From Pectobacterium wasabiae CFBP 3304 (GTDB taxonomy: Bacteria; Pseudomonadota; Gammaproteobacteria; Enterobacterales; Enterobacteriaceae), in the NCBI RefSeq assembly GCF_001742185.1, contig NZ_CP015750.1, forward strand, positions 2,294,001 through 2,358,000: a DNA stretch of 64,000 nt. Reading direction: 5' to 3'. Below are positions 1-64,000 of this stretch, piece by piece. Every line of letters begins with the position of its first letter. The stretch's first letter is position 1. Below the pieces are notes generated by a model. The model was not told the origin of the DNA. It ran no database searches and was given only the letters and a program-made list of their open reading frames with translations. The translations under genes and the position numbers were made by a program.

Positions 1-891
1 GGCTGGTCGCTGCTGGCTCAGGCGGTGAACCACTGGCATGCGCCATCTGCTGAACTTGTGCGCCCGTTCCGCGTGTTGCCGGACTGGCGTTTAGACGACC
101 TGATGATCTCCTTTTCTGTACCGGGCGGCGGCGTTGGCCCGCATATCGATCAGTACGATGTCTTTATCATTCAGGGGATGGGCAGCCGCCGCTGGCGCGT
201 GGGCGACAAACTGCCGATGCGTCAGTTTTGCTCGCATCCTGCGCTGCTGCATGTCGATCCGTTCCCGCCAATCATTGATGAAGATCTTGAGCCGGGCGAC
301 ATTCTCTATATTCCGCCAGGCTTCCCACACGATGGCTTCACGCACGAAACCGCACTTAACTACTCCGTAGGGTTCCGTGGGCCGAACGGTAGAGACTTAA
401 TCAGCAGTTTTGCTGACTACGTGCTGGAGAACGATCTCGGCGGTGAGCACTATAGCGACCCTGATTTGACCTGTCGGGAACATCCGGGGCGGGTTGAAGC
501 CTATGAATTTGACCGTCTGCGCGAGATGATGATCGACGTGATTAATCAGCCAGAAGCGCTCAAAGCGTGGTTTGGGCGCTTTGTGACAACGCCGCGCCAC
601 GAGTTGGATATCGCCCCGGCGGAACCGCCTTATGAGCAGGATGAGATTGTCGGTGCACTGATGGACGGCAGCGTGTTGACGCGTCTGAGTGGGCTGCGAG
701 TGCTGGAAGTGGGCGGTGACTACTTCATCAACAGCGAACGGCTGGACACGGTCGATCCGAAAGCGGCCGATGCGTTGTGCCGCTACACCCTTCTTGGTAA
801 AAAAGAGCTAGGCGAGGCACTAGAGAATCCGGCATTCGTGGCTGAATTGACCGCGCTGGTTAATCAGGGCTACTGGTTCTTCGACGAATAA
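1..891 (+). CDS. roxA: 50S ribosomal protein L16 arginine hydroxylase (5' truncated by window edge)
   Basis: JmjC-fold Fe(II)/2-oxoglutarate oxygenase of the YcfD/RoxA family, which hydroxylates an arginine of ribosomal protein L16. The frame is open from base 1 and ends with residues YWFFDE, so 296 residues are present and roughly 75 N-terminal residues lie outside the window. The iron-binding H-x-D is visible in GVGPHIDQYDVF, and a second candidate metal histidine in PPGFPHDG. The C-terminal part matches the winged-helix/dimerisation region of E. coli YcfD from memory. A long hairpin follows the stop. The GTG at base 25 is an internal codon, not the start. Confidence 0.95.
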   Translation, partial: GWSLLAQAVNHWHAPSAELVRPFRVLPDWRLDDLMISFSVPGGGVGPHIDQYDVFIIQGMGSRRWRVGDKLPMRQFCSHPALLHVDPFPPIIDEDLEPGDILYIPPGFPHDGFTHETALNYSVGFRGPNGRDLISSFADYVLENDLGGEHYSDPDLTCREHPGRVEAYEFDRLREMMIDVINQPEALKAWFGRFVTTPRHELDIAPAEPPYEQDEIVGALMDGSVLTRLSGLRVLEVGGDYFINSERLDTVDPKAADALCRYTLLGKKELGEALENPAFVAELTALVNQGYWFFDE

Positions 892-906
892 ATTCCCTTA
901 TCTTTA

Positions 907-949
907 GCGGCTTTCGAGCACGTCTTGCATGACGTGATTTGAGAGCCGC
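907..949 (+). terminator. Probable terminator hairpin after roxA
   Basis: GCGGCT.TC pairs with GA.AGCCGC around a second perfect stem CACGTC-ttgcat-GACGTG. It starts 16 bases after the roxA stop. No long T-run follows, only GTATTATCATTT, so it may be an inefficient or processing hairpin. Confidence 0.55.
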
Positions 950-1186
950 GTATTATCATTTGAATGGTTCGCGGTACAAAAACGTATAGGTTCACCCTGT
1001 GAATATTCGGCTATCAACTCGGTGTTGTTAACATCAATGTAAATATCGTTATAACGTTAACTTACCTTGGCTAAATATTATCTACCTATTGAATTTATTG
1101 ATAAAAAAATCCTCCGCCGCGTCACTTAATCAATAACTGAACTATCTTTAGAGCGATACCCAATTAAATAACTCTGGAGAAATGTC

Positions 1187-2314
1187 ATGTTTCATGTGCC
1201 TACACTCAAGCAAAAACCCTTAGCGTTACTTCTCGCCGTCTCTGTCGGTATGATGGCTCCGCTTACTTTCGCTGAGACGAAAACGCCGGGCACCCTGATA
1301 GAAAAGACGACGTTGGATGCGAAAGATGGCCTCATGGAGGCAGGGGAACAATATCGGATCCAGTATTATTCGAAGAGCGGGGTCGATGGCAAAAGCCTAC
1401 GGGAAGACACTGGCGCGGTTTTCATCCCCAAAGGTGAGGCGCCAAAAGAGGGCTGGCCAGTCGTGGTATGGACACATGGGACGATTGGCGTGGGCACATC
1501 CTGCGCACCGTCTCTCAATCCGCGCTCCGCTCGGGATGCTCAGTATCTGAATACTTGGCTGTCGCTGGGGTTTGCCATTGTGGCACCGGACTATGCGGGG
1601 CTTGGATCTGCTGGCTTGCATCACTACCTCAATTCGCGTGGTGAGGCATGGAGCGTGTTGGATAGCGTCAAAGCATCACTGACCACATTCCCGCTGAACA
1701 ATCAGTTGACTATCGTCGGCCAGTCGCAGGGGGCACACGCGGCCTTTGCGAGTACGGGCTACCAGCCAGATTATGCGCCGAATCTGAATATCGCATCGAC
1801 CGTATTGACTGGCACGCCCTATTTTGATGATAAAACCTCGGCGAAAAAGATTTTTGACGTGGACGTAAAGGGCGGCGATCCTAAAATCCCTTATGTGATG
1901 TATATCTATCTGTCAGCAACCGATATGAAGCCAGGGTTTAAGGTCGAGGATTATTTCGAGCCGAAAGCCGCTAAGCTTGTAGAAGACGCACGTACAATGT
2001 GTATCGGTGAGTTGACGCAAAAAGTGATGGACGAAAAGCTGAATGCGGAAAATAGCCTGAAACCTGCGATTTATGACTTACTGGATGACCAAATGGTGCA
2101 TTTTCGCTACAACACACTCAATGTTATCCCTCCCGTCTTTATCGGGATTGGAACCAATGACATCAACGTGCCTACCAAAATGCAGGTTCACTTTGCGGAA
2201 GATGTCGTGAGTGCAGGGACGTCAGCCGATGTGCATCAATATAAAGGCATGGACCACAGCGAAACGGTTAACGTTTCACTGCGTAATTCTGTTCCTTTCG
2301 TGTTGGGAAAATAG
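1187..2314 (+). CDS. Secreted alpha/beta-hydrolase, lipase-like
   Basis: Predicted exported serine hydrolase of 375 residues. Residues 1-30 form a Sec signal peptide (charged start, hydrophobic run, cleavage near TFAE). The nucleophile elbow G-Q-S-Q-G has its serine at residue 180, and the oxyanion HG lies in VVWTHGT near residue 97. Candidate acid and base are the Asp of GTNDIN and the His of GMDHSE close to the C-terminus. The overall pattern resembles secretory lipases/tannase-like esterases. The substrate is unknown. It is monocistronic, with GGAG about seven bases before the ATG. Confidence 0.75.
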   Translation: MFHVPTLKQKPLALLLAVSVGMMAPLTFAETKTPGTLIEKTTLDAKDGLMEAGEQYRIQYYSKSGVDGKSLREDTGAVFIPKGEAPKEGWPVVVWTHGTIGVGTSCAPSLNPRSARDAQYLNTWLSLGFAIVAPDYAGLGSAGLHHYLNSRGEAWSVLDSVKASLTTFPLNNQLTIVGQSQGAHAAFASTGYQPDYAPNLNIASTVLTGTPYFDDKTSAKKIFDVDVKGGDPKIPYVMYIYLSATDMKPGFKVEDYFEPKAAKLVEDARTMCIGELTQKVMDEKLNAENSLKPAIYDLLDDQMVHFRYNTLNVIPPVFIGIGTNDINVPTKMQVHFAEDVVSAGTSADVHQYKGMDHSETVNVSLRNSVPFVLGK

Positions 2315-2377
2315 TTAGACAATACGGCAAAATCGTAAACCTCTTGTCCCGGCGTGTCCGCTGGGACAGTATTCCCG

Positions 2378-3556
2378 CTATCGACGCGCGGCCTGATTTT
2401 CTCGACGATGTTGTCGTTGTCGATACCCTAGCATACCCCACGCCAGTAGGCCGTACAGTGCGGCCAGCATCCACAGATGCCACCAAAATTCGCCGATCTG
2501 AGTGAAATTCGCCCCCATCTGATTAAGACGCAAGACTCCCTGAATCGTGAAAACAGCAGGAATCCACTGTGCCAGCCAGTTCAGAGGGGCGGGGATCATT
2601 TCTACGGGCCAGATGAAGCCAGCAAGAAAGACAATCGGAATGGAAGACAGTAGCACTGCCTGACTGGGGAGATCTTTGCGCGTGAAAGCGGCTCCGAGCA
2701 CCACGCCGAGCCACAGCGTCGAGAGTAGAAAAGGCAGCGTAAACAGCAGCAGTTGGCTCATGCTAGCCTCACGTGCAATGCCATAGGCATCAAGGCAAAA
2801 ACCGAGCATGTAGAGCAGTGAGAGCAGGTAGGCACTGCCAACGACCAGCGTGCGTGCCAGCAGCAAACGCCACGGCGCGGCATATTGCCAGTAGCGAACG
2901 TCGCCAGATCGCGTGCGCTGATTTTGTCCGGCACCGAGCAGACCGCATCCCATCAGCAAAATCTGGTGCAGTATCAACATGAAGACACCGGGAACCACGT
3001 AATCGACATAGCCCATCGTCGGGTTGAATACCGGTACGGCATTCAGCGAAGTGGCCTGCCATTGTGAGCTGGCGGCGGGTATCCCTTCCCCCTGAGCCAG
3101 CAGCCGGGCGACTTTAACCTGTGCACCAGCAGTGCCGCCGACTGTCGCCAGAGACTGTGCGATCGCGCCGTAGATCAGAAAGTAGCTGGCATCGGCTGAA
3201 TAGCTTACCGTGACGCTTTTTCCCTGCATGATATCGCGATAGAAATGGCGTGGAATGTAGAGAATCCCCTTCGCTTCGCCTTGCAGAAGCTGCGTTTTGG
3301 CTTCATCTAGCGTATTGCGCTGCGCCACCAGTCGTATCTCCGGCGTGGCATCAGCCATAAAGGCCAGACGGCGCGAAAGCTGGGTTCCATCTTCATCAAC
3401 CAGCACCACCGGTAGTTCGCGCGGCGTCTGGGCGAGGTAAGGGCGCGGATAGAGAAAGGAATAGAGCAGAATCCCGCCGAACAGGGTGAGCAAAATGGTC
3501 GGATCGCGCAGTAAGCTACGTAGCTCAAACCGAATGAGGGTAGTGAGGGTCAGCAT
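2378..3556 (-). CDS. ABC-2 type exporter permease (second of pair)
   Basis: Integral membrane permease of 392 residues in the ABC-2 family (YhhJ/YbhR type). It has one N-terminal membrane helix near residues 22-38, a large periplasmic domain (about 40-180) and five to six C-terminal helices from about residue 185. It is the last gene of a four-gene minus-strand operon and overlaps the end of the preceding permease gene by seven bases, so translation is probably coupled. It is paralogous to its neighbour, and the two would form a heterodimeric membrane domain. The ATP-hydrolysing subunit normally required is not encoded here. The transported compound is unknown. Confidence 0.85.
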   Translation of the reverse strand: MLTLTTLIRFELRSLLRDPTILLTLFGGILLYSFLYPRPYLAQTPRELPVVLVDEDGTQLSRRLAFMADATPEIRLVAQRNTLDEAKTQLLQGEAKGILYIPRHFYRDIMQGKSVTVSYSADASYFLIYGAIAQSLATVGGTAGAQVKVARLLAQGEGIPAASSQWQATSLNAVPVFNPTMGYVDYVVPGVFMLILHQILLMGCGLLGAGQNQRTRSGDVRYWQYAAPWRLLLARTLVVGSAYLLSLLYMLGFCLDAYGIAREASMSQLLLFTLPFLLSTLWLGVVLGAAFTRKDLPSQAVLLSSIPIVFLAGFIWPVEMIPAPLNWLAQWIPAVFTIQGVLRLNQMGANFTQIGEFWWHLWMLAALYGLLAWGMLGYRQRQHRRENQAARR

Positions 3557-4671
3557 GCTACCTCCTTGTCACTGAGTCGGTAGCACCAAAGGGTGAGCGG
3601 GAGCAGTAACCAAAAGCAGGCGAGCGCGGCCAACGCGGGTGCGATCTGCATGATTCCGGCACCGTAGCTGGTGATGGCAATCGCGATGTCGCCATAGTGG
3701 GCGACGGGCAGCAACTGTCGCCAGAATGTGGCGAATGTCTCCATCGCCGCAGCGGGAAAAGTGATGCCCATGAACGCCAGCCCGGGGGCCATTAACGCCC
3801 CGACAATAGAGACGGCGCGTGCCGGGTCGCGAATCAGCGCATAGAAGGCCATGCCTAGTGCGACGCAGGCACCGGCGGCCGCGCCGATCGAGATAAATAA
3901 CAGCAGCGCTGAACCGTTGAGTGGGTAATCAAGCAGGCTATACAGCGCATAGCTCCAGATGCCGCCCCATGCCCAACCGATCAGCCAGTGTGTCAGGAAT
4001 TTAGCACCGATAGCGGTAGTCGGGTTCTCTGGCATCCAGCGAAGTCCATGACGGTCCTCCCGTGCCAGCGTATTCATGCCGTATAGCGCGAGCAGAATCG
4101 ACCAGATCGAGGGGATGATCGCGTTCAGCAAAAACTGGGCGTAGTTGGAATTTTGGTTAAACAGCGCGGTAATCTGCCCGCCAATGGGTACCGCCAGTCC
4201 TTTGGCTTCAGGAACGGCTGCTCCTTGAGCCAGCGCCTGCACCACGGCAATCTGCCCGTTGAACGTCCCTGCGACCAGCGCCAGCGAGCTGTTGATGACT
4301 TTGGCAATCAGGACGAACTGCCCATTATTCCAGGCAGTAATCGTCGGTAATGTTTTTAGACGAATATCACGCTCAAAGTGGCGGGGGATAACCACCAGCG
4401 CATAGATCTCGCCACCGCGCAACGAGGCCGAGCCTTCTGCTATCGATGAAAATTGATGGTTTAGATCGAAGGAGGATGAAGCATGCAACTCTCTGGCGAA
4501 CTGGCGCGACAGCGTGCTGTTATCCAGATCAATCAGGCCGATGGGAAGTTCGCGAACAATCGCGCCAGATAGCGTCCACCAGACCATCAGCATCGTGATA
4601 AGCGGCAACCAAAGCGCTAACGCCATCCCCCAGCGGTCACGCCACAGCGCCCTCCATTCGCGCATCATCAC
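3550..4671 (-). CDS. ABC-2 type exporter permease (first of pair)
   Basis: ABC-2 family permease of 373 residues. A membrane helix near residues 16-38 is followed by an extracytoplasmic domain containing VVIPRHFERDI, a motif also present in the partner permease (YIPRHFYRDI), and then a C-terminal helical bundle. The start ATG overlaps the stop of the upstream HlyD-like gene (ATGA-type overlap). Together with the HlyD-like and TolC-like products it would make a tripartite efflux or secretion pump across both membranes, as in the E. coli YhiI-RbbA-YhhJ and YbhGFSR systems. Confidence 0.85.
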   Translation of the reverse strand: MMMREWRALWRDRWGMALALWLPLITMLMVWWTLSGAIVRELPIGLIDLDNSTLSRQFARELHASSSFDLNHQFSSIAEGSASLRGGEIYALVVIPRHFERDIRLKTLPTITAWNNGQFVLIAKVINSSLALVAGTFNGQIAVVQALAQGAAVPEAKGLAVPIGGQITALFNQNSNYAQFLLNAIIPSIWSILLALYGMNTLAREDRHGLRWMPENPTTAIGAKFLTHWLIGWAWGGIWSYALYSLLDYPLNGSALLLFISIGAAAGACVALGMAFYALIRDPARAVSIVGALMAPGLAFMGITFPAAAMETFATFWRQLLPVAHYGDIAIAITSYGAGIMQIAPALAALACFWLLLPLTLWCYRLSDKEVAC

Positions 4672-5666
4672 ATTTCTACCAGTGCGCTCATACCAACGCG
4701 TAGCCCGCTAATCGGCTGCACTGGGCGCGCTTCCACTTCGAACGTTCGCATATCAAACCCTTGTCGGGTATCCGTCGCTCGCCATGTCGCGAAGTCTCCC
4801 ATGACGGAAACGTAAGACACCTTAAACCGGAATGTCTGGTTATTGAGTGCTTGGATACGTGCTTCAAACTCGGTGCCCATCGCAAAGCGCTCAAGCAGAT
4901 CTTCTCGCACTGCCAGTTGGATCCAAACGTCACTCATGTCCAGCAACGTGACCACGGGAAAACCCTGCGGCGCAATTTCGCCGCTGCGTAGCAGCACATT
5001 GCTGACTTCTCCCGTGTGTGGGCTGACGACGCGTGCCTCTGCCAGATAGGCCTCCACTTCTGCGACGGAACCCGCAGCCATACGGGCTTTTTCCTCTGCG
5101 GCAACCTGGGTTTCTTTGCGTGTGCCTTCCTGCGCCATTTGGTATTCCTGCCAGGCCATTCCTTCGGTGTAGCGTGCCGCATCCCACGAGGCTTTGGCTT
5201 CATCCCGTTTTTGTAGCGGCAGTACACCTTCCTGATAGAGATTTTGCACACGCAGATAGGTTTTATGGCTTAGCTCGGAACCGGCTTTGGCTTTTTGCCA
5301 CTGATCTTTTGCAGCGGCGATCTGCTGCTCACGTGCGCCTTTTTTTGCCTCCAGCGCCACTGCGCCAGCCGCGGCTTCACCCGCTTTTGCCTGTTCCAGC
5401 TTGGCATCGAGTTCCGGTGTCAGGAGCGTGAAGACGAGATCGCCAACGTCAAGCTGCTGGCCTTTTTCTACCCGCACATCAGCAATACGTCCTGGCACTT
5501 TTGAAGAGACTGAATACTGCTGCGCTTCGATTTGCCCCTGTAGCCGTATAGGTTCGGGCTGGTAGGCAAGCCAGAAGCGATACGCTATCCAGACCACCAC
5601 AATCACCAGGATGGCCTGAAGGATCCATTTGCGTTTCGAACGCGAAGAAGAGGGGGATTGTGTCAT
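4668..5666 (-). CDS. HlyD-family periplasmic adaptor (membrane fusion protein)
   Basis: Membrane fusion protein of 332 residues. One N-terminal anchor lies at about residues 13-30 after a basic SKRKW segment. Next come the lipoyl half-motif (VSSKVPGRIADVRVEKGQQL), a long coiled-coil region rich in Ala/Glu/Lys/Gln (about 85-205), the second lipoyl half, and a beta-barrel domain. It bridges the two inner-membrane permeases and the TolC-like outer-membrane protein of the same operon. Both ends overlap neighbours by four bases, which argues for one transcript and coupled translation. Confidence 0.88.
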   Translation of the reverse strand: MTQSPSSSRSKRKWILQAILVIVVVWIAYRFWLAYQPEPIRLQGQIEAQQYSVSSKVPGRIADVRVEKGQQLDVGDLVFTLLTPELDAKLEQAKAGEAAAGAVALEAKKGAREQQIAAAKDQWQKAKAGSELSHKTYLRVQNLYQEGVLPLQKRDEAKASWDAARYTEGMAWQEYQMAQEGTRKETQVAAEEKARMAAGSVAEVEAYLAEARVVSPHTGEVSNVLLRSGEIAPQGFPVVTLLDMSDVWIQLAVREDLLERFAMGTEFEARIQALNNQTFRFKVSYVSVMGDFATWRATDTRQGFDMRTFEVEARPVQPISGLRVGMSALVEM

Positions 5667-7093
5667 GGCGTCACCTGTATGGCGTACTGAGTCTGGTAGT
5701 CAGAGAAGCGGTTCAACTGGCTGGAGATGGCCATTAATCTGGCGATGGAAACCACGTAACGATAGGCCGCGGAGGCGCGTTGTGTCTTGGCTCCGGCTAA
5801 CTGATTCAGCGCATCGACCACGTCCAGCGAGGTAGACATTCCCTGCATAAAGGCTTTGTTGCGTAGCTGAACATTCTCTTCCGCCAGTTTTTGCGTGGAG
5901 GATAATGAATTGAATTCCTCCAGCGCCTGTCGAGCTTCTCGCCATGTGGTTTCGACCAAAATCTCAAGGTTTTGCCGCATATCGGCTTCCAGATAGTTAA
6001 CCTGCATTTCTGCACTTTTTGCGGCGGCAATATTGTCGGAACGGCCGTCACGGCTGATGAGCGGGACGGAAACGCCGACGCCGACCATCCAGTCCGGCGT
6101 CGTTCTGGCTGCCAGCGTGTCCTGTTCGTAAAGCTGATAGTTGCCAAACAGAAACACGTCGGGGGCATATTTGGCGCGTTCAATACGGATAAGATCCTTA
6201 GCCTGATCGCGCTTGGCTGAGAGCACTTTTAAACCGGGGTGGGTATTGAGCGTTTGTTTCACCAACGCAGGCAGTTCGGGAAGCGCTTTGTTGATGAACA
6301 GCGAAGAAGAGGGCGTTGCGCCTTCCGTCTTGATCAGCTTCGCGAAGACAATCTCAGTCGTTTCCAAACTGCGACGCGCCTTTTGTGTTTCGATTCGCGC
6401 CATATCATAAGCAGACTGTGCGGACAGCACCTCGACTCTGGCAATTTGCCCCTGAGCCTCCAGCTTGCGAGCGTGGTCATAATGTTGCGCCATGCCTTTT
6501 TCAATATCTTGACGCGTTTTTATCACCTGATGTGCCATGACCACGCCGTAATAAGCCTGCGCGAGTGCTTCAAACTGCGCTAGCGTGCGGATGATCAGCA
6601 TTTGTTCTGCCTCATTCACCTGTGCTGCCCGAATCGACTGAGCGGCATCAATCCGACCTCCAGTGAATAGCGGCCAGACGACCTGAACGGAGCTGGTTAC
6701 CACGTTTTGTTCTGTGAAACGGGTGACGAAAGGATTGCCATTGATATTAATTAACTGATTGAGCGCAGTGAAAATATCTCGGTGATTTGCCAGCGGATTG
6801 AGGTCACGGGCGTCTAGTTCGACAGGTTTATCAAGGCGTGTATAGCTTGCACCCACGTTGACCTGTGGCCAGTAAAGACCTTTGGCTGATTCTCGCAGGG
6901 ACTGTGCCCGATCGACTCCGGCGCGTTCGGCAGCAATGCTGTCATCACTTTGCAGAAGACGAACCCAGGCCTGATTAAACGAGATAGTTTGTCCGAAAAC
7001 CGTGGACGACCAGCACAGCAGCAGTGCTACGGGGAAATAGGCCAGAAGCCGGGTTTTATCGTGTGTTATTCGAGGCATGCTAGGTGAAATCAT
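5663..7093 (-). CDS. TolC-family outer-membrane efflux protein
   Basis: Outer-membrane factor of about 476 residues with a signal peptide (hydrophobic LLAYFPVALLLCW, cleavage near VFGQ) and two repeated TolC-type halves made of beta-barrel strands and long amphipathic helices. It is the first gene of the exporter operon, reading toward the HlyD-like and ABC-2 genes. The chosen ATG has GGGGAAAAGG just upstream. A second ATG at 7078 gives a more typical signal peptide and is a good alternative. A TTG further upstream is unlikely. Confidence 0.85.
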   Translation of the reverse strand: MISPSMPRITHDKTRLLAYFPVALLLCWSSTVFGQTISFNQAWVRLLQSDDSIAAERAGVDRAQSLRESAKGLYWPQVNVGASYTRLDKPVELDARDLNPLANHRDIFTALNQLININGNPFVTRFTEQNVVTSSVQVVWPLFTGGRIDAAQSIRAAQVNEAEQMLIIRTLAQFEALAQAYYGVVMAHQVIKTRQDIEKGMAQHYDHARKLEAQGQIARVEVLSAQSAYDMARIETQKARRSLETTEIVFAKLIKTEGATPSSSLFINKALPELPALVKQTLNTHPGLKVLSAKRDQAKDLIRIERAKYAPDVFLFGNYQLYEQDTLAARTTPDWMVGVGVSVPLISRDGRSDNIAAAKSAEMQVNYLEADMRQNLEILVETTWREARQALEEFNSLSSTQKLAEENVQLRNKAFMQGMSTSLDVVDALNQLAGAKTQRASAAYRYVVSIARLMAISSQLNRFSDYQTQYAIQVTP

Positions 7094-7384
7094 CCTTTTC
7101 CCCAAATACTGCCAAAGTGATAGGGATAAGCCCGCTGAAAAAGCACGAGGCTTGTTCGTGTGCAGATTGGATAATGGCTGTAAAACACATCTGGCGGCAG
7201 GTAAACAAACCGCATATTGCGTCTGATGTGTTCCGTATTATTTTCCAGGATGATTTAGTGTTGGTCTAAATTCCCAATTATTCAAATAATAGAAGGGATT
7301 GAATGGGAAAATTATTTGAAGAGAAATAAAACGAATGGGATAGGTTTGTATTATGCAGATAAGACTCATTATTCATTGATAAAT
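7094..7384. other. Intergenic region holding the exporter-operon promoter
   Basis: About 290 bases between the TolC-like gene and the terminator copy at 7385. It should contain the minus-strand promoter of the exporter operon. The part nearer 7300 is AT-rich. No operator could be assigned by eye. Confidence 0.4.
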
Positions 7385-7418
7385 AATGAACAGGAAAAAG
7401 CCCGAAGTTTCCTCCGGG
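7385..7418 (-). terminator. Terminator of the ABC gene; copy of the aspA terminator
   Basis: GCCCGAAG-tttc-CTCCGGG hairpin followed, in the minus direction, by a run of T. Over 34 bases it matches the terminator after aspA (9450-9483) with three differences by eye, one of which weakens the stem. Confidence 0.75.
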
Positions 7419-7462
7419 TACATATTACATGGCGTGATTCGCCGATCCACAAGACGCGGATT

Positions 7463-9252
7463 TTATCCGGCCACGTCATCACCTTTATCTTCTCCATACT
7501 GATATTGCTCCCGCTGCAATTTCAGCAGTGAGTAATATTCGCCACGTGCTTGCTCTAAATCTGCAGGTGTACCTCGTTCGACAATTTCTCCCTGTTTGAG
7601 AACAATAAGGTTGCTGGCATGCTTCACTACACCCAGACGATGAGTGACCATGACAGCGGTTTTGCCGTGAACAAGGGCAGAGAATTGACGGAATATTTCT
7701 GCCTCAACGCGGGGGTCCATAGCGCTTGTTGGCTCATCCAGAATAATGAGTTCGCCGGGGGTATACAGGGCACGGGCGAGGGCCAGACGCTGCCATTGCC
7801 CCCCGACAGTTCTGTGCCGGCATATTCTTTGCCGATCAAAGTATCTGGCGCAATACCCTTGTCCAGAGCAAACTGGGCTTTTGCACAGGCCTCCAGAAAG
7901 CCCCGTTCTGTTTCCGGGGTGGAGAGATGGGTGAACGTCACGTTTTCTTTTATATTGAGATTGTAGTGACCAAAATCCTGGAATATGGCGCTCAGTTGGC
8001 GGCGCCACTGATGAATATCTATCCTGGCGATATCTGTGCCATTACAGGTTATGCGCCCGGATGTGGGATGATAGAGCCTGCAAAGTAGCTTTATCAGCGT
8101 GCTTTTACCTGCGCCGTTTTCTCCCACTATCGCAAGATGGTCACCAGCACGAAGCGTCAGGTTGATGTTTTTCAGTACAAAATTATCATCCTGATAGGCA
8201 AACGACACGTTCTCAAACCGGATCTCATGCAGCGGACCTGACCACGACTCCGCAGGGTGATCCTGAGGGACTGCTGCCACGGCTTCCAACGCTTTCAGCC
8301 GGGCAAAGAAGCCGAAACAGATGCCCACGTTGGCAAATGAATACACCATCCACTGGCAGGACAGGCCAAAGAAGGAGATGGACTGGATCGTTCCCAGCAG
8401 CCCACCCACGGAGATTTTCCCGGTAGAAAGGTAATCGACAAACCAGAACATGACGCTCAGTGAGCACAGCAGATAAAGCAGGTTCCAGGGCTGGGGACGC
8501 ATCAACTGCTTTCTTCGTACCTGATTGAGCTCATCTTCAAGATCGTTAAAAGACTGTTGGTGTTTATCGAGGAAAAAACCAGAGAGATTGAACAGCCGGA
8601 TTTCTTTTGCGAGCTTTACATCAAGCAGTACGGAGAGAAAATACTTTATCCTTCTTGCCGGCATCCCTTTCCCAAGCATTGCTTTGAAGATATCTATTTG
8701 CGAATACGCGACAGCAAACGTCACCGGAACCAGCGGGAGCAGAAACGCCAGCGGTAGCCACCATACCACCGATGCCAGGACCAGAGACAAGCTGAGCAAC
8801 GTCAGAGTTCCTCTGAAAATATCGATCAGATTGACCAGTAGGTTAAGAGGGCGGTGTGCTGCCTCTCGTGACAAGACCTCCAGATCGTCATGAAGATCTG
8901 GCGATTCGATCAGCATCAGGTCATCAATCCGACAGGCGGCCTCCATTATTTTTCTTTGCGTCAGGAACGTGGCTTTAGCATTCAGTATGCTCTGTAGCGT
9001 ACTGATCACCGGAGCTAAAACCCCTGGGATAACGAAGGTCAGCGCCCATAGTATGGCAACGGTTGTGAGCCCACTATGGTCTGTACTGCTGATGATGTTC
9101 CCAAGATGTATGCTTGCCATCACGCTCATCGTCGGCAAGAGCCCCTGTAGCGTGATTAATATCAGAAAAAAGCAGGACAACGCCGGCGAAGAACGAAGTA
9201 AAAGCGAGACTGAATACTGGATAAGCTGTAGTTTTTCCTTGGCCTTACCCAT
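7463..9252 (-). pseudogene. ABC half-transporter (permease plus ATPase), frameshifted in a G tract
   Basis: Two overlapping frames together encode one ABC exporter of about 596 residues. The first frame gives about five to six membrane helices (residues 20-300) and Walker A (GENGAGKSTL). The second frame gives the rest of the signature motif, Walker B (LIILDEPTSAMD) and the H-loop (MVTHRL). The break is at 7799-7804: six G (minus strand) are present where seven are needed to read LSGGQWQR. With one extra G the gene is intact. Start ATG at 9252 follows GGAGAG. It resembles peptide or bacteriocin exporters, but no precursor gene lies nearby. It may be a true pseudogene, a slippage-controlled gene or a sequencing error. 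Confidence 0.85.
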
Positions 9253-9449
9253 GAGAACTCTCCACGGTGATAGGGGAACCCGAAGGGGATACGAGCACTT
9301 CATTATGATGCCGAAAATATCCACATTTTGCTGCGGATCTATCAGGATGTGTTCCGTATGGTTTCTCGGGGTGGCGGCGTAGGATTACTCACGGTATATC
9401 TGCCACGTCAGCACTCGGCGGATAAAAATAATACCGCCATACTGTAAAA

Positions 9450-9484
9450 AATGAATAAGAAAAAGCCCGAAGTTTCCTTCGGGC
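9450..9484 (-). terminator. aspA rho-independent terminator
   Basis: Perfect eight-base stem GCCCGAAG-tttc-CTTCGGGC at 9465-9484, followed in the minus direction by five T. It lies about 40 bases after the aspA stop. Confidence 0.85.
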
Positions 9485-9524
9485 CTGTATAACAGCAGTC
9501 AAAAATAGTGACAGAAAACGATAA

Positions 9525-10964
9525 TTAAACGGCTTCGTTTTCGTCGGTGTAGCGTTTGGCTTTGTAGGCCGGGTGCATCAGGTTCTGGATGGAGAAAATG
9601 TCGTCCAGTTGCTCCTCGGTGAGCAGACCGCGCTCCAGTACCACTTCACGCACGCTCTTACCGGTTTCGGCACAGATTTTCCCAACGATATCGCCGTTGT
9701 GGTGACCAATGAACGGGTTCAGGTAGGTTACGATACCGATAGAGTTGAAGACATAAGCTTCACACACGTCTTTGTTGGCGGTGATGCCGTTGACGCATTT
9801 TTCCAGCAGGTTGTAGCAAGCGCTAGACAGAATCTGGATGGACTCGAACATTGCCTGCCCGATAACCGGCTCCATCACGTTCAACTGCAACTGGCCTGCT
9901 TCTGCCGCCATGGTGACGCAGGTATCGTTGCCGATCACTTTGAAGCACACCTGATTCACGACTTCTGGTACAACTGGGTTAACTTTGGCTGGCATGATGG
10001 ACGAGCCCGCCTGCAATTCCGGCAGGTTGATTTCGTTCAGGCCAGTACGCGGACCGGAAGACAGCAGGCGCAGGTCGTTACAGATTTTCGACATTTTCAC
10101 TGCCACGCGCTTCAGGGCGCTGTGCATCATGACGTAAGCACCGCAGTCGGAGGTCGCTTCGATCAGGTCTTCAGCCGGTACGCAAGGCAGACCGCTGACT
10201 TTTGCCAGATGCTGAACCGCCAGCTTCTGATACTCATCCGGCGTGTTCAGACGTGTACCGATGGCGGTGGCGCCCAGATTGACTTCCAGCAGCAGCTCGG
10301 CGGTACGAAGCAGGTTACGATTTTCTTCTTTCAGCAGTACGTTGAACGCGTGGAATTCCTGGCCGAGGGTCATCGGTACGGCATCCTGCAACTGGGTACG
10401 GCCCATTTTCAGGATGTTTTCGAACTCTTTCGCTTTGCGCTCAAAGCCATCGCTCAACTGGGTAATCGCTTCGACCAGTTTCAGGATGGACGTGTACACC
10501 GCGATACGGAAGCCCGTCGGGTAGGCATCGTTGGTGGACTGGCATTTGTTCAGGTGGTCGTTCGGGTTCAGATACTGGTATTCACCTTTCTGATGCCCCA
10601 TCAGTTCCAGACCGATATTCGCCAACACTTCGTTGGTGTTCATGTTGACTGACGTACCCGCGCCGCCCTGATACACATCGACAGGGAACTGATCCAGACA
10701 CTTGCCGTTATTCAGCACTTCATCACAGGCTTGCAGAATAGTATCGGCAATTTTACGCGGAATGGTTTGCAGTTCTTTATTCGCCAGCGCGGCGGCTTTT
10801 TTTACCATCACCATGGCGCGGACAAATTCTGGAATATCGCTGATGGTGCTATTACTGATATAAAAATTCTCAATCGCACGCAGCGTATGGATACCATAAT
10901 AGGCATCAGCAGGAACTTCACGGGTACCTAACAGGTCTTCTTCAATACGGATATTGGTTGACAT
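9525..10964 (-). CDS. aspA: Aspartate ammonia-lyase
   Basis: Cytoplasmic enzyme that reversibly deaminates L-aspartate to fumarate and ammonia. It feeds fumarate to anaerobic respiration and allows growth on aspartate. The product has 479 residues and is near-identical in register to E. coli AspA from [13 protein letters not shown] onward. The fumarase/aspartase signature [11 protein letters not shown] is present with its catalytic serine. The start is chosen by that alignment; an in-frame codon at 10997 would add an unlikely extension. A strong terminator follows. dcuA, the usual partner, is not adjacent here. Confidence 0.97.
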
Positions 10965-11216
10965 GGGTCTTCTTCCTTTTTCTTGTTCGATGTACATAGC
11001 ATCGTTTTCAATATTAAGATTATGATTTTTATGGGTTGTTTATCCTGATTATCTTGTTTTCAGCTAACACAAACCCATCACGATTTTGATAAAATCATGG
11101 CTAAAAAAGAGTTCTCGGGGAGACGAACATTGAATAAGCATCGTTAAATGGCTATTGGTGGATATATTCCTCCATTTCTGTTCCGTCTCCCAATCGTGAA
11201 TAGTTATACCTAACTG

Positions 11217-12215
11217 TTATTCCGAATTATCTGGGTTAATCTCAACCAGCTTTTCTATTCCGCGGTTTAGCGTTTTCAATTTCGGAATAAATACAGTTTT
11301 GATAATGTCATGCGTGACATCGCACGCTTCTTCAAAGAACGCACTGTATTCATCGCGATGACCAACAATATAAAGCGAACGCTTGATATTTAGCTGTTCC
11401 GGCATATGTGTCAGCACTTCTCGTGAGTGCGCAACGGATTGCAGGAAGCTAAGCGGGGTGGTCACCGCCCAACCGATACCGGCTGCCACCATCGATGTTA
11501 AGGTATCCGCATTATCAAATTCGAGCATGTTCGGTACGCGGATATCGATGCGGCGTAGGTAGCGCTCAATCTGCATCCCAATCTGCGAGTTCCGGTTAAA
11601 GCGCACCAGCGGCAGTGCGGCGGAAAGCTCGCGGATGTCCTCAACCGTTTTGATGCGCTTACGGTAATCCGGCGGCGTGATAATAAAATAGCCTTCGGAA
11701 AACAACTGATGGCGCACCACGCTATCGCTGTCGATCAACGGGTCGCTGGTGACGATTAAATCCAGCTCGCGACGCATTAGCGCTTCACCCTGCTGTGGGC
11801 TGAGCCCGGTACGAATCAGCAACTGCGACGAACTCTTCATCAAACTCTTGGTAAACACCGAACCACAGGTGATGGCAAATGAATCCACCAGGCCGATACG
11901 TAAGTCGGGCTTGATGCCTTTTCCCGCTTCCAGCACCTGTGCCTTGAGGTTCGCAATCTCCTCCGTCAGGATTTCTCCCCGGTTTTTCAACGCAATGCCG
12001 TAGGGCGTTAGGACAAAGGGGCGACGAGCCCGATTAACCAATTTGACGCCGAAATCTTCTTCCAACAACCGGATCGTTTGCGAAATGGCAGAAGGAGTCA
12101 GGCCTAACCGCGCAGCGGCTGCCGTCATGCTTCCTGCTTCCGCCATCGTCACAAAAACATAGACGGCGTACATATCGATCGATTTATTGGCGGACACTGT
12201 GCGTTTAACCATGTG
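11217..12215 (-). CDS. LysR-family transcriptional regulator
   Basis: Regulator of 332 residues. The N-terminal winged helix-turn-helix spans about residues 14-72 (AEAGSMTAAAARLGLTPSAI is the typical LysR recognition region), followed by a linker helix and a periplasmic-binding-protein-like effector domain. It stands alone on the minus strand upstream of aspA. The target genes and inducer cannot be told from the sequence. An upstream Met codon at 12233 is possible, but neither start has a strong ribosome-binding site. Confidence 0.85.
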   Translation of the reverse strand, partial: HMVKRTVSANKSIDMYAVYVFVTMAEAGSMTAAAARLGLTPSAISQTIRLLEEDFGVKLVNRARRPFVLTPYGIALKNRGEILTEEIANLKAQVLEAGKGIKPDLRIGLVDSFAITCGSVFTKSLMKSSSQLLIRTGLSPQQGEALMRRELDLIVTSDPLIDSDSVVRHQLFSEGYFIITPPDYRKRIKTVEDIRELSAALPLVRFNRNSQIGMQIERYLRRIDIRVPNMLEFDNADTLTSMVAAGIGWAVTTPLSFLQSVAHSREVLTHMPEQLNIKRSLYIVGHRDEYSAFFEEACDVTHDIIKTVFIPKLKTLNRGIEKLVEINPDNSE

Positions 12216-12504
12216 AGTTTGCCTACGCTGCAAGGTGAATGTCGTCGAAATATGAAGCGTTAGTCTATCTCATCTCGCTGACTACGACCTCGCTAACTGC
12301 TGTCAGAATAGTCGGCTAACTTCAGAAAAAATACAGGTTGCATCACTGATTAATTTTTTCTTATTTCTAGCTTTAGCGGATCTGAAGATGAAATGAATGA
12401 CACGGTATGGCTGCTAGAGTACCGATTGTATTTCTCCCCTTGTTAGTGCTGTTTTTATACATAAATACAAGGGGATTGTGGGTTTTGCTGTTATCAGGCG
12501 TAAA
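12216..12504. other. Intergenic region upstream of the LysR gene
   Basis: About 290 non-coding bases holding the presumed LysR-gene promoter. No recognised site. Confidence 0.4.
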
Positions 12505-12638
12505 AAATTATGCTGAGGAGATAGCTGGCTTCGGATGAGCCGCAGGACGCGGCGAAAGCTTGCGCCACGTAGGGAACGTGTCGCAAGCGGTCCGCTAAGT
12601 CAGATACCGACGAAGGTACCGCGTCAGCGGCATAATTT
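12505..12638. repeat. Imperfect palindromic element, about 134 bp, MITE/ERIC-like
   Basis: The ends are inverted copies: AAATTATG..CTGA at the left and TCAGC..CATAATTT at the right. Inside are GACGCGG / CCGCGTC and a central hairpin GCTTGCGcCACG-tagggaa-CGTGtCGCAAGC. There is no convincing coding content. The whole could fold into one cruciform, as do short non-autonomous repeats of enterobacteria. The family name is not known to me. Confidence 0.55.
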
Positions 12639-12804
12639 CCGCCGAAAGCTTGGGGTCACGGGGCGAGCGGCGTTTGAGCCGTCCCGTGTCGGGCGCGTGC
12701 TACGAAGTCGCATGAAAATGACGTCATTATCGCGCACGAAACTACCTCAACGGCAGCATAAAAATGTGGCTAAGACCAACCTGATTAGTCATAACATATT
12801 GTTT
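12639..12804. other. GC-rich spacer with a second hairpin
   Basis: It repeats the decamer CGAAAGCTTG found in the preceding element and contains a CACGGG / CCCGTG inverted repeat (about 12658-12689). It probably belongs to the same degenerate island. No gene was recognised. Confidence 0.35.
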
Positions 12805-13146
12805 TTACTGTGTGGTAAGAGGTGCGCGACTCACTGTCGTGACTGTTCGTACATGACGTTCCGCCTGCTCACACATTTCCAGCAGTGCCGGAATCAGGTG
12901 CGCGGTGGCATTGAGGCACGCGCCGAGCTGACTGAGGCTTTCTTGCGGCAGTTCAACGTCATTTTGCAGCGTGTCGCCGAGGTAATGCAGGCCGTGGCAC
13001 AGGCCTTCAACCGATTCGGCGGCAATCGCGCCGAGGTCGCAGAGCTGAACGTCATCTAACTGCGCGAAAGGCAGGCTGGCGATCAGATCGCGGAAAATGG
13101 TAATGGTGCTGTCATCGAGTGTGGCGTGAGTGTCCGTCATGGTCAT
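12805..13146 (-). CDS. Small protein downstream of a P4-like immunity RNA
   Basis: Predicted soluble, acidic, helical protein of 113 residues. It has no cysteine cluster or membrane segment. ATG at 13146 is preceded by AAGGA, and that ribosome-binding site sits in TCTCAAGGA, complementary to the CTTGAGA of the proposed antisense RNA. The position corresponds to genes following seqA in P4-type satellites (kil and small ORFs), and the sequence resembles small proteins I associate with P4-like prophages. The function is unknown. Codons continue upstream to 13287, but that part overlaps the RNA module and is unlikely to be protein. Confidence 0.6.
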   Translation of the reverse strand: MTMTDTHATLDDSTITIFRDLIASLPFAQLDDVQLCDLGAIAAESVEGLCHGLHYLGDTLQNDVELPQESLSQLGACLNATAHLIPALLEMCEQAERHVRTVTTVSRAPLTTQ

Positions 13147-13199
13147 TTTTTCCTTGAGATAATTAAGTCCGCCACCACACAAGGTTCCAAACTTGGGGG
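13147..13199 (-). promoter_or_regulatory. seqA-like target of antisense RNA plus ribosome-binding site
   Basis: The minus strand carries TTTGGAACC (complement of 13183-13192), complementary to GGTTCCAA in the proposed CI/C4 RNA, and TCTCAAG (13153-13159), complementary to CTTGAGA of the same RNA. Pairing here would cover the ribosome-binding site of the downstream small gene. Confidence 0.6.
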
Positions 13200-13265
13200 T
13201 GACACAGACAGGATTGGAACCCCGGCTCTCAAGAAGACCGGTCAACCTTGCGGTTGCCCTGCCTG
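13200..13265 (-). ncRNA. P4 CI / C4-type antisense immunity RNA (candidate)
   Basis: On the minus strand this segment has a CAACC-gcaa-GGTTG hairpin, then CTTGAGA followed by CGGGGTTCCAA (13214-13224). That stretch is complementary to an upstream TTGGAACCCCG (13331-13341) plus TCTCAAG, and to a downstream TTTGGAACC. The order target-RNA-target is that of the seqB-cI-seqA immunity system of satellite phage P4 and the related C4 RNAs of P1/P7. The ends of the RNA are estimates. Confidence 0.65.
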
Positions 13266-13319
13266 CGTCACCGTAAAGAGTGTGCACGCAGCCCCTGAAA
13301 AAACAAAGTGTTTTTCAGT

Positions 13320-13347
13320 CTTGAGAAGTTCGGGGTTCCAAGCCCGG
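13320..13347 (-). promoter_or_regulatory. seqB-like upstream target of the antisense RNA
   Basis: The minus strand reads TTGGAACCCCG followed by ACTTCTCAAG. It is complementary to the candidate RNA at 13214-13224 (11 contiguous bases) and again over seven bases (TCTCAAG against CTTGAGA). In P4, pairing of CI RNA with seqB terminates transcription early. Confidence 0.6.
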
Positions 13348-13505
13348 CTGCGGATGTTGCCGCAGCACAGAGACTCTATTCCAACGGCGAAAAACGTGAA
13401 ATAGGGTGGATGGATTTACAGTGGAGTTACAGCGTGTTTTGGAATGAAGTTCGCAGAAATGGGCGGAAAGCCTCGTCGCTGGCAAACCGCGATACACGGG
13501 GCGAC

Positions 13506-13545
13506 CACAGGGGGTGAGGCCTCCCTGCGGGAACCTCCCCCTGTG
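13506..13545. repeat. Strong GC-rich hairpin upstream of the immunity module
   Basis: CACAGGGGG pairs perfectly with CCCCCTGTG around an inner AGG/CCT and CCC-tgc-GGG stem. It lies in the leader of the minus-strand immunity transcript. There is no T run on either side, so a regulatory or structural role is more likely than simple termination. Confidence 0.5.
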
Positions 13546-13616
13546 TTTCCCCTAAAATGAGGCTAGCTAGGGCTGCTTGTGGGCACGAGGAATCTTACAC
13601 GCATTATTGATGAACA

Positions 13617-13726
13617 GGGGAGGGCGGCATTAAAAGCGTTGATCGTAAAGCTAAGGAGGTGGCCGAACAGCGGCTAAAAGCACTTATGGCTGATGTCAGG
13701 GAGGCTGAACGCTGTAAAAAACGTTA
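13617..13726 (+). pseudogene. Gene remnant, C-terminal fragment
   Basis: An open frame on the plus strand reads a charged helical tail (KAKEVAEQRLKALMADVREA, then ERCKKR and stop). It follows an in-frame stop, has no good start codon, and ends three bases into the stop of the XRE gene on the other strand. It is probably the end of a decayed gene of the same island. The function cannot be told. Confidence 0.3.
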
Positions 13727-14041
13727 GCCTGCTGATTCGATTTCAGTGATGGCGATTGATGCCTGATGCAGGCTTGGCATCGACATCTTCGCTCGGAAAC
13801 CGAGTGCATCCAGCATGTCGAACATGGCATCAATGGTGAAAAGTTCAATCTTGGCATTTTTGAGTTCTGAAACGCGCGACTGGCTGATACCCAGTTTTTC
13901 TGCCGCTTCTTTTTGTGTCCAGCCTTTCTCTTTGATTAAATTAGTAATCATGATCGATAAATCCATTTTCATTGCCATCTTGCTGGCAATCTCAGCGTCA
14001 TGCGTTACATGAAACGGACTTTCGTAGAATTTTAACGCCAT
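13724..14041 (-). CDS. XRE-family helix-turn-helix protein, orphan HigA-like antitoxin
   Basis: DNA-binding protein of 105 residues. The helix-turn-helix spans about residues 40-75 (GWTQKEAAEKLGISQSRVSE). The length and layout are those of HigA/antitoxin-type regulators, whose toxin gene normally lies directly upstream. Here upstream is a palindromic operator and then rtcR, so no toxin partner is present. The start has a strong AAGGAGG. It probably represses itself through the inverted repeat at 14070-14093. Confidence 0.8.
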   Translation of the reverse strand: MALKFYESPFHVTHDAEIASKMAMKMDLSIMITNLIKEKGWTQKEAAEKLGISQSRVSELKNAKIELFTIDAMFDMLDALGFRAKMSMPSLHQASIAITEIESAG

Positions 14042-14069
14042 AATGCTTACCTCCTTATCTCAGTAAATA

Positions 14070-14093
14070 AAATATCTAATATTTTAGATATTT
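14070..14093. promoter_or_regulatory. Operator palindrome of the XRE gene
   Basis: Ten-base inverted repeat AAATATCTAA-TATT-TTAGATATTT, 28 bases upstream of the XRE start codon. This is the typical autoregulatory position. Confidence 0.6.
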
Positions 14094-14124
14094 CGTCAAG
14101 TTTACTGGATAGAAGGTGTTCTGT

Positions 14125-15714
14125 TTACTTTGTGTTACTTGTCCCTCTCAACCCCTCCCAGCTCAGCCCAAAACGTGCCAGATATTTACGCAGACGGTCG
14201 GCGTCGTTGGGTTTTTGTTTTTGCTGGCGGGAAACGGCGAACAGCAAACGGCCCGCGTCGGAGAGCGAGTTAGCGGTGCGGCAGACGTCGAGCACGGTTT
14301 CAAGCTGGCGCTGTTCAAACAGATCGATGTTGGCGAGTTCGGGCGGTAGCGCGGTTGCTGGCGCATCACTTCCCCAACTGGCTTTCAGCCGGATAATTTC
14401 TTCTTCTACCAGTGCAACGGTGATGCGACCTTGCTCTGCCAGCGTCGCCATGCGTGCGATAGAAGAACCGAGTTCGCGGAAGTTGCCGTGCCATGCGGCC
14501 TGCGGCGAGCAGGCAAAGGAGAGGTAGCGTTGTCGGGCGTCTTTATCGAAGCGAATCTGCGTTTGGTGATCGCGAGCAAAGCGCTGGAGTTCGTATTCGA
14601 TGTTGGGTTCGATGTCTTCCCGCCGCTCTGCCAGCCCCGGTAGGGGGAAGGTCCACATATTGATACGCGCATAGAGGTCTTCACGAAATTTGCCTTGTGC
14701 GATCCACTCGCGTAGGTTGCGGTGCGTGCCAGCAATTAACTGAAAATCGCTGCTGACTTCTTTATCTGAACCAAATGGGAAAAAACTTTTTTCTTCAATG
14801 GCCTTGAGCAGCATAGCCTGTTCATCCAACCCCAGTTCGGCAATTTCATCCAGAAATAGCATGCCGCCGTCCGCTTCACGTAGCAGCCCAGTTCTGGCCT
14901 GCAATGCGCCAGTAAATGCGCCTTTCACATGGCCAAACAGCGTTGACATCGCATTGTCGCCGCGCAGCGTGGCGCAGTTAACCGCGACAAAGCGGCCGCT
15001 GACCAGATGGCGAGACTGTCGCAACTGGTAGATGCGCTGCGCCAGAAAGGATTTCCCCGCACCCGTCGGGCCAGTTAGCAGCATCGGCGCGGTGGAGCGT
15101 AGCGCGACGCGTTCAATCTGGTCGATCAATGCATTGAATGTGGTATTGCGCGTCTCGATGCCGGATTTCAGGAATGAGACGGAACGTTCCTGCTCGTGCT
15201 GAAAGCGGCTGGTAAGCGTGGCATAGCGGCTGAGATCCAGATCGATGACGGCGTAGATGCCTTGCGGTGCGGGACGATCTGCTTTCTCTCCTGGTGCGGT
15301 TTGCAGTAGCTTCGCGGGCAGATAACGAGCTTCGGTCAGCAGGAACCAGCAAATCTGCACAACATGGGTGCCAGTGGTGATGTGGACGAAATACTCTTCG
15401 TTTTCGGTGTCGAACGGGTAGCGGCTCGCAAAATCCAGAAAGGCGCTGTAGACCTCTTCGAGATTCCACGGATCGCGCAGCTCAACGGCCTGAAGCGTGA
15501 CCCGCGTCGCGGGTGACACCACAGCGATATCCTCCGCTACCTGCTGCGCCATTCCCTCGTTGCGCGCTTGATGCAGCAGTTCCAGACGATCGACCGGAAA
15601 ATCGGGCTGTTGGCACAGGCCGACGGTAGGACGCCATTTCGTCCATCGATTCTCTCGTTTACCCCGTTTATCCAGCGTGGTGCCCAGCACACCAATGACG
15701 ACTCGGCGTTTCAT
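14125..15714 (-). CDS. rtcR: Sigma-54-dependent activator of RNA repair operon
   Basis: RtcR, 529 residues. The N-terminal CARF-type sensor domain (about 1-180) is thought to bind RNA-end or nucleotide signals. The AAA+ domain has Walker A GPTGAGKS at 215-222 and the sigma-54 contact GAFTGA at 265-270, followed by Walker B GGMLFLDE. The C-terminus is a small helix-turn-helix region. It is divergent from rtcB and should activate the sigma-54 promoter in the shared intergenic space when RNA damage signals accumulate. The length matches the family. Confidence 0.95.
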   Translation of the reverse strand: MKRRVVIGVLGTTLDKRGKRENRWTKWRPTVGLCQQPDFPVDRLELLHQARNEGMAQQVAEDIAVVSPATRVTLQAVELRDPWNLEEVYSAFLDFASRYPFDTENEEYFVHITTGTHVVQICWFLLTEARYLPAKLLQTAPGEKADRPAPQGIYAVIDLDLSRYATLTSRFQHEQERSVSFLKSGIETRNTTFNALIDQIERVALRSTAPMLLTGPTGAGKSFLAQRIYQLRQSRHLVSGRFVAVNCATLRGDNAMSTLFGHVKGAFTGALQARTGLLREADGGMLFLDEIAELGLDEQAMLLKAIEEKSFFPFGSDKEVSSDFQLIAGTHRNLREWIAQGKFREDLYARINMWTFPLPGLAERREDIEPNIEYELQRFARDHQTQIRFDKDARQRYLSFACSPQAAWHGNFRELGSSIARMATLAEQGRITVALVEEEIIRLKASWGSDAPATALPPELANIDLFEQRQLETVLDVCRTANSLSDAGRLLFAVSRQQKQKPNDADRLRKYLARFGLSWEGLRGTSNTK

Positions 15715-15850
15715 GCTATACCTTTGTATAAAATATTATCCTATGGGATAAATTTACCTGTTCTTTTACTTTGTTGCTAGTTCGTGTGGCGAGTTTTTTA
15801 TTTATTAATTATCAATTAATTAGGTTTTTATTTTGTCTGTTTCAAAAACC

Positions 15851-15866
15851 TGGCACGTCTTTCGCT
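15851..15866 (+). promoter_or_regulatory. Sigma-54 promoter of the rtcB operon
   Basis: TGGCACG-TCTT-TCGCT matches the -24/-12 consensus TGGCACG-N4-TTGCW with one mismatch, 40 bases upstream of the rtcB start. The adjacent RtcR gene supplies the matching activator. Confidence 0.75.
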
Positions 15867-15905
15867 ATATCTCAGGTGAATAATGACAAACAAAGAGAAG
15901 AAAAA

Positions 15906-17141
15906 ATGGAAGAAATGAAAACGCAGGATTACGACATGATGTCGCCAGTGAATAGCGCGCCGGTAAAAATGTGGACACAGGGCGTGCCTGTGGAACCGGA
16001 AGCCCGCGACCAATTGCTGAATACGGCCAAAATGCCGTTCATTTTTAAACATCTGGCGGTGATGCCGGATGTGCACCTGGGAAAAGGATCGACGATTGGT
16101 AGCGTGATCCCCACGCGTGGGGCGATTATCCCCGCCGCAGTAGGCGTGGATATCGGTTGTGGGATGATCGCGGTGCGTACATCGCTGGTTGCCAGCGACT
16201 TGCCGGATAACCTACTGGGGCTACGTAGCGCAATTGAACAGGCGGTGCCGCACGGACGTAGCGTCACGCGTTCTAAACGCGATGTCGGTTCTTGGCAAAA
16301 TCCACCGCAAACGGTGGATATGCATTGGTCACTGCTGGAACCACGTTTTAAACGTTTGACGGATAAATACCCGCAGTTGCTGAAAACCAACAACTACCAG
16401 CACTTGGGAACGTTAGGGACGGGTAACCACTTTATCGAAATCTGTCTGGATGAAGTCGATCGCGTGTGGGTGATGTTGCACAGCGGGTCGCGTGGTGTAG
16501 GGAACGCGATTGGATCGCTGTTCATCAAGCTGGCGCAGGAAGATATGCAGCAGCACATTGCAAATCTGCCGGACCGTAATTTGGCGTATTTCGAGGAAGG
16601 AAGCCTGCACTTTGAGGATTACATGGAAGCGGTTGAGTGGGCGCAGGATTTTGCTCGTCATAACCGTGAAGTGATGATGTCGCATACGCTGGCGGCGCTG
16701 TCCCGTATTGTGACTAAGCCGTTTACCACTCAGCAGGAAGGCGTGAACTGCCACCATAACTACGTGCAGCGCGAAACGCACTTTGGTGAATCGGTGCTGA
16801 TTACCCGTAAAGGGGCAGTGTCGGCGCAGAAAGGTCAGATGGGGATCATTCCGGGATCGATGGGAGCGAAGAGCTTCATCGTGCGCGGATTGGGGAACGA
16901 AGACAGTTTCTGTTCCTGTAGCCACGGCGCGGGAAGAACCATGAGCCGTACCGCGGCGAAAAAACGCTTCACTGTCGAAGATCAGATCCGCGCGACCGCG
17001 CACGTTGAGTGTAGAAAAGACAGCAACGTTATCGATGAAATTCCGATGGCGTATAAAGATATCGATAAGGTGATGGCGGCACAGTCATCGCTGGTGGAAA
17101 TCGTGTATACGCTGCGTCAGGTGGTGTGTGTAAAAGGATAA
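15906..17141 (+). CDS. rtcB: RNA-splicing ligase RtcB
   Basis: GTP- and Mn-dependent ligase that joins 2',3'-cyclic phosphate (or 3'-phosphate) and 5'-OH RNA ends. It has 411 residues, and motifs match E. coli RtcB throughout: VGVDIGCGM (metal cysteine), GTGNHFIE, HSGSRG, NCHHNYVQ and the guanylylated histidine in SCSHGAGR. The ATG at 15906 lies in an AG-rich leader; ATG at 15918 with GGAAG upstream is an alternative. It is the first gene of a three-gene plus-strand operon. The cyclase gene rtcA that usually follows is absent. Confidence 0.96.
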   Translation: MEEMKTQDYDMMSPVNSAPVKMWTQGVPVEPEARDQLLNTAKMPFIFKHLAVMPDVHLGKGSTIGSVIPTRGAIIPAAVGVDIGCGMIAVRTSLVASDLPDNLLGLRSAIEQAVPHGRSVTRSKRDVGSWQNPPQTVDMHWSLLEPRFKRLTDKYPQLLKTNNYQHLGTLGTGNHFIEICLDEVDRVWVMLHSGSRGVGNAIGSLFIKLAQEDMQQHIANLPDRNLAYFEEGSLHFEDYMEAVEWAQDFARHNREVMMSHTLAALSRIVTKPFTTQQEGVNCHHNYVQRETHFGESVLITRKGAVSAQKGQMGIIPGSMGAKSFIVRGLGNEDSFCSCSHGAGRTMSRTAAKKRFTVEDQIRATAHVECRKDSNVIDEIPMAYKDIDKVMAAQSSLVEIVYTLRQVVCVKG

Positions 17142-17145
17142 GATC

Positions 17146-17937
17146 ATGATGGAACAAGATTATCGCGTCGATGCGGCCATGCGGACGCGGATAAAATTAG
17201 TCTTACAGGATGTGGAGGAACGTTATCAGGTAAAGGTACTTTATGCCTGTGAATCGGGGAGCCGTGGCTGGGGATTTGCGTCCCCAGATAGCGACTACGA
17301 TGTGCGTTTTCTCTACGTGCATCGGCCCGAATGGTATTTGCGTGTTGAAGCGCAGCGCGATGTGATAGAGCTGCCTATCGACGATGAGCTGGATGTCTGT
17401 GGTTGGGAATGGCGCAAAGCCCTCGGCCTGCTCAAGCGGGCCAACCCGACACTGATTGAATGGCTGGATTCGCCCGTGGTCTATCAGGAAGATCGGGAAG
17501 CCACGTCCGAACTGCGGGCGACGGTGCCGACGTGGTTCTCGCCGTCCAAGGCACGCTGGCACTATCTGTCGATGGCACGTAAAAACTTTCGTGGTTATCT
17601 GCAAGACGAAACGGTACGCCTCAAAAAGTATTTCTACGTCCTGCGCCCGCTGCTGGCCGTGCGCTGGATAGAGGCAGGCAAAGGTATGCCGCCGATGCGT
17701 TTTTCACAGTTGCTTGCAGGAACGGTAGACGATCCGCGACTGTTGGCTGAAGTTCATCAACTGCTGGAGATAAAGCAACGGTCGGGTGAGGCGGAATACG
17801 GCCCACGTCGGGAAGCGATCCACGCGTTCATCACGCAGATGCTGAACGAGGCTGATAGCCCCGTTGTGTTACCAGACAGTAAGACCGTTGACGACACAAT
17901 GCTGGATGCACTGCTGTATCGGACGGTGATGGCGTAA
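17146..17937 (+). CDS. RlaP-like predicted nucleotidyltransferase (COG3541 type)
   Basis: Protein of 263 residues beginning with a polymerase-beta-type nucleotidyltransferase core: GSRGWGF at residues 38-44 and D-Y-D at 50-52 give the GS...D-x-D metal-binding signature. The remainder is helical. Genes of this family are known from RtcB operons (RNA ligase-associated protein). A role in modifying or restoring RNA ends (for example nucleotide addition to tRNA) is an inference. It starts four bases after the rtcB stop, so it is almost certainly co-transcribed under RtcR control. Confidence 0.8.
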   Translation: MMEQDYRVDAAMRTRIKLVLQDVEERYQVKVLYACESGSRGWGFASPDSDYDVRFLYVHRPEWYLRVEAQRDVIELPIDDELDVCGWEWRKALGLLKRANPTLIEWLDSPVVYQEDREATSELRATVPTWFSPSKARWHYLSMARKNFRGYLQDETVRLKKYFYVLRPLLAVRWIEAGKGMPPMRFSQLLAGTVDDPRLLAEVHQLLEIKQRSGEAEYGPRREAIHAFITQMLNEADSPVVLPDSKTVDDTMLDALLYRTVMA

Positions 17938-17977
17938 GACGTCTGTGGATAAACGGAAAAAGAAGAGGACAGGGAAT

Positions 17978-19321
17978 ATGGCATCTTTCGATTTACTACT
18001 GCAACAGTTGGAAAAACTCGTCGCTTCACCAGACAACTATTATCGGCCCGCGCAGGCTGGCTTGCTAGATTCGGCGTCACGCCTGATAACGCTTACGCAT
18101 CACTATAACGGGCATATTCGGCAGCGCGCGGTGCTGTGTCTGGGCTTCATGGATGAGGTATCTGCATTGCCAGCGCTGATTGAACGGGTGAACGATTGGG
18201 CCGAGCCAGTACGCCGTGCGGCTAAACAGAGCGTGCGGTTGCTGTTAACGCCGGATAATACCGTGCATTTTGTCGCCAAGTTGCCAGAGATTTTCTGGCT
18301 GCTGCACTGCCAGCGGGAAAACCATCAGCCGCTGGTGGATGAGATCGTTAGTTTTTTGACCGAGAAGGTACACGCATCGTCGCTACTGGCGGGGCTGTCT
18401 TCGGAAGACAAAACCGTCGCCAGACTGTCACTGGATATTCTGGCTGAGCGTGAGCTGTTTCCTCTGAAGCAGGTTTTTAGCCAGGCGATGTTGCATCGCG
18501 ATCCGTTAGTGAGGGCTAACGCGGCGCGGTATCTGCTAAGCACGGAGCGGGATATCGATCATGAAATGATGACGATTCTGCTGAAAGAGTCGTTTGCACC
18601 GATCAAGCAGGCAGCATTGCAGTACGTGATGGATAGCGCGTTCCCTGTGCCCACGCCTCTGCTGATTGCTTTACTGTTTGATAAGAACGCATTAGTGCGC
18701 CAGCGTGCTTCAGGGCTACTGCGTGAGCAAAACGACGATCCGGTTGCCCATTATCTTGCGGCGCTGGATCGGGCGACGATGACGGTCACAATGCGTAAAA
18801 TCACGCTGTGGGGACTCGATGAGCATCGCTACGACGGCATTGTGGCGCTGGCGGAACGCTATCTGGATGAGCGCTACCCCAGTCTTTATCACAGCGCCTT
18901 GCGTATTCTTATTCTGCGTACCGATGACGACGCTCGTGAACGACTGTTTGTCGCTTTGCGCCACCCCTCGCTTGCTATTGTGAAGGGGGCGTGGAGGCTG
19001 TTTTACCAGCAGAAGATTTCTTTGTCGCTGCCTGAACTCCAGCGCTGTCTGGAAGAGGCACCTTCTAGAGAACACGTTGAGGTGTACTACTTTTTAACGC
19101 ACAAGTTGAATAAATGGGACTGGCTGATTTTCCTATTGGATAACGCGCAATCAGAAAATGCGGCGCTAACGCAGGCTAGCGTGACGTATTGGATACTGCG
19201 ATTTAACCATTCGGGCATCTTACCAAATACACGGCAGCAGGCGCGTCTGCGGGACTTGTTAGATAAAAGCCCACACGTTATCTCGCGCAAAAGTCCGTAT
19301 ATCGCTCTGTTTTTGCAGTGA
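17978..19321 (+). CDS. HEAT-repeat protein of the rtcB operon
   Basis: Protein of 447 residues with no catalytic motif that I can see. It consists of repeated helix pairs; IRQRAVLCLGFMDEVSALPA and LVRQRASGLLRE are typical HEAT/PBS-lyase-type repeats. It has no signal or membrane segment. The chosen ATG has AGGACAGGGA just before it; a GTG at 17945 is a weaker alternative. It is 40 bases after the nucleotidyltransferase gene and is the last gene before a convergent HNH gene. Helical-repeat proteins often bind nucleic acid or act as scaffolds, so it may position RNA for RtcB or the nucleotidyltransferase. This is inference. Confidence 0.75.
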   Translation: MASFDLLLQQLEKLVASPDNYYRPAQAGLLDSASRLITLTHHYNGHIRQRAVLCLGFMDEVSALPALIERVNDWAEPVRRAAKQSVRLLLTPDNTVHFVAKLPEIFWLLHCQRENHQPLVDEIVSFLTEKVHASSLLAGLSSEDKTVARLSLDILAERELFPLKQVFSQAMLHRDPLVRANAARYLLSTERDIDHEMMTILLKESFAPIKQAALQYVMDSAFPVPTPLLIALLFDKNALVRQRASGLLREQNDDPVAHYLAALDRATMTVTMRKITLWGLDEHRYDGIVALAERYLDERYPSLYHSALRILILRTDDDARERLFVALRHPSLAIVKGAWRLFYQQKISLSLPELQRCLEEAPSREHVEVYYFLTHKLNKWDWLIFLLDNAQSENAALTQASVTYWILRFNHSGILPNTRQQARLRDLLDKSPHVISRKSPYIALFLQ

Positions 19322-19326
19322 TGATG

Positions 19327-20118
19327 CTACCCCCGTACCAAAAAAATATGCTCACGATGGTATGCCATCTGTGACAGGTCGGGCGGATAAGCGTCTGGCA
19401 GGTGGATTTGTTTGCCTTCGTACTGGGCGAAGTTGACGTCGCTGATGGTGCTTTTCAGCTTTTTAATGCGCGGAGAGAGTATCATTTCCAGCGAGTCGTT
19501 GAAGCTGATCAGCCCCATATCAAAGGCTTTGTCGTGCAGGCTGGATAGGCAGAGGCCGTTGCTGGGGTTGAGGCGGTGTTCTGCTGCCGTTTTCCACGGG
19601 CGAATATGGCTGGCTACCAGCAGCGTGGGTTCTTCCAGCCCGGTGACACAGCAACGTTCGCCATAGTTGCTGAGCACGCGCTTGCGAAATAGCTGTTGCC
19701 CAATGCGCGTTTTCACCTGTGCGAGGCGCTCGCCGCCGTGGTAATTCGGGATGTCGCTCTCGTTGGCTTGGAACAGTGATGGCGATGCTGTCGTTTCCGC
19801 CGCTCCGGTTTCGAGCGATACCATCGCCTGCTGGCACTGCAGTTCAAATAACTCAGGGTTGCTGTCCATCTCCTGCCATAGTGCGCGGTCGGCGTTGGAG
19901 GCCCCACGCAAGCCAGTGCGACCAGAATCGATAATAAACGGATCGAGGCTGGCGAGGTTAACCAACTTCATCGCTAGTGCAGAAGGTGTGCGGTTAAGCA
20001 ACGCCGCGTAGCGAATGATGTCGGGGTTACGCGAATGCAATCTGCCAAACGGCAACTGACTGTAAAGGGTGAAGGCGATCAGCAACTGATCTCGCGTCCA
20101 ATGGTTGGTAGCAGCCAT
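19327..20118 (-). CDS. HNH endonuclease domain protein
   Basis: Protein of 263 residues with a C-terminal HNH_2-type nuclease domain: CCVTG, SHIRPW, NPSNGLCL and the final LHDKAFD around residues 155-205 supply the His/Asn/His metal site. The N-terminal half resembles the DNA- or partner-binding part of restriction-like HNH proteins. It has no methylase partner and lies convergent to the RNA-repair operon with five bases between stops. Its role is unknown; stand-alone defence nuclease is one option. Confidence 0.8.
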   Translation of the reverse strand: MAATNHWTRDQLLIAFTLYSQLPFGRLHSRNPDIIRYAALLNRTPSALAMKLVNLASLDPFIIDSGRTGLRGASNADRALWQEMDSNPELFELQCQQAMVSLETGAAETTASPSLFQANESDIPNYHGGERLAQVKTRIGQQLFRKRVLSNYGERCCVTGLEEPTLLVASHIRPWKTAAEHRLNPSNGLCLSSLHDKAFDMGLISFNDSLEMILSPRIKKLKSTISDVNFAQYEGKQIHLPDAYPPDLSQMAYHREHIFLVRG

Positions 20119-20270
20119 GCGTGTGTCGTCCGTTCGTTAGCGCATTCGGTTAGTGATAACGCCAACTATGCCAGGACAGCGCGTAAAATGCATGTACTCA
20201 CCTTGGCTGGATAATTGGTTCGGGCTGCGTTAACGTTCTGACAGCCTTCTTATCATGATGCCGAGAAACT

Positions 20271-21368
20271 ATGCCCTGTTCTTATGTGTCCTTGTTCCGT
20301 CCCTTGTGTGTGCTGGCTCTGTTAGTGCTGGCGGGCTGTGCCAGCAAAACCGCGACGACACCGGAATCACGGCCTGCGGATGTTCGCACGCAGTTGCTCA
20401 AACTGTTGCCGGACAACGTGAAAGATCGTCAGGGCTGGGCAACCGACATCGCGACGGCATTTACTGTGCAGGGGCTCGATCCCAGTAATGAAAACCTGTG
20501 TTCGGTATTGGCTGTAACTGAGCAGGAATCAACGTTTAGCGCCGATCCGCAGGTGCCGAATTTGTCGAAGATCGCCTGGCAGGAGATTGACCGCCGTGCG
20601 GAGAACGTTCATGTTCCTGCATTTCTGGTGCGCACCGCGCTACTCATCAAATCACCTAACGGCAAAAGCTACAGCGAGCGGCTCGATAAGGTACGCACGG
20701 AAAAAGAGCTCAGCGCGATCTTTGATGATTTCATCGACATGGTGCCGATGGGGCAGCAACTGTTTGGTCGCCTGAATCCGGTACATACCGGTGGGCCGAT
20801 GCAGGTGAGCATCGCCTTTGCCGAAGCCAACGCAAGGGGCTATCCGTATACCGTGGATGGATCTCTTCGTCGAGAAGTCTTCAGCCGCCGGGGAGGAATG
20901 TATTTTGGCATCAAGCACCTGCTGGGCTATCCGGCGAATTATCCGCAGTCTATTTATCGGTTCGCAGATTTCAATGCGGGTTGGTATGCCAGTCGGAATG
21001 CGGCGTTCCAGCGGGCTGTCAGCCGCCTGACGGGGGTTAAGCTGGCGCTGGACGGGGATTTAATCAACTACAGTTCGGATAAAGCCAGCGCCACGGAACT
21101 GGCGGTGCGTGCGTTGGGGAAACGGTTAGATATGGGCGAGAGCGCGATTCGTCGTGCGCTGGAGAAAGGCAATAGCCTCGATTTTGAAGACACCAGCCTG
21201 TATGAGCGTGTCTTTGCGCTGGCAGATAAATCGGGGACGAAAGCGCCGCGTGCTATTCTGCCGGGAATTACGCTGGAAAGCCCAAAAATCACCCGTAAGC
21301 TCACCACGGCATGGTTTGCTCAGCGCGTCGATGAACGCCGCCAGCGGTGTTTAGCGAGAACCAAATAG
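20271..21368 (+). CDS. DUF1615 family lipoprotein
   Basis: Predicted outer- or inner-membrane lipoprotein of 365 residues. The signal peptide ends in the lipobox VLAGC, giving lipidated Cys23. The mature part matches DUF1615 from memory and includes a lysozyme-like VTEQEST segment, but peptidoglycan activity is unproven. It is monocistronic and is followed at once by a perfect terminator hairpin. Confidence 0.8.
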   Translation: MPCSYVSLFRPLCVLALLVLAGCASKTATTPESRPADVRTQLLKLLPDNVKDRQGWATDIATAFTVQGLDPSNENLCSVLAVTEQESTFSADPQVPNLSKIAWQEIDRRAENVHVPAFLVRTALLIKSPNGKSYSERLDKVRTEKELSAIFDDFIDMVPMGQQLFGRLNPVHTGGPMQVSIAFAEANARGYPYTVDGSLRREVFSRRGGMYFGIKHLLGYPANYPQSIYRFADFNAGWYASRNAAFQRAVSRLTGVKLALDGDLINYSSDKASATELAVRALGKRLDMGESAIRRALEKGNSLDFEDTSLYERVFALADKSGTKAPRAILPGITLESPKITRKLTTAWFAQRVDERRQRCLARTK

Positions 21369-21393
21369 CTTACGCCCTCAGTGAGGGCGTAAG
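21369..21393. terminator. Bidirectional terminator between DUF1615 gene and chemoreceptor gene
   Basis: Perfect 11-base stem CTTACGCCCTC-agt-GAGGGCGTAAG immediately after the DUF1615 stop and 69 bases beyond the convergent chemoreceptor stop. T-runs are short on both sides. Confidence 0.75.
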
Positions 21394-21461
21394 TATCACA
21401 ATGCTGAAAGAGCAAACCAGCCATTGGGGGCGTCTGCGCTCCTCGAACGGTATCGTCTCCG

Positions 21462-23411
21462 CTACCTTGATAACAGCGCGTGCTGTAAAGGCTGCGATGG
21501 TGCGCTGTCGTCAACCTTAAAGCGGCTGACCAACGATTCCATTTCAATCGCTTGTTCATCCAGTAATTGGCTGGCAACGGAAGCCTGCGAAACCAGTGTC
21601 GCATTCTGCTGTGTGACCATCTCCAATTGGCTGAGCGCTTCGTTAATTTGCGCGATGCCCAGCGACTGCTCATCAGCAGCGACCGCGATTTCATTCACCA
21701 GATCGCGCACTTTACGTGTGCCGGCGACAATGTTGTTAATCTCTCGGTTTGATTGGTTAACTAGTTTCGTCCCTTCACTGACGCTGGCAATGCTATCGGC
21801 GATGAGTGCGCGGATTTTTCCTGCTTCGTCTGCACTACGCTGCGAAAGTTGACGAACTTCCGCTGCAACAACGGAGAACCCTCGGCCATGCTGTCCCGCC
21901 CGCGCAGCTTCAACCGCGGCGTTCAGCGCCAGCAGGTTGGTTTGAAAGGCAATGGCATCAATGGCGGCAACCACTGCATTCACGCGCTGGCTGGTATCCT
22001 GAATTCTTTCCATCGCACTGCTGGCCGATTGGGTGATCGTTCCGATACGGTGAGCCTGATCGTCTACCTCTGTCGTCAACTGACGCGTCTGTCCGGCAAA
22101 GTCGGCGGTTTGTTTTACCGTGACGGTTATTTCTTCCATGCTGCTGGCGGTTTGCACCAGCGAAGCGGATTGCTCTTCGGTACGCTGCGCCAGATCCTGA
22201 TTGCCGTTGGCGATCTCGCTGCTGGCTCGCCCGATAGTCTGTGAACTGCGCTTAATACTGACTACCATATCAGCAATGTTTTCCAGTGAGGCGTTATATG
22301 CCTGATTCAACTGCGAAAGTTCATCGGTTCCTGGTACACGCAGACGGCGCGTAAGATCCCCACCCATCTCGCGAATGGTCGTCAGCGTTTGCTGAAGTTG
22401 CTCGTTGATGCTGCGCATAATCATTAAGGCCAGACCGATCGCCATCAGCAGAGAAACCAGCGCGCCCGCTAAATAGCTAATCCAAGACTGGCGAGCATCG
22501 GTAGCTAATGTATTAACCTGTGTGGCCAGATCGTGGGTGGCGAGCTGTTCAACCTTTTTCAACTCATCAATTTTTGCCGTTTGTTGGTTAAACCACTGGC
22601 TGGCATCAATCGCAAAATTACCGCCAGGGGAAGCGATAGCCTTATTGCGCATTTGCAGCGCGCTCTGGGCTGAAGGGTTGTTAAGAGCTTGTTCGAAAGC
22701 CTTACGCTGTTCGGCATTGGCGAACATGTTATAGGCAGTGATATACGCCTCTCCCTTACCCACCATCTGGTTCAGACGTTCGAACATCCCGGCGGCAAAG
22801 TTATCGGCAGAGAAGGTGTTGGAGAGCACGGCGCGTTCAAGCCCGGCCTGTTCTTTGACGTTCAGTAAGTTGTAATAGGCCGCCAGCCGTTGGGCAATAC
22901 CGCCGTCGCTGACCAGATGGGTCATATCCCCGACAATATTCAGCAGATAGGTAACGGAATCGGAATAGTAGCCGAGCGCCTGGGCGACAGGGATCGAGAT
23001 GTTATCGACATTACGGCGATGCTCGCCGATTTGTTGTGTTTTCTGCGCAATTTTATCAAGCTCCGCGCTAACGGAAGAACCCAGCTCGTCCTGACTCAGA
23101 TTCGCGGTGGTTTGCTCCAGCACCTGTTGTGCCCGATCGGTCGCTTGCCGCTGCGTCGTGAGTTCCGCACCAAAATTTTTCCCCTGACTGCCAAAATAGC
23201 CCGCACTCAAACCGCGCTCACGTTGGAGCTGGTGGGCGAACTCGCCTGCATCGCGCGCCAGAGTGATCAGTTTCGCCATGCGGATCATTTCATTTTCCGT
23301 GCTGCGCCGTTCCACCACGCCGGAAAAACTGAACCACAGTAGGGCAAGGATTGGCGGTAGGAGAGCCAAAATGAACTTACTACGGATCGATATGTGATGT
23401 AGGGATTTCAT
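21462..23411 (-). CDS. Methyl-accepting chemotaxis protein with NIT sensor domain
   Basis: Transmembrane chemoreceptor of 649 residues. Membrane helix 1 is near residues 13-33. A large periplasmic domain (about 45-290) matches the nitrate/nitrite-sensing NIT type ([15 protein letters not shown]). Helix 2 is near 308-328, followed by HAMP, and a cytoplasmic signalling domain with the conserved tip [20 protein letters not shown]. There is no C-terminal NWETF-type CheR tether, so methylation would depend on other receptors or helper proteins. The ligand is inferred only from the domain family. A FliA-like promoter lies upstream. Confidence 0.9.
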
Positions 23412-23486
23412 AGATATGCTCCATTGCCTGCAATCCGTCCGTTTCTGACATGTGCAGTGTGCAAAAGTAGACGAGGGTTTATTTTA

Positions 23487-23513
23487 GTTTCGGCGTAACG
23501 GAGCAATGGTTTA
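23487..23513 (-). promoter_or_regulatory. Possible FliA (sigma-28) promoter of the NIT chemoreceptor gene
   Basis: On the minus strand TAAACCAT-N11-GCCGAAAC lies 76 bases before the start, with the correct 11-base spacer. It is a weak match to TAAAGTTT-N11-GCCGATAA (5/8 and 6/8). Confidence 0.4.
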
Positions 23514-23704
23514 GCACTGATTTCATCATTCCCTTAAAAAAATCACGCCTATTTTGTTTACCACCATGTTGATGGAAATATATTTATTATTATTTAATAT
23601 GTTATGTTGTTTTTTGCAATAAGATATTTAATTTATTGTACAGCTAAAGTGGTATCTGTTTTTTGCCTCTGGATCGCTATTTTTACGATCTGAATGATGG
23701 CGAT

Positions 23705-23730
23705 ACGGCGGGTAATCGCGTACCCGCCGT
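23705..23730 (-). terminator. Hairpin after mgtB
   Basis: Perfect ten-base stem ACGGCGGGTA-atcgcg-TACCCGCCGT, 19 bases after the mgtB stop, with no T run after it. The rest of the interval 23514-23704 is AT-rich with nothing recognised. Confidence 0.55.
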
Positions 23731-23748
23731 GAAGATGTGATGACAGGA

Positions 23749-26460
23749 TCAGAACCATTGGCCGAAGCGGCGGATGTAGGCGCGTTTGACCAGTTGTGCG
23801 ACGGTGCAGTAGCCAATCAGCGTAGCAGCCAGCCAAGGAAAATATTCCCACGGTAGCGGTTGCAAACCCACCAGCGGCCCTGCCGGAGAGAACGGCAGAT
23901 AGATGCCCAGTGCCATCACCAGTCCGGTCATCAACATCACCGGCAGCGCTGCCGTACTCTGAATGAACGGGATTTTCTGGGTACGCAGCATGTGCACCAC
24001 CAGCGTTTGTGACAACAACCCTTCAACGAACCAGCCGGACTGGAACAGCGCCTGATGCTCAACGCTGTTGGCGGCAAACACGAACCACATCAGCGCGTAA
24101 GTGGTGATGTCAAAAATCGATGACGTTGGCCCGATACACAGCATGAAGCGCCCGATGTTTTTAGCATCCCATTTACGAGGTTTGCGCAGGAACTCCTTAT
24201 CCATTTTATCCCATGGTAGCGATAACTGAGAGATGTCGTACATCAGGTTCTGAATCAGCAGATGGATCGCTAACATTGGCAGGAAAGGAATGAAGGCGCT
24301 GGCGATGAGTACCGAAAACACGTTACCGAAGTTGGAACTGGCGGTCATGTTCAGGTATTTGATGATATTACCGAACGTCTCACGACCTTTGATAACGCCG
24401 GCTTCCAGCACCATCAGGTTCTTTTCTAAGAGAATGATATCGGCTGACTCTTTGGCGATATCCGTGCCGGTATCGACGGAAATGCCGATATCGGCATCGC
24501 GCAGAGCGGGCGCATCGTTGATGCCGTCGCCCAGAAAGCCGACCGTATGGTTATTACTTTGTAATGCTTTCAGTACGCGGGATTTTTGTAGCGGCGTCAG
24601 CCGGGCAAAAATGGTGCGTTGTTCTACCAGCACGCCGAGCTGTTCATCGCTGAGCGCATCGATATCATTCCCCTCTAGCACCTCACCCGGCTCCAGCCCG
24701 ACATCGCGGCAGATCTTGCTGGTAATAATCGCGTTGTCTCCGGTCAGAACTTTCACCGTCACGCCGTTTTCATGCAGGGCGCGAATCGCGGCAGAGGTGC
24801 TTTCTTTTGGCGGATCGAGGAACGTCAGCAGGCCGCAGATAGTCAGATCGCGTTCATCCTCAGCGCTGAGCGGCATCGTGCTGCCCACCGGACTCAGTTC
24901 ACGCGTACCGATCATCAGCACGCGGAATCCTTGTTGGTTATAGCTTTCTGCTAATTTTTTCAGTGTGTTGCGGCGCTCATCGTCCAATTCGTGTCGCTGC
25001 CCGTTTTCACTGATATACGTCGCGACAGCCAGCATCTCTTCTACCGCGCCTTTGCAAATCAGGCGTTGCTGGTTGTGCTCATCGGCAACAATGATGGACA
25101 GGCGACGGCGAATAAAATCAAACGGCAGTTCATCGATTTTACGATAGCGACCCAACGCGGCGATGGCGGGATTATGGCGACCAAAATGCATGATGGCCTG
25201 ATCCATCAGGTTTTTCATGCCGCTCTGGTGCGCGCTATTGAGCCAGGCGAGTTGCAGCACGCTTTCATCGACCTGACCCTGCGTATTGAGGTGATGCTCA
25301 AGGATGATGCGGTCCTGCGTGAGCGTGCCGGTTTTATCGGTGCACAGCACATCCATCGCACCAAAGTTCTGAATCGCGTTTAGCCGTTTGACCACCACTT
25401 TATGCCGCGCCATGGCAATCGCACCTTTTGCCAGGTTGGAAGAGACAATCATCGGCAGCATTTCCGGCGTCAGGCCGACCGCAACGGCTAGCGCAAACAG
25501 GCTGGCTTCCATCCAGTCACCTTTGGTGAAGCCATTAATCAGCAGTACGACAGGCACCATCACGATCATAAAGCGGATCAGCAGCCAACTTACGCTGTTA
25601 ACGCCTCGATCAAAGGCGGTTTGGGAACGGGTGCCGACGATGGATTTTGCCAACGAACCGAAATAGGTGTGGCCGCCGGTTGCCACCACAACCGCCGTTG
25701 CCGTGCCGCTGGAAATATTGGTTCCCATTAGGCAAATGTTGGATAACGCCAACAGATCGCTTTCTCCGCCACCGCCTGCGGGCTGACAGCCTTTGGCGCT
25801 GATATCGCTGAACACGTCGTATTTTTCTATCGGCAGTGATTCACCGGTTAGCACTGCCTGGCTGACGAACAGATCGTGTGATTCCACCAATCGGACATCC
25901 GCAGGCACCATATCACCGGCGGAGAGAAGCAGAATATCGCCGGGAACCAGTTGCTGAAGCGGGATTTCCTGCATGACGGCGGTGGCGCAGGCGTGAGGGC
26001 GACGCAGTACGGTAGTCGTTGTCCGTACCATGGATTTCAGCGCTTCTGCGGCCTTATTGGTGCGAAACTCTTGCCAGAAGCGCAGCAGGCCGCTCAGGCT
26101 AACCATCACCAGAATGATGACAACGCCAGTGAGTGACGCCTCTTCGTGACTACGCAACGGTAGCCAGTAATCGGTAAAAAAGCTGATAGCAGCCAGTGCC
26201 ATCAGCACGTAAATAAACGGGTTATTAAATGCGCTAGCCAACTGCACCAGCGCATGCGGTGCTTTTTCATGGGCGACGCGGTTTTCGCCATAGGTTTGCT
26301 GGCGTTCAATGACGTCATCATGGCTTAAGCCGTGCAGATGCGTATTCAGGTTAGCCAACGTTTGATCGAGGCTATTTTGTGCCTCGCGGGCAATCGCAAA
26401 GGTAGCCGTGGATGTTTTACGGGCGCGGCGATACCCCGTTTGCGTGATCATATCGGTCAT
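23749..26460 (-). CDS. mgtB: Mg2+-importing P-type ATPase, MgtB type
   Basis: Inner-membrane P3-type ATPase of 903 residues that moves Mg2+ into the cytoplasm. The actuator loop TGES is at 205-208 and the phosphorylated aspartate of DKTGT at residue 375. The GDGINDAPALRDADIGISVD hinge and ten membrane helices are as expected. The sequence, including the C-terminal RFGQWF, fits Salmonella MgtB better than MgtA, though database names often read mgtA. There is no mgtC beside it. A leader ORF with proline codons and a pyrimidine-rich region precede it, pointing to attenuation-type control by Mg2+ or proline/translation. Confidence 0.93.
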   Translation of the reverse strand: MTDMITQTGYRRARKTSTATFAIAREAQNSLDQTLANLNTHLHGLSHDDVIERQQTYGENRVAHEKAPHALVQLASAFNNPFIYVLMALAAISFFTDYWLPLRSHEEASLTGVVIILVMVSLSGLLRFWQEFRTNKAAEALKSMVRTTTTVLRRPHACATAVMQEIPLQQLVPGDILLLSAGDMVPADVRLVESHDLFVSQAVLTGESLPIEKYDVFSDISAKGCQPAGGGGESDLLALSNICLMGTNISSGTATAVVVATGGHTYFGSLAKSIVGTRSQTAFDRGVNSVSWLLIRFMIVMVPVVLLINGFTKGDWMEASLFALAVAVGLTPEMLPMIVSSNLAKGAIAMARHKVVVKRLNAIQNFGAMDVLCTDKTGTLTQDRIILEHHLNTQGQVDESVLQLAWLNSAHQSGMKNLMDQAIMHFGRHNPAIAALGRYRKIDELPFDFIRRRLSIIVADEHNQQRLICKGAVEEMLAVATYISENGQRHELDDERRNTLKKLAESYNQQGFRVLMIGTRELSPVGSTMPLSAEDERDLTICGLLTFLDPPKESTSAAIRALHENGVTVKVLTGDNAIITSKICRDVGLEPGEVLEGNDIDALSDEQLGVLVEQRTIFARLTPLQKSRVLKALQSNNHTVGFLGDGINDAPALRDADIGISVDTGTDIAKESADIILLEKNLMVLEAGVIKGRETFGNIIKYLNMTASSNFGNVFSVLIASAFIPFLPMLAIHLLIQNLMYDISQLSLPWDKMDKEFLRKPRKWDAKNIGRFMLCIGPTSSIFDITTYALMWFVFAANSVEHQALFQSGWFVEGLLSQTLVVHMLRTQKIPFIQSTAALPVMLMTGLVMALGIYLPFSPAGPLVGLQPLPWEYFPWLAATLIGYCTVAQLVKRAYIRRFGQWF

Positions 26461-26605
26461 GATGCTGCTCTCTTAATGTTGCCTGTCCGCCGCGCACGAT
26501 CGCGCATCCCGGATAAAGGGACGTAAGGCGGAAAAAAATTAAGGTATTAAGGGAGGTAAACGGCGCAGACGGAGAGAACAGAGAGGTCGGGGAAGAAGAC
26601 GGTCC
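26461..26605 (-). promoter_or_regulatory. mgtB 5' leader region
   Basis: About 145 bases between the leader ORF and mgtB. Its first part on the minus strand is strongly pyrimidine-rich and G-poor (TCTTCTTCCCC, CTCTCTGTTCTCTCC), like a Rho-loading region. There is no clear intrinsic terminator. The situation resembles the mgtA leader of Salmonella, where leader-peptide translation governs Rho-dependent termination. Confidence 0.5.
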
Positions 26606-26653
26606 TTATTCTAACAGATGCGGTTTACCGGGCCATCTAGGGTGTTCGTCCAT
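26606..26653 (-). CDS. Leader peptide upstream of mgtB (MgtL-like by position)
   Basis: A 15-codon ORF encodes MDEHPRWPGKPHLLE with AAGGAGAC placed eight bases before the ATG, a far better ribosome-binding site than that of mgtB. Three of fifteen codons are proline. It lies about 150 bases upstream of the Mg2+ ATPase gene on the same strand. In Salmonella and E. coli, a proline-rich MgtL peptide controls mgtA by ribosome stalling or slow decoding. The peptide sequence here is different from MgtL, so the equivalence is by position and composition only. Confidence 0.65.
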   Translation of the reverse strand: MDEHPRWPGKPHLLE

Positions 26654-26704
26654 GTTGTCTCCTTATCGCCGTGTGGCGAAATAGCAAAATAGTTGTTGGC
26701 TGGC

Positions 26705-26764
26705 GAAACAAGGTACGTAGAAACAAAGTATGTAGAAACAGGGTTCGTATAAACAGAGTACATA
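26705..26764. repeat. Four 15-bp tandem repeats near the mgtB promoter
   Basis: Units GAAACAAGGTACGTA, GAAACAAAGTATGTA, GAAACAGGGTTCGTA and TAAACAGAGTACATA in exact 15-base register. On the minus strand each begins TGTTT, and one is TGTTTA, the PhoP half-site. They lie 50-110 bases upstream of the leader ORF. Confidence 0.75.
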
Positions 26765-26895
26765 GTTTAGTGGTGCAACCATAACTCAGTTTCCCTAAAC
26801 CGGACGTCAACGTTCACTCATGAGTGATATCAGGTGGGCTTGTTGCCTATCAGCAGGTGTTGCTGCGACGTATTGCACGGCGGAGAGAGGTTGGA

Positions 26896-26950
26896 AAACA
26901 AATGAATTAGAAACGAATGAATTGGGAACAAATGAATTGGAAACAAATGG
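26896..26950. repeat. Second array of 15-bp tandem repeats
   Basis: AAACAAATGAATTAG, AAACGAATGAATTGG, GAACAAATGAATTGG, then a partial AAACAAATGG. The period is the same 15 bases and the AAACAA core is the same as in the array at 26705, but the rest of the unit differs. Confidence 0.75.
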
Positions 26951-26952
26951 TC

Positions 26953-26976
26953 GCCCCGCCGGGTAGCCGACGGGGC
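26953..26976 (-). terminator. Terminator hairpin of the 4HB chemoreceptor gene
   Basis: GCCCCG.CGG-gtag-CCG.CGGGGC, ten pairs with one mismatch, ten bases past the stop codon. Confidence 0.6.
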
Positions 26977-26985
26977 TGATGAGAA

Positions 26986-28563
26986 TTAATGAATTCTCAG
27001 CATGTGATCCTGATTAACTTTGAAGAAACGAACAGCATCGCGCAGTTGTTCGCCCTGTTCTGTCATCGCGTGTGCGGCTGTAGCAGATTCTTCCACCAAC
27101 GCGGCGTTCTGCTGGGTGACGCGATCCATTTGTTCTACCGCGACGCTGATCTCTTTGATGCCGATATGCTGCTCGTTGGAAGCCTGAGAAATTTCCGCCA
27201 CGATGTCCGTCACTTTTTTCACCGACTGTACAATTTCCGACATCGCCTGGCTGGCTTTGTCTGCTCGCGCGGAGCCGTCGGTGATCTTCTCAACGGTGCC
27301 TTCGATCAGCGTTTTGATCTCTTTAGCGGCGTTAGCACTCTTCTGTGCCAGCGTCCGTACTTCGCCAGCGACAACGGCAAAGCCTTTCCCTTCGCTTCCT
27401 GCTCTGGCTGCTTCTACCGCGGCGTTCAGTGCCAGGATATTGGTCTGGAAGGCAATCCCTTCGATCACGGCGATAATATCGACGATCTTCTGTGAACTGT
27501 CGGAGATTTCGTGCATGCGTTTAAGCATGTCATCCACGATAAGCCCGCCTTGAGACGCCGTTTCCGAGGTTTGCTGCGCTAACTGGCTAGCTTCTTTAGC
27601 GTTATCCGCGTTCTGTCGCACTGTGTGCGTCAGTTGCTGCATGTTAGCCGATGCCTGAATCAGCGACGCCGCCTGCTCTTCGGTACGCTGTGACAAGTCA
27701 CTGTTACCTTGAGCAATCTCGCTTGACGCCAGCGAGATGGATTCGCTGCCGTTCATGATGGTATGCACGATGTTCATCAACTGTTGGTTCATGTGGTTGA
27801 TTGAAGCGAGCAGACTTGAGTTGTCGCCCTGGCGCAGTTGGATTTCTGCTGTCAGATTACCAGATGCGATCTCGGTCATGATTTCTTGTGCGTAGTGAGG
27901 ATCGCCGCCGAGTTGGCGAGAAATATTACGTGAGATGATGGTAGCGATAGCAATCGTTGCCAGCAGGGCCAACATCATTAGCCCCCACACATAGTATTGT
28001 GAGGTGCGGTATGTCGCTTCGGCGCTGTCTACGATGTCTTTTGTGGTCGCTACTTCCATGTCGACCAGTTTCGCCAGATCTTTCATCAACTGGCTGCGAT
28101 ACTTGCCGGAGCTTGCGCCGCTGATCTTGCTGGCTTCTGCCAGATCGCCCCGATTTACGATATCAATCAGTGTGGCATTAACTGAATTGAAAGCAGTGAA
28201 ATTTTCACCAATCACTTTGATCAGCGCTTTTTTATCCTCAGTGCTGGCAACCGCTTGATAGTTCTTAAATGCCGCAAGGAAAGCATCGGCGTTTTGCAAT
28301 AATTCCTTGCGGTGACCTTCACGCTCCTCAGGGGTTTTTGAGTCAATATACTGTACTTGCTGTAAACGTGTTTCAGACAGCACACCGCGCATTTCCAGGC
28401 TATATCGCACGCCAGGTAAGCTGCTGCTGCTTAATTCATCAATACGACTATTATTAACGCTAAGCTGTAGTAGTGAAACCACACCTAATAGCAACATCAT
28501 CGCTATCAGCACGGAAAAACCGAGTAACAGCTTGGAAAGTACTGTGAGTTGAGAAAGTTTCAT
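26986..28563 (-). CDS. Methyl-accepting chemotaxis protein, four-helix-bundle sensor
   Basis: Chemoreceptor of 525 residues. Membrane helices lie near 11-33 and 190-212 and enclose a periplasmic four-helix-bundle (4HB_MCP type) ligand domain. HAMP follows at about 214-267, then the signalling domain with tip [20 protein letters not shown]. The C-terminus ends in FFKVNQDHMLRIH without a CheR-binding pentapeptide. The ligand is unknown. It is transcribed alone from a good FliA-type promoter match about 40-60 bases upstream, so it belongs to the late flagellar/chemotaxis regulon. Confidence 0.92.
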   Translation of the reverse strand: MKLSQLTVLSKLLLGFSVLIAMMLLLGVVSLLQLSVNNSRIDELSSSSLPGVRYSLEMRGVLSETRLQQVQYIDSKTPEEREGHRKELLQNADAFLAAFKNYQAVASTEDKKALIKVIGENFTAFNSVNATLIDIVNRGDLAEASKISGASSGKYRSQLMKDLAKLVDMEVATTKDIVDSAEATYRTSQYYVWGLMMLALLATIAIATIISRNISRQLGGDPHYAQEIMTEIASGNLTAEIQLRQGDNSSLLASINHMNQQLMNIVHTIMNGSESISLASSEIAQGNSDLSQRTEEQAASLIQASANMQQLTHTVRQNADNAKEASQLAQQTSETASQGGLIVDDMLKRMHEISDSSQKIVDIIAVIEGIAFQTNILALNAAVEAARAGSEGKGFAVVAGEVRTLAQKSANAAKEIKTLIEGTVEKITDGSARADKASQAMSEIVQSVKKVTDIVAEISQASNEQHIGIKEISVAVEQMDRVTQQNAALVEESATAAHAMTEQGEQLRDAVRFFKVNQDHMLRIH

Positions 28564-28600
28564 CGCTATTCTTATTGATTATATAGAGAAGGTAGTAGTA

Positions 28601-28627
28601 ATAACGGCAAAGAAAATAAGATCTTTA
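28601..28627 (-). promoter_or_regulatory. FliA (sigma-28) promoter of the chemoreceptor gene
   Basis: Minus strand TAAAGATC-N11-GCCGTTAT, six of eight matches in each box to TAAAGTTT/GCCGATAA with the exact 11-base spacer, 38 bases before the ATG. Confidence 0.65.
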
Positions 28628-28940
28628 TAATACGGAATTCGATAAATTGGCTTTAATGAATGAATGGAGTTTAAAATCAAACAATATTATTTTATCGATA
28701 TTAAATTCCAGAAAATAATCATTTGGTGGTATTTTGTATTGAAGTGGTAATAATGAACATTATTTTAATAAATGCTTATATTATTGACGCTAAGGGGGCT
28801 ACTCACAAATAGGATAAATAAAATATGACTTTCATCAACAATCTCTAGTTATTTATATCTTTAAAAATAACAATTATCTGTAACAGAATTTATTAGTTAA
28901 ATGACAACTCATTTCTTTTCATTTCTTTATTCATCAAGTT
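28628..28940. other. AT-rich intergenic region
   Basis: Over 300 non-coding, strongly AT-rich bases between the chemoreceptor promoter and the rhaM terminator. No gene or repeat was recognised. Confidence 0.5.
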
Positions 28941-28973
28941 ACGGAGGTAATATATTTATTATATTATCTCCGT
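28941..28973 (-). terminator. Terminator hairpin of the rhaBADM operon
   Basis: ACGGAGgTAATATA pairs with TATATTAtCTCCGT (one G-T pair) around a five-base loop, 28 bases after the rhaM stop. Confidence 0.65.
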
Positions 28974-29000
28974 GGGATTATTCTTAGCTCAAAGAATTCC

Positions 29001-29315
29001 TCAGTCCAGATAGAATACAGGTTTCAGCGTAGCGCTGACCGGGCTGTTATCGAGGTTGGAGGGCATCACGTCGCCCATGTGTTTCCACCAGCGTTGGCAG
29101 ACTTCCGTTTGCGCAATCGCCTCCCAGCGCGCTTCAGATTCTACTTCTACATAACCGAAGAGCAGATTGCGTTGCTCGTCCAGAAAAATGCTGTAGTGGT
29201 GCGCCCCGTGGCTTTTCAGTACCTCGGCCAGTTCCGGCCAGATCGGGTTATGACGACGCTGATATTCGTCGTGGTAGTCAGGAAAAACCGACATCACAAA
29301 AGCTTTACGCAACAT
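29001..29315 (-). CDS. rhaM: L-rhamnose mutarotase
   Basis: Cytoplasmic enzyme of 104 residues that interconverts alpha- and beta-L-rhamnose so that the isomerase receives its preferred anomer. The sequence follows E. coli RhaM closely: RKAFVM at the start, [19 protein letters not shown] with the catalytic histidine, CQRWWK and [11 protein letters not shown]. The start is chosen at MLRKAF, since an upstream ATG would add nine unconserved residues. It is the last gene of the rhaBADM operon, 84 bases after rhaD. Confidence 0.95.
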
Positions 29316-29399
29316 GGCTGCGTCCTCCATCATCGTTGGCATAACAGAACGCCACGACGTTATGTCGCGGCGGTTTGAGGTTGAAGGCCGTTATATGAA

Positions 29400-30224
29400 C
29401 TACACGCGCAGCGCGGCTTCCAGTGGCGTGACGCCAAAACGTTTGCCCAGTGCGATCAGTTCTTCGGTAGAGATTGTCTGTTTCTTACCGCCCATCGATC
29501 TCACTTTCACCATGACTTCGGCGGACTTCTCGGCAGTATCGATCAGGCCAAAGGCGTCATCCAGCGTTGGACCAGTGCCGAAGATGCCGTGAAATGGCCA
29601 CAGTACCAGCGAATGGCGCTTCATTTGCTCGGAGGTGGCATCGCCAATGGCATCGGTGCCCGGCACCATCCACGGCACAATGCCTACGCCGTCGGGGAAG
29701 ACGACCAGACACTCCGTGCTACCTTCCCACAGTTCACGGGTGAACGTAGCGGTATCCAGCTCCAACACATAGCTCAGAGCAATCAGGTTGGTCGCGTGGC
29801 AGTGCATGATGACGCGGTCGTGCCCGTGGGTAACGCCCATACGCACGATGTGTGACTGAAAATGCGAGGCCAGTTCAGAGGTTGGCAAGCCGCCGTTGGT
29901 CAGCCCCCAGAAGATGCGATAGCCTTTGCCATCGCTATCGACCTGCAATACTACCAGTGAATCTGCCGGGTCCAGCTGAACGTTGCGGAAGAACTTGCCG
30001 GAGCCCGTAACGATAAACCAGCAGTCCGCCAGTTCTGGCATCGGCTGCGATAGTGCTTCATGACGCGGCTGCGGGTAGAAATCGCTTTCATAAGGCGTCA
30101 CATCCTCAGCCGTCAGGCGCAGGCTGACGTTACCGCCGTTACGTTCGTCCCAGCCTTTGAGCCACATGTCGCTGGTGGCTTTAATCATTCCCTGTACAAA
30201 CCAGGAAGAGAGAATTGCTTGCAT
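29400..30224 (-). CDS. rhaD: Rhamnulose-1-phosphate aldolase
   Basis: Zinc-dependent class II aldolase that splits L-rhamnulose 1-phosphate into dihydroxyacetone phosphate and L-lactaldehyde. It has 274 residues, the same length as the E. coli enzyme. [11 protein letters not shown] is at the start and WDERNGGN follows. The zinc ligands are in [10 protein letters not shown] and the later WPFHG. The start is set by alignment at MQAILSSWF; earlier in-frame codons belong to the spacer. It is four bases after rhaA in the operon. Confidence 0.96.
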
Positions 30225-30228
30225 AGTC

Positions 30229-31491
30229 TTACCCTTGACGTTGAGTGAGGATGGTTTCTTCATACTGACGTACCTGTTGCAGCCAGTCGCTGCCCGGTAT
30301 GACGTCATGGCGCTGGCAGTAGTGTTCCCATACGGCCTGCCATGGCAGCGATTTTTGCTCTTCCAGCAGGGCCAGACGCGCGGTGTAATCGCCGTTTTGT
30401 TCCAGTGTGCGCAGCGTTTCCGTGGGTTCCAGCAGCGCGCGCAGCAGGGCTTTCTTCATATTGCGCGTGCCGATGACCCAGGCCGCGATGCGGTTGATTG
30501 AGGCATCAAAGAAATCGAGCCCGATATGGACGCGGTTAAGTAATTTATGGCGCACGATCTCGTGAGCAATCGCCTGCGTTTCGTCATCCAGCAGTACCAC
30601 ATGATCGCTGTCCCAGCGTACCGGGCGGCTGACGTGTAGCAGCAGGCGTGGGACGTACAGAATCGCGCTGGAAATTTTGTCGGAAATCACTTCGGTCGGG
30701 TGGAAGTGTCCAGCATCCAGACAGAGCGCGGTGCCGCGGCTGGCCGCGTAGCCGAGGCAGAATTCGCTGGAGCCGACGGTGAAACTTTCCGCGCCGATCC
30801 CGAACAGCTTACTTTCCACCGCGTCGATATGGTGTGACGGATCGAGCGGTTCGGCGATGACTTCATCCAGCGCGCTGAGCAGTCGCTGACGGAACGCCAG
30901 ACGATCGATGGTCAAATCTTTCATGCCGTCCGGCACCCAGATGTTCATGACTGACGGCGTACCGAGTTCGCGACCAAAGTAGGCGGAAATCCGGCGGCTC
31001 GCCTGGCAGTGTTCAATCCAGAAACGGCGCACTTTTTCGTCCGGGTGCGACAGCGTAAAGCCGTCTGCACTCAGCGGATGAGAGAAGCAGGTTGGGTTAA
31101 AGTCTAGCCCAAGCTGGTGACGTTTGGCCCACGCGACCCAGGAACTGAAATGTTCAGGGGCAATCTCGTTGCGGGCGACAGGCTGTGCGGATTCCAGATA
31201 GATGGCGTGCAGATTCAGCCGCTTGGGGCCGGGGATCAGTGCAAATGCCTGTTCCAGATCGGCACGCAGTTCATCCGGCGTACTTGCCTTACCGGGGTAG
31301 TTGCCAGTGGCCTGAATACCGCCGGTTAACGGCCCACCAGTATTCTCGAATCCGGCAACATCGTCACCCTGCCAACAATGCATTGATACCGGAATCTGGT
31401 CGAGCTGTTCCAACGCGGCCTCTACGTCAATATTCAGGCTGGCATAACGCGCTTTTGCCAACTGCCATGCGGTTTCAATTGGTGTGCTCAT
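30229..31491 (-). CDS. rhaA: L-rhamnose isomerase
   Basis: Converts L-rhamnose to L-rhamnulose, the first committed step. It has 420 residues, about the family length, with metal and substrate motifs such as [25 protein letters not shown] and [13 protein letters not shown]. It overlaps the end of rhaB by four bases (ATGA), so the two are translationally coupled. Confidence 0.97.
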
Positions 31492-32978
31492 TGCGTAGTC
31501 TCCTTTTTGCCCTGTGGGGCGGTTTCTGGCTGGCTGAGCGCCTGAAAGCGACGCCAGTGCCCGGCAAAATCACTCTCCGCACGCGGGGTATAGCGATGCA
31601 GAGGGAAGTTATGAGTCAGCATGTGACGGAATGCGGTCAGGTCGGTGACGGCACCTAGCGCCATCAGTTGGCAGCCGATATTGCCAAGCGTAGAAGCTTC
31701 GACCGGTCCGGCGAGAACCGGGATCTGGCATACATCCGCGCACAGTTGGTTCAGAAACGCGTTCTGGCTGCCGCCGCCGACAATATGCAACTGGCGGATC
31801 GGTGCGTGACGCAACTCACCCAATTCCAGTACGACCTGCCGGTAGAGCAAGGCGAGGCTGTCGAAAATGCAGCGTGTCAGTTCGGCATCGCTCTGGGGAA
31901 TGGGTTGGCCGTGCTCACGGCAATAGTCACGGATCGCCTGATGCATGGACGGCGGATTGATAAAGCGATCGTCATTAGGATTAATCAGGCTAACGAAAGC
32001 GGGCAGGGCGGCGGCGGACTGAATCAGCGCCGCTAAATCCTTGATGCCACGCTCCTGACAGACGCGCTGTAGCAGCCACAGACCCATGATGTTTTTCAGC
32101 ACCCGATAAGTGCCGTCTACGCCGCCTTCATTGGTGATATTGGCTGCCAGCGCACGCGGACAGTTAAACGGGGTGTCGCTCTCGATGCCCATCAGCGACC
32201 AGGTGCCGGAGCTGAGGTAGGCGCTATCACGGTTCTGTAACGGCGCACCGACTACCGCACTAGCGGTATCGTGCGTTGCGACGGCGGTGACGGGGATCTG
32301 GCGTCCACTCGGTGCGATCCAGTTTCCGACCGTGTGCCCCGGCTGCACCGGATTGCTCAACCAGCGGCGTGGTACGCCCAGATAGTCCAGCAGTTCTCCG
32401 TCCCAGGTTTTCTGCTCCAGATTAAGCAGTTGGGTTGTGCTGGCGTTGGTGTATTCGCAAACCCGTTGACCCGTGAGACGATAGTGAAAATAGTCGGGGA
32501 TCATCAGCAAATGTTCTACTTGCTCCAGATCGTCGGAAGGCATGTCGCACAGCGCTTTGAGCTGGTACAGCGTATTAAATGGCAGAAACTGAATGCCAGT
32601 ACGCTGATAAATGGCCTCACGGCTCAGTTCAGCGGTGACGGCAGCCATCACGCCGTCGGTGCGGTGGTCGCGATAAGAATAGGGTAGGCCGACGCGCTGC
32701 CCATTTTTATCGAGTAGTACATAGTCCACGCCCCAACTGTCGATCCCAATGCTATCGGGGGCGAGACCCATCGCATCAATTTGGTGTAATCCGGTAAGGA
32801 TGTCGCATTCCAGCGCAGTCAGATCCCACTGGTGATGACCGTCCTGAAAAACCAGCGTGTTGTTGAAACGGTGAATTTCTTTCAGCGTCAGATGCTGCGT
32901 TGCGGTATGGAACGTCGCTAGCATCACCCGACCGCTGGATGCGCCCAAATCCACCGCCACGATATTCTTCACCGCCAT
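31488..32978 (-). CDS. rhaB: Rhamnulokinase
   Basis: FGGY-family sugar kinase of 496 residues that phosphorylates L-rhamnulose at O1. [12 protein letters not shown] forms the first phosphate loop. [12 protein letters not shown] and the C-terminal [15 protein letters not shown] are family hallmarks. The ATG at 32978 is preceded by AAGGAG at good spacing and preferred to the GTG nine bases upstream. It is the first gene of rhaBADM, divergent from rhaSR; a CRP-like site lies in the shared region. Confidence 0.96.
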
Positions 32979-33313
32979 AGCCGCCACTCCTTATCGTTGA
33001 ATGTGTTGCAGTGTAAGGAGCGGTAACAGAAGCCACCTTCCGGTGAGTGCCACCTGTAACAGGCGATTGGCAAAATGACAAAGCTGACCGTGAAAGGGCT
33101 CACAATCTGGGAAAATATTCAGAAAATAACCATGAAAAAGTAAGGGAAAAAGCCGTGTGATCCTTGCCACACTTCACTCAATTAGGCGGGGCGATCTTAA
33201 AAAAAGTGCAGCCAGACGGCGCATGGGTGACGGTATTTGAAGGCTGGTTTTGTGGCTTATGACTACTCTTTTTCAAAGGTCGTGTTTTGCCAAAGGCTGA
33301 ATGGAGAACTGAA
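32979..33313. promoter_or_regulatory. rhaB-rhaS divergent control region
   Basis: The 335-base region between divergent rhaBADM and rhaSR. It should hold RhaS and RhaR sites by analogy with E. coli; I could not assign these by eye. A CRP-like site is listed separately. Confidence 0.6.
33156..33171. promoter_or_regulatory. CRP-binding site
   Basis: TGTGA-TCCTTG-CCACA, one mismatch from TGTGA-N6-TCACA, roughly central between rhaB and rhaS. It fits the known cAMP-CRP dependence of rha promoters. Confidence 0.65.
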
Positions 33314-34153
33314 ATGACGTTACTTCGTGGTGATGATTTTTTTACTTCGCGTGCCGTGACGGTCGCGGTAGAGCCGCGTACCCCACAGACGGCCTTTCCT
33401 GAGCACTATCATGATTTCTGGGAAATTGTGCTGGTGGAACAGGGCGCTGGCGTCCATGTGTTTAACGATCAGCCCTACGCACTGTGTAGCGGGACGGTGT
33501 TCTTTGTTCGCGATAACGATCGACATCTGTTCGAAGATGTCGAAGGTCTGTGCCTGACCAACATGCTGTACCGTTCGCCGCGTGGGTTTCGCTTCCTGTC
33601 TGATATCGCCGCATTTTTGCCGTATGGTCCGAACGGCGAGTGGCAAGGGCAGTGGCAGGTGAATGCGGCAGGAATGCAACAGTTGAAGCAGTCGCTAAAC
33701 AGTCTGGCGGAGCTGGCGCAGAGCGATGCGCCGGAAGCGATTGCCGCTAGCGAGAGCCTGTTTCTGCAAATTCTGGTGCAGTTGCGTCAGCACTGTTTCC
33801 AAACGCAGGGTAACGGTTCCGAGCGTCAGGGTGTGCAGGCGCTGTTGGGCTGGCTGCAAAACAACTACAGTGAAGAGGTTAACTGGGGCGGTCTGGCCGA
33901 TCAATTCTCGCTGCCGCTGCGTACACTGCACCGTCAGCTAAAACAACATACGGGTATGACACCACAACGCTATCTGAATCGGTTAAGATTACTGGAGGCG
34001 CGTCGGCGGTTGCAGCAAAGTGATGACTCGATCACCACCATTGCGCACGCCTGTGGATTTAGCGACAGCAATCACTTCTCGACGCAATTCCGCAAGGCAT
34101 TCTCGCAGGCGCCTAAGTCACTACGCCATCAGGCGTTTTCTCGTGAAGAGTAG
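33314..34153 (+). CDS. rhaS: AraC-type activator of rhaBAD and rhaT
   Basis: Rhamnose-responsive activator of 279 residues. The N-terminal cupin sensor has FPEHYHDFWEIVLVEQG and FVRDNDRHLFE. The C-terminal double helix-turn-helix begins near residue 175 with EVNWGGLADQFSLPLRTLHR and ends with CGFSDSNHFSTQFRKAF. The start is placed at MTLLRGDDFF, where GGAG lies seven bases upstream; an upstream in-frame ATG adds nine unconserved residues. It activates the divergent rhaBADM and, by analogy, rhaT. rhaR follows 24 bases later. Confidence 0.95.
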   Translation: MTLLRGDDFFTSRAVTVAVEPRTPQTAFPEHYHDFWEIVLVEQGAGVHVFNDQPYALCSGTVFFVRDNDRHLFEDVEGLCLTNMLYRSPRGFRFLSDIAAFLPYGPNGEWQGQWQVNAAGMQQLKQSLNSLAELAQSDAPEAIAASESLFLQILVQLRQHCFQTQGNGSERQGVQALLGWLQNNYSEEVNWGGLADQFSLPLRTLHRQLKQHTGMTPQRYLNRLRLLEARRRLQQSDDSITTIAHACGFSDSNHFSTQFRKAFSQAPKSLRHQAFSREE

Positions 34154-34177
34154 GCAATAGCAACTGCGGGTGAGGGA

Positions 34178-35032
34178 ATGGCGACAGCAATACGGGGTTT
34201 GAAATTACAGACTGAAGACTATTTCCTCACTGACAAGAATGCCGTGATGGTTGCCGAGCGGCACCCACAGCCGGTGTTCCCGTTGCATCATCATGATTTT
34301 GACGAACTGGTCATTGTCTGGCGTGGCAATGGTCTGCACCTCTGGAACGATGTGCCTTACCGCATCACCCGCGGCGATATGTTCTATGTTTCCGCGCACG
34401 ATCGCCACAGCTATGAATCCGTCCACGAGCTTGAGCTGGACAACATTCTCTATATCCGCAATCGTCTGACGTTATCCGCCGACTGGCAAACTTTACTGCC
34501 GGGCGGAGAGCTTCCACAAAGCCAGCGCCACTGGTGTTTAGGCTCGGAAGGCATGGATACCATCCGCGAAAAGGTGGATGCGCTGACGCAGGAGTGTATG
34601 AAATCGGATGCGCTGTCGCTGCAACTGAGTGAGGCGCTACTGTTGCAGATCGCGCTGTTGGCGGCGCGTTATCGCCATTCGCCGGATAGTCCACAGTTGG
34701 CGGACGCGCACCAGTTGGATATGTTGATGAATGCGCTACGCGCCAGCATTGCTGCCCCGTTTCGCTTTGAAGCCTTTTGCGAACAGCACCACTTCAGCGC
34801 TCGCACGTTACGCTCGCGCTTTAAAGAGCAAACCGGCATGAGCGTGCCGCATTACTTGCGCCAACTGAGGCTATGTAAGGCGATGGAGCTGTTGCGCTAC
34901 GATCTGCAAACCATTGGCGATGTTGCCGCGCTGTGTGGCTTTGAAGACAGCAATTACTTTTCCGTGGTGTTCCATCAGGCGTTCGGCGTCTCGCCCAGCG
35001 CCTACCGCCAGCGCTTCCTGAATGTGGAGTGA
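34178..35032 (+). CDS. rhaR: AraC-type activator of rhaSR
   Basis: Rhamnose-sensing activator of its own operon. It has 284 residues with a cupin domain (HHHDFDELVIVWRG) followed by the AraC DNA-binding domain (FSARTLRSRFKEQTGMSVPH, then CGFEDSNYFSVVFHQAFG). In E. coli rhaT lies next to rhaR. Here an unrelated block of about 8.4 kb intervenes, starting with yoeB-yefM on the other strand 41 bases after the rhaR stop. Confidence 0.95.
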   Translation: MATAIRGLKLQTEDYFLTDKNAVMVAERHPQPVFPLHHHDFDELVIVWRGNGLHLWNDVPYRITRGDMFYVSAHDRHSYESVHELELDNILYIRNRLTLSADWQTLLPGGELPQSQRHWCLGSEGMDTIREKVDALTQECMKSDALSLQLSEALLLQIALLAARYRHSPDSPQLADAHQLDMLMNALRASIAAPFRFEAFCEQHHFSARTLRSRFKEQTGMSVPHYLRQLRLCKAMELLRYDLQTIGDVAALCGFEDSNYFSVVFHQAFGVSPSAYRQRFLNVE

Positions 35033-35073
35033 TTGCGCTTTTTTAGTATTGATAGTGATGAGTTAATGGAGGG

Positions 35074-35328
35074 TTAATAGTGGTAGCGGCAAGCAGCGAT
35101 CATCATGGCGTCATCGGTGATGGCATAGACCAGACGATGTTCTTCGGTGATACGGCGTGACCAGAAACCAGCAAGATTATGTTTAAGCGGCTCTGGTTTT
35201 CCTTTTCCCTCAAAAGGCGTTCTGCGCGTTTCTTTTATTAATTCATTGATTTTTTTGACTATCCGCTTATCGATATCCTGCCAGTACAGGTGGTCTTCCC
35301 ATGCTTCTTCTGACCAGATTAGCTTCAC
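35074..35328 (-). CDS. yoeB: mRNA interferase toxin YoeB
   Basis: Ribosome-dependent endoribonuclease of the RelE superfamily, 84 residues, near-identical to E. coli YoeB. The conserved [23 protein letters not shown] and terminal CRYHY carry the catalytic Glu, Arg and His. It overlaps the end of yefM by four bases, the usual coupling for this toxin-antitoxin pair. No sign of inactivation. Confidence 0.96.
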
Positions 35329-35576
35329 TCAATGATATCTCTTTCTTCGCCATTACCAGCCTTAAGGCCCTCGATTGCATTCATCAGTCTTTTAGCATTC
35401 GCTGGCGAGCGCAGTAAATACGCGGTTTCTTCTAGAGAGTTATACTCTTCCAGAGACATCAGCACACAGGCTTCACCATTCTGTCGGGTGATAAGAATGG
35501 GAGCACGGTCTTCGACCGTTTTCATCATGGTTGCTGATAGATTTTGTCGGGCTTCGCTGTAGCTAATTGTACGCAT
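35325..35576 (-). CDS. yefM: Antitoxin YefM
   Basis: Phd/YefM-fold antitoxin of 83 residues. The N-terminal DNA-binding and dimer domain ([14 protein letters not shown]) and the disordered acidic C-terminus that wraps YoeB are both present. It represses its own operon together with YoeB through the TGTACA-type boxes upstream. A GGAGG precedes the start. Confidence 0.96.
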
Positions 35577-35590
35577 GTGTACCTCCTATA

Positions 35591-35610
35591 TGTACTTATC
35601 ATTGTACAAT
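35591..35610 (-). promoter_or_regulatory. yefM-yoeB operator
   Basis: Minus strand TTGTACAATGATAAGTACA, a TGTAC/GTACA inverted pair of the type bound by YefM-YoeB, about 15 to 35 bases before the yefM start. Confidence 0.65.
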
Positions 35611-35650
35611 GCTGTTGCGTTTTTAACCATTCAATCTTTCGTCAACCTCG

Positions 35651-37342
35651 CTATTCCGCCACCGTTGAGAGCAATAAACGCGTGTAAGGATGCTGCGGCT
35701 GGTTGAAGATTTGCTCCACTGGCCCAGTTTCTACAATATCCCCGTCTTTCATCACCGCGATACGGTGGCTCATGTGCTGCACGACGCCCAAATCGTGGGA
35801 GATGAACAGCATTGTCAGCCCTAACTGGCGCTGCAACGCGACCAGTAAATCCAGCACTTGTGCCTGTGTGGTGACATCCAACGCCGATACTGGCTCATCG
35901 CAGATCAGAATTTCTGGCTCCGAAGCCAGCGCCTGTGCGATGGAAACGCGCTGACGTTGCCCGCCAGATAACGCTGTCGGGCGTCGGGTTAGCAGGTCGG
36001 GTGTTAGCCCGACATATTTCAGCAGTGTCAGAATGCGGCGCTGTTTCTCATCCTCGCTCAGATCGCGACGCAAGCGCAGCGGCTGGCGCAAAATCTGGGC
36101 GACGGTAAATTGCGGATCGAAGGAGCTGAGTGGATCCTGCGTGATCGTCTGAATACGGGCGCGCAGCGGTCGGCGCTCGCGTTCAGTCAGTGTGCTCCAG
36201 GCGCTGTCTGCTAATCGGACGTCGCCGCTATCTGGCTTTTGTAGCGCCAGAATGACTTTCCCCAACGTGGTTTTACCTGAACCGGATTCCCCGACGATGC
36301 CCAGTGTTTCACCGCGTTTGATCTGGAGAGAAACCTGATTCACCGCCTGCATCCGGCTACCGTCTGGACGCTTGAATGACACGGCAATCCGATCTGCTGT
36401 CAGCGCTATCGTGTCGGTATTGATGTGATCCGTTGTCAGCGATGGCGCAATACTGCCCTGTAATGGATCGGCACCGGCCAGCCATTTGCCACGGGTGGAG
36501 GCCGTTGGGATCGCCGCCAGCAGTTTGCGGGTATAGGGATGTGTCGGCGCTGACAGGATCTGCCGTGCCTCACCACTTTCTACCAGCGCTCCTTGCTGCA
36601 TGACGATGACGCGATCCGCCACGTCAGCGACGACGGCAAGATCGTGGGTGATCAGCAAAACACCATGACCTGCCTGCGCCAATGCGGTGAAGACTTTTAG
36701 CACCTGCTTCTGCACCGTAGCATCCAGCGCGGTGGTCGGTTCATCGGCAATCAGCAACTGTGGACCCGCTGCCAACGCGGAAGCGATCAACGCACGTTGA
36801 CGCAGACCGCCGGAAAGCTCATGTGGGTACTGTGCAGCCCGATTCTCTGGGTCGGGGATGCCCGCCTGCGCCAGGAGGTCGGCGACGCGTTGGGCAACCT
36901 GCTGGCGAGGCAATAAGCGGTGAGTCAGAATCGGCTCGGCGACTTCTTGCCCGATCTTGCGCAGCGGGTCGAGAGACACCAGTGCATCCTGCAAAATAAA
37001 ACCAATTTCGCGGCCGCGAATCGCCCGCCAATCGCGATCGGTCAGATAGCGTAAATCGCACCGGCTGCCGTCATGGCGCTTGAGTTCAATCGTCTTTGCC
37101 TGAACATCGACACCTTCACCGGATAACCCCACCAGCGTGCGCGCGGTGACGGATTTCCCTGAACCCGATTCGCCAACCAACGCCAGAATTTCTCCCGCAT
37201 TGACCTGAAAAGAGAGGTTTTTAACCGAACGAATCGGACCGAAGGGGCTGGGAAACGTAACGCTCAAACTGTCTACGCGCAGCAGTGGTGTTTTCGCGGG
37301 TGTATCTGAAGAGAGGTGAGAAGGTGTTGTGTTCAGGCTCAT
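35651..37342 (-). CDS. Peptide-type ABC importer, fused double ATPase
   Basis: Energising subunit of 563 residues with two nucleotide-binding domains in one chain (OppD-like then OppF-like, as in GsiA and YejF). Each has Walker A (GESGSGKSVT and GESGSGKTTL), a signature (LSGGLRQR and LSGGQRQR) and Walker B (LLIADEP and ILICDEP). The start follows AAAGGAG and overlaps the permease stop by four bases. It is the last gene of a four-gene operon on the minus strand. The substrate is not evident: di/oligopeptide, opine or metal complex are all possible for this family. Confidence 0.88.
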   Translation of the reverse strand: MSLNTTPSHLSSDTPAKTPLLRVDSLSVTFPSPFGPIRSVKNLSFQVNAGEILALVGESGSGKSVTARTLVGLSGEGVDVQAKTIELKRHDGSRCDLRYLTDRDWRAIRGREIGFILQDALVSLDPLRKIGQEVAEPILTHRLLPRQQVAQRVADLLAQAGIPDPENRAAQYPHELSGGLRQRALIASALAAGPQLLIADEPTTALDATVQKQVLKVFTALAQAGHGVLLITHDLAVVADVADRVIVMQQGALVESGEARQILSAPTHPYTRKLLAAIPTASTRGKWLAGADPLQGSIAPSLTTDHINTDTIALTADRIAVSFKRPDGSRMQAVNQVSLQIKRGETLGIVGESGSGKTTLGKVILALQKPDSGDVRLADSAWSTLTERERRPLRARIQTITQDPLSSFDPQFTVAQILRQPLRLRRDLSEDEKQRRILTLLKYVGLTPDLLTRRPTALSGGQRQRVSIAQALASEPEILICDEPVSALDVTTQAQVLDLLVALQRQLGLTMLFISHDLGVVQHMSHRIAVMKDGDIVETGPVEQIFNQPQHPYTRLLLSTVAE

Positions 37343-38205
37343 CGGGCCTCTCCTTTTGCCAAAATAGCCTGTAAACGGCGACCGAGCACGGTAATGGAAA
37401 TCACCGACAGCGCGACGACGCTGGCGGGCAGCAAGCTGACCCACGGTGCGATATCAAGGAAATTACGTCCGTCGGCAAGTAGCGCGCCCCATTCTGCGGT
37501 AGGAGGGACGACGCCCAGCCCCAGAAAGCTTAGCGCCGAGGCGGACAGTACGGCATGACCGACGCCAATGGTGGCGACAATCAACAGCGGGCGCAGCGTA
37601 TTGGGGATGATATGGCGGAAGACGATATATAACGGGTGTTCGCCCAGCGCAATCGCATGTTCAACATAGCCGGATAACCTGACTTGCAGTACCTGAGAAC
37701 GAATCAGGCGGGCATAGCCAGCAATGCCTGCCAAGCCGACGGCCAACATGGTGTTTTCCGGCCCGCGCCCCAGTACGGCGATCACCAAGAGCGCCAGCAG
37801 CAGATCGGGAAATGCCAGCATGATGTCCAGCAGGCGCACCAAAACCTGACGAATACGCCGCGGGGCGAGTACCGACAGCGTACCAAACAGTACGCCGCCG
37901 ACGCAGGCGATGAGCATCGCCCCGACGCCAATACCTAGCGACAGCGATGTGCCGTGAACGATGCGGGCAAAAATGTCGCGTCCCAACTGATCGGTGCCGA
38001 ACCAATAGGTGGCATTCGGTGACTGAAATACCGCGCCCATATCCATTTCATCTGCGGTGCGACTGGTAAACAGTGACGGAAAAAAGACCGCCAGCGCCAG
38101 CAGGAAAACAATAGCGGCGGGCAGCAGCGTCGCTGTGGACAGCCATGGGCTGCGGTAATGTTTTCTTGATGGTGTCTGCGTGTAGGGCATCGGTTCACTA
38201 CTCAT
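37339..38205 (-). CDS. Peptide-type ABC importer permease, DppC-like
   Basis: Inner-membrane permease of 288 residues. An N-terminal helix precedes a periplasmic stretch containing FGTDQLGRDIFARI, the hallmark of DppC/OppC proteins. Five further helices and the EAA-type loop (EHAIALGEHPLYIVFRHIIP) follow. The start at MSSEPM overlaps the DppB-like stop by eight bases. A longer start at 38256 is not supported by conservation. Confidence 0.9.
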   Translation of the reverse strand: MSSEPMPYTQTPSRKHYRSPWLSTATLLPAAIVFLLALAVFFPSLFTSRTADEMDMGAVFQSPNATYWFGTDQLGRDIFARIVHGTSLSLGIGVGAMLIACVGGVLFGTLSVLAPRRIRQVLVRLLDIMLAFPDLLLALLVIAVLGRGPENTMLAVGLAGIAGYARLIRSQVLQVRLSGYVEHAIALGEHPLYIVFRHIIPNTLRPLLIVATIGVGHAVLSASALSFLGLGVVPPTAEWGALLADGRNFLDIAPWVSLLPASVVALSVISITVLGRRLQAILAKGEAR

Positions 38206-39157
38206 GGGCGCTCGCCTTCTTGCGTAAGCGGGGATCGATGATGAGGTATAGCGCATCCACCAGCAAATTTATGACGACGAACAGGAACGCGGACAGCATA
38301 ACGACACCCAGCACCAGCGGCATGTCGCGGTTTTCAATCGCGCTCAGCGTGACCTGTCCGATACCCGCGCGACCAAACACGGTTTCAGTCAGCACGGAAC
38401 CCCCGAGCACGCTTGCCAGTAACGTACCGGTCAGCGTTGAAGCGGCCAGTGACGCATGGCGTAAACCGTGGCGGAAACGCAGTCGGATTTCGCTGACACC
38501 ACGAGTACGAACGGTTAACGAGAACGGCTGGGATAACGCATCTTCCAGACCGTCGCGCAGTACTTGACTCAGAATAGCGGCAATCGGCAGGCTCAGTGTG
38601 ATCACCGGTAATACCAACGACATAAAACTGTCGTTGCCGGTGACAGGGAACCATTGCAGGCGAAAACTGAACAGGCTGAGTAGCACAATACCGATCCAGT
38701 AGACCGGCGTGCTAAGCAGCGTCAGTTCCAGCCACGATACGGCACTGCGTAACACGCCGTAGCGACCTGCGGTGAGTAAAGCACTGACGATAGCGAGGAA
38801 CAGTGCCAATACCAAACCGCCGAATGCCAGTGGCAGCGTTTGATGCATGGCATCGGCGATGACGCCACCGACAGGTTGGCGATAGAGATAGCTGACGCCA
38901 AAATCACCCTGTAGCGCCTGCCCACAGTAGCGCAGATATTGCACCCACAGCGGTTGATCCAGTCCAAACTGTTTAATGAGCACCGCGCGATAGGCTGCAT
39001 CCACCACGTTTTCGCCGCCGCTGAGAATGGCAACCGGATCGCCAGGGATCAGTTTGACGGCAATAAACGTCAATGTGGCTGCGCCCCAGAGCACAGCCAG
39101 AATGGTGAAAAGACGCTTGCCTAGCGCGAGCAGGTTAACGTTTAATCCAGACATCAT
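38198..39157 (-). CDS. Peptide-type ABC importer permease, DppB-like
   Basis: Inner-membrane permease of 319 residues with the DppB/OppB layout: first helix near 13-33 ending in IAVKLIPGDP, a periplasmic loop (GLDQPLWVQYLRYCGQALQGDFGVSY), then five helices with an EAA-type motif. It pairs with the DppC-like product to form the channel. Its start lies within the last 23 bases of the binding-protein gene. Confidence 0.9.
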   Translation of the reverse strand: MMSGLNVNLLALGKRLFTILAVLWGAATLTFIAVKLIPGDPVAILSGGENVVDAAYRAVLIKQFGLDQPLWVQYLRYCGQALQGDFGVSYLYRQPVGGVIADAMHQTLPLAFGGLVLALFLAIVSALLTAGRYGVLRSAVSWLELTLLSTPVYWIGIVLLSLFSFRLQWFPVTGNDSFMSLVLPVITLSLPIAAILSQVLRDGLEDALSQPFSLTVRTRGVSEIRLRFRHGLRHASLAASTLTGTLLASVLGGSVLTETVFGRAGIGQVTLSAIENRDMPLVLGVVMLSAFLFVVINLLVDALYLIIDPRLRKKASAHE

Positions 39158-40748
39158 AGAAGTTCGGTTTTGCGTTGGTGGCCCAGCTTACGCCCTGTAC
39201 CTGTTTGGACAAGCCGAGTTGATAAGCAGGAACGTACAGAGGAACGACATACGCCTGATCGATAACTTCGCGCTGTATTTCGCTATAGAGCTGTTTACGC
39301 TCTGCGTCGCCTGCGCCGATGGCTTTTCTCAGTTTGTCGTCCAGCACGCTGATACGGGTAAAGCCGTTGCCGTTCGGTGGCGCATAGGCCGAATCAAAGA
39401 CGGTACGCAGAATATCTGGCTCTGCACGCACGAAGAAGTTAGACGCGATGTCGTATTCGTTAGCGTTGGTACGTGTGGTGAATTCACCCGCGTCGACTGG
39501 CGTCAACTGGACGTCAAAGCCCGCCTGTTTCACCTGGAATTGCACGGCCTGGAACAGGGCGACATCCGCCGCTTCAACGTTGGTTGACGCATAGACAAAG
39601 CTGACGCTCAGGCGTTTGCCGTCTTTGGTTCGGAATCCTGCGCTGTCTTTCTGTTTCCAGCCTGCGTTATCCAGCAGGTCGTTGGCTTTTTTCACATCAA
39701 AGCCCCAGCGTGACGCGACGCTCGGATCGTAGTACAGCGTGGCCGGGCCGAGTACGTTATCGGCGGCTTTCAGCGTACCGAAGAAGGCGACTTTCACTGC
39801 TGCGTTGCTGTCTACTGCGCTCTGGAATGCTTTACGCACTGCGACGTCCTGGAAAGGACCTTTGGTGGTGTTGAGATAGAGAACGCGGTTAACGCCTGGG
39901 TTTTCATAGGTGATGACTTCCAACTTTGGATTACGCTTCACCGTTGGAAAATTGGCAGGTGGTACGGCATCAATCGCCTGAATCTGTCCGCTGCTCAGTG
40001 CGCCAAGACGAACCGACGCTTCCGGCAGATATTTGAATACCAGACCATCCAGATAAGCAGGGCCGGTATGTTTTGCATAGCCCGGTCCCCAATTGTAATC
40101 AGGGCGTTTCGTCAGTTTGCTGCCGCTGCCTTTTACAAAGGAGTCGAGAATAAATGGCCCTGAACCCACCACGGTATTGCTGGTGTTCGGCGTTTTCTTC
40201 AGGTAAGTCGGTGACTGAATACCCAGATACGGTAGACTCAGTCCTTGTAACAGCGCCGCAAACGGTGAACTGTAGTGAAGCACAACCGTATAGTCATCTG
40301 GCGTTGAGATTTTGTCGATCGGACCTAACAGCGATTTGGCGTAGCTGGAGGTGGTTTTTGGATCGAGAATACGCTCGATGTTGTATTTCACCGCTTCTGC
40401 ATCCAGCTTGGTGCCGTCGCTGAACGTGACATCTTTGCGCAGATGGAAGGTGTATTCGGTATTGTTATCGTTGATCTTCCAGCTTTCCGCCAGCCAAGGC
40501 GTAAAGCGGTTGTCCTCAGCCTGCCCAACCAGTGAATCAACCACGTTGCGGGAAATCAGCGCGGCCACGCCGTAGGCGGTAATGTGTGGGTCGATAACAG
40601 GAGTATCGCTGCCCAGACCGACATTCAGAATACCGCCGGATACCGGTTTTTCAGTACTTTGTGCCGCGTAAGCGCCGGGGTTGAGTGCGAAGAGTAATGA
40701 GAGTAATCCTGCGGCAAGAGTCGTAACCTGCGGGTGATTTTTTTCCAT
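39135..40748 (-). CDS. Periplasmic binding protein, SBP family 5
   Basis: Extracellular solute-binding protein of 537 residues. A signal peptide spans residues 1-29 (cleavage after AYAA). The mature protein has the family-5 features SDTPVIDPHITAYGVAALIS, LAESWKINDNNTEYTFHLRK and DVTFSDGTKLDAEAVKYNIE. It delivers the ligand to the DppBC-like permease. It is first gene of the operon, beside the rhamnose genes, but no feature ties it to sugar uptake; peptides are the default for this family. Confidence 0.88.
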   Translation of the reverse strand: MEKNHPQVTTLAAGLLSLLFALNPGAYAAQSTEKPVSGGILNVGLGSDTPVIDPHITAYGVAALISRNVVDSLVGQAEDNRFTPWLAESWKINDNNTEYTFHLRKDVTFSDGTKLDAEAVKYNIERILDPKTTSSYAKSLLGPIDKISTPDDYTVVLHYSSPFAALLQGLSLPYLGIQSPTYLKKTPNTSNTVVGSGPFILDSFVKGSGSKLTKRPDYNWGPGYAKHTGPAYLDGLVFKYLPEASVRLGALSSGQIQAIDAVPPANFPTVKRNPKLEVITYENPGVNRVLYLNTTKGPFQDVAVRKAFQSAVDSNAAVKVAFFGTLKAADNVLGPATLYYDPSVASRWGFDVKKANDLLDNAGWKQKDSAGFRTKDGKRLSVSFVYASTNVEAADVALFQAVQFQVKQAGFDVQLTPVDAGEFTTRTNANEYDIASNFFVRAEPDILRTVFDSAYAPPNGNGFTRISVLDDKLRKAIGAGDAERKQLYSEIQREVIDQAYVVPLYVPAYQLGLSKQVQGVSWATNAKPNFYDVWIKR

Positions 40749-41295
40749 TCCCAGTGTCCTTTACCAATGTCATGAGGCCATACACGGCGGTCTTTTCGCT
40801 ACTCTAGAGGGCCGTCTTATGCATGTAAAAGAATAAAAATGGATTTTCAATTCCATAAAAATATATATGAGGGAAGGGCCTGGTAGAAATGCTTTTGCTT
40901 CGCTGATGTGGTTTGGCTAGCTACGTGGAGGGGCGTTCTTTGTCACTAAGTTGTGTGTGATGAAAAGGTGAGAGTGTGAGTTACTGAACTGTTATTATTT
41001 CACAAATAAATAACTAGGCTATTTATTATTTACGCGTTATTGATGAGTTATTATTCGTTTCTCTCTCTGTAAATATACATTTCGTCTACGTTATTGAATC
41101 TGGGTTTTCAATTATTGAATAAAAGTTTCACAAAAACTCAACGCTTAATTTATTTTTGTTATTTTATAAAATTTAAAATCGCATTCCTAATAACAAAATA
41201 ACCTAGAGAGATTGTTAAATATATCAATTAACCTCTTTATCAGTACATGATACTTATGTAAGACTATAACCTTTAATGGTTAGATTGGTAAAAAA
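40749..41295. other. Divergent AT-rich intergenic region
   Basis: 547 bases between the binding-protein gene and yagU. It should contain both promoters. Long AT-rich runs and no recognised operator, RNA or short gene. Confidence 0.5.
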
Positions 41296-41910
41296 ATGAA
41301 CTTTTTTGAACAAACCCCTCCGTCCCGCAGACGTTATGGGTTAGCTGCTTTTATTGGTTTGATTGCGGGTATTGTTTCTTCTTTTGTAAAGTGGGGCGCA
41401 GAAAATCCGCTTCCTCCGCGTAGCCCTACGGATATATTTAGTGGTGCTTGCGTACCTGAATCACTGATTAGAGCCGCCGAGCAAATTGATTGCTCTCGTA
41501 ATTTTCTCAACCCTCCCTACATTTTTTTACGCGATTGGCTTGGGGTCGTTGATCCTAATGCGGCCGTTTATACCTTCGCCGGCCACGTATTCAATTGGGT
41601 TGGCGTGACACATATTATTTTCTCTATTGTTTTCGCTTTAGGTTACTGCGTTGTCGCCGAAGTATTTCCTAAAATAAAATTATGGCAAGGTTTGCTGGCT
41701 GGTGCGCTGGCTCAACTATTTGTCCATATGATTTCATTCCCATTGATGGGGCTGACGCCTTCTCTATTTGTTCTCCCTTGGTATGAACATGTATCAGAAA
41801 TCGTGGGTCATCTCATTTGGTTCTGGTCTATTGAGATTATTCGTCGTGATTTGCGTAATCGTATGACTCACGAACCTGACCCAGAGATTCCGTTGGGTGC
41901 TTCACGATAA
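41296..41910 (+). CDS. yagU: Inner-membrane protein YagU (DUF1440)
   Basis: Membrane protein of 204 residues, very close to E. coli YagU, which is associated with acid resistance. Four hydrophobic segments alternate with conserved loops such as [38 protein letters not shown] and [19 protein letters not shown]. The biochemical role is unknown. It is monocistronic and followed by an intrinsic terminator. Confidence 0.94.
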
Positions 41911-42010
41911 ATCGTGATTTTATTTTAGAGATATATAATTATTGTGATGCTTATTATTTCCCGCTTCATAGTAAAAATAATCTTGCAGTAAAAATTGAAA
42001 GCTATTCCAG

Positions 42011-42041
42011 AACGCCTTGAAACTTTCTCAGGGCGTTTTTA
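42011..42041 (+). terminator. Terminator after yagU
   Basis: AACGCC stem paired with GGCGTT and followed by TTTT, 100 bases beyond the yagU stop. Confidence 0.6.
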
Positions 42042-42205
42042 CTTTCTTGGTTATAAAGCGCGCGAACCATTGCCACTTACACTGTACATCATAGAAAAGA
42101 CGATCGAACGAGCATAAAGTATTACGTCAGTTTGTGTTTTTTATGCATTCCGAAATTGAGAAACACAGTATTTTAATTGAGTGGTCAATCTGTGCCTGTG
42201 TGACC

Positions 42206-42670
42206 TTAGCTATCCAGCCACCAATATAGAAGCGTCTCGTCTTCATCGTCGTCAATGTTCTTATAAATATTCGAAAAGTACCATTCGATACCCGCTTTTT
42301 CGCGAAAAGCGTCGAAAATATCGGCAATCTTATCCATCCCACTCCTTGCAGGAACGGCCAATGTCAAATTTCCCTCAAATATGCCGTCTAAGGTTCCATT
42401 CAGTTGGCTTAGCACCTCATTCTCTAAACAGGTGATATCTTCAGGGGGAAGTTCATCGGCATAAATATGAATGCAAAAATTGCCGCCTCTTTTTAGCACT
42501 TCTGGGTGTGCGTGCTTGTCTTTAATGCGGAAGATATCTCCGCGTGCCAAATTTAGTGCCAGGCCTGGAGAAGACAGCAGTTCGTAAGTATCTTTCTCGA
42601 TTTCTCGGACGGGGAGTTGTTCAAACACCGGACCATCATCGTTATTTGCTACATAGATATGAACTAACAT
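42206..42670 (-). CDS. DUF4265 protein, probable orphan immunity-type gene
   Basis: Soluble acidic protein of 154 residues resembling DUF4265 (LARGDIFRIKD, GGNFCIHIYA). It ends in DDDEDETLLYWWLDS. Members of this family frequently occur beside polymorphic-toxin or immunity genes. It is followed (upstream on the same strand) by an Imm10-like gene and a repeat-protein fragment. No toxin gene lies in the window, so protection against a neighbour's toxin is an inference. Confidence 0.6.
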   Translation of the reverse strand: MLVHIYVANNDDGPVFEQLPVREIEKDTYELLSSPGLALNLARGDIFRIKDKHAHPEVLKRGGNFCIHIYADELPPEDITCLENEVLSQLNGTLDGIFEGNLTLAVPARSGMDKIADIFDAFREKAGIEWYFSNIYKNIDDDEDETLLYWWLDS

Positions 42671-42784
42671 AGGCGGGTATTACCAATATTTGAGTCAGTA
42701 ACGTAAAATGATGTCCCGATGGTAGCCTAAAAATATACTTTCGTATCTTGTTTTCCATTTGGCTGTTTTTTGTACGGCGAATCG

Positions 42785-43174
42785 CTACAATGATCGAGAG
42801 ACGTTTGTTGGTGTCTCGGTAAATATCTGCCGAAGTGAGGCGTCAATTTCGTCAATAGTTCCCAACTCAGGCGTGAGTCCTATCTCAATCGTTTTTATCG
42901 TTTTGCACCAGTTTGTGGTGTTTGAGCATGTAAAAATGATTTTGTTTGTCGCGACCAAAACATCATCGATCCCGCCATACCCAGCCATGCCCGGATTGCC
43001 GATCTCAACATAATAAGTATCTTGGCCCAGTTCTTCATCTTGTTCGTCAGGTTCTTCTGCCCGTTGCAAAATCAGAAAATGCTGCGGGTTATCTTCATTG
43101 TCGGCAAATCCAACCGTCAAAACAGCCTCGTCAGTCGACGAATCATAGTAGGCTGCCGAAAATTTAACGCTCAT
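42785..43174 (-). CDS. Imm10-like immunity protein
   Basis: Soluble acidic protein of 129 residues. The segment LTVGFADNEDNPQHFLILQR, then DEELGQDTYYVEI and GYGGIDDVL, is the pattern I associate with Imm10 proteins, which neutralise toxins delivered by contact-dependent systems. AGGAGA precedes the start. It is an orphan: no CdiA, Rhs or other toxin gene is nearby. Confidence 0.65.
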   Translation of the reverse strand: MSVKFSAAYYDSSTDEAVLTVGFADNEDNPQHFLILQRAEEPDEQDEELGQDTYYVEIGNPGMAGYGGIDDVLVATNKIIFTCSNTTNWCKTIKTIEIGLTPELGTIDEIDASLRQIFTETPTNVSRSL

Positions 43175-43211
43175 GACTTTCTCCTGTGTCTTACCCGTGA
43201 AAATTTACAAT

Positions 43212-43427
43212 TTATCTGTCGTAAACGTTATATCTGTCAATCCTGACTACTCCTTCACCGGTATCCACCCGTAATCTCTCAAGAATTTCAACGGGCGCTT
43301 TCCTGTTAGCTGCAATTGCCACTCGCACTGTGCGACTTGTATCGCGAGAAAGGCGATCGAACAAGGCGTGTGACAGCTTTCTTTTACTCGCGACACACGC
43401 TCTCGTCATTTCATCAAACTCACACAT
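43212..43427 (-). CDS. Short leucine-rich-variant/HEAT-like repeat protein, possibly a remnant
   Basis: 71 residues containing one to two LRV-type repeats (TVRVAIAANRKAPVEILERL). No ribosome-binding site is seen, and the first ATG lies just after a GCGTTCG/CGAACGC inverted repeat (43429-43459). It may be the tail of a larger repeat protein lost by deletion, or a small third member of the immunity-like cluster. Confidence 0.4.
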   Translation of the reverse strand: MCEFDEMTRACVASKRKLSHALFDRLSRDTSRTVRVAIAANRKAPVEILERLRVDTGEGVVRIDRYNVYDR

Positions 43428-43472
43428 CGCGTTCGATGATTGCCCGGGGCACCGAACGCGATGATGAAACGC

Positions 43473-44507
43473 TTACACGGCCATGCCTAATCCCACAATA
43501 TTCGCCGCCAGAATAATCACCACGCAGCCCAGAACCAGCATGCGCACGGGCTTCTGCCCCACGGCTTTCCACTCTTTAAATAGCAAGCCGACGATACCAC
43601 CGCACAGCACGTAGAAGCTCATGTGTAGCATCCAACTGATATAGGTGTAGTCTGCCGGGATGTTGGCGTGCCCCCAGGCATAGAAGAAAAACTGCAAATA
43701 CCACATGACGCCACCCAGAATGGCGAAGAGCGCATTGGCGATCAGCAACGGTTTAGCCTGCGCCAGATCGGCTTTCAATGAGATTCCCTTGCACGTAGCC
43801 AAACGGATGAAACAGAAACCCAGATTGACGATGGCACCGCCCCCCATAATTACCACATAGCTGGGGAGGGCGACATACAGTGCGTTGATCCCCAGCGCCT
43901 GTGCCGCGGTATGCATCGGCTTGGCGGCATCCATCGCAAAGGACATGCCAGCGGAGAAGATCCCGCACAGGACAGCCAGAATCAGCCCTTTTTTCAGGTT
44001 GAATTCTTCGGCGCGAATACCAAGTGCACGTTCTTTCAACAAGCCCGCGTAGCTGACAATTGCGACGCCGATGACCGCAACCAGCACGCCCAGTAGCGTC
44101 ATTTGGCCACCTGCTGAGCCAAACAGAACCGAGAATTTACCTTGCAGGACGGGCGTCATCAGCGTGCCGATAATCAGTGTCACGCCAATAGCGATACCGA
44201 TGCCCATCGACATGCCAAGATAGCGCATCGTCAGCCCGTAGTTGATATTGCCGATCCCCCACATGGCACCGAAGAGGAAGATCGGTAACAGGGTGGCGAT
44301 ATCGAACGAACCGTAATAACGCCAAAAATCAGGCAGTAGCCACCAACTGATGCTCCAGGGCAGGATAATCCACGAGAAAAATCCGCCGAGTGACCACATG
44401 GTTTCCCACGACCAATTTTTGACCTGCTTAAACGGTGCATAGAAGCAGGCCGCACTGGCCGCGCCGATGAAGTGCCAGAAAATACCAAGAAGGATAGGAT
44501 TGCTCAT
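43473..44507 (-). CDS. rhaT: L-rhamnose/H+ symporter
   Basis: Inner-membrane transporter of 344 residues with about ten helices, from the drug/metabolite transporter superfamily. It brings L-rhamnose in with protons. It matches E. coli RhaT from [20 protein letters not shown] to the end. The ATG at 44507 is preceded by AAGGGG; longer starts would precede the conserved N-terminus. It is separated from rhaSR by about 8.4 kb here, so it must rely on its own RhaS-responsive promoter. Confidence 0.95.
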
Positions 44508-44834
44508 GCGTAACCCCTTGTTTTTACTTTGTGATGAGCCTGTAGTCGGCTCTGTATGTAGAGTACGGTGTATGATTGTTGCCAGATTGATTGGCGCTAA
44601 ACAGTGTAAAAAGGTGAAAAAATGCGCACCTTCAGATGCGTGCCAACAGGGGGAAAAGAGCGGCATCGGTTTGAAGGTGGATGTAGGCAGGATCACAAAA
44701 CGCGGAATTCATCTCTGAAGGCGCGATAGGGCAGACCATTCCGCAAATGGCGTATTCTGCTCAAGAATTGATTACCACCGCGGCAGAATTTTTCGCTATT
44801 ATTTCCCTCTTTTTTCACCTGCATATAGTGAGTT
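44508..44834. other. Divergent rhaT-yqhA intergenic region
   Basis: 327 bases with the promoters of both genes. RhaS/CRP control of rhaT is expected, but no site could be assigned with confidence. Confidence 0.45.
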
Positions 44835-45341
44835 ATGGAACGTTTTATTGAGAATCTGATGTACTCATCGCGCTGGCTACTTGCCCCTGTTTATCTCGGG
44901 CTGTCGTTGGGGCTGCTGGCGTTGGCGATCAAGTTTTTTCAGGAGGTGATCCACGTCCTGCCCAATATCTTAGATATTGCGGAAGCGGATCTGGTATTGG
45001 TTCTGCTATCGCTGATCGACATGACGCTGGTCGGCGGGTTGCTGGTGATGGTGATGTTGTCCGGTTACGAAAATTTTGTGTCGGCATTGGATATCACTGA
45101 AGGCCGAGAAAAGCTGAGCTGGCTGGGTAAAATGGACTCTGGCTCGCTGAAAAACAAAGTGGCTGCCTCGATTGTCGCTATCTCGTCTATCCATCTGCTG
45201 CGCGTGTTTATGGATGCGCGTAATATCCCAGACAACAAGCTGATGTGGTATGTGATTATCCATTTGACGTTTGTGCTTTCTGCGCTTGTCATGGGGTATC
45301 TGGATCGTATGTCGCGTTACGAAAAAAGCAAAACAGCATAA
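44835..45341 (+). CDS. yqhA: UPF0114 inner-membrane protein YqhA
   Basis: Membrane protein of 168 residues with four hydrophobic segments, starting [20 protein letters not shown], and containing [20 protein letters not shown] and [20 protein letters not shown]. These match E. coli YqhA (UPF0114). The function is unknown. It stands alone on the plus strand. Confidence 0.92.
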
Positions 45342-45435
45342 TCAACGCCGCACGGTTTGCGTAGCCAGAAGAAAGAACAGATCCTATTGTTAACGAAGTG
45401 ATTTTATCAACGCGCTTTGTCTAATGGAGGATATT

Positions 45436-46473
45436 ATGCCGCAAACCGATCGTATTAACCGCCGTGTGGTTCTGGCCCAACGCCCGCACGGCGCACCGAC
45501 ACAAGATAATTTTCGTCTGGAACAGCAGGCTGTCCCGTTAGTAGAAACAGGGCAGGTGTTGTTGCGTACCGTATTTCTTTCCCTCGATCCTTACATGCGT
45601 GGCCGTATGAGCGACGCGCCCTCTTATGCTAAACCCGTCGAGCTGAATGACGTGATGGTCGGTGGCACCATCAGTCGTGTGGCTGAATCAACGCATCCAG
45701 ATTATCAGGTTGGTGACTGGGTATTGTCCTACAGCGGTTGGCAGGATTATGTGCTTTCCGATGGTAAAGGATTAACCAATCTGGGGCAGTCGCCCACCAA
45801 TCCTTCTTATGCGCTGGGTGTTCTCGGTATGCCGGGCTTTACGGCGTATATGGGGCTGACGGATATCGGCCAGCCGAAAGCGGGCGAAACGCTGGTGGTT
45901 GCCGCTGCGACCGGGCCGGTAGGCGCGACGGTCGGCCAGGTCGGGAAACTGAAAGGCTGCCGGGTCGTTGGCGTAGCGGGTGGGGAGGAGAAGTGTCGCT
46001 ACGTGGTTGAGGTGCTAGGGTTTGATGTGTGTCTCGACCACCGAGCGGATGATTTTGCCGAACAACTGAAACAGGCTTGCCCACAGGGCATCGATATCTA
46101 TTTTGAAAACGTCGGCGGGAAAGTTTTTGACGCGGTGCTGCCGCTGCTGAACGCCTCGGCGCGTATTCCGGTGTGCGGATTAGTCTCTGGCTACAATGCG
46201 ACAGGGCTGCCTGATGGACCTGACCGCTTATCACTGCTGGCAGGGACTATCCTGAAAAAACGCATTCGCATGCAGGGCTTCATTATCTTTGATGATTATG
46301 GCCATCGCTTTGACGAATTCTGGAAAGCGGTGTCGCCGTGGGTTGCGCAAGGCAAGATCAAGTATCGGGAAGAAATTGTCGACGGTCTGGAAAACGCCCC
46401 AGAGGCCTTTATCGGCCTGCTACACGGTCGCAACTTTGGCAAATTAGTGGTCAGAGTCGGGCCGGATGCATAG
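45436..46473 (+). CDS. curA: NADPH-dependent oxidoreductase, CurA/leukotriene B4 dehydrogenase family
   Basis: Zinc-free medium-chain reductase of 345 residues resembling E. coli CurA (YncB), which reduces conjugated enones such as curcumin. The start MPQTDRINRRVVLAQRP follows GGAGG. LSLDPYMRGRM, the nucleotide-binding AAATGPVGATVGQVGKLKG and the C-terminal GRNFGKLVVRVG are family signatures. The natural substrate is unknown. An AraC-family regulator gene follows on the same strand after 87 bases. Confidence 0.85.
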   Translation: MPQTDRINRRVVLAQRPHGAPTQDNFRLEQQAVPLVETGQVLLRTVFLSLDPYMRGRMSDAPSYAKPVELNDVMVGGTISRVAESTHPDYQVGDWVLSYSGWQDYVLSDGKGLTNLGQSPTNPSYALGVLGMPGFTAYMGLTDIGQPKAGETLVVAAATGPVGATVGQVGKLKGCRVVGVAGGEEKCRYVVEVLGFDVCLDHRADDFAEQLKQACPQGIDIYFENVGGKVFDAVLPLLNASARIPVCGLVSGYNATGLPDGPDRLSLLAGTILKKRIRMQGFIIFDDYGHRFDEFWKAVSPWVAQGKIKYREEIVDGLENAPEAFIGLLHGRNFGKLVVRVGPDA

Positions 46474-46560
46474 CAACAAATGCGCACTGGCGTTGACGGA
46501 AAACGAGTTGGCGTAAAAATTGCCTGATCCCCTGCGTCATTGTTGCGGGGGAGAAGGTCA

Positions 46561-47385
46561 ATGCATCCTGATTCTGCGTCATTTCGCGTGCGGCCATTGC
46601 AGCCGTGGTTTGTCATCAACGCGGCGGAAGATTACCTGAAGAAAAACGTCAGCCAGTCGCCGATTGCCCATTTTTACAGTTTTACGGTCGATCGCGCCGA
46701 ATCGATGACGCTGGCTGTGCCGGATGGCAGCGTCGATCTGTTGTTGCACTGCTGTCCTGATGCACCAAGTGGGCGCGTTTGCGGCAGTACCGCATCGGCG
46801 CAGATTACCCGCCTGATGCCGGGAGAGCGCTATTTTGGCGTGCGCTTTATGCCGGGGATTATGCCCGCGTTTCTCGACCTGTCGCCGGGGGAGCTGGCGG
46901 GGCAGGAGATCCCTTTTGATGAGGTTGCACCTGATACCCCGCGCTTGCTGAGACGGCTGGTGAACAGCCATGATTTTAACGAACAGGTCAGCTTGTTTCT
47001 GCACTACTTTTCCTACTGGACGAACCGCTCGGCACCGCCGCTATTGCTGCAAATCATCGATCTGATTATGGCCCACGACGGTAAAATCAGAGTCGATGAA
47101 CTGGAGCGAAAAACGCTCTATTCTGCTCGTTATATTCACCGTTTATTTCATGATAACTGCGGTATGTCGCCCAAAACGTTCTGCCGCACGATTCGTTTTC
47201 AGCGGGCGCTTGCGTTGCTCAATCAGGGCAATATCGACAACCTAACCACGCTGGCTCAGCGCCTTGAATACGCCGATCAATCGCATTTCTTCCGTGAATT
47301 CAAAGCATTTACCTCCTGTTCGCCGCAGCACTATCTGGCACGGTTACAGGCTGTGCGCTATCAGTATCGTATCCGCCAGTGCTGA
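46561..47385 (+). CDS. AraC-family transcriptional regulator
   Basis: Regulator of 274 residues. The N-terminal half (about 1-150) is a ligand-binding domain of the DUF6597/PA2818-like type seen with AraC proteins. The C-terminal domain has two helix-turn-helices (YSARYIHRLFHDNCGMSPKT and EYADQSHFFREFKAFT). Start ATG follows GGGGAGAAGG. It probably controls the downstream aminotransferase operon or curA; which one is inference from position. Confidence 0.8.
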   Translation: MHPDSASFRVRPLQPWFVINAAEDYLKKNVSQSPIAHFYSFTVDRAESMTLAVPDGSVDLLLHCCPDAPSGRVCGSTASAQITRLMPGERYFGVRFMPGIMPAFLDLSPGELAGQEIPFDEVAPDTPRLLRRLVNSHDFNEQVSLFLHYFSYWTNRSAPPLLLQIIDLIMAHDGKIRVDELERKTLYSARYIHRLFHDNCGMSPKTFCRTIRFQRALALLNQGNIDNLTTLAQRLEYADQSHFFREFKAFTSCSPQHYLARLQAVRYQYRIRQC

Positions 47386-47583
47386 ATCCGCTGTGATGAC
47401 GCCAGCGCGAAGATACCTCCTATCCTATGCCGCTTTTTTTGGGGCAATCTGCACCAAAAAGAGGCTATTACTGCACCGTAGCATGTGCCGATTTATTCTA
47501 TTTTCCCCGCCTTACCCCTTGCTATAAACGTTTCACACCGTGCGCTATCGCACATTTCTCTTGTGAACGTTGTGAGGTTTTTT

Positions 47584-48954
47584 ATGGCACAGGCAAAAGA
47601 CATCGTACCGGGTTTTTACACCATTGATGACGCGATCGCACTGGATGGCGAGACCACCCGCGCGCTGCAATTAACCCACCTGAACCGCATGCGCTCTCTG
47701 GACGGTCATGCCAAATACTTTGTTCGAGCAGAAGGTAGCACCTTCATTGATGACAAAGGTGAAAAGCATCTGGACATGATTGGTGCGGTCGGGGTGGTGA
47801 CGGTCGGCAACAACAATGAGTTCGTGTGGTCCTGTTTGCAGAAGTGTTTCGATAACCGCCTCTTCATGATGGGCGCGATTTCCTATCACAACGTGGCGGC
47901 AGCGCTGGCGCATAACATGGCGCTGCTCTCGCCACAGGGAAAACTGACCAAAATGGGTACGGCGACTGGAGGTGCAGAGGCGATCGAGGGAATGATCAAA
48001 CTGGTCAAGCTCGGCACTCGACATAAAGCCCACAAGACTCACCTGCTGGCGACGCTGGGCGCGTTCCACGGTAAGACGTCTGGCGCGGTATCACTCGGTG
48101 GCAAGGATAAATGGCGTGCAGGGCAGCAGCCGACGTTAGACAATATCGATCATGTGACTTATGGATCGGTTACGGCGCTGGAAAGTGCGCTGGCGACAGG
48201 AAAATATAAGGCGTTTGTGGTGGAACCGATCCAGGGCGAAGGCGGCATTATCGTGCCGCCAGCGGGTTATCTGAAAGCCGCACGCGAGCTGTGCGATCGC
48301 TATGACACCCTGCTGGTGCTGGATGAGATTCAGTGTGGCGCGGCGCGTACGGGCAAATTCTGGTGCTGTGAACACGATGACGTCGTACCGGACTGTATCG
48401 TCTTCGCTAAAGGCTTATCTGGTGGGCTGGTGCCATTCGGCGGCTATCTCTGTACAGAAACCTTGTATGAAGCCGCTTATGGCACCATCGAAACCTGCTA
48501 TCACCACACGGCTACCTATCAGGAAAATACCCTGAGTGCGGCGGCCGCACTGGGTTCCTTACAGTTCATCATCGAACACGATCTTTGCGGCATGGCGGAG
48601 CGTAAAGGCGCGTTAATGATGCAGCGATTATATGAAATTCAGGCTCGCCACCCGCAAGTGATCAAAGAAGTACGCGGCAAAGGGCTGATGATTGGTATTG
48701 AGTTTGGCCGTTTGCCGGAGGCTCTGCAAGCCAGTATGGGCGAATACTACTCTATGGCGATAGCGGGTCTGCTGGTAGAGAAATGGCGGATTCAGGTGAA
48801 TTTCACCATCAATAATCTGGCGGTATTCCGCTTCCTACCGGCGCTGACGATTAGCGAAGAAGAACTCGACTATGCGCTGAACGCGTTTGAAGCGGCACTG
48901 AACAGCGTGGTTGAACAGGCTGAGCAGGCCAATACCTCTGTCATGACGGCATGA
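47584..48954 (+). CDS. Class III PLP-dependent aminotransferase
   Basis: Aminotransferase of 456 residues from the omega-amino/diamine transaminase fold. The PLP lysine is Lys276 in FAKGLSGG, with the preceding acid in VLDEIQCG and the cofactor loop TATGGAEAIEG. That loop is unusual, as most members have SGAEA. It starts an operon with an iron alcohol dehydrogenase (ten-base spacing) and an APC permease. The likely role is to convert an imported amine to an aldehyde. The exact substrate is unknown. An upstream in-frame ATG at 47485 lacks support. Confidence 0.8.
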   Translation: MAQAKDIVPGFYTIDDAIALDGETTRALQLTHLNRMRSLDGHAKYFVRAEGSTFIDDKGEKHLDMIGAVGVVTVGNNNEFVWSCLQKCFDNRLFMMGAISYHNVAAALAHNMALLSPQGKLTKMGTATGGAEAIEGMIKLVKLGTRHKAHKTHLLATLGAFHGKTSGAVSLGGKDKWRAGQQPTLDNIDHVTYGSVTALESALATGKYKAFVVEPIQGEGGIIVPPAGYLKAARELCDRYDTLLVLDEIQCGAARTGKFWCCEHDDVVPDCIVFAKGLSGGLVPFGGYLCTETLYEAAYGTIETCYHHTATYQENTLSAAAALGSLQFIIEHDLCGMAERKGALMMQRLYEIQARHPQVIKEVRGKGLMIGIEFGRLPEALQASMGEYYSMAIAGLLVEKWRIQVNFTINNLAVFRFLPALTISEEELDYALNAFEAALNSVVEQAEQANTSVMTA

Positions 48955-48964
48955 GGTGGCGACG

Positions 48965-50119
48965 ATGACATTTACGTATTCACAACCGGTAAAACTGTGT
49001 GTCGGCAGAGGTGAGGTTGGCCGAGTTGGCGAAGAGGTGGCGCTGCTGGGGAACCGCGTGCTGTTGGTGACGGGGAAAACTAGCTGTCGCCAAACGGGGT
49101 TGCTGACGCGTCTGACCGACCTATTAACGCAGAACGGTGTGCGCTGGGTGCTATTCGACAGCATTGAAGCGAATCCGCTTACCACAACGATAGATGACGG
49201 TGCAACGCTAGCGCGTGAACAGCAGTGTGATGTGGTGCTTGGCGTAGGGGGCGGCAGCGTGATGGATGCCGCTAAAGGCATCGCGTTTATGGCATGTAAT
49301 GCGGGGAAACTGCTGGACTACCTGTCTCAACCAGCGGCACCTGCCACGACGTTACCGCTGGTGCTGGTGACCACGACGGCAGGAACGGGGAGCGAGGGCA
49401 ACTGCGTTGCTGTTTTCACCAATCCTGAAACCCACGATAAACCGGCATTTTTCTCACCGGCACTGTACGCCCGGACAGCCATTGTCGATCCGACGCTGAT
49501 GGTTACGCAGTCACCACGTATGGTGGCGGCAACGGGGTTTGACGCACTCAGCCATAACATTGAGGCGCGGGTGGGTAAATTCTGCAATCCGATGACGGAA
49601 ATCATGACCGAACGCGCCATTCGGCTGTTGACTACATTTTTACCACGCGTCTGTCGGGATGTGACCGATCTGGATGCCTGGGATCGGGTGTGCTGGGCGA
49701 ACACGCTCGGCGGCATGGCTATCGGGATGTCGGCCTGCGGCCTGCCACATGCGATGGAGCACCCGCTGAGCGGGCTGTACAACATCACGCACGGCGAAGG
49801 GCTGGCGGCGTTATATCCCGAATTAATGCGTTTTTCCTGTGCTGAAAATGTCGCGGGTTTCGCTGCCGTTACCTGTGCGATGAGCGATAGCGTAACGCAT
49901 CTTAATGACACCGAGCGGGCGAGGCACAGCGTCTATTTGGTACAGCGTTTTTTGGAAAATATCGGGCTGACGTTTACGCTGCGCGATCTCGGCGTGCGTG
50001 AGCAAGATATTCCCTGGCTGGCGGACAACTGCGTGCAGACGATGGGCGTGAGCTTGGAACAGAACCCGCGCTGGGCCTCACGTCAGGACATTGAAGCGCT
50101 GTATCGCACCTGCCTGTAA
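48965..50119 (+). CDS. Iron-containing alcohol dehydrogenase
   Basis: NAD(P)-dependent dehydrogenase of 384 residues. GVGGGSVMDAAKGIA binds the cofactor. DALSHNIEA and GLPHAMEHPLSG / THGEGLA supply the Asp and three His iron ligands. The ATG at 48965 has GAGG eight bases upstream. In this operon it would reduce the aldehyde made by the aminotransferase, regenerating NAD(P)+, or run in reverse to provide the carbonyl. Confidence 0.88.
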   Translation: MTFTYSQPVKLCVGRGEVGRVGEEVALLGNRVLLVTGKTSCRQTGLLTRLTDLLTQNGVRWVLFDSIEANPLTTTIDDGATLAREQQCDVVLGVGGGSVMDAAKGIAFMACNAGKLLDYLSQPAAPATTLPLVLVTTTAGTGSEGNCVAVFTNPETHDKPAFFSPALYARTAIVDPTLMVTQSPRMVAATGFDALSHNIEARVGKFCNPMTEIMTERAIRLLTTFLPRVCRDVTDLDAWDRVCWANTLGGMAIGMSACGLPHAMEHPLSGLYNITHGEGLAALYPELMRFSCAENVAGFAAVTCAMSDSVTHLNDTERARHSVYLVQRFLENIGLTFTLRDLGVREQDIPWLADNCVQTMGVSLEQNPRWASRQDIEALYRTCL

Positions 50120-50203
50120 GGTGGCGCGGCGGCAAGGGATTTACCATCGACCCGATTGCGCGACATTACGCTATTGGGTTCGTTTTGTGTATCCGGGGGC
50201 AAG

Positions 50204-51607
50204 ATGAATACGCATCAATTGAAAAAGAACAGCCTGGGGCTGTGGTCGTTGGTCTTCTTTGTTGTTGCCGCTGCTTCGCCGCTCACCGGCGTGGTCGGCG
50301 GTTTGCCGGTGGCGATCTCCGCAGGCAACGGGGCAGGTATTCCTGCTGTGTACCTGATGGCGGGCGGCATACTGCTGATTTTCTCTTTTGGCTACATCGC
50401 CATGAGCCGCTATGTGACCAATGCTGGCGCATTTTACAGTTACATCACGCTGGGATTGGGGCGTCGTGCGGGGTTTAGTGCTTTATCCGTCGCGCTGCTG
50501 GCCTATTTCGCTATTCAGATCGCGGTGGTCGCGATGTTTGGTTTCTTCAGCAGCATGTATCTACAGGAGCACCTTGGTATCGATCTGCCGTGGTGGCTCT
50601 ATAGCGTAGCGATGTTGTTGCTGATGTGCTTATTGGGGATTGAGAGTGTGGAGGTCGGCGGGCGGGTGCTCGGCGTACTGATGTTGATGGAAGTGGGCAT
50701 CATGCTGGTGGTGGATATTGCGGTGCTGCTGTCCCACGACACTCCCTCGCTCACGTTAGAGGCGTTTTCGCCAAGCGTGATTAATCAGGGCAGCCTTGGC
50801 ATTGCGCTAATTTTTAGTATCGCTGCTTTTATCGGGTTTGAATCCACGGCGATCTACGGTGAAGAGTGCCGCAACCCTGAGAAAACCATTCCCCGTGCGA
50901 CGCTGGCCGCGGTGATATTAATTATGCTGTTCTTTGCCTTCACCAGTTGGATGATGGTGCAAGCCTACGGGGTGGATCAGGTTCGGCAGCAGGCGATTAA
51001 CGATCCTGGACGCTTTATTTTTAACGTATCGAACGCGCTGGTGGGGAAATGGTCTGAGCAGATGATATCGCTGCTGTTGATCACCAGCCTGTTTGCAGCG
51101 GCTCAGGCGTTTCACAATAACATCTCACGTTATCTGTTTAGCATTGGGAGAGATGGTGTGCTGTCCCCCAAATTGGCGCAGGTGAGTAAAAATAAAGGCA
51201 CGCCCTACGTGGCAAGCATCGTGCAGACGATCGTTGTGTTGGGCGTACTGTGTATGATGGTGGTGGCGGATCTCGATCCGATGATGCAGATCTTCGCGTT
51301 AGGATCGGCGATCGCGACGATGGCGATCCTGCTGCTTCAGGTCGGTGTGTCGCTGGCCGTTATTCGCTTCTTCCAACGTGAAACGCAGCATCCGGTCCCG
51401 GCATGGAGCCGTCTGTGGGCACCGATTATCTCGACGGTAGCGATGCTCTCGGCGCTGATTATGGTCGTCAGAAACGTTGATGTTCTGAGCGGTTCATCAT
51501 CCCAGATCGTTTCGCTGCTGCCCTGGGGCGTGTTCGGTATTGCCGTATTGGGCTATCTGTCCGCTAGTCGTATCCGCATTCCATCGCCGCAGGAAAATAT
51601 GCTGTAG
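50204..51607 (+). CDS. APC-family amino acid/amine permease
   Basis: Inner-membrane transporter of 467 residues with about twelve helices. The N-terminal LVFFVVAAASPLTGVVGGLP and the GFESTAIYGEECRNPEKTIP segment in helices 6-7 are typical of amino acid-polyamine-organocation permeases. Start ATG follows CCGGGGGC. As third gene of the operon it probably imports the amine substrate of the aminotransferase. Confidence 0.88.
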   Translation: MNTHQLKKNSLGLWSLVFFVVAAASPLTGVVGGLPVAISAGNGAGIPAVYLMAGGILLIFSFGYIAMSRYVTNAGAFYSYITLGLGRRAGFSALSVALLAYFAIQIAVVAMFGFFSSMYLQEHLGIDLPWWLYSVAMLLLMCLLGIESVEVGGRVLGVLMLMEVGIMLVVDIAVLLSHDTPSLTLEAFSPSVINQGSLGIALIFSIAAFIGFESTAIYGEECRNPEKTIPRATLAAVILIMLFFAFTSWMMVQAYGVDQVRQQAINDPGRFIFNVSNALVGKWSEQMISLLLITSLFAAAQAFHNNISRYLFSIGRDGVLSPKLAQVSKNKGTPYVASIVQTIVVLGVLCMMVVADLDPMMQIFALGSAIATMAILLLQVGVSLAVIRFFQRETQHPVPAWSRLWAPIISTVAMLSALIMVVRNVDVLSGSSSQIVSLLPWGVFGIAVLGYLSASRIRIPSPQENML

Positions 51608-51733
51608 ATTCTTCTACCATAATCAACCGGGCTGGTGATGATGAGATGGACCCGGTTTTATTGGTGGATTGCTCTTGTTAGTGATGTCATGGGCAGAACT
51701 TAAGAAATAATGTATCTACGTTTTTATGGTATT

Positions 51734-52036
51734 TTACTTGTACGGACAGATGCTAATTCGCGTATAAAAGCTACCTGAGTAATACAGTAAAATAGCAAGG
51801 TAAGTAATGATTTTTGGTGGAGTCCGTTTAACCAAAATAAAAGGGATGGATAAAGGAATAATGATGAAATTTAAAAAAGCATCAGCACCATTTCTTGGCG
51901 TTTCGCAGAACGTCTCAAGCGAAGTGTTGCCAAACATCCATCCAGGTTTTGTTGAGGAGAACGCATCAATTAAAAAAACACACAATAGGGAATAAGCATA
52001 AAAGTAGATATTGTAGGTATAGTTTTTTTTCAACAT
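51734..52036 (-). CDS. Small membrane protein, paralogue 1 of 3 (possibly DUF2645/YjeO-like)
   Basis: 100 residues with hydrophobic segments near 10-28, 56-70 and 76-92. The shared pattern is FC.TP..GAD.F..FIIIPLSIPFILVKR followed by a final helix and ...RISIC. It has a strong AAGGAGA ribosome-binding site. It is closely similar to the next gene at DNA level. The function is unknown; DUF2645 is a guess from memory. Confidence 0.6.
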   Translation of the reverse strand: MLKKNYTYNIYFYAYSLLCVFLIDAFSSTKPGWMFGNTSLETFCETPRNGADAFLNFIIIPLSIPFILVKRTPPKIITYLAILLYYSGSFYTRISICPYK

Positions 52037-52050
52037 ATTATGTCTCCTTA

Positions 52051-52359
52051 TTAATAAGCGATTTGACAGAGGCTAATTCGTGTATAGAAACGGTATGAAT
52101 GATATATAAGGATAGCAAGATAAGTAATGATTCTTGGCGGCGTTCGTTTGACCAGAAGAAAAGGAATAGATAAAGGAACAATGATAATGCTGAAGAAACC
52201 ATCGGCATCAGCCTTTGGCACTTCACAGAGGTCTTCAATTGAGTCGCCATCTATCATCCATTCATATTCGATGGTAGAAAAAGCATTGATTAAAAAAATG
52301 CATAAGGAAGCATATGTATAAAAATATATATTATAAATAAAACTGTTTTTTCTTAACAT
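52051..52359 (-). CDS. Small membrane protein, paralogue 2 of 3
   Basis: 102 residues from MLRKNSFIYN; another ATG at 52414-52416 overlaps the upstream stop (ATGA) and would add 19 residues. It has the same three hydrophobic segments and the same FFSIIIVPLSIPFLLVKRTP motif as its neighbour. It probably arose by tandem duplication. The function is unknown. Confidence 0.6.
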   Translation of the reverse strand: MLRKNSFIYNIYFYTYASLCIFLINAFSTIEYEWMIDGDSIEDLCEVPKADADGFFSIIIVPLSIPFLLVKRTPPRIITYLAILIYHSYRFYTRISLCQIAY

Positions 52360-52412
52360 TATATCGAGCACCTCATTTAATCTGTGGGTTGTGATGATTT
52401 TAGTGAAGGAAA

Positions 52413-52880
52413 TCATCCTTTAATAAATGAGATGTCAATTGTTTTTTCTTTATCATCTTGTATTAGATTAACCTCATCATGTTCTTTTATCCATGCTTCA
52501 CTTATATTTCCGTAACTCCATGGGAAGCTTTTTATTTTTTTAAATCCAAGTGTCTCTATATATTTTACTAATTCAGCTTTACGCTCAGGTATGGGATTAT
52601 AAAAAACTACGCCATTAGTTAATCTCTGCGTGCCATCTTGTGAGTAATAATAAATTTCATAATTGTCAGAAATAACAGGTATGTCCTTTACTTCATCGAG
52701 GGTTAAAATATGATAGGTAAAATAATCATTTTTTTTGTAGTAGTAGCTTTCTTCGTAGAATAAGCCTGCGGAAATAATAAATATGCCAATTGAGAGAAAT
52801 AGCAAAAATATTGCTTTTATGAAGTCGCTGTATTTGAATTTTAACACAACGTGGTACTCCAAATGTATATGGTTTTTCAT
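52413..52880 (-). CDS. Membrane-anchored protein of unknown function
   Basis: 155 residues: one membrane helix near residues 22-42, then a mixed soluble domain (VVFYNPIPERKAELVKYIET) expected outside the cytoplasm. I do not recognise the family. The annotated ATG abuts AGGAG, too close for normal initiation. A GTG at 52847 with GGAG nine bases upstream is a plausible true start. It sits between paralogues 2 and 3. Confidence 0.55.
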   Translation of the reverse strand: MKNHIHLEYHVVLKFKYSDFIKAIFLLFLSIGIFIISAGLFYEESYYYKKNDYFTYHILTLDEVKDIPVISDNYEIYYYSQDGTQRLTNGVVFYNPIPERKAELVKYIETLGFKKIKSFPWSYGNISEAWIKEHDEVNLIQDDKEKTIDISFIKG

Positions 52881-53010
52881 CTCCTGATCTTACCACGTAA
52901 AATATTCTCACTCCATCCCTGTGGGGAAATAAATAATGACGACACCATTGCCAATTGGGCTCATCATGATTAAATGAATCAAGCCTAATGGCTAAGTGAT
53001 TTTTTAATTA

Positions 53011-53307
53011 TTAGCAAAAATTAAATCGAATAAAAAAACTCCATAAATAATAAAATAGAATAATAATATAAGTCATTGTTCTGGCTATGCTCCTTTTTAA
53101 AAAGAAGAATGGGATAGATAATGGGATAATGATAAATGCAAAGAACCCATCAGAATCTCCTTCTGGTATCTCACAGAGATTTCTTATTTCTACCCCATCG
53201 ACCATCCCTTCGTAATCTCTTATTGATGTGATCAATATGATCATAGCGCAGAGAAATGAGTAAAGATAAAATGTAATGTTGTAAGTGGTTTTGCTATAGC
53301 TTGGCAT
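53011..53307 (-). CDS. Small membrane protein, paralogue 3 of 3
   Basis: 98 residues, more diverged: three hydrophobic segments, NLCEIPEGDSDGFFAF then IIIPLSIPFFFLKRS and a final helix ending RFNFC. It is the first of the minus-strand islet genes. The function is unknown. Confidence 0.6.
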   Translation of the reverse strand: MPSYSKTTYNITFYLYSFLCAMIILITSIRDYEGMVDGVEIRNLCEIPEGDSDGFFAFIIIPLSIPFFFLKRSIARTMTYIIILFYYLWSFFIRFNFC

Positions 53308-53344
53308 GTAAGCATTCTCGTGATTTTAATTACTGCCGTCATTT

Positions 53345-53565
53345 TTAGGATGGGGTGGTAACGTCATAAAGACGTTTTGTTATTCCTTCTCGATGATTTA
53401 GCATCGATCTGCCGTATGACGTCCAGTCCCTCTCTTCTTTCGCACTTTTTTCTGCATTTCTTAATTCGCTGGAATTCTTTTCAAAAATTTCGACAACCAC
53501 CCTAATTTGCACGGCATCAATGCCGATTGATGTTTTCTCTGGTGACGGTATAAAAGTATTAGTAG
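53345..53565 (-). pseudogene. C-terminal gene remnant
   Basis: About 70 codons are open on the minus strand (SIGIDAVQIRVVVEIFEKNS ... ERDWTSYGRSMLNHREGI) and end at a TAA, but a stop lies directly upstream and there is no credible start. The composition is protein-like and unlike the flanking spacer. It may be the tail of a deleted toxin or effector gene. Confidence 0.4.
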
Positions 53566-53626
53566 ATTAAATACCGAGGTCAGTGGTTAAAATTACTGAT
53601 TTAATTAAAAATATCGTTATTGATAA

Positions 53627-53646
53627 CTCGCCGCTTAGGCGGCGAG
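53627..53646 (-). terminator. Terminator of the pepP-ubiH-ubiI operon
   Basis: Perfect eight-base stem CTCGCCGC-ttag-GCGGCGAG, 23 bases after the ubiI stop, followed by an AT-rich stretch with ATTTTT. Confidence 0.75.
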
Positions 53647-53669
53647 ATTGATGACCTATTCCAATTTTA

Positions 53670-54881
53670 TTATTTTCCGGCACTGAGCCAGTCTGGCAGA
53701 TCGTGTAATCCCATCGCCTGACGGACCAGCGTCGGTTTAATGCCGGGCAGTTTGTCCGCGAGCACCAGTCCGACGTCACGCAGCAGCTTTTTCGCCGGAT
53801 TGTCGCCGTCAAACAATTCACGGAACCCTTGCATGCTGGCGAGCATCACGGCGGCGCTGTGTTTGCGGCGGCGTTCATAGCGCCGCAGATAAAGATGCTG
53901 ACCGATATCTTTGCCCTGAGCCTGTAAACGCTTCAGTTCTGCAATCAGTTCAGCGACATCCATGAAGCCCAGATTGACGCCTTGGCCTGCCAGCGGGTGA
54001 ATGGTGTGCGCCGCATCGCCGACCAGCACTAGCCGATGTGCGGCGAAGCTGCGCGCGTAGCGCCCTATCAGCGGGAAAGTCTGGCGCTCGCTTTCCAGTT
54101 CACATAGCCCCAATCGCATATCAAACGCCATCGCCACCTGACGGTTGAATTCCTCCACGGGCAAACTCTGCATCGCCTGTGCCTGCTCGGGTGAAAGCGA
54201 CCAGACAATCGAGCAGAGGTGCGGATCGTCGAGCGGCAGGAATGCCAGAATGCCATCACCGTGGAACGCCTGACGCGCGACGGACTGATGCGGATGTTCA
54301 GTACGAATATTGGCGACCAGCGCGTGGTGTCCGTAGTCCCAAAAAGTCAGCGGAATATCCGCATGTTGACGCAGCCATGAATGGGCACCGTCTGCGCCAA
54401 CTACCAGTCGGGCGGTCAACATGCTGTCATCCTGCAACGTAATAAAGGCTTCATTCTCCCCCCAGGCGACCTGTTTTAATGATGCGGGGGAGAGCAGGGT
54501 GATGTCGCTTAACTGGGAAGCCCGTTGCCACAGCACCTGCTGAATCACGGGGTTTTCAATGATATGGCCAAGATGAGAAAAACCGAATTCTTCACCGCTA
54601 AAGCTGATTTTGCCGAAGCTGTCTTTGTCCCAGACCTGCATGTCGTTGTAAGGGCTGACGCGCTGTGCCACGAGGTTTTCCCAAACGCCGATATGGCGCA
54701 GGAGACACTCACTGGCGGCATTAATGGCGGAGACGCGCAGGGCATGGTTCTTCCCGAGCGGTTGGGGTTCTGCCGTCTGCTTTTCCAGCACGGCGATGCG
54801 CAGGCCACTACCCTGTAGGCCGCAGGCCAGCGCCAAACCGACCATACCGCCACCGGCAATAACCACGTCGAATGATTGCAT
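53670..54881 (-). CDS. ubiI: 2-octaprenylphenol hydroxylase (FAD monooxygenase UbiI)
   Basis: Flavoprotein of 403 residues that hydroxylates C5 of the ubiquinone ring precursor under aerobic conditions. The N-terminal FAD dinucleotide fold is FDVVIAGGGMVGLALACGL, with the middle VVGADGAHSWLR and the FAD ribityl motif GDAAHTIHPLAGQGVNLGFM. It is adjacent to its homologue ubiH, 28 bases downstream. In E. coli gcvT follows; here an AT-rich islet takes that place. Confidence 0.95.
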   Translation of the reverse strand: MQSFDVVIAGGGMVGLALACGLQGSGLRIAVLEKQTAEPQPLGKNHALRVSAINAASECLLRHIGVWENLVAQRVSPYNDMQVWDKDSFGKISFSGEEFGFSHLGHIIENPVIQQVLWQRASQLSDITLLSPASLKQVAWGENEAFITLQDDSMLTARLVVGADGAHSWLRQHADIPLTFWDYGHHALVANIRTEHPHQSVARQAFHGDGILAFLPLDDPHLCSIVWSLSPEQAQAMQSLPVEEFNRQVAMAFDMRLGLCELESERQTFPLIGRYARSFAAHRLVLVGDAAHTIHPLAGQGVNLGFMDVAELIAELKRLQAQGKDIGQHLYLRRYERRRKHSAAVMLASMQGFRELFDGDNPAKKLLRDVGLVLADKLPGIKPTLVRQAMGLHDLPDWLSAGK

Positions 54882-54909
54882 TTCCGTATTTTCCTGTTGG
54901 CGAGCTTAA

Positions 54910-56088
54910 TTAACGTTTTACCCAACCCAGCGTGCGACGGGCAAACGCATCGCGCATCAGCGGCAGGTTATTCATAGCGATCAGGCCCAGATTGCGGCCG
55001 ACGGCCAGTGCGGTATAGCGGTTAGCGAACAGTCTGACCAGACCATCGGTAATCGCCACGGTGGCATGTTGGTCGGGCTCGCGGCGTTGCTGATAACGGC
55101 TGAGTACACTGTACTGGCCGATATCCTGCTGGTTTTTCGCAGCATCGACGAGCGTTTCCGCTAGCGACATGACATCGCGAATCCCCAGATTAAAGCCTTG
55201 TCCGGCAATGGGGTGCAGCGTTTGTGCCGCATTGCCTACCAGCGCCAGCCGATGACTGATGTGTTGGTTGGCAGTAAGCAAGCGCAGCGGGTAGCTGTGG
55301 CGTTCGCCGATATGGGTGAACTGCCCCAGACGCCAGCCAAAATCCTGCTGTAACTGCTGGCGAAATTCGGTTTCGCTCCACCCATCGATCTCAGCTTGGC
55401 GATGTTTATCATGACACCAGACGAGCGAACAGCGACCGTTATTCATCGGTAAGAGCGCCAGCGGGCCGTGTGGGGTAAATCGCTCAAATGCCCGCCCACG
55501 ATGGGGTTCGGTGGTGGTCACGTTGGCAATGACCGCGACCTGATCATACTCATGCTGCTGCCAGTGAATCCCGCAGGATTGCGACAGCATAGAGTGTGAT
55601 CCATCGGCAGCAACCAGTAGTTGACCCGTTAGCTCCGTGCCATTGTCTAGCGTTAGCGTCGCGTTCTCTTGCGACCGTTTGACGGCAACCACTTTGGCGG
55701 GACAGTGCAGGCGCACGCCGGGGGCTTGTTGCAGCAGAGAAAACAGGCGTTGCCCGATGTCGTGCAGTTCAACCACATGGCCCAATGCCTGAACGTGGTA
55801 GTCCGACGCGTGCAGATTCACCGCGCTGGCATGGCCGCGTTCGCTGACATGAATGTCGGTAATCGCAGTCGCATGGCTCGACAAGGCTTGCCAGATGCCC
55901 AGCGCCGCCAACTGCTGGCGTGTGCCATCGGACAGCGCAATCGCGCGGGCGTCAAAACCTGGATGTTCCCTATCGAGCGGGGAATAGGCTTCAACCAGCT
56001 CGACCGGGATCGTACCTTGCGAGAGCCGCGATATCGCCAGCGCTAGCGTCGCGCCTGCCATTCCGCCACCGACAATCATGACCGCCAT
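54910..56088 (-). CDS. ubiH: 2-octaprenyl-6-methoxyphenol hydroxylase UbiH
   Basis: FAD-dependent monooxygenase of 392 residues that hydroxylates C1 in ubiquinone biosynthesis. It shows MIVGGGMAGATLALAISRLS, VAADGSHSMLSQ and GNAAQTLHPIAGQGFNLGIR. GNAAQ replaces the more common GDAAH, as in E. coli UbiH. It lies between pepP and ubiI in the conserved order ygfB-pepP-ubiH-ubiI. Confidence 0.95.
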   Translation of the reverse strand: MAVMIVGGGMAGATLALAISRLSQGTIPVELVEAYSPLDREHPGFDARAIALSDGTRQQLAALGIWQALSSHATAITDIHVSERGHASAVNLHASDYHVQALGHVVELHDIGQRLFSLLQQAPGVRLHCPAKVVAVKRSQENATLTLDNGTELTGQLLVAADGSHSMLSQSCGIHWQQHEYDQVAVIANVTTTEPHRGRAFERFTPHGPLALLPMNNGRCSLVWCHDKHRQAEIDGWSETEFRQQLQQDFGWRLGQFTHIGERHSYPLRLLTANQHISHRLALVGNAAQTLHPIAGQGFNLGIRDVMSLAETLVDAAKNQQDIGQYSVLSRYQQRREPDQHATVAITDGLVRLFANRYTALAVGRNLGLIAMNNLPLMRDAFARRTLGWVKR

Positions 56089-56113
56089 GTTTTAGTCCTG
56101 TTGAAAAAGCTAT

Positions 56114-57439
56114 TTATGAGTGTTTGTCATGCTGCTGTGCCATCAGCGCTTCGATGGCATCGGCGTCTTTGACCACGCTAGCCGTCAGGTTTTCATTACC
56201 GTTTTCGGTGATGACGATGTTGTCTTCGATACGCACGCCAATTCCCCGGTACTGCTGTGGCACTTTGGCATCGGGCGCGATGTAAAGACCTGGCTCGATA
56301 GTCAGTACCATTCCGGGTTCAAGCGGACGGCCTCGGTCGGTTGTGCCGTAGTTGCCGACGTCGTGCACGTCCAGACCTAGCCAGTGGCTGAGGCCGTGCA
56401 TAAAGAACTGACGATGTGCCTGTTCGGCAATCAGCTCTTCTACTTCACCCTTCATCACGCCGAGTTTGATGAGCCCGTTAACCATGATGCGCACCACCTC
56501 TTCGTTTACGTCGCGGATGCTGCGACCCGGCCCGAACAGCTCCAGTGCCCTCAGTTGTGAGCGCAGTACGATGTCATAAATGGCCCGCTGTGGCGCGGTA
56601 AACTTACCGTTGACGGGGAAGGTACGGGTAATATCGCCGGCATAACTTTTGTATTCACAGCCCGCGTCAATTAGCACCAGATCGCCGTCGCGCATTTGTG
56701 TTTCGTTTTCGGTGTAATGCAGGATACAGGCATTGTCACCGCTGCCAACAATGGTGTTGTAAGACGGGTAGCGCGCGCCGTGCCGAGTAAATTCGTGGTG
56801 AATCTCGCCTTCAAGCTGGTATTCATACATGCCGGGACGACACTTCTGCATGGCACGCGTATGGGCCTGCGCGGTAATTTCGCAGGCGCGACGCATTACG
56901 CTGATTTCTTCAGGCGATTTGAACAGACGCATCTCATGTACCCACGGGCGCCAGTCGGTCAGCGTCGCGGGGGCGACAAACCCCTGCCGGGTGCCGTTGC
57001 GCAAGGTATCCAGCGCGGTGAAGACCAGTTTGTCGGCGTAATCGTACTGCCCCTGCGCGTGGTACACGACGTCCAATCCATTCAATAACAAATGCAGTTG
57101 TGCGCTGATTTCGCCAAACGGCAGGGCGCGGTCAACGCCGAGTTTGGCGGGTGCCGCTTCCTGACCAAGACGACGGCCAAACCAGATTTCAGCGGTCAGG
57201 TCGCGCACGCGGTTGAAGATGACGCTGTGATGATGTTTGGCATCGCTTTTTACCAGCAGTAGAACGGCTTCTGGTTCGTTGAATCCTGTGAAATACCAAA
57301 AATCGCTATTTTGACGATAAGGATAGTCACTGTCGGCATTGCGCTGCGCTTCCGGCGCGGCAAAAATAATCGCCGCGCTGCCCGGTGCCATTTTTTCCAA
57401 CAGACCCTGACGACGACGAAGAAATTCTTGTGGATTCAT
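56114..57439 (-). CDS. pepP: Xaa-Pro aminopeptidase P
   Basis: Metallopeptidase of 441 residues that removes N-terminal residues preceding proline. The N-terminal creatinase-like domain is followed by the pita-bread domain, with metal ligands in LIDAGCEYKSYAGDITRTFP, HGLSHWLGLDVHD, EPGLYIAPDA and RIEDNIVITENG. Two adjacent Met codons mark the start. Confidence 0.96.
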   Translation of the reverse strand: MNPQEFLRRRQGLLEKMAPGSAAIIFAAPEAQRNADSDYPYRQNSDFWYFTGFNEPEAVLLLVKSDAKHHHSVIFNRVRDLTAEIWFGRRLGQEAAPAKLGVDRALPFGEISAQLHLLLNGLDVVYHAQGQYDYADKLVFTALDTLRNGTRQGFVAPATLTDWRPWVHEMRLFKSPEEISVMRRACEITAQAHTRAMQKCRPGMYEYQLEGEIHHEFTRHGARYPSYNTIVGSGDNACILHYTENETQMRDGDLVLIDAGCEYKSYAGDITRTFPVNGKFTAPQRAIYDIVLRSQLRALELFGPGRSIRDVNEEVVRIMVNGLIKLGVMKGEVEELIAEQAHRQFFMHGLSHWLGLDVHDVGNYGTTDRGRPLEPGMVLTIEPGLYIAPDAKVPQQYRGIGVRIEDNIVITENGNENLTASVVKDADAIEALMAQQHDKHS

Positions 57440-57500
57440 CACCTGCTCCTGAAAGTAGTCCGTGCGGTTGCTTTTCCCTTCCGCCTTGCGTAATTCGGTA

Positions 57501-58088
57501 TTAGTGCAATGTTGGTTTTTGCTGTTCGGGTGCCGTCACAACGTGCTGGCTGGTAAATTCGGTATGGCACAAAATGGCAGAAACGCGAACATACTCAATC
57601 ACTTCTTCCAGTGATTGTTCCAATTCTTCCTGATCTTCATCTTCGTCGTAGCCAAGCTGTGCGATGTTGCGTAAATCGTCGATGGCTTCTTTCAACTCGC
57701 CCTTAGCCTTGTTCAACTTTGGCTGAACGACGCCCAGGCCAAGCAGGAAGTGGTTGACCCAACCTGCCAGCGCATCGGCGCGATCGAAGACGCTCACTTC
57801 GTCCTGCGAGTCATCAGGCAGGAAAAGCTGAAACAGAAAACCATCATCTTCCAGCGCTTCACGCGTAGCCTGATACAGATCCTGAAGCGGTTGCGACAGC
57901 GTTTGAGTAAACGCCATACCTTCATTAGTCAGTTCAAAAACCAGCGTTCTCCAACTGTCGTCATGGTTTCCACCACACAGCATTCCGCTGATCAAGCCGT
58001 GCATTTCTGCCGCAGTCAGCGCGACTTGCTGTTGGTGAAGCAGTTGGTTGAGGCCTTCATAGGCGGGAAACGTATTCTCTATAGACAT
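57501..58088 (-). CDS. ygfB: UPF0149 family protein YgfB
   Basis: Acidic helical protein of 195 residues of the YecA/YgfB family, first gene of the ygfB-pepP-ubiHI operon. [12 protein letters not shown] is the family's opening motif and [12 protein letters not shown] lies in the middle. In Pseudomonas a YgfB homologue modulates transcription of resistance genes; its role in enterobacteria is not settled. Confidence 0.93.
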
Positions 58089-58280
58089 GCGGATTCGTCA
58101 TCGTTGGCTGGATTGGTTCGTGCTATGCTACCACCAAGCTCCCTTTGGATTCCAGAAAGGGCTTGTATCTTAGATCTCGGCTATATATAGTTGCGCCCGC
58201 TTTAACGAACCCGATGTAACGGGTAATGCTCATGCTATGCGACACGCTGGCGCAAGAACGAAAAAAGGCAGGAAGGTGGT

Positions 58281-58610
58281 ATGTCTGCACAACCAGTAGA
58301 TATTCAAATTTTTGGCCGTTCGTTAAGAGTGAATTGTCCGCCAGAACAACAGGAAGCGTTGAATCAGGCAGCGGAAGATCTTAACCAGCGGTTGCAAGAT
58401 CTGAAAGTTCGCACTAGAGTCACCAACACCGAGCAACTGGTGTTTATTGCCGCGCTGAATGTGTGTCATGAACTGGCGCAGGAACGGGGCAAAACGCGTG
58501 ATTATGCGTCGAATATGGAACAGCGTATTCGTATGTTGCAGCAGACCATCGAGCAGGCGTTGCTGGAACAGGGCAAGATCACGGAGCGTCAGGGTACACA
58601 ATTTGAATAA
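58281..58610 (+). CDS. zapA: Cell division protein ZapA
   Basis: Small FtsZ-bundling protein of 109 residues that stabilises the Z ring. The N-terminal globular part ([20 protein letters not shown]) is followed by a long coiled coil. It is divergent from ygfB and directly upstream of 6S RNA, as in E. coli. Confidence 0.96.
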
Positions 58611-58684
58611 CGTCGTATTTTGACAAAAGTACGGTGTTTTTACGCGATAAGACGTGCTAAGGTTTATCGCGAGTAACGAATAAA

Positions 58685-58869
58685 ATTTCTCTGAGATGTT
58701 CGTCAGCGGGCCAGTCCCCTGAGCCGATATTTCATACCAAACAGAATGTAATGCTCTGCGGTTGGTGAGCACGCTCGGTTCGTCCGAGAAGCCTTAAGAC
58801 TGCGACGTTATGTTCACCTTGAACCAAGGGTTCAAGGGTTACAGCCTGCGGCGGCATCTCGGAGATTCC
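58685..58869 (+). ncRNA. ssrS: 6S RNA
   Basis: About 185 bases that match E. coli 6S RNA at both ends (ATTTCTCTGAGATGTTCG and GGCGGCATCTCGGAGATTCC) and through the central GGGCCAGTCCCCTGAGCCG. The ends pair to form the long closing stem, and the central bubble mimics an open promoter. It binds the sigma-70 holoenzyme in stationary phase. It is cotranscribed with fau downstream. Confidence 0.97.
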
Positions 58870-58908
58870 CTTTCTTTTATCACTCTTGACCCGTGGCGAA
58901 TACAGCCC

Positions 58909-59550
58909 ATGTCATCTTCTGATTCGTCAATTCTTCCCGATAGTTCATTCTCTTCTACAGCAGCATTACGCCAGCAGATCCGTCAGGCTGTACGCCAGCG
59001 GCGGCGCTTATTGACGCCGGAACAGCAGGCACTATTTGCACAACAGGTATGTGAACGCGTCGTGGCGCACCCGAAAGTTATACAAGCAAATAGCGTGGCG
59101 GTCTTTCTGTCGTTTGACGGCGAGCTAGATACTGCCCCGCTGATTCAACAACTATGGCAGCAGGGGAAGCGCGTTTACTTGCCAGTTCTGCATCCGTTTC
59201 GCGCCGGACATCTGCTGTTCCTGCGCTATGCGCCGGACACCGAGCTGGTACGCAATCGGCTGAAGATTATGGAACCGCATCTGGATGTGCGTCAGGTGCT
59301 GCCGTTACCACAGTTAGACGTCCTGCTGACGCCGCTGGTCGCGTTTGACGACCGCGGGCAGCGACTGGGCATGGGCGGCGGTTTTTACGACCGTACATTG
59401 CAGTATCGCAGTCATACGGACAGCGGACCTTATCCGATAGGGTTGGCCCACGATTGTCAGCAGGTTGACGCATTGCCGGTGGAAAGTTGGGACATTCCGC
59501 TGCCGGAAATGATTACCCCCTCCCACCATTGGCAGTGGAACACGCGCTAG
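58909..59550 (+). CDS. fau: 5-formyltetrahydrofolate cyclo-ligase
   Basis: ATP-dependent enzyme of 213 residues (YgfA) that recycles 5-formyl-THF to 5,10-methenyl-THF. AVFLSFDGELDTAPLI and the C-terminal LGMGGGFYDRTL are the substrate and ATP motifs. The start is put at MSSSDSS, 40 bases after 6S RNA; an earlier in-frame ATG (58810) lies inside the RNA and cannot be the start. It overlaps the convergent nadR stop. Confidence 0.93.
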   Translation: MSSSDSSILPDSSFSSTAALRQQIRQAVRQRRRLLTPEQQALFAQQVCERVVAHPKVIQANSVAVFLSFDGELDTAPLIQQLWQQGKRVYLPVLHPFRAGHLLFLRYAPDTELVRNRLKIMEPHLDVRQVLPLPQLDVLLTPLVAFDDRGQRLGMGGGFYDRTLQYRSHTDSGPYPIGLAHDCQQVDALPVESWDIPLPEMITPSHHWQWNTR

Positions 59551-60800
59551 CTTTTTATCTGTTCAGGCGACCGATCGTGACCCAACATCTGCTGTACCAA
59601 TTCCACACAGTGCAGGAAACGCGAATCGTAGTCCGACTCTTTGATATAAACGTATGGGATATTATTTTTAGCCAGCATTGTTTTCAGCAGGTTCTGGAAT
59701 TCCGAACGGGCGGTGGTACTGCCTAAACTGCGTAGTCCGTCAGCTACCCACGGCGTGTTATTCTCCAGCAAAATCACCAGATCGAAGCGGTATTCGTCGA
59801 CCAGCGCCTGAACGAATGGGTGTTCACGCCCCTCATATTTCTTGCAGAATGCCTGCGTGGTGACAAAGTCGGTGTCGATAAAGGCCACTTTATTGGCATA
59901 TTTAACCGCAAAATCAATGTACTGCGCCTGACCCAGCGCGATCTTGTCGTAGTCGGAATATTGCAACGCCATCTCGTCGCCACCCAGATGGGAGAACACG
60001 TAATCGCGGCCATATTCCCAGGCGCTGGTGGTGTTGAAGATATTGGCCAGCTTGTTCACCAGCGTGGATTTACCGCTGGATTCCCCGCCAAGAATGGCAA
60101 CGGTACGCACAAAGAACGGCTTCACTTCGGTCGGAATATAGTCCCAGTAGCGGAAAGGATCGTGACGGATCTGCGAACCGCTGATGTTCATGAACGATCG
60201 CTGCGGGTCGATCAAGACGGCCTCAATCCCCAGATGCTCGCGATATTGCTGGGCATCCTGTTCTTCGCTGGTGTAGACAAAATTGGGCGTGATGCTTTTT
60301 TCCTGCATGAACGCCTGAATCCCTTTACTCCACACATCCCAGCCGTGCGGGTAGGGCTCCATTCCTTGCTCATTAAAGGCGTGAATATGAATATTTTTCT
60401 GATATTTAAAGGTTTGCAACAGCCAGCGCAGACGGTCGCTGACGGTGGGCTGTTGTGACATCGAACTGTTCTCAAACAGCAGACGGTCGCGCGGCTCGTC
60501 GTAGCCTAAAATCACATGCAGTTCATCGACCTGACTACAGGCGCGCTGAATCAGATAAATATGGCCGGTGTGTAGTGGATAGAACTTGCCGAAGACAATA
60601 CCAATATTCTTTTCGTAGCGGGGGAATTCCAGCTCAAGAAAACGATGCAGTGCTTCCAGCTTCTGTGCGCTAGGGCTTTTGATTTTGGCATTAAGTAATT
60701 GACTGAGATAGCCTTTGGTCATATCGGTTGCGTCGGCAACCTGCTGTAGGGTGCAACCCTTCTGGCGGATAGCGGATTTCAGGTAATCAAATGATGACAT
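59547..60800 (-). CDS. nadR: NAD biosynthesis regulator and NMN adenylyltransferase / ribosylnicotinamide kinase
   Basis: Trifunctional protein of 417 residues. An N-terminal XRE helix-turn-helix (about 1-58) represses NAD genes. The middle domain has the nucleotidyltransferase motif GKFYPLHTGHIYLI. The C-terminal kinase domain has Walker A GGESSGKST. It senses NAD(P) levels and salvages nicotinamide riboside. A perfect NadR-type palindrome lies directly upstream, implying autoregulation. It is convergent with fau, overlapping by four bases. Confidence 0.96.
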   Translation of the reverse strand: MSSFDYLKSAIRQKGCTLQQVADATDMTKGYLSQLLNAKIKSPSAQKLEALHRFLELEFPRYEKNIGIVFGKFYPLHTGHIYLIQRACSQVDELHVILGYDEPRDRLLFENSSMSQQPTVSDRLRWLLQTFKYQKNIHIHAFNEQGMEPYPHGWDVWSKGIQAFMQEKSITPNFVYTSEEQDAQQYREHLGIEAVLIDPQRSFMNISGSQIRHDPFRYWDYIPTEVKPFFVRTVAILGGESSGKSTLVNKLANIFNTTSAWEYGRDYVFSHLGGDEMALQYSDYDKIALGQAQYIDFAVKYANKVAFIDTDFVTTQAFCKKYEGREHPFVQALVDEYRFDLVILLENNTPWVADGLRSLGSTTARSEFQNLLKTMLAKNNIPYVYIKESDYDSRFLHCVELVQQMLGHDRSPEQIKS

Positions 60801-60813
60801 GGTGCAACACTCT

Positions 60814-60831
60814 TGTTTAGCTTACTAAACA
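60814..60831. promoter_or_regulatory. NadR operator
   Basis: Perfect palindrome TGTTTA-GCTTAC-TAAACA, the NadR-box pattern, 14 bases upstream of the nadR start and 34 bases after the radA stop. Confidence 0.8.
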
Positions 60832-60864
60832 ACATACCACAGAATACCGCTTTCTGTGGTTTGT

Positions 60865-62247
60865 TTAGAGATCGTCGAGGATCGCCAGCGCATCGGCCAG
60901 CTTTTTCACGCCGAACACTTGCATGCTGGCTGGGGCTTTCTTCGGCATATTGGCATGAGGAACGATGGCGCGTTTAAAGCCGTGCTTGGCGGCTTCGGTA
61001 ATTCTCTCTTGTCCGCTGGGAACCGGGCGTATTTCGCCCGCTAGGCCGACTTCACCGAAGATGACCAGATCCTGCGGCAGCGGGCGGTCGCGGAAGCTGG
61101 AAACCAGCGATAGCAGCAGCGCCAGATCGGCGCTGGTTTCGGTGACTTTGACGCCGCCGACGACATTCACGAACACATCTTGATCCGACATCTGCAAGCC
61201 GCCGTGGCGATGCAGTACCGCCAGTAGGATCGCTAATCGGTTTTGCTCCAGCCCGACCGCAACGCGACGCGGGTTGGCCATCATTGATTGATCCACCAGT
61301 GCCTGAATCTCGACCAACAGCGGGCGCGTGCCTTCCCACACTACCATGACCGAACTACCGGACGTCACTTCATCCCCGCGACTGAGGAAAATGGCCGATG
61401 GATTGCTGATCTCACGCAGCCCTTGTTCCGTCATGGCGAACACTCCCAATTCATTGACGGCCCCGAAACGGTTTTTATGGCTGCGCAGCGTGCGGAAGCG
61501 TGAATCGGCATCGCCATCCAGCAGCACGGAGCAATCGATGCAGTGTTCCAAGACTTTCGGCCCAGCGAGTGAACCGTCTTTGGTGACGTGGCCGACCATC
61601 ACGATAGCGACGCCGCGCGTTTTGGCGAAGCGCGTCAGGTAGGCGGCGGTTTCACGCACCTGTGCAACGCTGCCGGGGGACGACTGAATGTCAGCAAGAT
61701 GCATCACCTGAATGGAGTCGATCACCATCAGCTTCGGTTGTTCCTGCTCGGCAATCAGGCAAATCTGTTCAATACTGGTTTCCGACAGCATGTTGAGATT
61801 CTGGGTCGGCAGATTAAGACGGTGTGCCCGCATCGCCACCTGTTGCAAGGATTCTTCCCCGGTGACGTACAGGGTTTTCATATTTTCTGACAGCTTGCAG
61901 AGCGTTTGCAGTAGCAGGGTACTTTTACCTGCGCCGGGGTTGCCGCCGATCAGGATCGCGCTGCCCGGAACGACGCCACCGCCCAAAACGCGGTCAAACT
62001 CCTGAAAGCCGGTAGAAAAACGAGGCAGGGCTTCGAGGCTGATTTCCGAGAGCTTTTGCACTCGACTGACGCCAGCACTCTCACCCGCATAGCCGGTGAG
62101 GCGGTCGGAGCGTGATACGGATGCCGACGCAAGGCGAACTTCAGTAATGGTATTCCAGGCGTGGCAGGCGCTGCACTGCCCCTGCCAGCGCGGGTAATCA
62201 GCCCCGCATTCATTACATACAAACGCCCGTTTGACGGCTTTTGCCAC
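60865..62247 (-). CDS. radA: DNA repair protein RadA
   Basis: RecA-like branch-migration ATPase of 460 residues that processes recombination intermediates. It has an N-terminal C4 zinc finger (CNECGADYPRWQGQCSAC), Walker A GGNPGAGKSTLL and the RadA-specific KNRFG. A C-terminal Lon-protease-like domain lacks the protease residues. It lies 17 bases after serB in the serB-radA-nadR order of E. coli. Confidence 0.96.
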   Translation of the reverse strand: MAKAVKRAFVCNECGADYPRWQGQCSACHAWNTITEVRLASASVSRSDRLTGYAGESAGVSRVQKLSEISLEALPRFSTGFQEFDRVLGGGVVPGSAILIGGNPGAGKSTLLLQTLCKLSENMKTLYVTGEESLQQVAMRAHRLNLPTQNLNMLSETSIEQICLIAEQEQPKLMVIDSIQVMHLADIQSSPGSVAQVRETAAYLTRFAKTRGVAIVMVGHVTKDGSLAGPKVLEHCIDCSVLLDGDADSRFRTLRSHKNRFGAVNELGVFAMTEQGLREISNPSAIFLSRGDEVTSGSSVMVVWEGTRPLLVEIQALVDQSMMANPRRVAVGLEQNRLAILLAVLHRHGGLQMSDQDVFVNVVGGVKVTETSADLALLLSLVSSFRDRPLPQDLVIFGEVGLAGEIRPVPSGQERITEAAKHGFKRAIVPHANMPKKAPASMQVFGVKKLADALAILDDL

Positions 62248-62264
62248 GGTTCACCTCCTACTAA

Positions 62265-63242
62265 TTAACGCTTTTCGTGTCTCATGCTGCCGCTGAGAAT
62301 GCAGAGCACGCCAGTCAGATCGGCATGACGGATAGTCACCGCAGCCTGCTCATTGACCTTGGGTTTGGCGTGATAGGCAATGCCTAAACTGGCGGTCTTG
62401 ATCATCGGTAGATCATTCGCGCCGTCGCCGATGGCAACGGTCTGATGCATGGGAATCTCCAGCTTTTCCGCCAACTGTTGCAGCGTAGTGGCTTTATATT
62501 TTGCATCGACAATCGTACCGATGACTTCACCCGTCAGTTTACCGTCTTGCATGCCTAATTCGTTGGCAACGGCGGCGACCAGACCTAGCTCGTCACGCAA
62601 GTAATCAGCAAAGTAGGTAAACCCGCCCGATGCAATCGCAATGTGCCAACCCGCTTCCTGAAGCTGACTAACCATATGAGTTAGGCCCGGCATCAGCGGC
62701 AGGGTTTTACGTACCGTCTGTAAAATAGTGGCGTCGGCACCTTTTAATGTCCCTACGCGCTGACGCAGGCTGGCGGCGAAATCTAACTCGCCGCGCATCG
62801 CGCGTTCGGTGACTTCCGCCACCAGCTCGCCTGTGCCTGCCAGTTTGGCGATTTCATCAATACATTCGATCTGAATCGCAGTGGAATCCATGTCCATCAC
62901 CAGTAAACCCGGCGACCGCAGCGTCGGTGCGTTGCGCATGGCTGCGACATCGATACCCAACTCGTGGGCCAGCTTGGTTGCGCGTGGCGTCAGCGTACCC
63001 GCCAAACGGACGACCTGATAATCGCCGACGTTCCAGGCGCTCACAATCACCATGGCGCTCCCCAGCTTACGCTGGTAGCGGGAAATCAGGTTTTTATCGA
63101 GAACGTCACTATAAATCAGCCAGCCAGTGTCGCCAGCGCGGTAGTCAAGTGGCATCACTTCATCGCCGCTTAGTGATAATGGCAGTCCCGGCCAACAGTT
63201 GATCTCATCTGGAAGATCACAATAGGTCAGACTATTCGACAT
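62265..63242 (-). CDS. serB: Phosphoserine phosphatase
   Basis: HAD-family enzyme of 325 residues that completes serine synthesis by dephosphorylating O-phosphoserine. The nucleophile motif is LVMDMDSTAIQIECIDEIA, with later IASGGFTYFAD and the metal-binding AIGDGANDLPMI. The N-terminal part is an ACT-like regulatory domain. The start is at MSNSLTYCD by alignment; longer in-frame codons overlap the divergent promoter. Confidence 0.96.
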   Translation of the reverse strand: MSNSLTYCDLPDEINCWPGLPLSLSGDEVMPLDYRAGDTGWLIYSDVLDKNLISRYQRKLGSAMVIVSAWNVGDYQVVRLAGTLTPRATKLAHELGIDVAAMRNAPTLRSPGLLVMDMDSTAIQIECIDEIAKLAGTGELVAEVTERAMRGELDFAASLRQRVGTLKGADATILQTVRKTLPLMPGLTHMVSQLQEAGWHIAIASGGFTYFADYLRDELGLVAAVANELGMQDGKLTGEVIGTIVDAKYKATTLQQLAEKLEIPMHQTVAIGDGANDLPMIKTASLGIAYHAKPKVNEQAAVTIRHADLTGVLCILSGSMRHEKR

Positions 63243-63398
63243 GGGGAAAATCCTCTGCTGGCAGTAGTGCGATAAAGTCGTGCGATAAAAAGGGATGCGG
63301 CGTCGACCAAACATATCCCTTCAAAAACTGGGCAACAAGCTATCCTATCGCTGGCGCTTCTGGCAACATGAAAGTATCCAAATCGTGTAAGGATTATC

Positions 63399-64000
63399 AT
63401 GGTTCGCGCCCGGGTGAAATTTCGTCTACACCGCACGGCAATTGTGCTGATTTGCCTCGCCCTGCTGGTGGTATTAATGCAAGGTGCGTCCTATTTCAGT
63501 TTAAGCCACCAGATGGCGCGCTCTGAACAGGTCGAAGATCTGTCGCGCACGCTGTCCAGACAGGTGGCTTACAGCCTTTCGCCGCTGATGAGCAGCGTGG
63601 ATGACAATGGTCAAAAGATTACGACCATCCTCAAACAGCTTACCGATCATAGCCGCATTCTGGATGCTGGCGTGTATCAGCAGGACGGTTCGCTGGTGGC
63701 GCATGTGGGCGAACAGGTACAACTGCGAGACCGGTTGGCGCTGGACGGTAATCGGGTCGGTAGTTACTTTAACCATCAACTGGTACAGCCCATTGAGGGA
63801 AAAGAAGGGCCTATCGGCTTCCTGCGCATTACGCTGGATACGCATGTGCTGGCGACCGAAGCGAGACAGGTGGATAACACTACCAATATTCTGCGTCTGA
63901 TGATCTTACTTTCACTGGCTATCGGCATCATCCTGACCCGAACGCTGTTGCAGAATCGTCGTACTCGTTGGCAACAGTCTCCTTATCTTCTTACTGCGAG
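63399..64000 (+). CDS. YtjB/Smp family membrane protein (3' truncated by window edge)
   Basis: 200 codons are present, about 14 fewer than the E. coli protein. A cytoplasmic basic start is followed by a membrane helix (TAIVLICLALLVVLMQGAS), then a periplasmic domain and a second helix (NILRLMILLSLAIGIILTRT) close to the edge. It corresponds by position (divergent from serB) and layout to YtjB/Smp (AhpA family). The biochemical role is unknown. TAAGGA precedes the start. Confidence 0.88.
   Translation, partial: MVRARVKFRLHRTAIVLICLALLVVLMQGASYFSLSHQMARSEQVEDLSRTLSRQVAYSLSPLMSSVDDNGQKITTILKQLTDHSRILDAGVYQQDGSLVAHVGEQVQLRDRLALDGNRVGSYFNHQLVQPIEGKEGPIGFLRITLDTHVLATEARQVDNTTNILRLMILLSLAIGIILTRTLLQNRRTRWQQSPYLLTA

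Follow-up and report, generated by a model that had tools for sequence, protein, structure and literature searches.

Layout of the C4-ORF113 locus

On the minus strand of the window, i.e., of the whole 64-kb stretch of Pectobacterium wasabiae DNA that was analysed, positions 13421 to 12805 hold in this order a conserved site, a putative promoter, a first target (a1b1), a hairpin, a C4 antisense RNA, a second target (a2b2), and an ORF of 113 residues, here ORF113 (Table 1). The order of target, RNA, and then target had been proposed from the sequence alone, and all three elements indeed lie where that sequence-only reading placed them. The middle segment, given there as 13200-13265, is a real C4 RNA, though the Rfam match, found above its cut-off in the scan which that reading called for, is slightly longer. 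No C4 match was seen in any of the 14 control genomes of the Rfam search.

Table 1. Coordinates of features at and around the locus, along with the basis of each assignment
Feature	Position	Strand	Basis
XRE/HTH_37 gene adjoining rtcR	13724-14041	-	Pfam
Conserved site CTGTAAATCCATCCA	13407-13421	-	Sequence conservation; overlaps an 11-nt direct repeat
Putative promoter, TTTCAC, 17 nt, TAGAGT	13373-13401	-	Read by eye; position conservation
Target 1 region (seqB, a1b1)	13327-13379	-	Rfam c4-a1b1, 44.1 bits, below cut-off of 46.7; fold
isrK match over leader	13298-13366	-	Rfam RF01394, 50.0 bits, cut-off 50
a1/b1 boxes TTGGAACCCCG..TCTCAAG	13341-13320	-	Sequence; b1 extends to 13320
Terminator-like hairpin CTGAAAAACA..TGTTTTTTCAG, after seqB	13295-13318	-	Sequence
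C4 antisense RNA	13192-13278	-	Rfam RF01695, 62.5 bits, cut-off 45
C4 pairing segments, b' loop CTTGAGA and a' CGGGGTTCCAA	within 13233-13211	-	Sequence
Target 2 (seqA), a2 TTTGGAACC at 5' end, from 13191	13151-13191	-	Sequence
b2 box TCTCAAG, overlapping ribosome-binding site	inside 13161-13151	-	Sequence
ORF113, 113-residue helical acidic protein, unnamed family phrog_19484	12805-13146	-	
LysR-family regulator, marking one side of the locus	11217-12233	-	Pfam and synteny

Two loop segments of the C4 RNA are complementary to the targets on both sides, and the extents first reported hold, that is, 11 bases of a and 7 of b upstream (8 of b if the next base is counted) along with 8 of a and 7 of b downstream. 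Complementarity as observed was reached by 6 of 5000 shuffles for target 1 and by 21 of 5000 for target 2, these shuffles consisting in about equal halves of plain permutations and of approximately dinucleotide-keeping ones. The downstream match, as had also been claimed, covers the ribosome-binding site of ORF113, with b2 overlapping the AAGGA which precedes the ATG at 13146. The C4 itself folds well relative to shuffles (z of -4.95); in terms of fold energy neither the terminator-like hairpin (z of 0.32) nor the seqA stretch (z of 0.36) is better than shuffles, and a terminator scan did not list that hairpin. A consensus promoter scan found none at 13373-13401, the first hexamer agreeing with TTGACA at only 2 of 6 positions, and the putative promoter therefore rests on conservation: Its position is kept in 22 Pectobacterium modules as well as in Samsonia, Dickeya, and Prodigiosinella.

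The protein encoded by ORF113 belongs to no Pfam or NCBIfam family above cut-off, matching instead phrog_19484 (unknown function), as do 24 of the 26 family members scanned. An AlphaFold2 model (pLDDT of 81, 26-row alignment) consists of three helices and has no significant match among solved or viral structures. The protein is acidic, with a net charge of -12, and a maximum 19-residue hydropathy of 1.3 gives it no membrane-like segment; that is, it is not the small hydrophobic protein by which a type I toxin would be recognized.

C4 RNAs are best known as parts of phages and satellites. The logic of seqB, cI, and seqA had nonetheless been ascribed to this locus in the absence of a satellite, and this ascription is borne out, as none of 13 P4 proteins has a match in the 64-kb window (tblastn, E of 1e-4), within which the alpha primase, integrase, and capsid-size or polarity genes that would mark a nearby P4-like satellite likewise were not found. 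Five C4 matches are present in this genome as a whole. Of the other four, two are found with P4-type alpha and int genes, one with alpha and vis, and one (L039) with none of these.

Conservation within Pectobacterium and beyond

Among 25 Pectobacterium genomes, one per species, ORF113 or a remnant of it is found at the same place in all 25, always beside the LysR gene and always less than 8 kb, on the same contig, from an AspA-like gene. Within the short loci fetched, the LysR gene could be reached from ORF113 in 17 of 22, the AspA-like gene lying 3 to 6.5 kb off in the other five. The XRE/HTH_37 gene adjoins the module in some strains only. Identity of ORF113 to that of the window is 91-96% in 20 of 23 other Pectobacterium genomes, with G040 as one more. 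Two genomes (G002 and G017) retain only a fragment, along with a paralogue at about 55%, and a third (G023) a truncated copy. G002 and P. peruviense have a deletion scar in common, which brings module positions 13-131 up against about 393-459 inside the ORF. A C4 RNA precedes ORF113 in 22 of the 25, including one, in G019, which at 43.5 bits falls below cut-off. Somewhere in the genome, a C4 above cut-off is found in all 25, for 75 matches in total, 74 of them above cut-off. The simplest reading is that the module is ancestral in Pectobacterium and has been lost three times. ORF113 itself is under purifying selection, with a dN/dS of 0.049 (mean dN of 0.0156, mean dS of 0.3212) as calculated over 231 non-independent pairs.

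Outside of Pectobacterium, relatives were identified, using a profile of the ORF113 family, in 7 of 394 genomes of an order-wide sample and in 62 of 392 genomes, or 29 of 154 genera, of a family-level one. From among the family-profile matches a subset of 28 outside loci (L142-L145, L147, L181, L182, and L184-L204) was scanned using Rfam, and in 19 of these, representing eight genera, a C4 above cut-off lies just upstream on the same strand. The Prodigiosinella copy (L193) has a sub-threshold C4 of 43.2 bits as seen in a longer fetch, L108. The remaining eight are without a C4. Six of these (L144, L145, L147, L190, L194, and L196) are more distant, island-type paralogues of ORF113; the other two, L143 and L203, possess intact ORFs and seqB-like remnants in their leaders. 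Those island paralogues and about-55% paralogues that were tested show no C4 match either. A C4 RNA thus is not always needed, given the intact ORFs of L143 and L203 and the lack of a C4 in the tested paralogues.

Additional observations can be made of these neighbourhoods. Island paralogues (L093:4653-5009, L095, L144, L145, L149, L190, and L194), which are without a C4 match where tested, adjoin a tRNA in L093, L095, and L144 and an integrase in L093, L095, L190, and L194, and as read by eye display a different leader hairpin, CCCGGCAGTG..CCGGG..CTGACCACAACATTA. In two about-55% paralogues (L028 and L031), the ribosome-binding site lies between GGYGA and TCRCC, which by eye form a hairpin that covaries over the two loci. 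CRISPR repeats are found a few hundred bases from the C4-ORF113 modules of L187-L189. Similar frames beginning MAxxNHWxRDQLL.. (HNH-like by eye) are present both in the window, at 19327-20118, and beside the L142 module, at L142:2537-3286.

The conserved site upstream of the putative promoter is nearly invariant, and at one spacing, in the 22 modules and in three other genera. It reads as CTGTAAATCCATCCAC in 18 of the 22 Pectobacterium modules and as CTGTAAATCTATCCAC in the other 4, in either case two letters off CTGT-N8-ACAG, which we take to be the LexA-type consensus. An exact CTGT-N8-ACAG box is found in L143 and L203, which keep their ORFs without a C4, in each case 115 nt upstream of the ORF match. 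Across the 19 C4-bearing outside loci the box is exact in one (L186, a Dickeya locus with A boxes, as defined below), is one letter off, as CTGTAAATNNATCCAG, in ten, and has nothing like it in six. The presence of a LexA-type site before several relatives weakly suggests DNA damage as an inducing signal. As a lead only, the module may once have been opened by DNA damage, and in some relatives perhaps still is, in which case the C4 RNA would serve as a second lock.

Two sets of matched boxes and their exchange

The 22 Pectobacterium modules fall into 13 with A boxes (TCTCAAG, loop CTTGAGA, and TATCTCAAG) and nine with B boxes (TATCTAG, loop GCTAGAT, and TATCTAGC), that is, the three RNA elements change together. 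Loss of complementary segments in close relatives, without compensatory change, had been named as what would speak against a functioning circuit, and upon looking for it the b boxes and loops of the 22 modules were found to keep either the A or the B type except for three single departures. These are one changed base in b1 of G007, a loop two bases shorter in G021, and a decayed loop, GCTAGGT, accompanied by a shortened ORF in G020. Outside of Pectobacterium, the Samsonia copy combines an altered loop with a broken ORF. Retention of the module as a stand-alone regulator, one of two roles that the sequence-only reading put forward, consequently finds strong support, both in conservation at one locus and in the co-ordinated change of three RNA elements.

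Predicted duplex energies of the b boxes (b1, then b2) are -12.8 and -11.3 for the A C4 on its own targets and -6.3 and -9.7 for the B C4 on its own, versus -3.9 and -5.5 for the A C4 on B targets and -6.2 and -4.1 for the B C4 on A targets. For B it therefore is b2 which carries the difference, as b1, at -6.3 versus -6.2, barely discriminates. Energies calculated over whole a plus b targets fail to separate A from B, since the two have the a box in common: For target 1 these are -38.5 (A on A), -26.3 (B on B), -30.5 (A C4 on B), and -25.8 (B C4 on A), and for target 2 they are -26.0, -19.0, -20.9, and -20.9, respectively, such that the B C4 is not predicted to pair better with its own whole target than the A C4 does. 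It may be that A and B alleles do not act on each other, but the common a box and these whole-target energies speak against strict specificity.

The same matching of b boxes is seen more widely. Across eight specificity groups, picked by hand, the mean cognate energy is -11.7 versus -6.1 for b1 and -12.9 versus -6.3 for b2, and upon reassignment of targets cognate pairing was reached by 0 of 20000 permutations for b1 and by 5 of 20000 for b2. For either box, 5 of the 8 C4s pair better with their cognate target than with any other, as do 4 of 11 given wider windows. Taking in turn all 75 C4s of the 25 Pectobacterium genomes, these reduce to 33 distinct loop pairs, and taking one representative per loop pair, b matches have mean lengths of 7.2 and 7.1 bases when cognate versus 4.6 and 4.7 when foreign. 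When compared with representatives of the genus's other C4 types, type L077/L078 excepted, typical A and B loops match foreign b boxes over 6 bases at most and the decayed G020 loop over 7. As B matches its own b1 over 6 bases too, a difference for B cannot be demonstrated by b1 alone.

Other C4 units were noticed as well. At ten loci (L081, L087, L088, L090, L004, L062, L084, L085, L089, and L091) they precede small Ner/SfsB-like HTH genes, a name given by eye, the sequence retrieved there containing no P4 match (via L039 for L004) and the units having a clear a1b1 but not a clear a2b2. The first four of these loci possess two C4s each, in tandem about 640 bp apart and with different boxes. 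In L066, L077, L078, L082, and L083, a C4 is followed by an ORF of a 153-residue family, the fetched stretch again having no P4 protein match.

How the two alleles are distributed bears upon how they have been inherited. On a flanking-gene tree the A and B labels require 8 changes, no fewer than do shuffled labels, and starred branches force at least 3; specificity labels in general follow the protein tree in part (9 changes given a minimum of 6 and a shuffled mean of 10.8, with 12 of 200 shuffles as low), the allele and protein trees being small and unresolved. Sister genomes differ in allele while hardly differing in protein: G021 (A) and G003 (B) have ORFs 97.6% identical and cassettes 81.7% identical, and for G012 (A) versus G018 (B) these values are 97.6% and 82.9%. 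Across genera it is instead the cassettes which are more alike, i.e., 95.1% over ORFs 76.4% alike for the B cassettes of G003 and Dickeya, 97.8% over 91.5% for the A cassettes of the window and Samsonia, and 89.5% over 77.9% for those of the window and Dickeya. Dickeya indeed carries both alleles, B in L181, L182, and L184 and A in L186, with a flanking gene that by eye is common to L181, L184, and L186, not L182. In genus g116, two specificities are found next to a common flanking gene, with L204 and L197 being 96.6% identical over the ORF and 84.6% over the cassette. Lineages appear to have exchanged the RNA recognition sequence more than once, as a matched cassette, while the protein stayed. 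Reasons for this exchange may include immunity, an avoidance of cross-talk with other C4 modules of the same genomes, or plain recombination.

A probable domesticated C4 module and its alternatives

The locus, we believe with some confidence, is a chromosomal, domesticated C4 antisense-RNA module which silences ORF113 and whose recognition cassette has been exchanged between lineages. A single promoter would give rise to one transcript containing seqB, C4, seqA, and ORF113, from which the C4 RNA would be cut out. Its two loop segments would then pair with seqA, covering the ORF113 ribosome-binding site so that no protein is made, while pairing with seqB, in the module's own leader, would limit read-through. 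In P4 and P1, a C4-type RNA covers a downstream start via seqA and pairs with seqB in its own leader, and as the anatomy here is like theirs the same can be expected of this C4. Selection would keep the module at one Pectobacterium locus, with the RNA recognition sequence exchanged as a matched cassette and the protein unchanged.

This reading presumes that the C4 RNA exists as a processed species, that translation is blocked by it, and that the protein of ORF113 has to be silenced. Damaged ORFs accompany weak or altered C4s, as in G019 (43.5 bits), G020 (45.1 bits), and Prodigiosinella (43.2 bits, with a frameshift). In Samsonia the ORF has stops and b' is altered, though the C4 still scores 64.3 bits. 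This association provides indirect support for a C4 that is made and represses; L143 and L203, in which the ORF is kept in the absence of a C4, speak against it.

The same association could be read as indicating something stronger, that ORF113 is harmful, with the C4 RNA as its antidote and the cassette kept by addiction, as in a type I toxin-antitoxin pair. Consistent with such a pair, a C4 or another structured leader precedes the gene in those layouts that were inspected by eye, and the two relatives which have lost their C4 (L143 and L203) both have the exact CTGT-N8-ACAG box. Classic type I toxins are membrane-like, however, rather than acidic, whereas ORF113, given its charge and hydropathy, resembles them in neither respect, and loss from 3 of 25 genomes shows that the module can be shed. 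A toxin-antitoxin-like pair accordingly strikes us as possible but doubtful.

Somewhat more doubtful still is a broader conjecture concerning the fixed chromosomal C4-ORF113 locus of Enterobacteriaceae, by which a limited number of matched alleles would be common to several genera and maintained by selection, i.e., as trans-species polymorphism, the RNA serving as a self versus non-self tag against foreign nucleic acid that bears such a module, with ORF113 as effector.

Immunity against incoming satellites was the other role initially put forward. The resident C4 RNA would act in trans on invading satellites or phages having the same boxes, with rare alleles protecting against common invaders. 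The anatomy would work like that of P4 cI, the alleles are scattered, common to several genera, and switch as matched sets, as frequency-dependent selection would predict, and some relatives (L187-L189) lie near CRISPR repeats. Invaders having matching boxes nevertheless were not found. The exact joint A target is present in 15 of the 25 genomes, at the 13 A modules and at four other places, and the exact joint B pattern is present in 10, at the nine B modules and at one other place, with none of these five unrelated places near a C4 match. In IMG/VR, the joint A target turned up as one recurring sequence without a C4 match and the joint B target turned up nothing, while the b boxes of those other C4 types of the genus that were compared match typical A or B loops over at most 6 bases. 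Exclusion could explain such absence, yet B genomes also are without an A element. As no element with a matching joint target was found, immunity is unsupported and we view it as unlikely. Least credible, indeed very improbable, is that the locus is a neutral remnant of a lost P4-like satellite, drifting with its neighbourhood, for while C4 RNAs are typically phage- or satellite-borne, three genomes have lost this one, and recombination alone could scatter the alleles, the low dN/dS, the retention of C4 with ORF in 22 of 25 genomes, the matched change of three elements, and the recurrence of the same protein family with C4 in other genera all argue otherwise.

An RNA known as a phage or satellite part is found here as a conserved chromosomal locus of plant-associated bacteria, tied across nine or more genera to one and the same orphan family of proteins. 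It supplies a natural series of antisense alleles in which the evolution of C4 specificity can be followed, and prompts one to ask, in a testable manner, which selective force favours diverse alleles of a regulatory RNA that has no attached phage.

Among known systems, the C4-icd-ant operon (immI) of phages P1 and P7 employs a C4 RNA to block translation of the first downstream ORF. The likeness is one of a C4 before a first downstream ORF in both. The locus would seem to differ in its genes, with ORF113 matching only phrog_19484 and being followed by that of a LysR regulator. A second comparison is with the IsrK of Salmonella Gifsy-1 (RF01394), whose cut-off the leader of the locus reaches exactly, at 50.0 bits. 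Phage P4, used as an Rfam control, scores 74.9 bits with the C4 model and 60.8 with the isrK model, and since P4 seqB thus also matches isrK, indeed outscoring the leader of the locus, the match here signifies a seqB-type (a1b1-type) leader rather than an IsrK orthologue. Closest is the immunity region of P4 itself, in which seqB, cI RNA, seqA, and a first small ORF follow in the same order, with the same two Rfam families, C4 and isrK, and in which the b2 box likewise lies, by sequence, over the first downstream ribosome-binding site. Unlike P4, the window contains no P4 protein match, the downstream gene is by eye of another kind, and the module occupies a fixed chromosomal locus.
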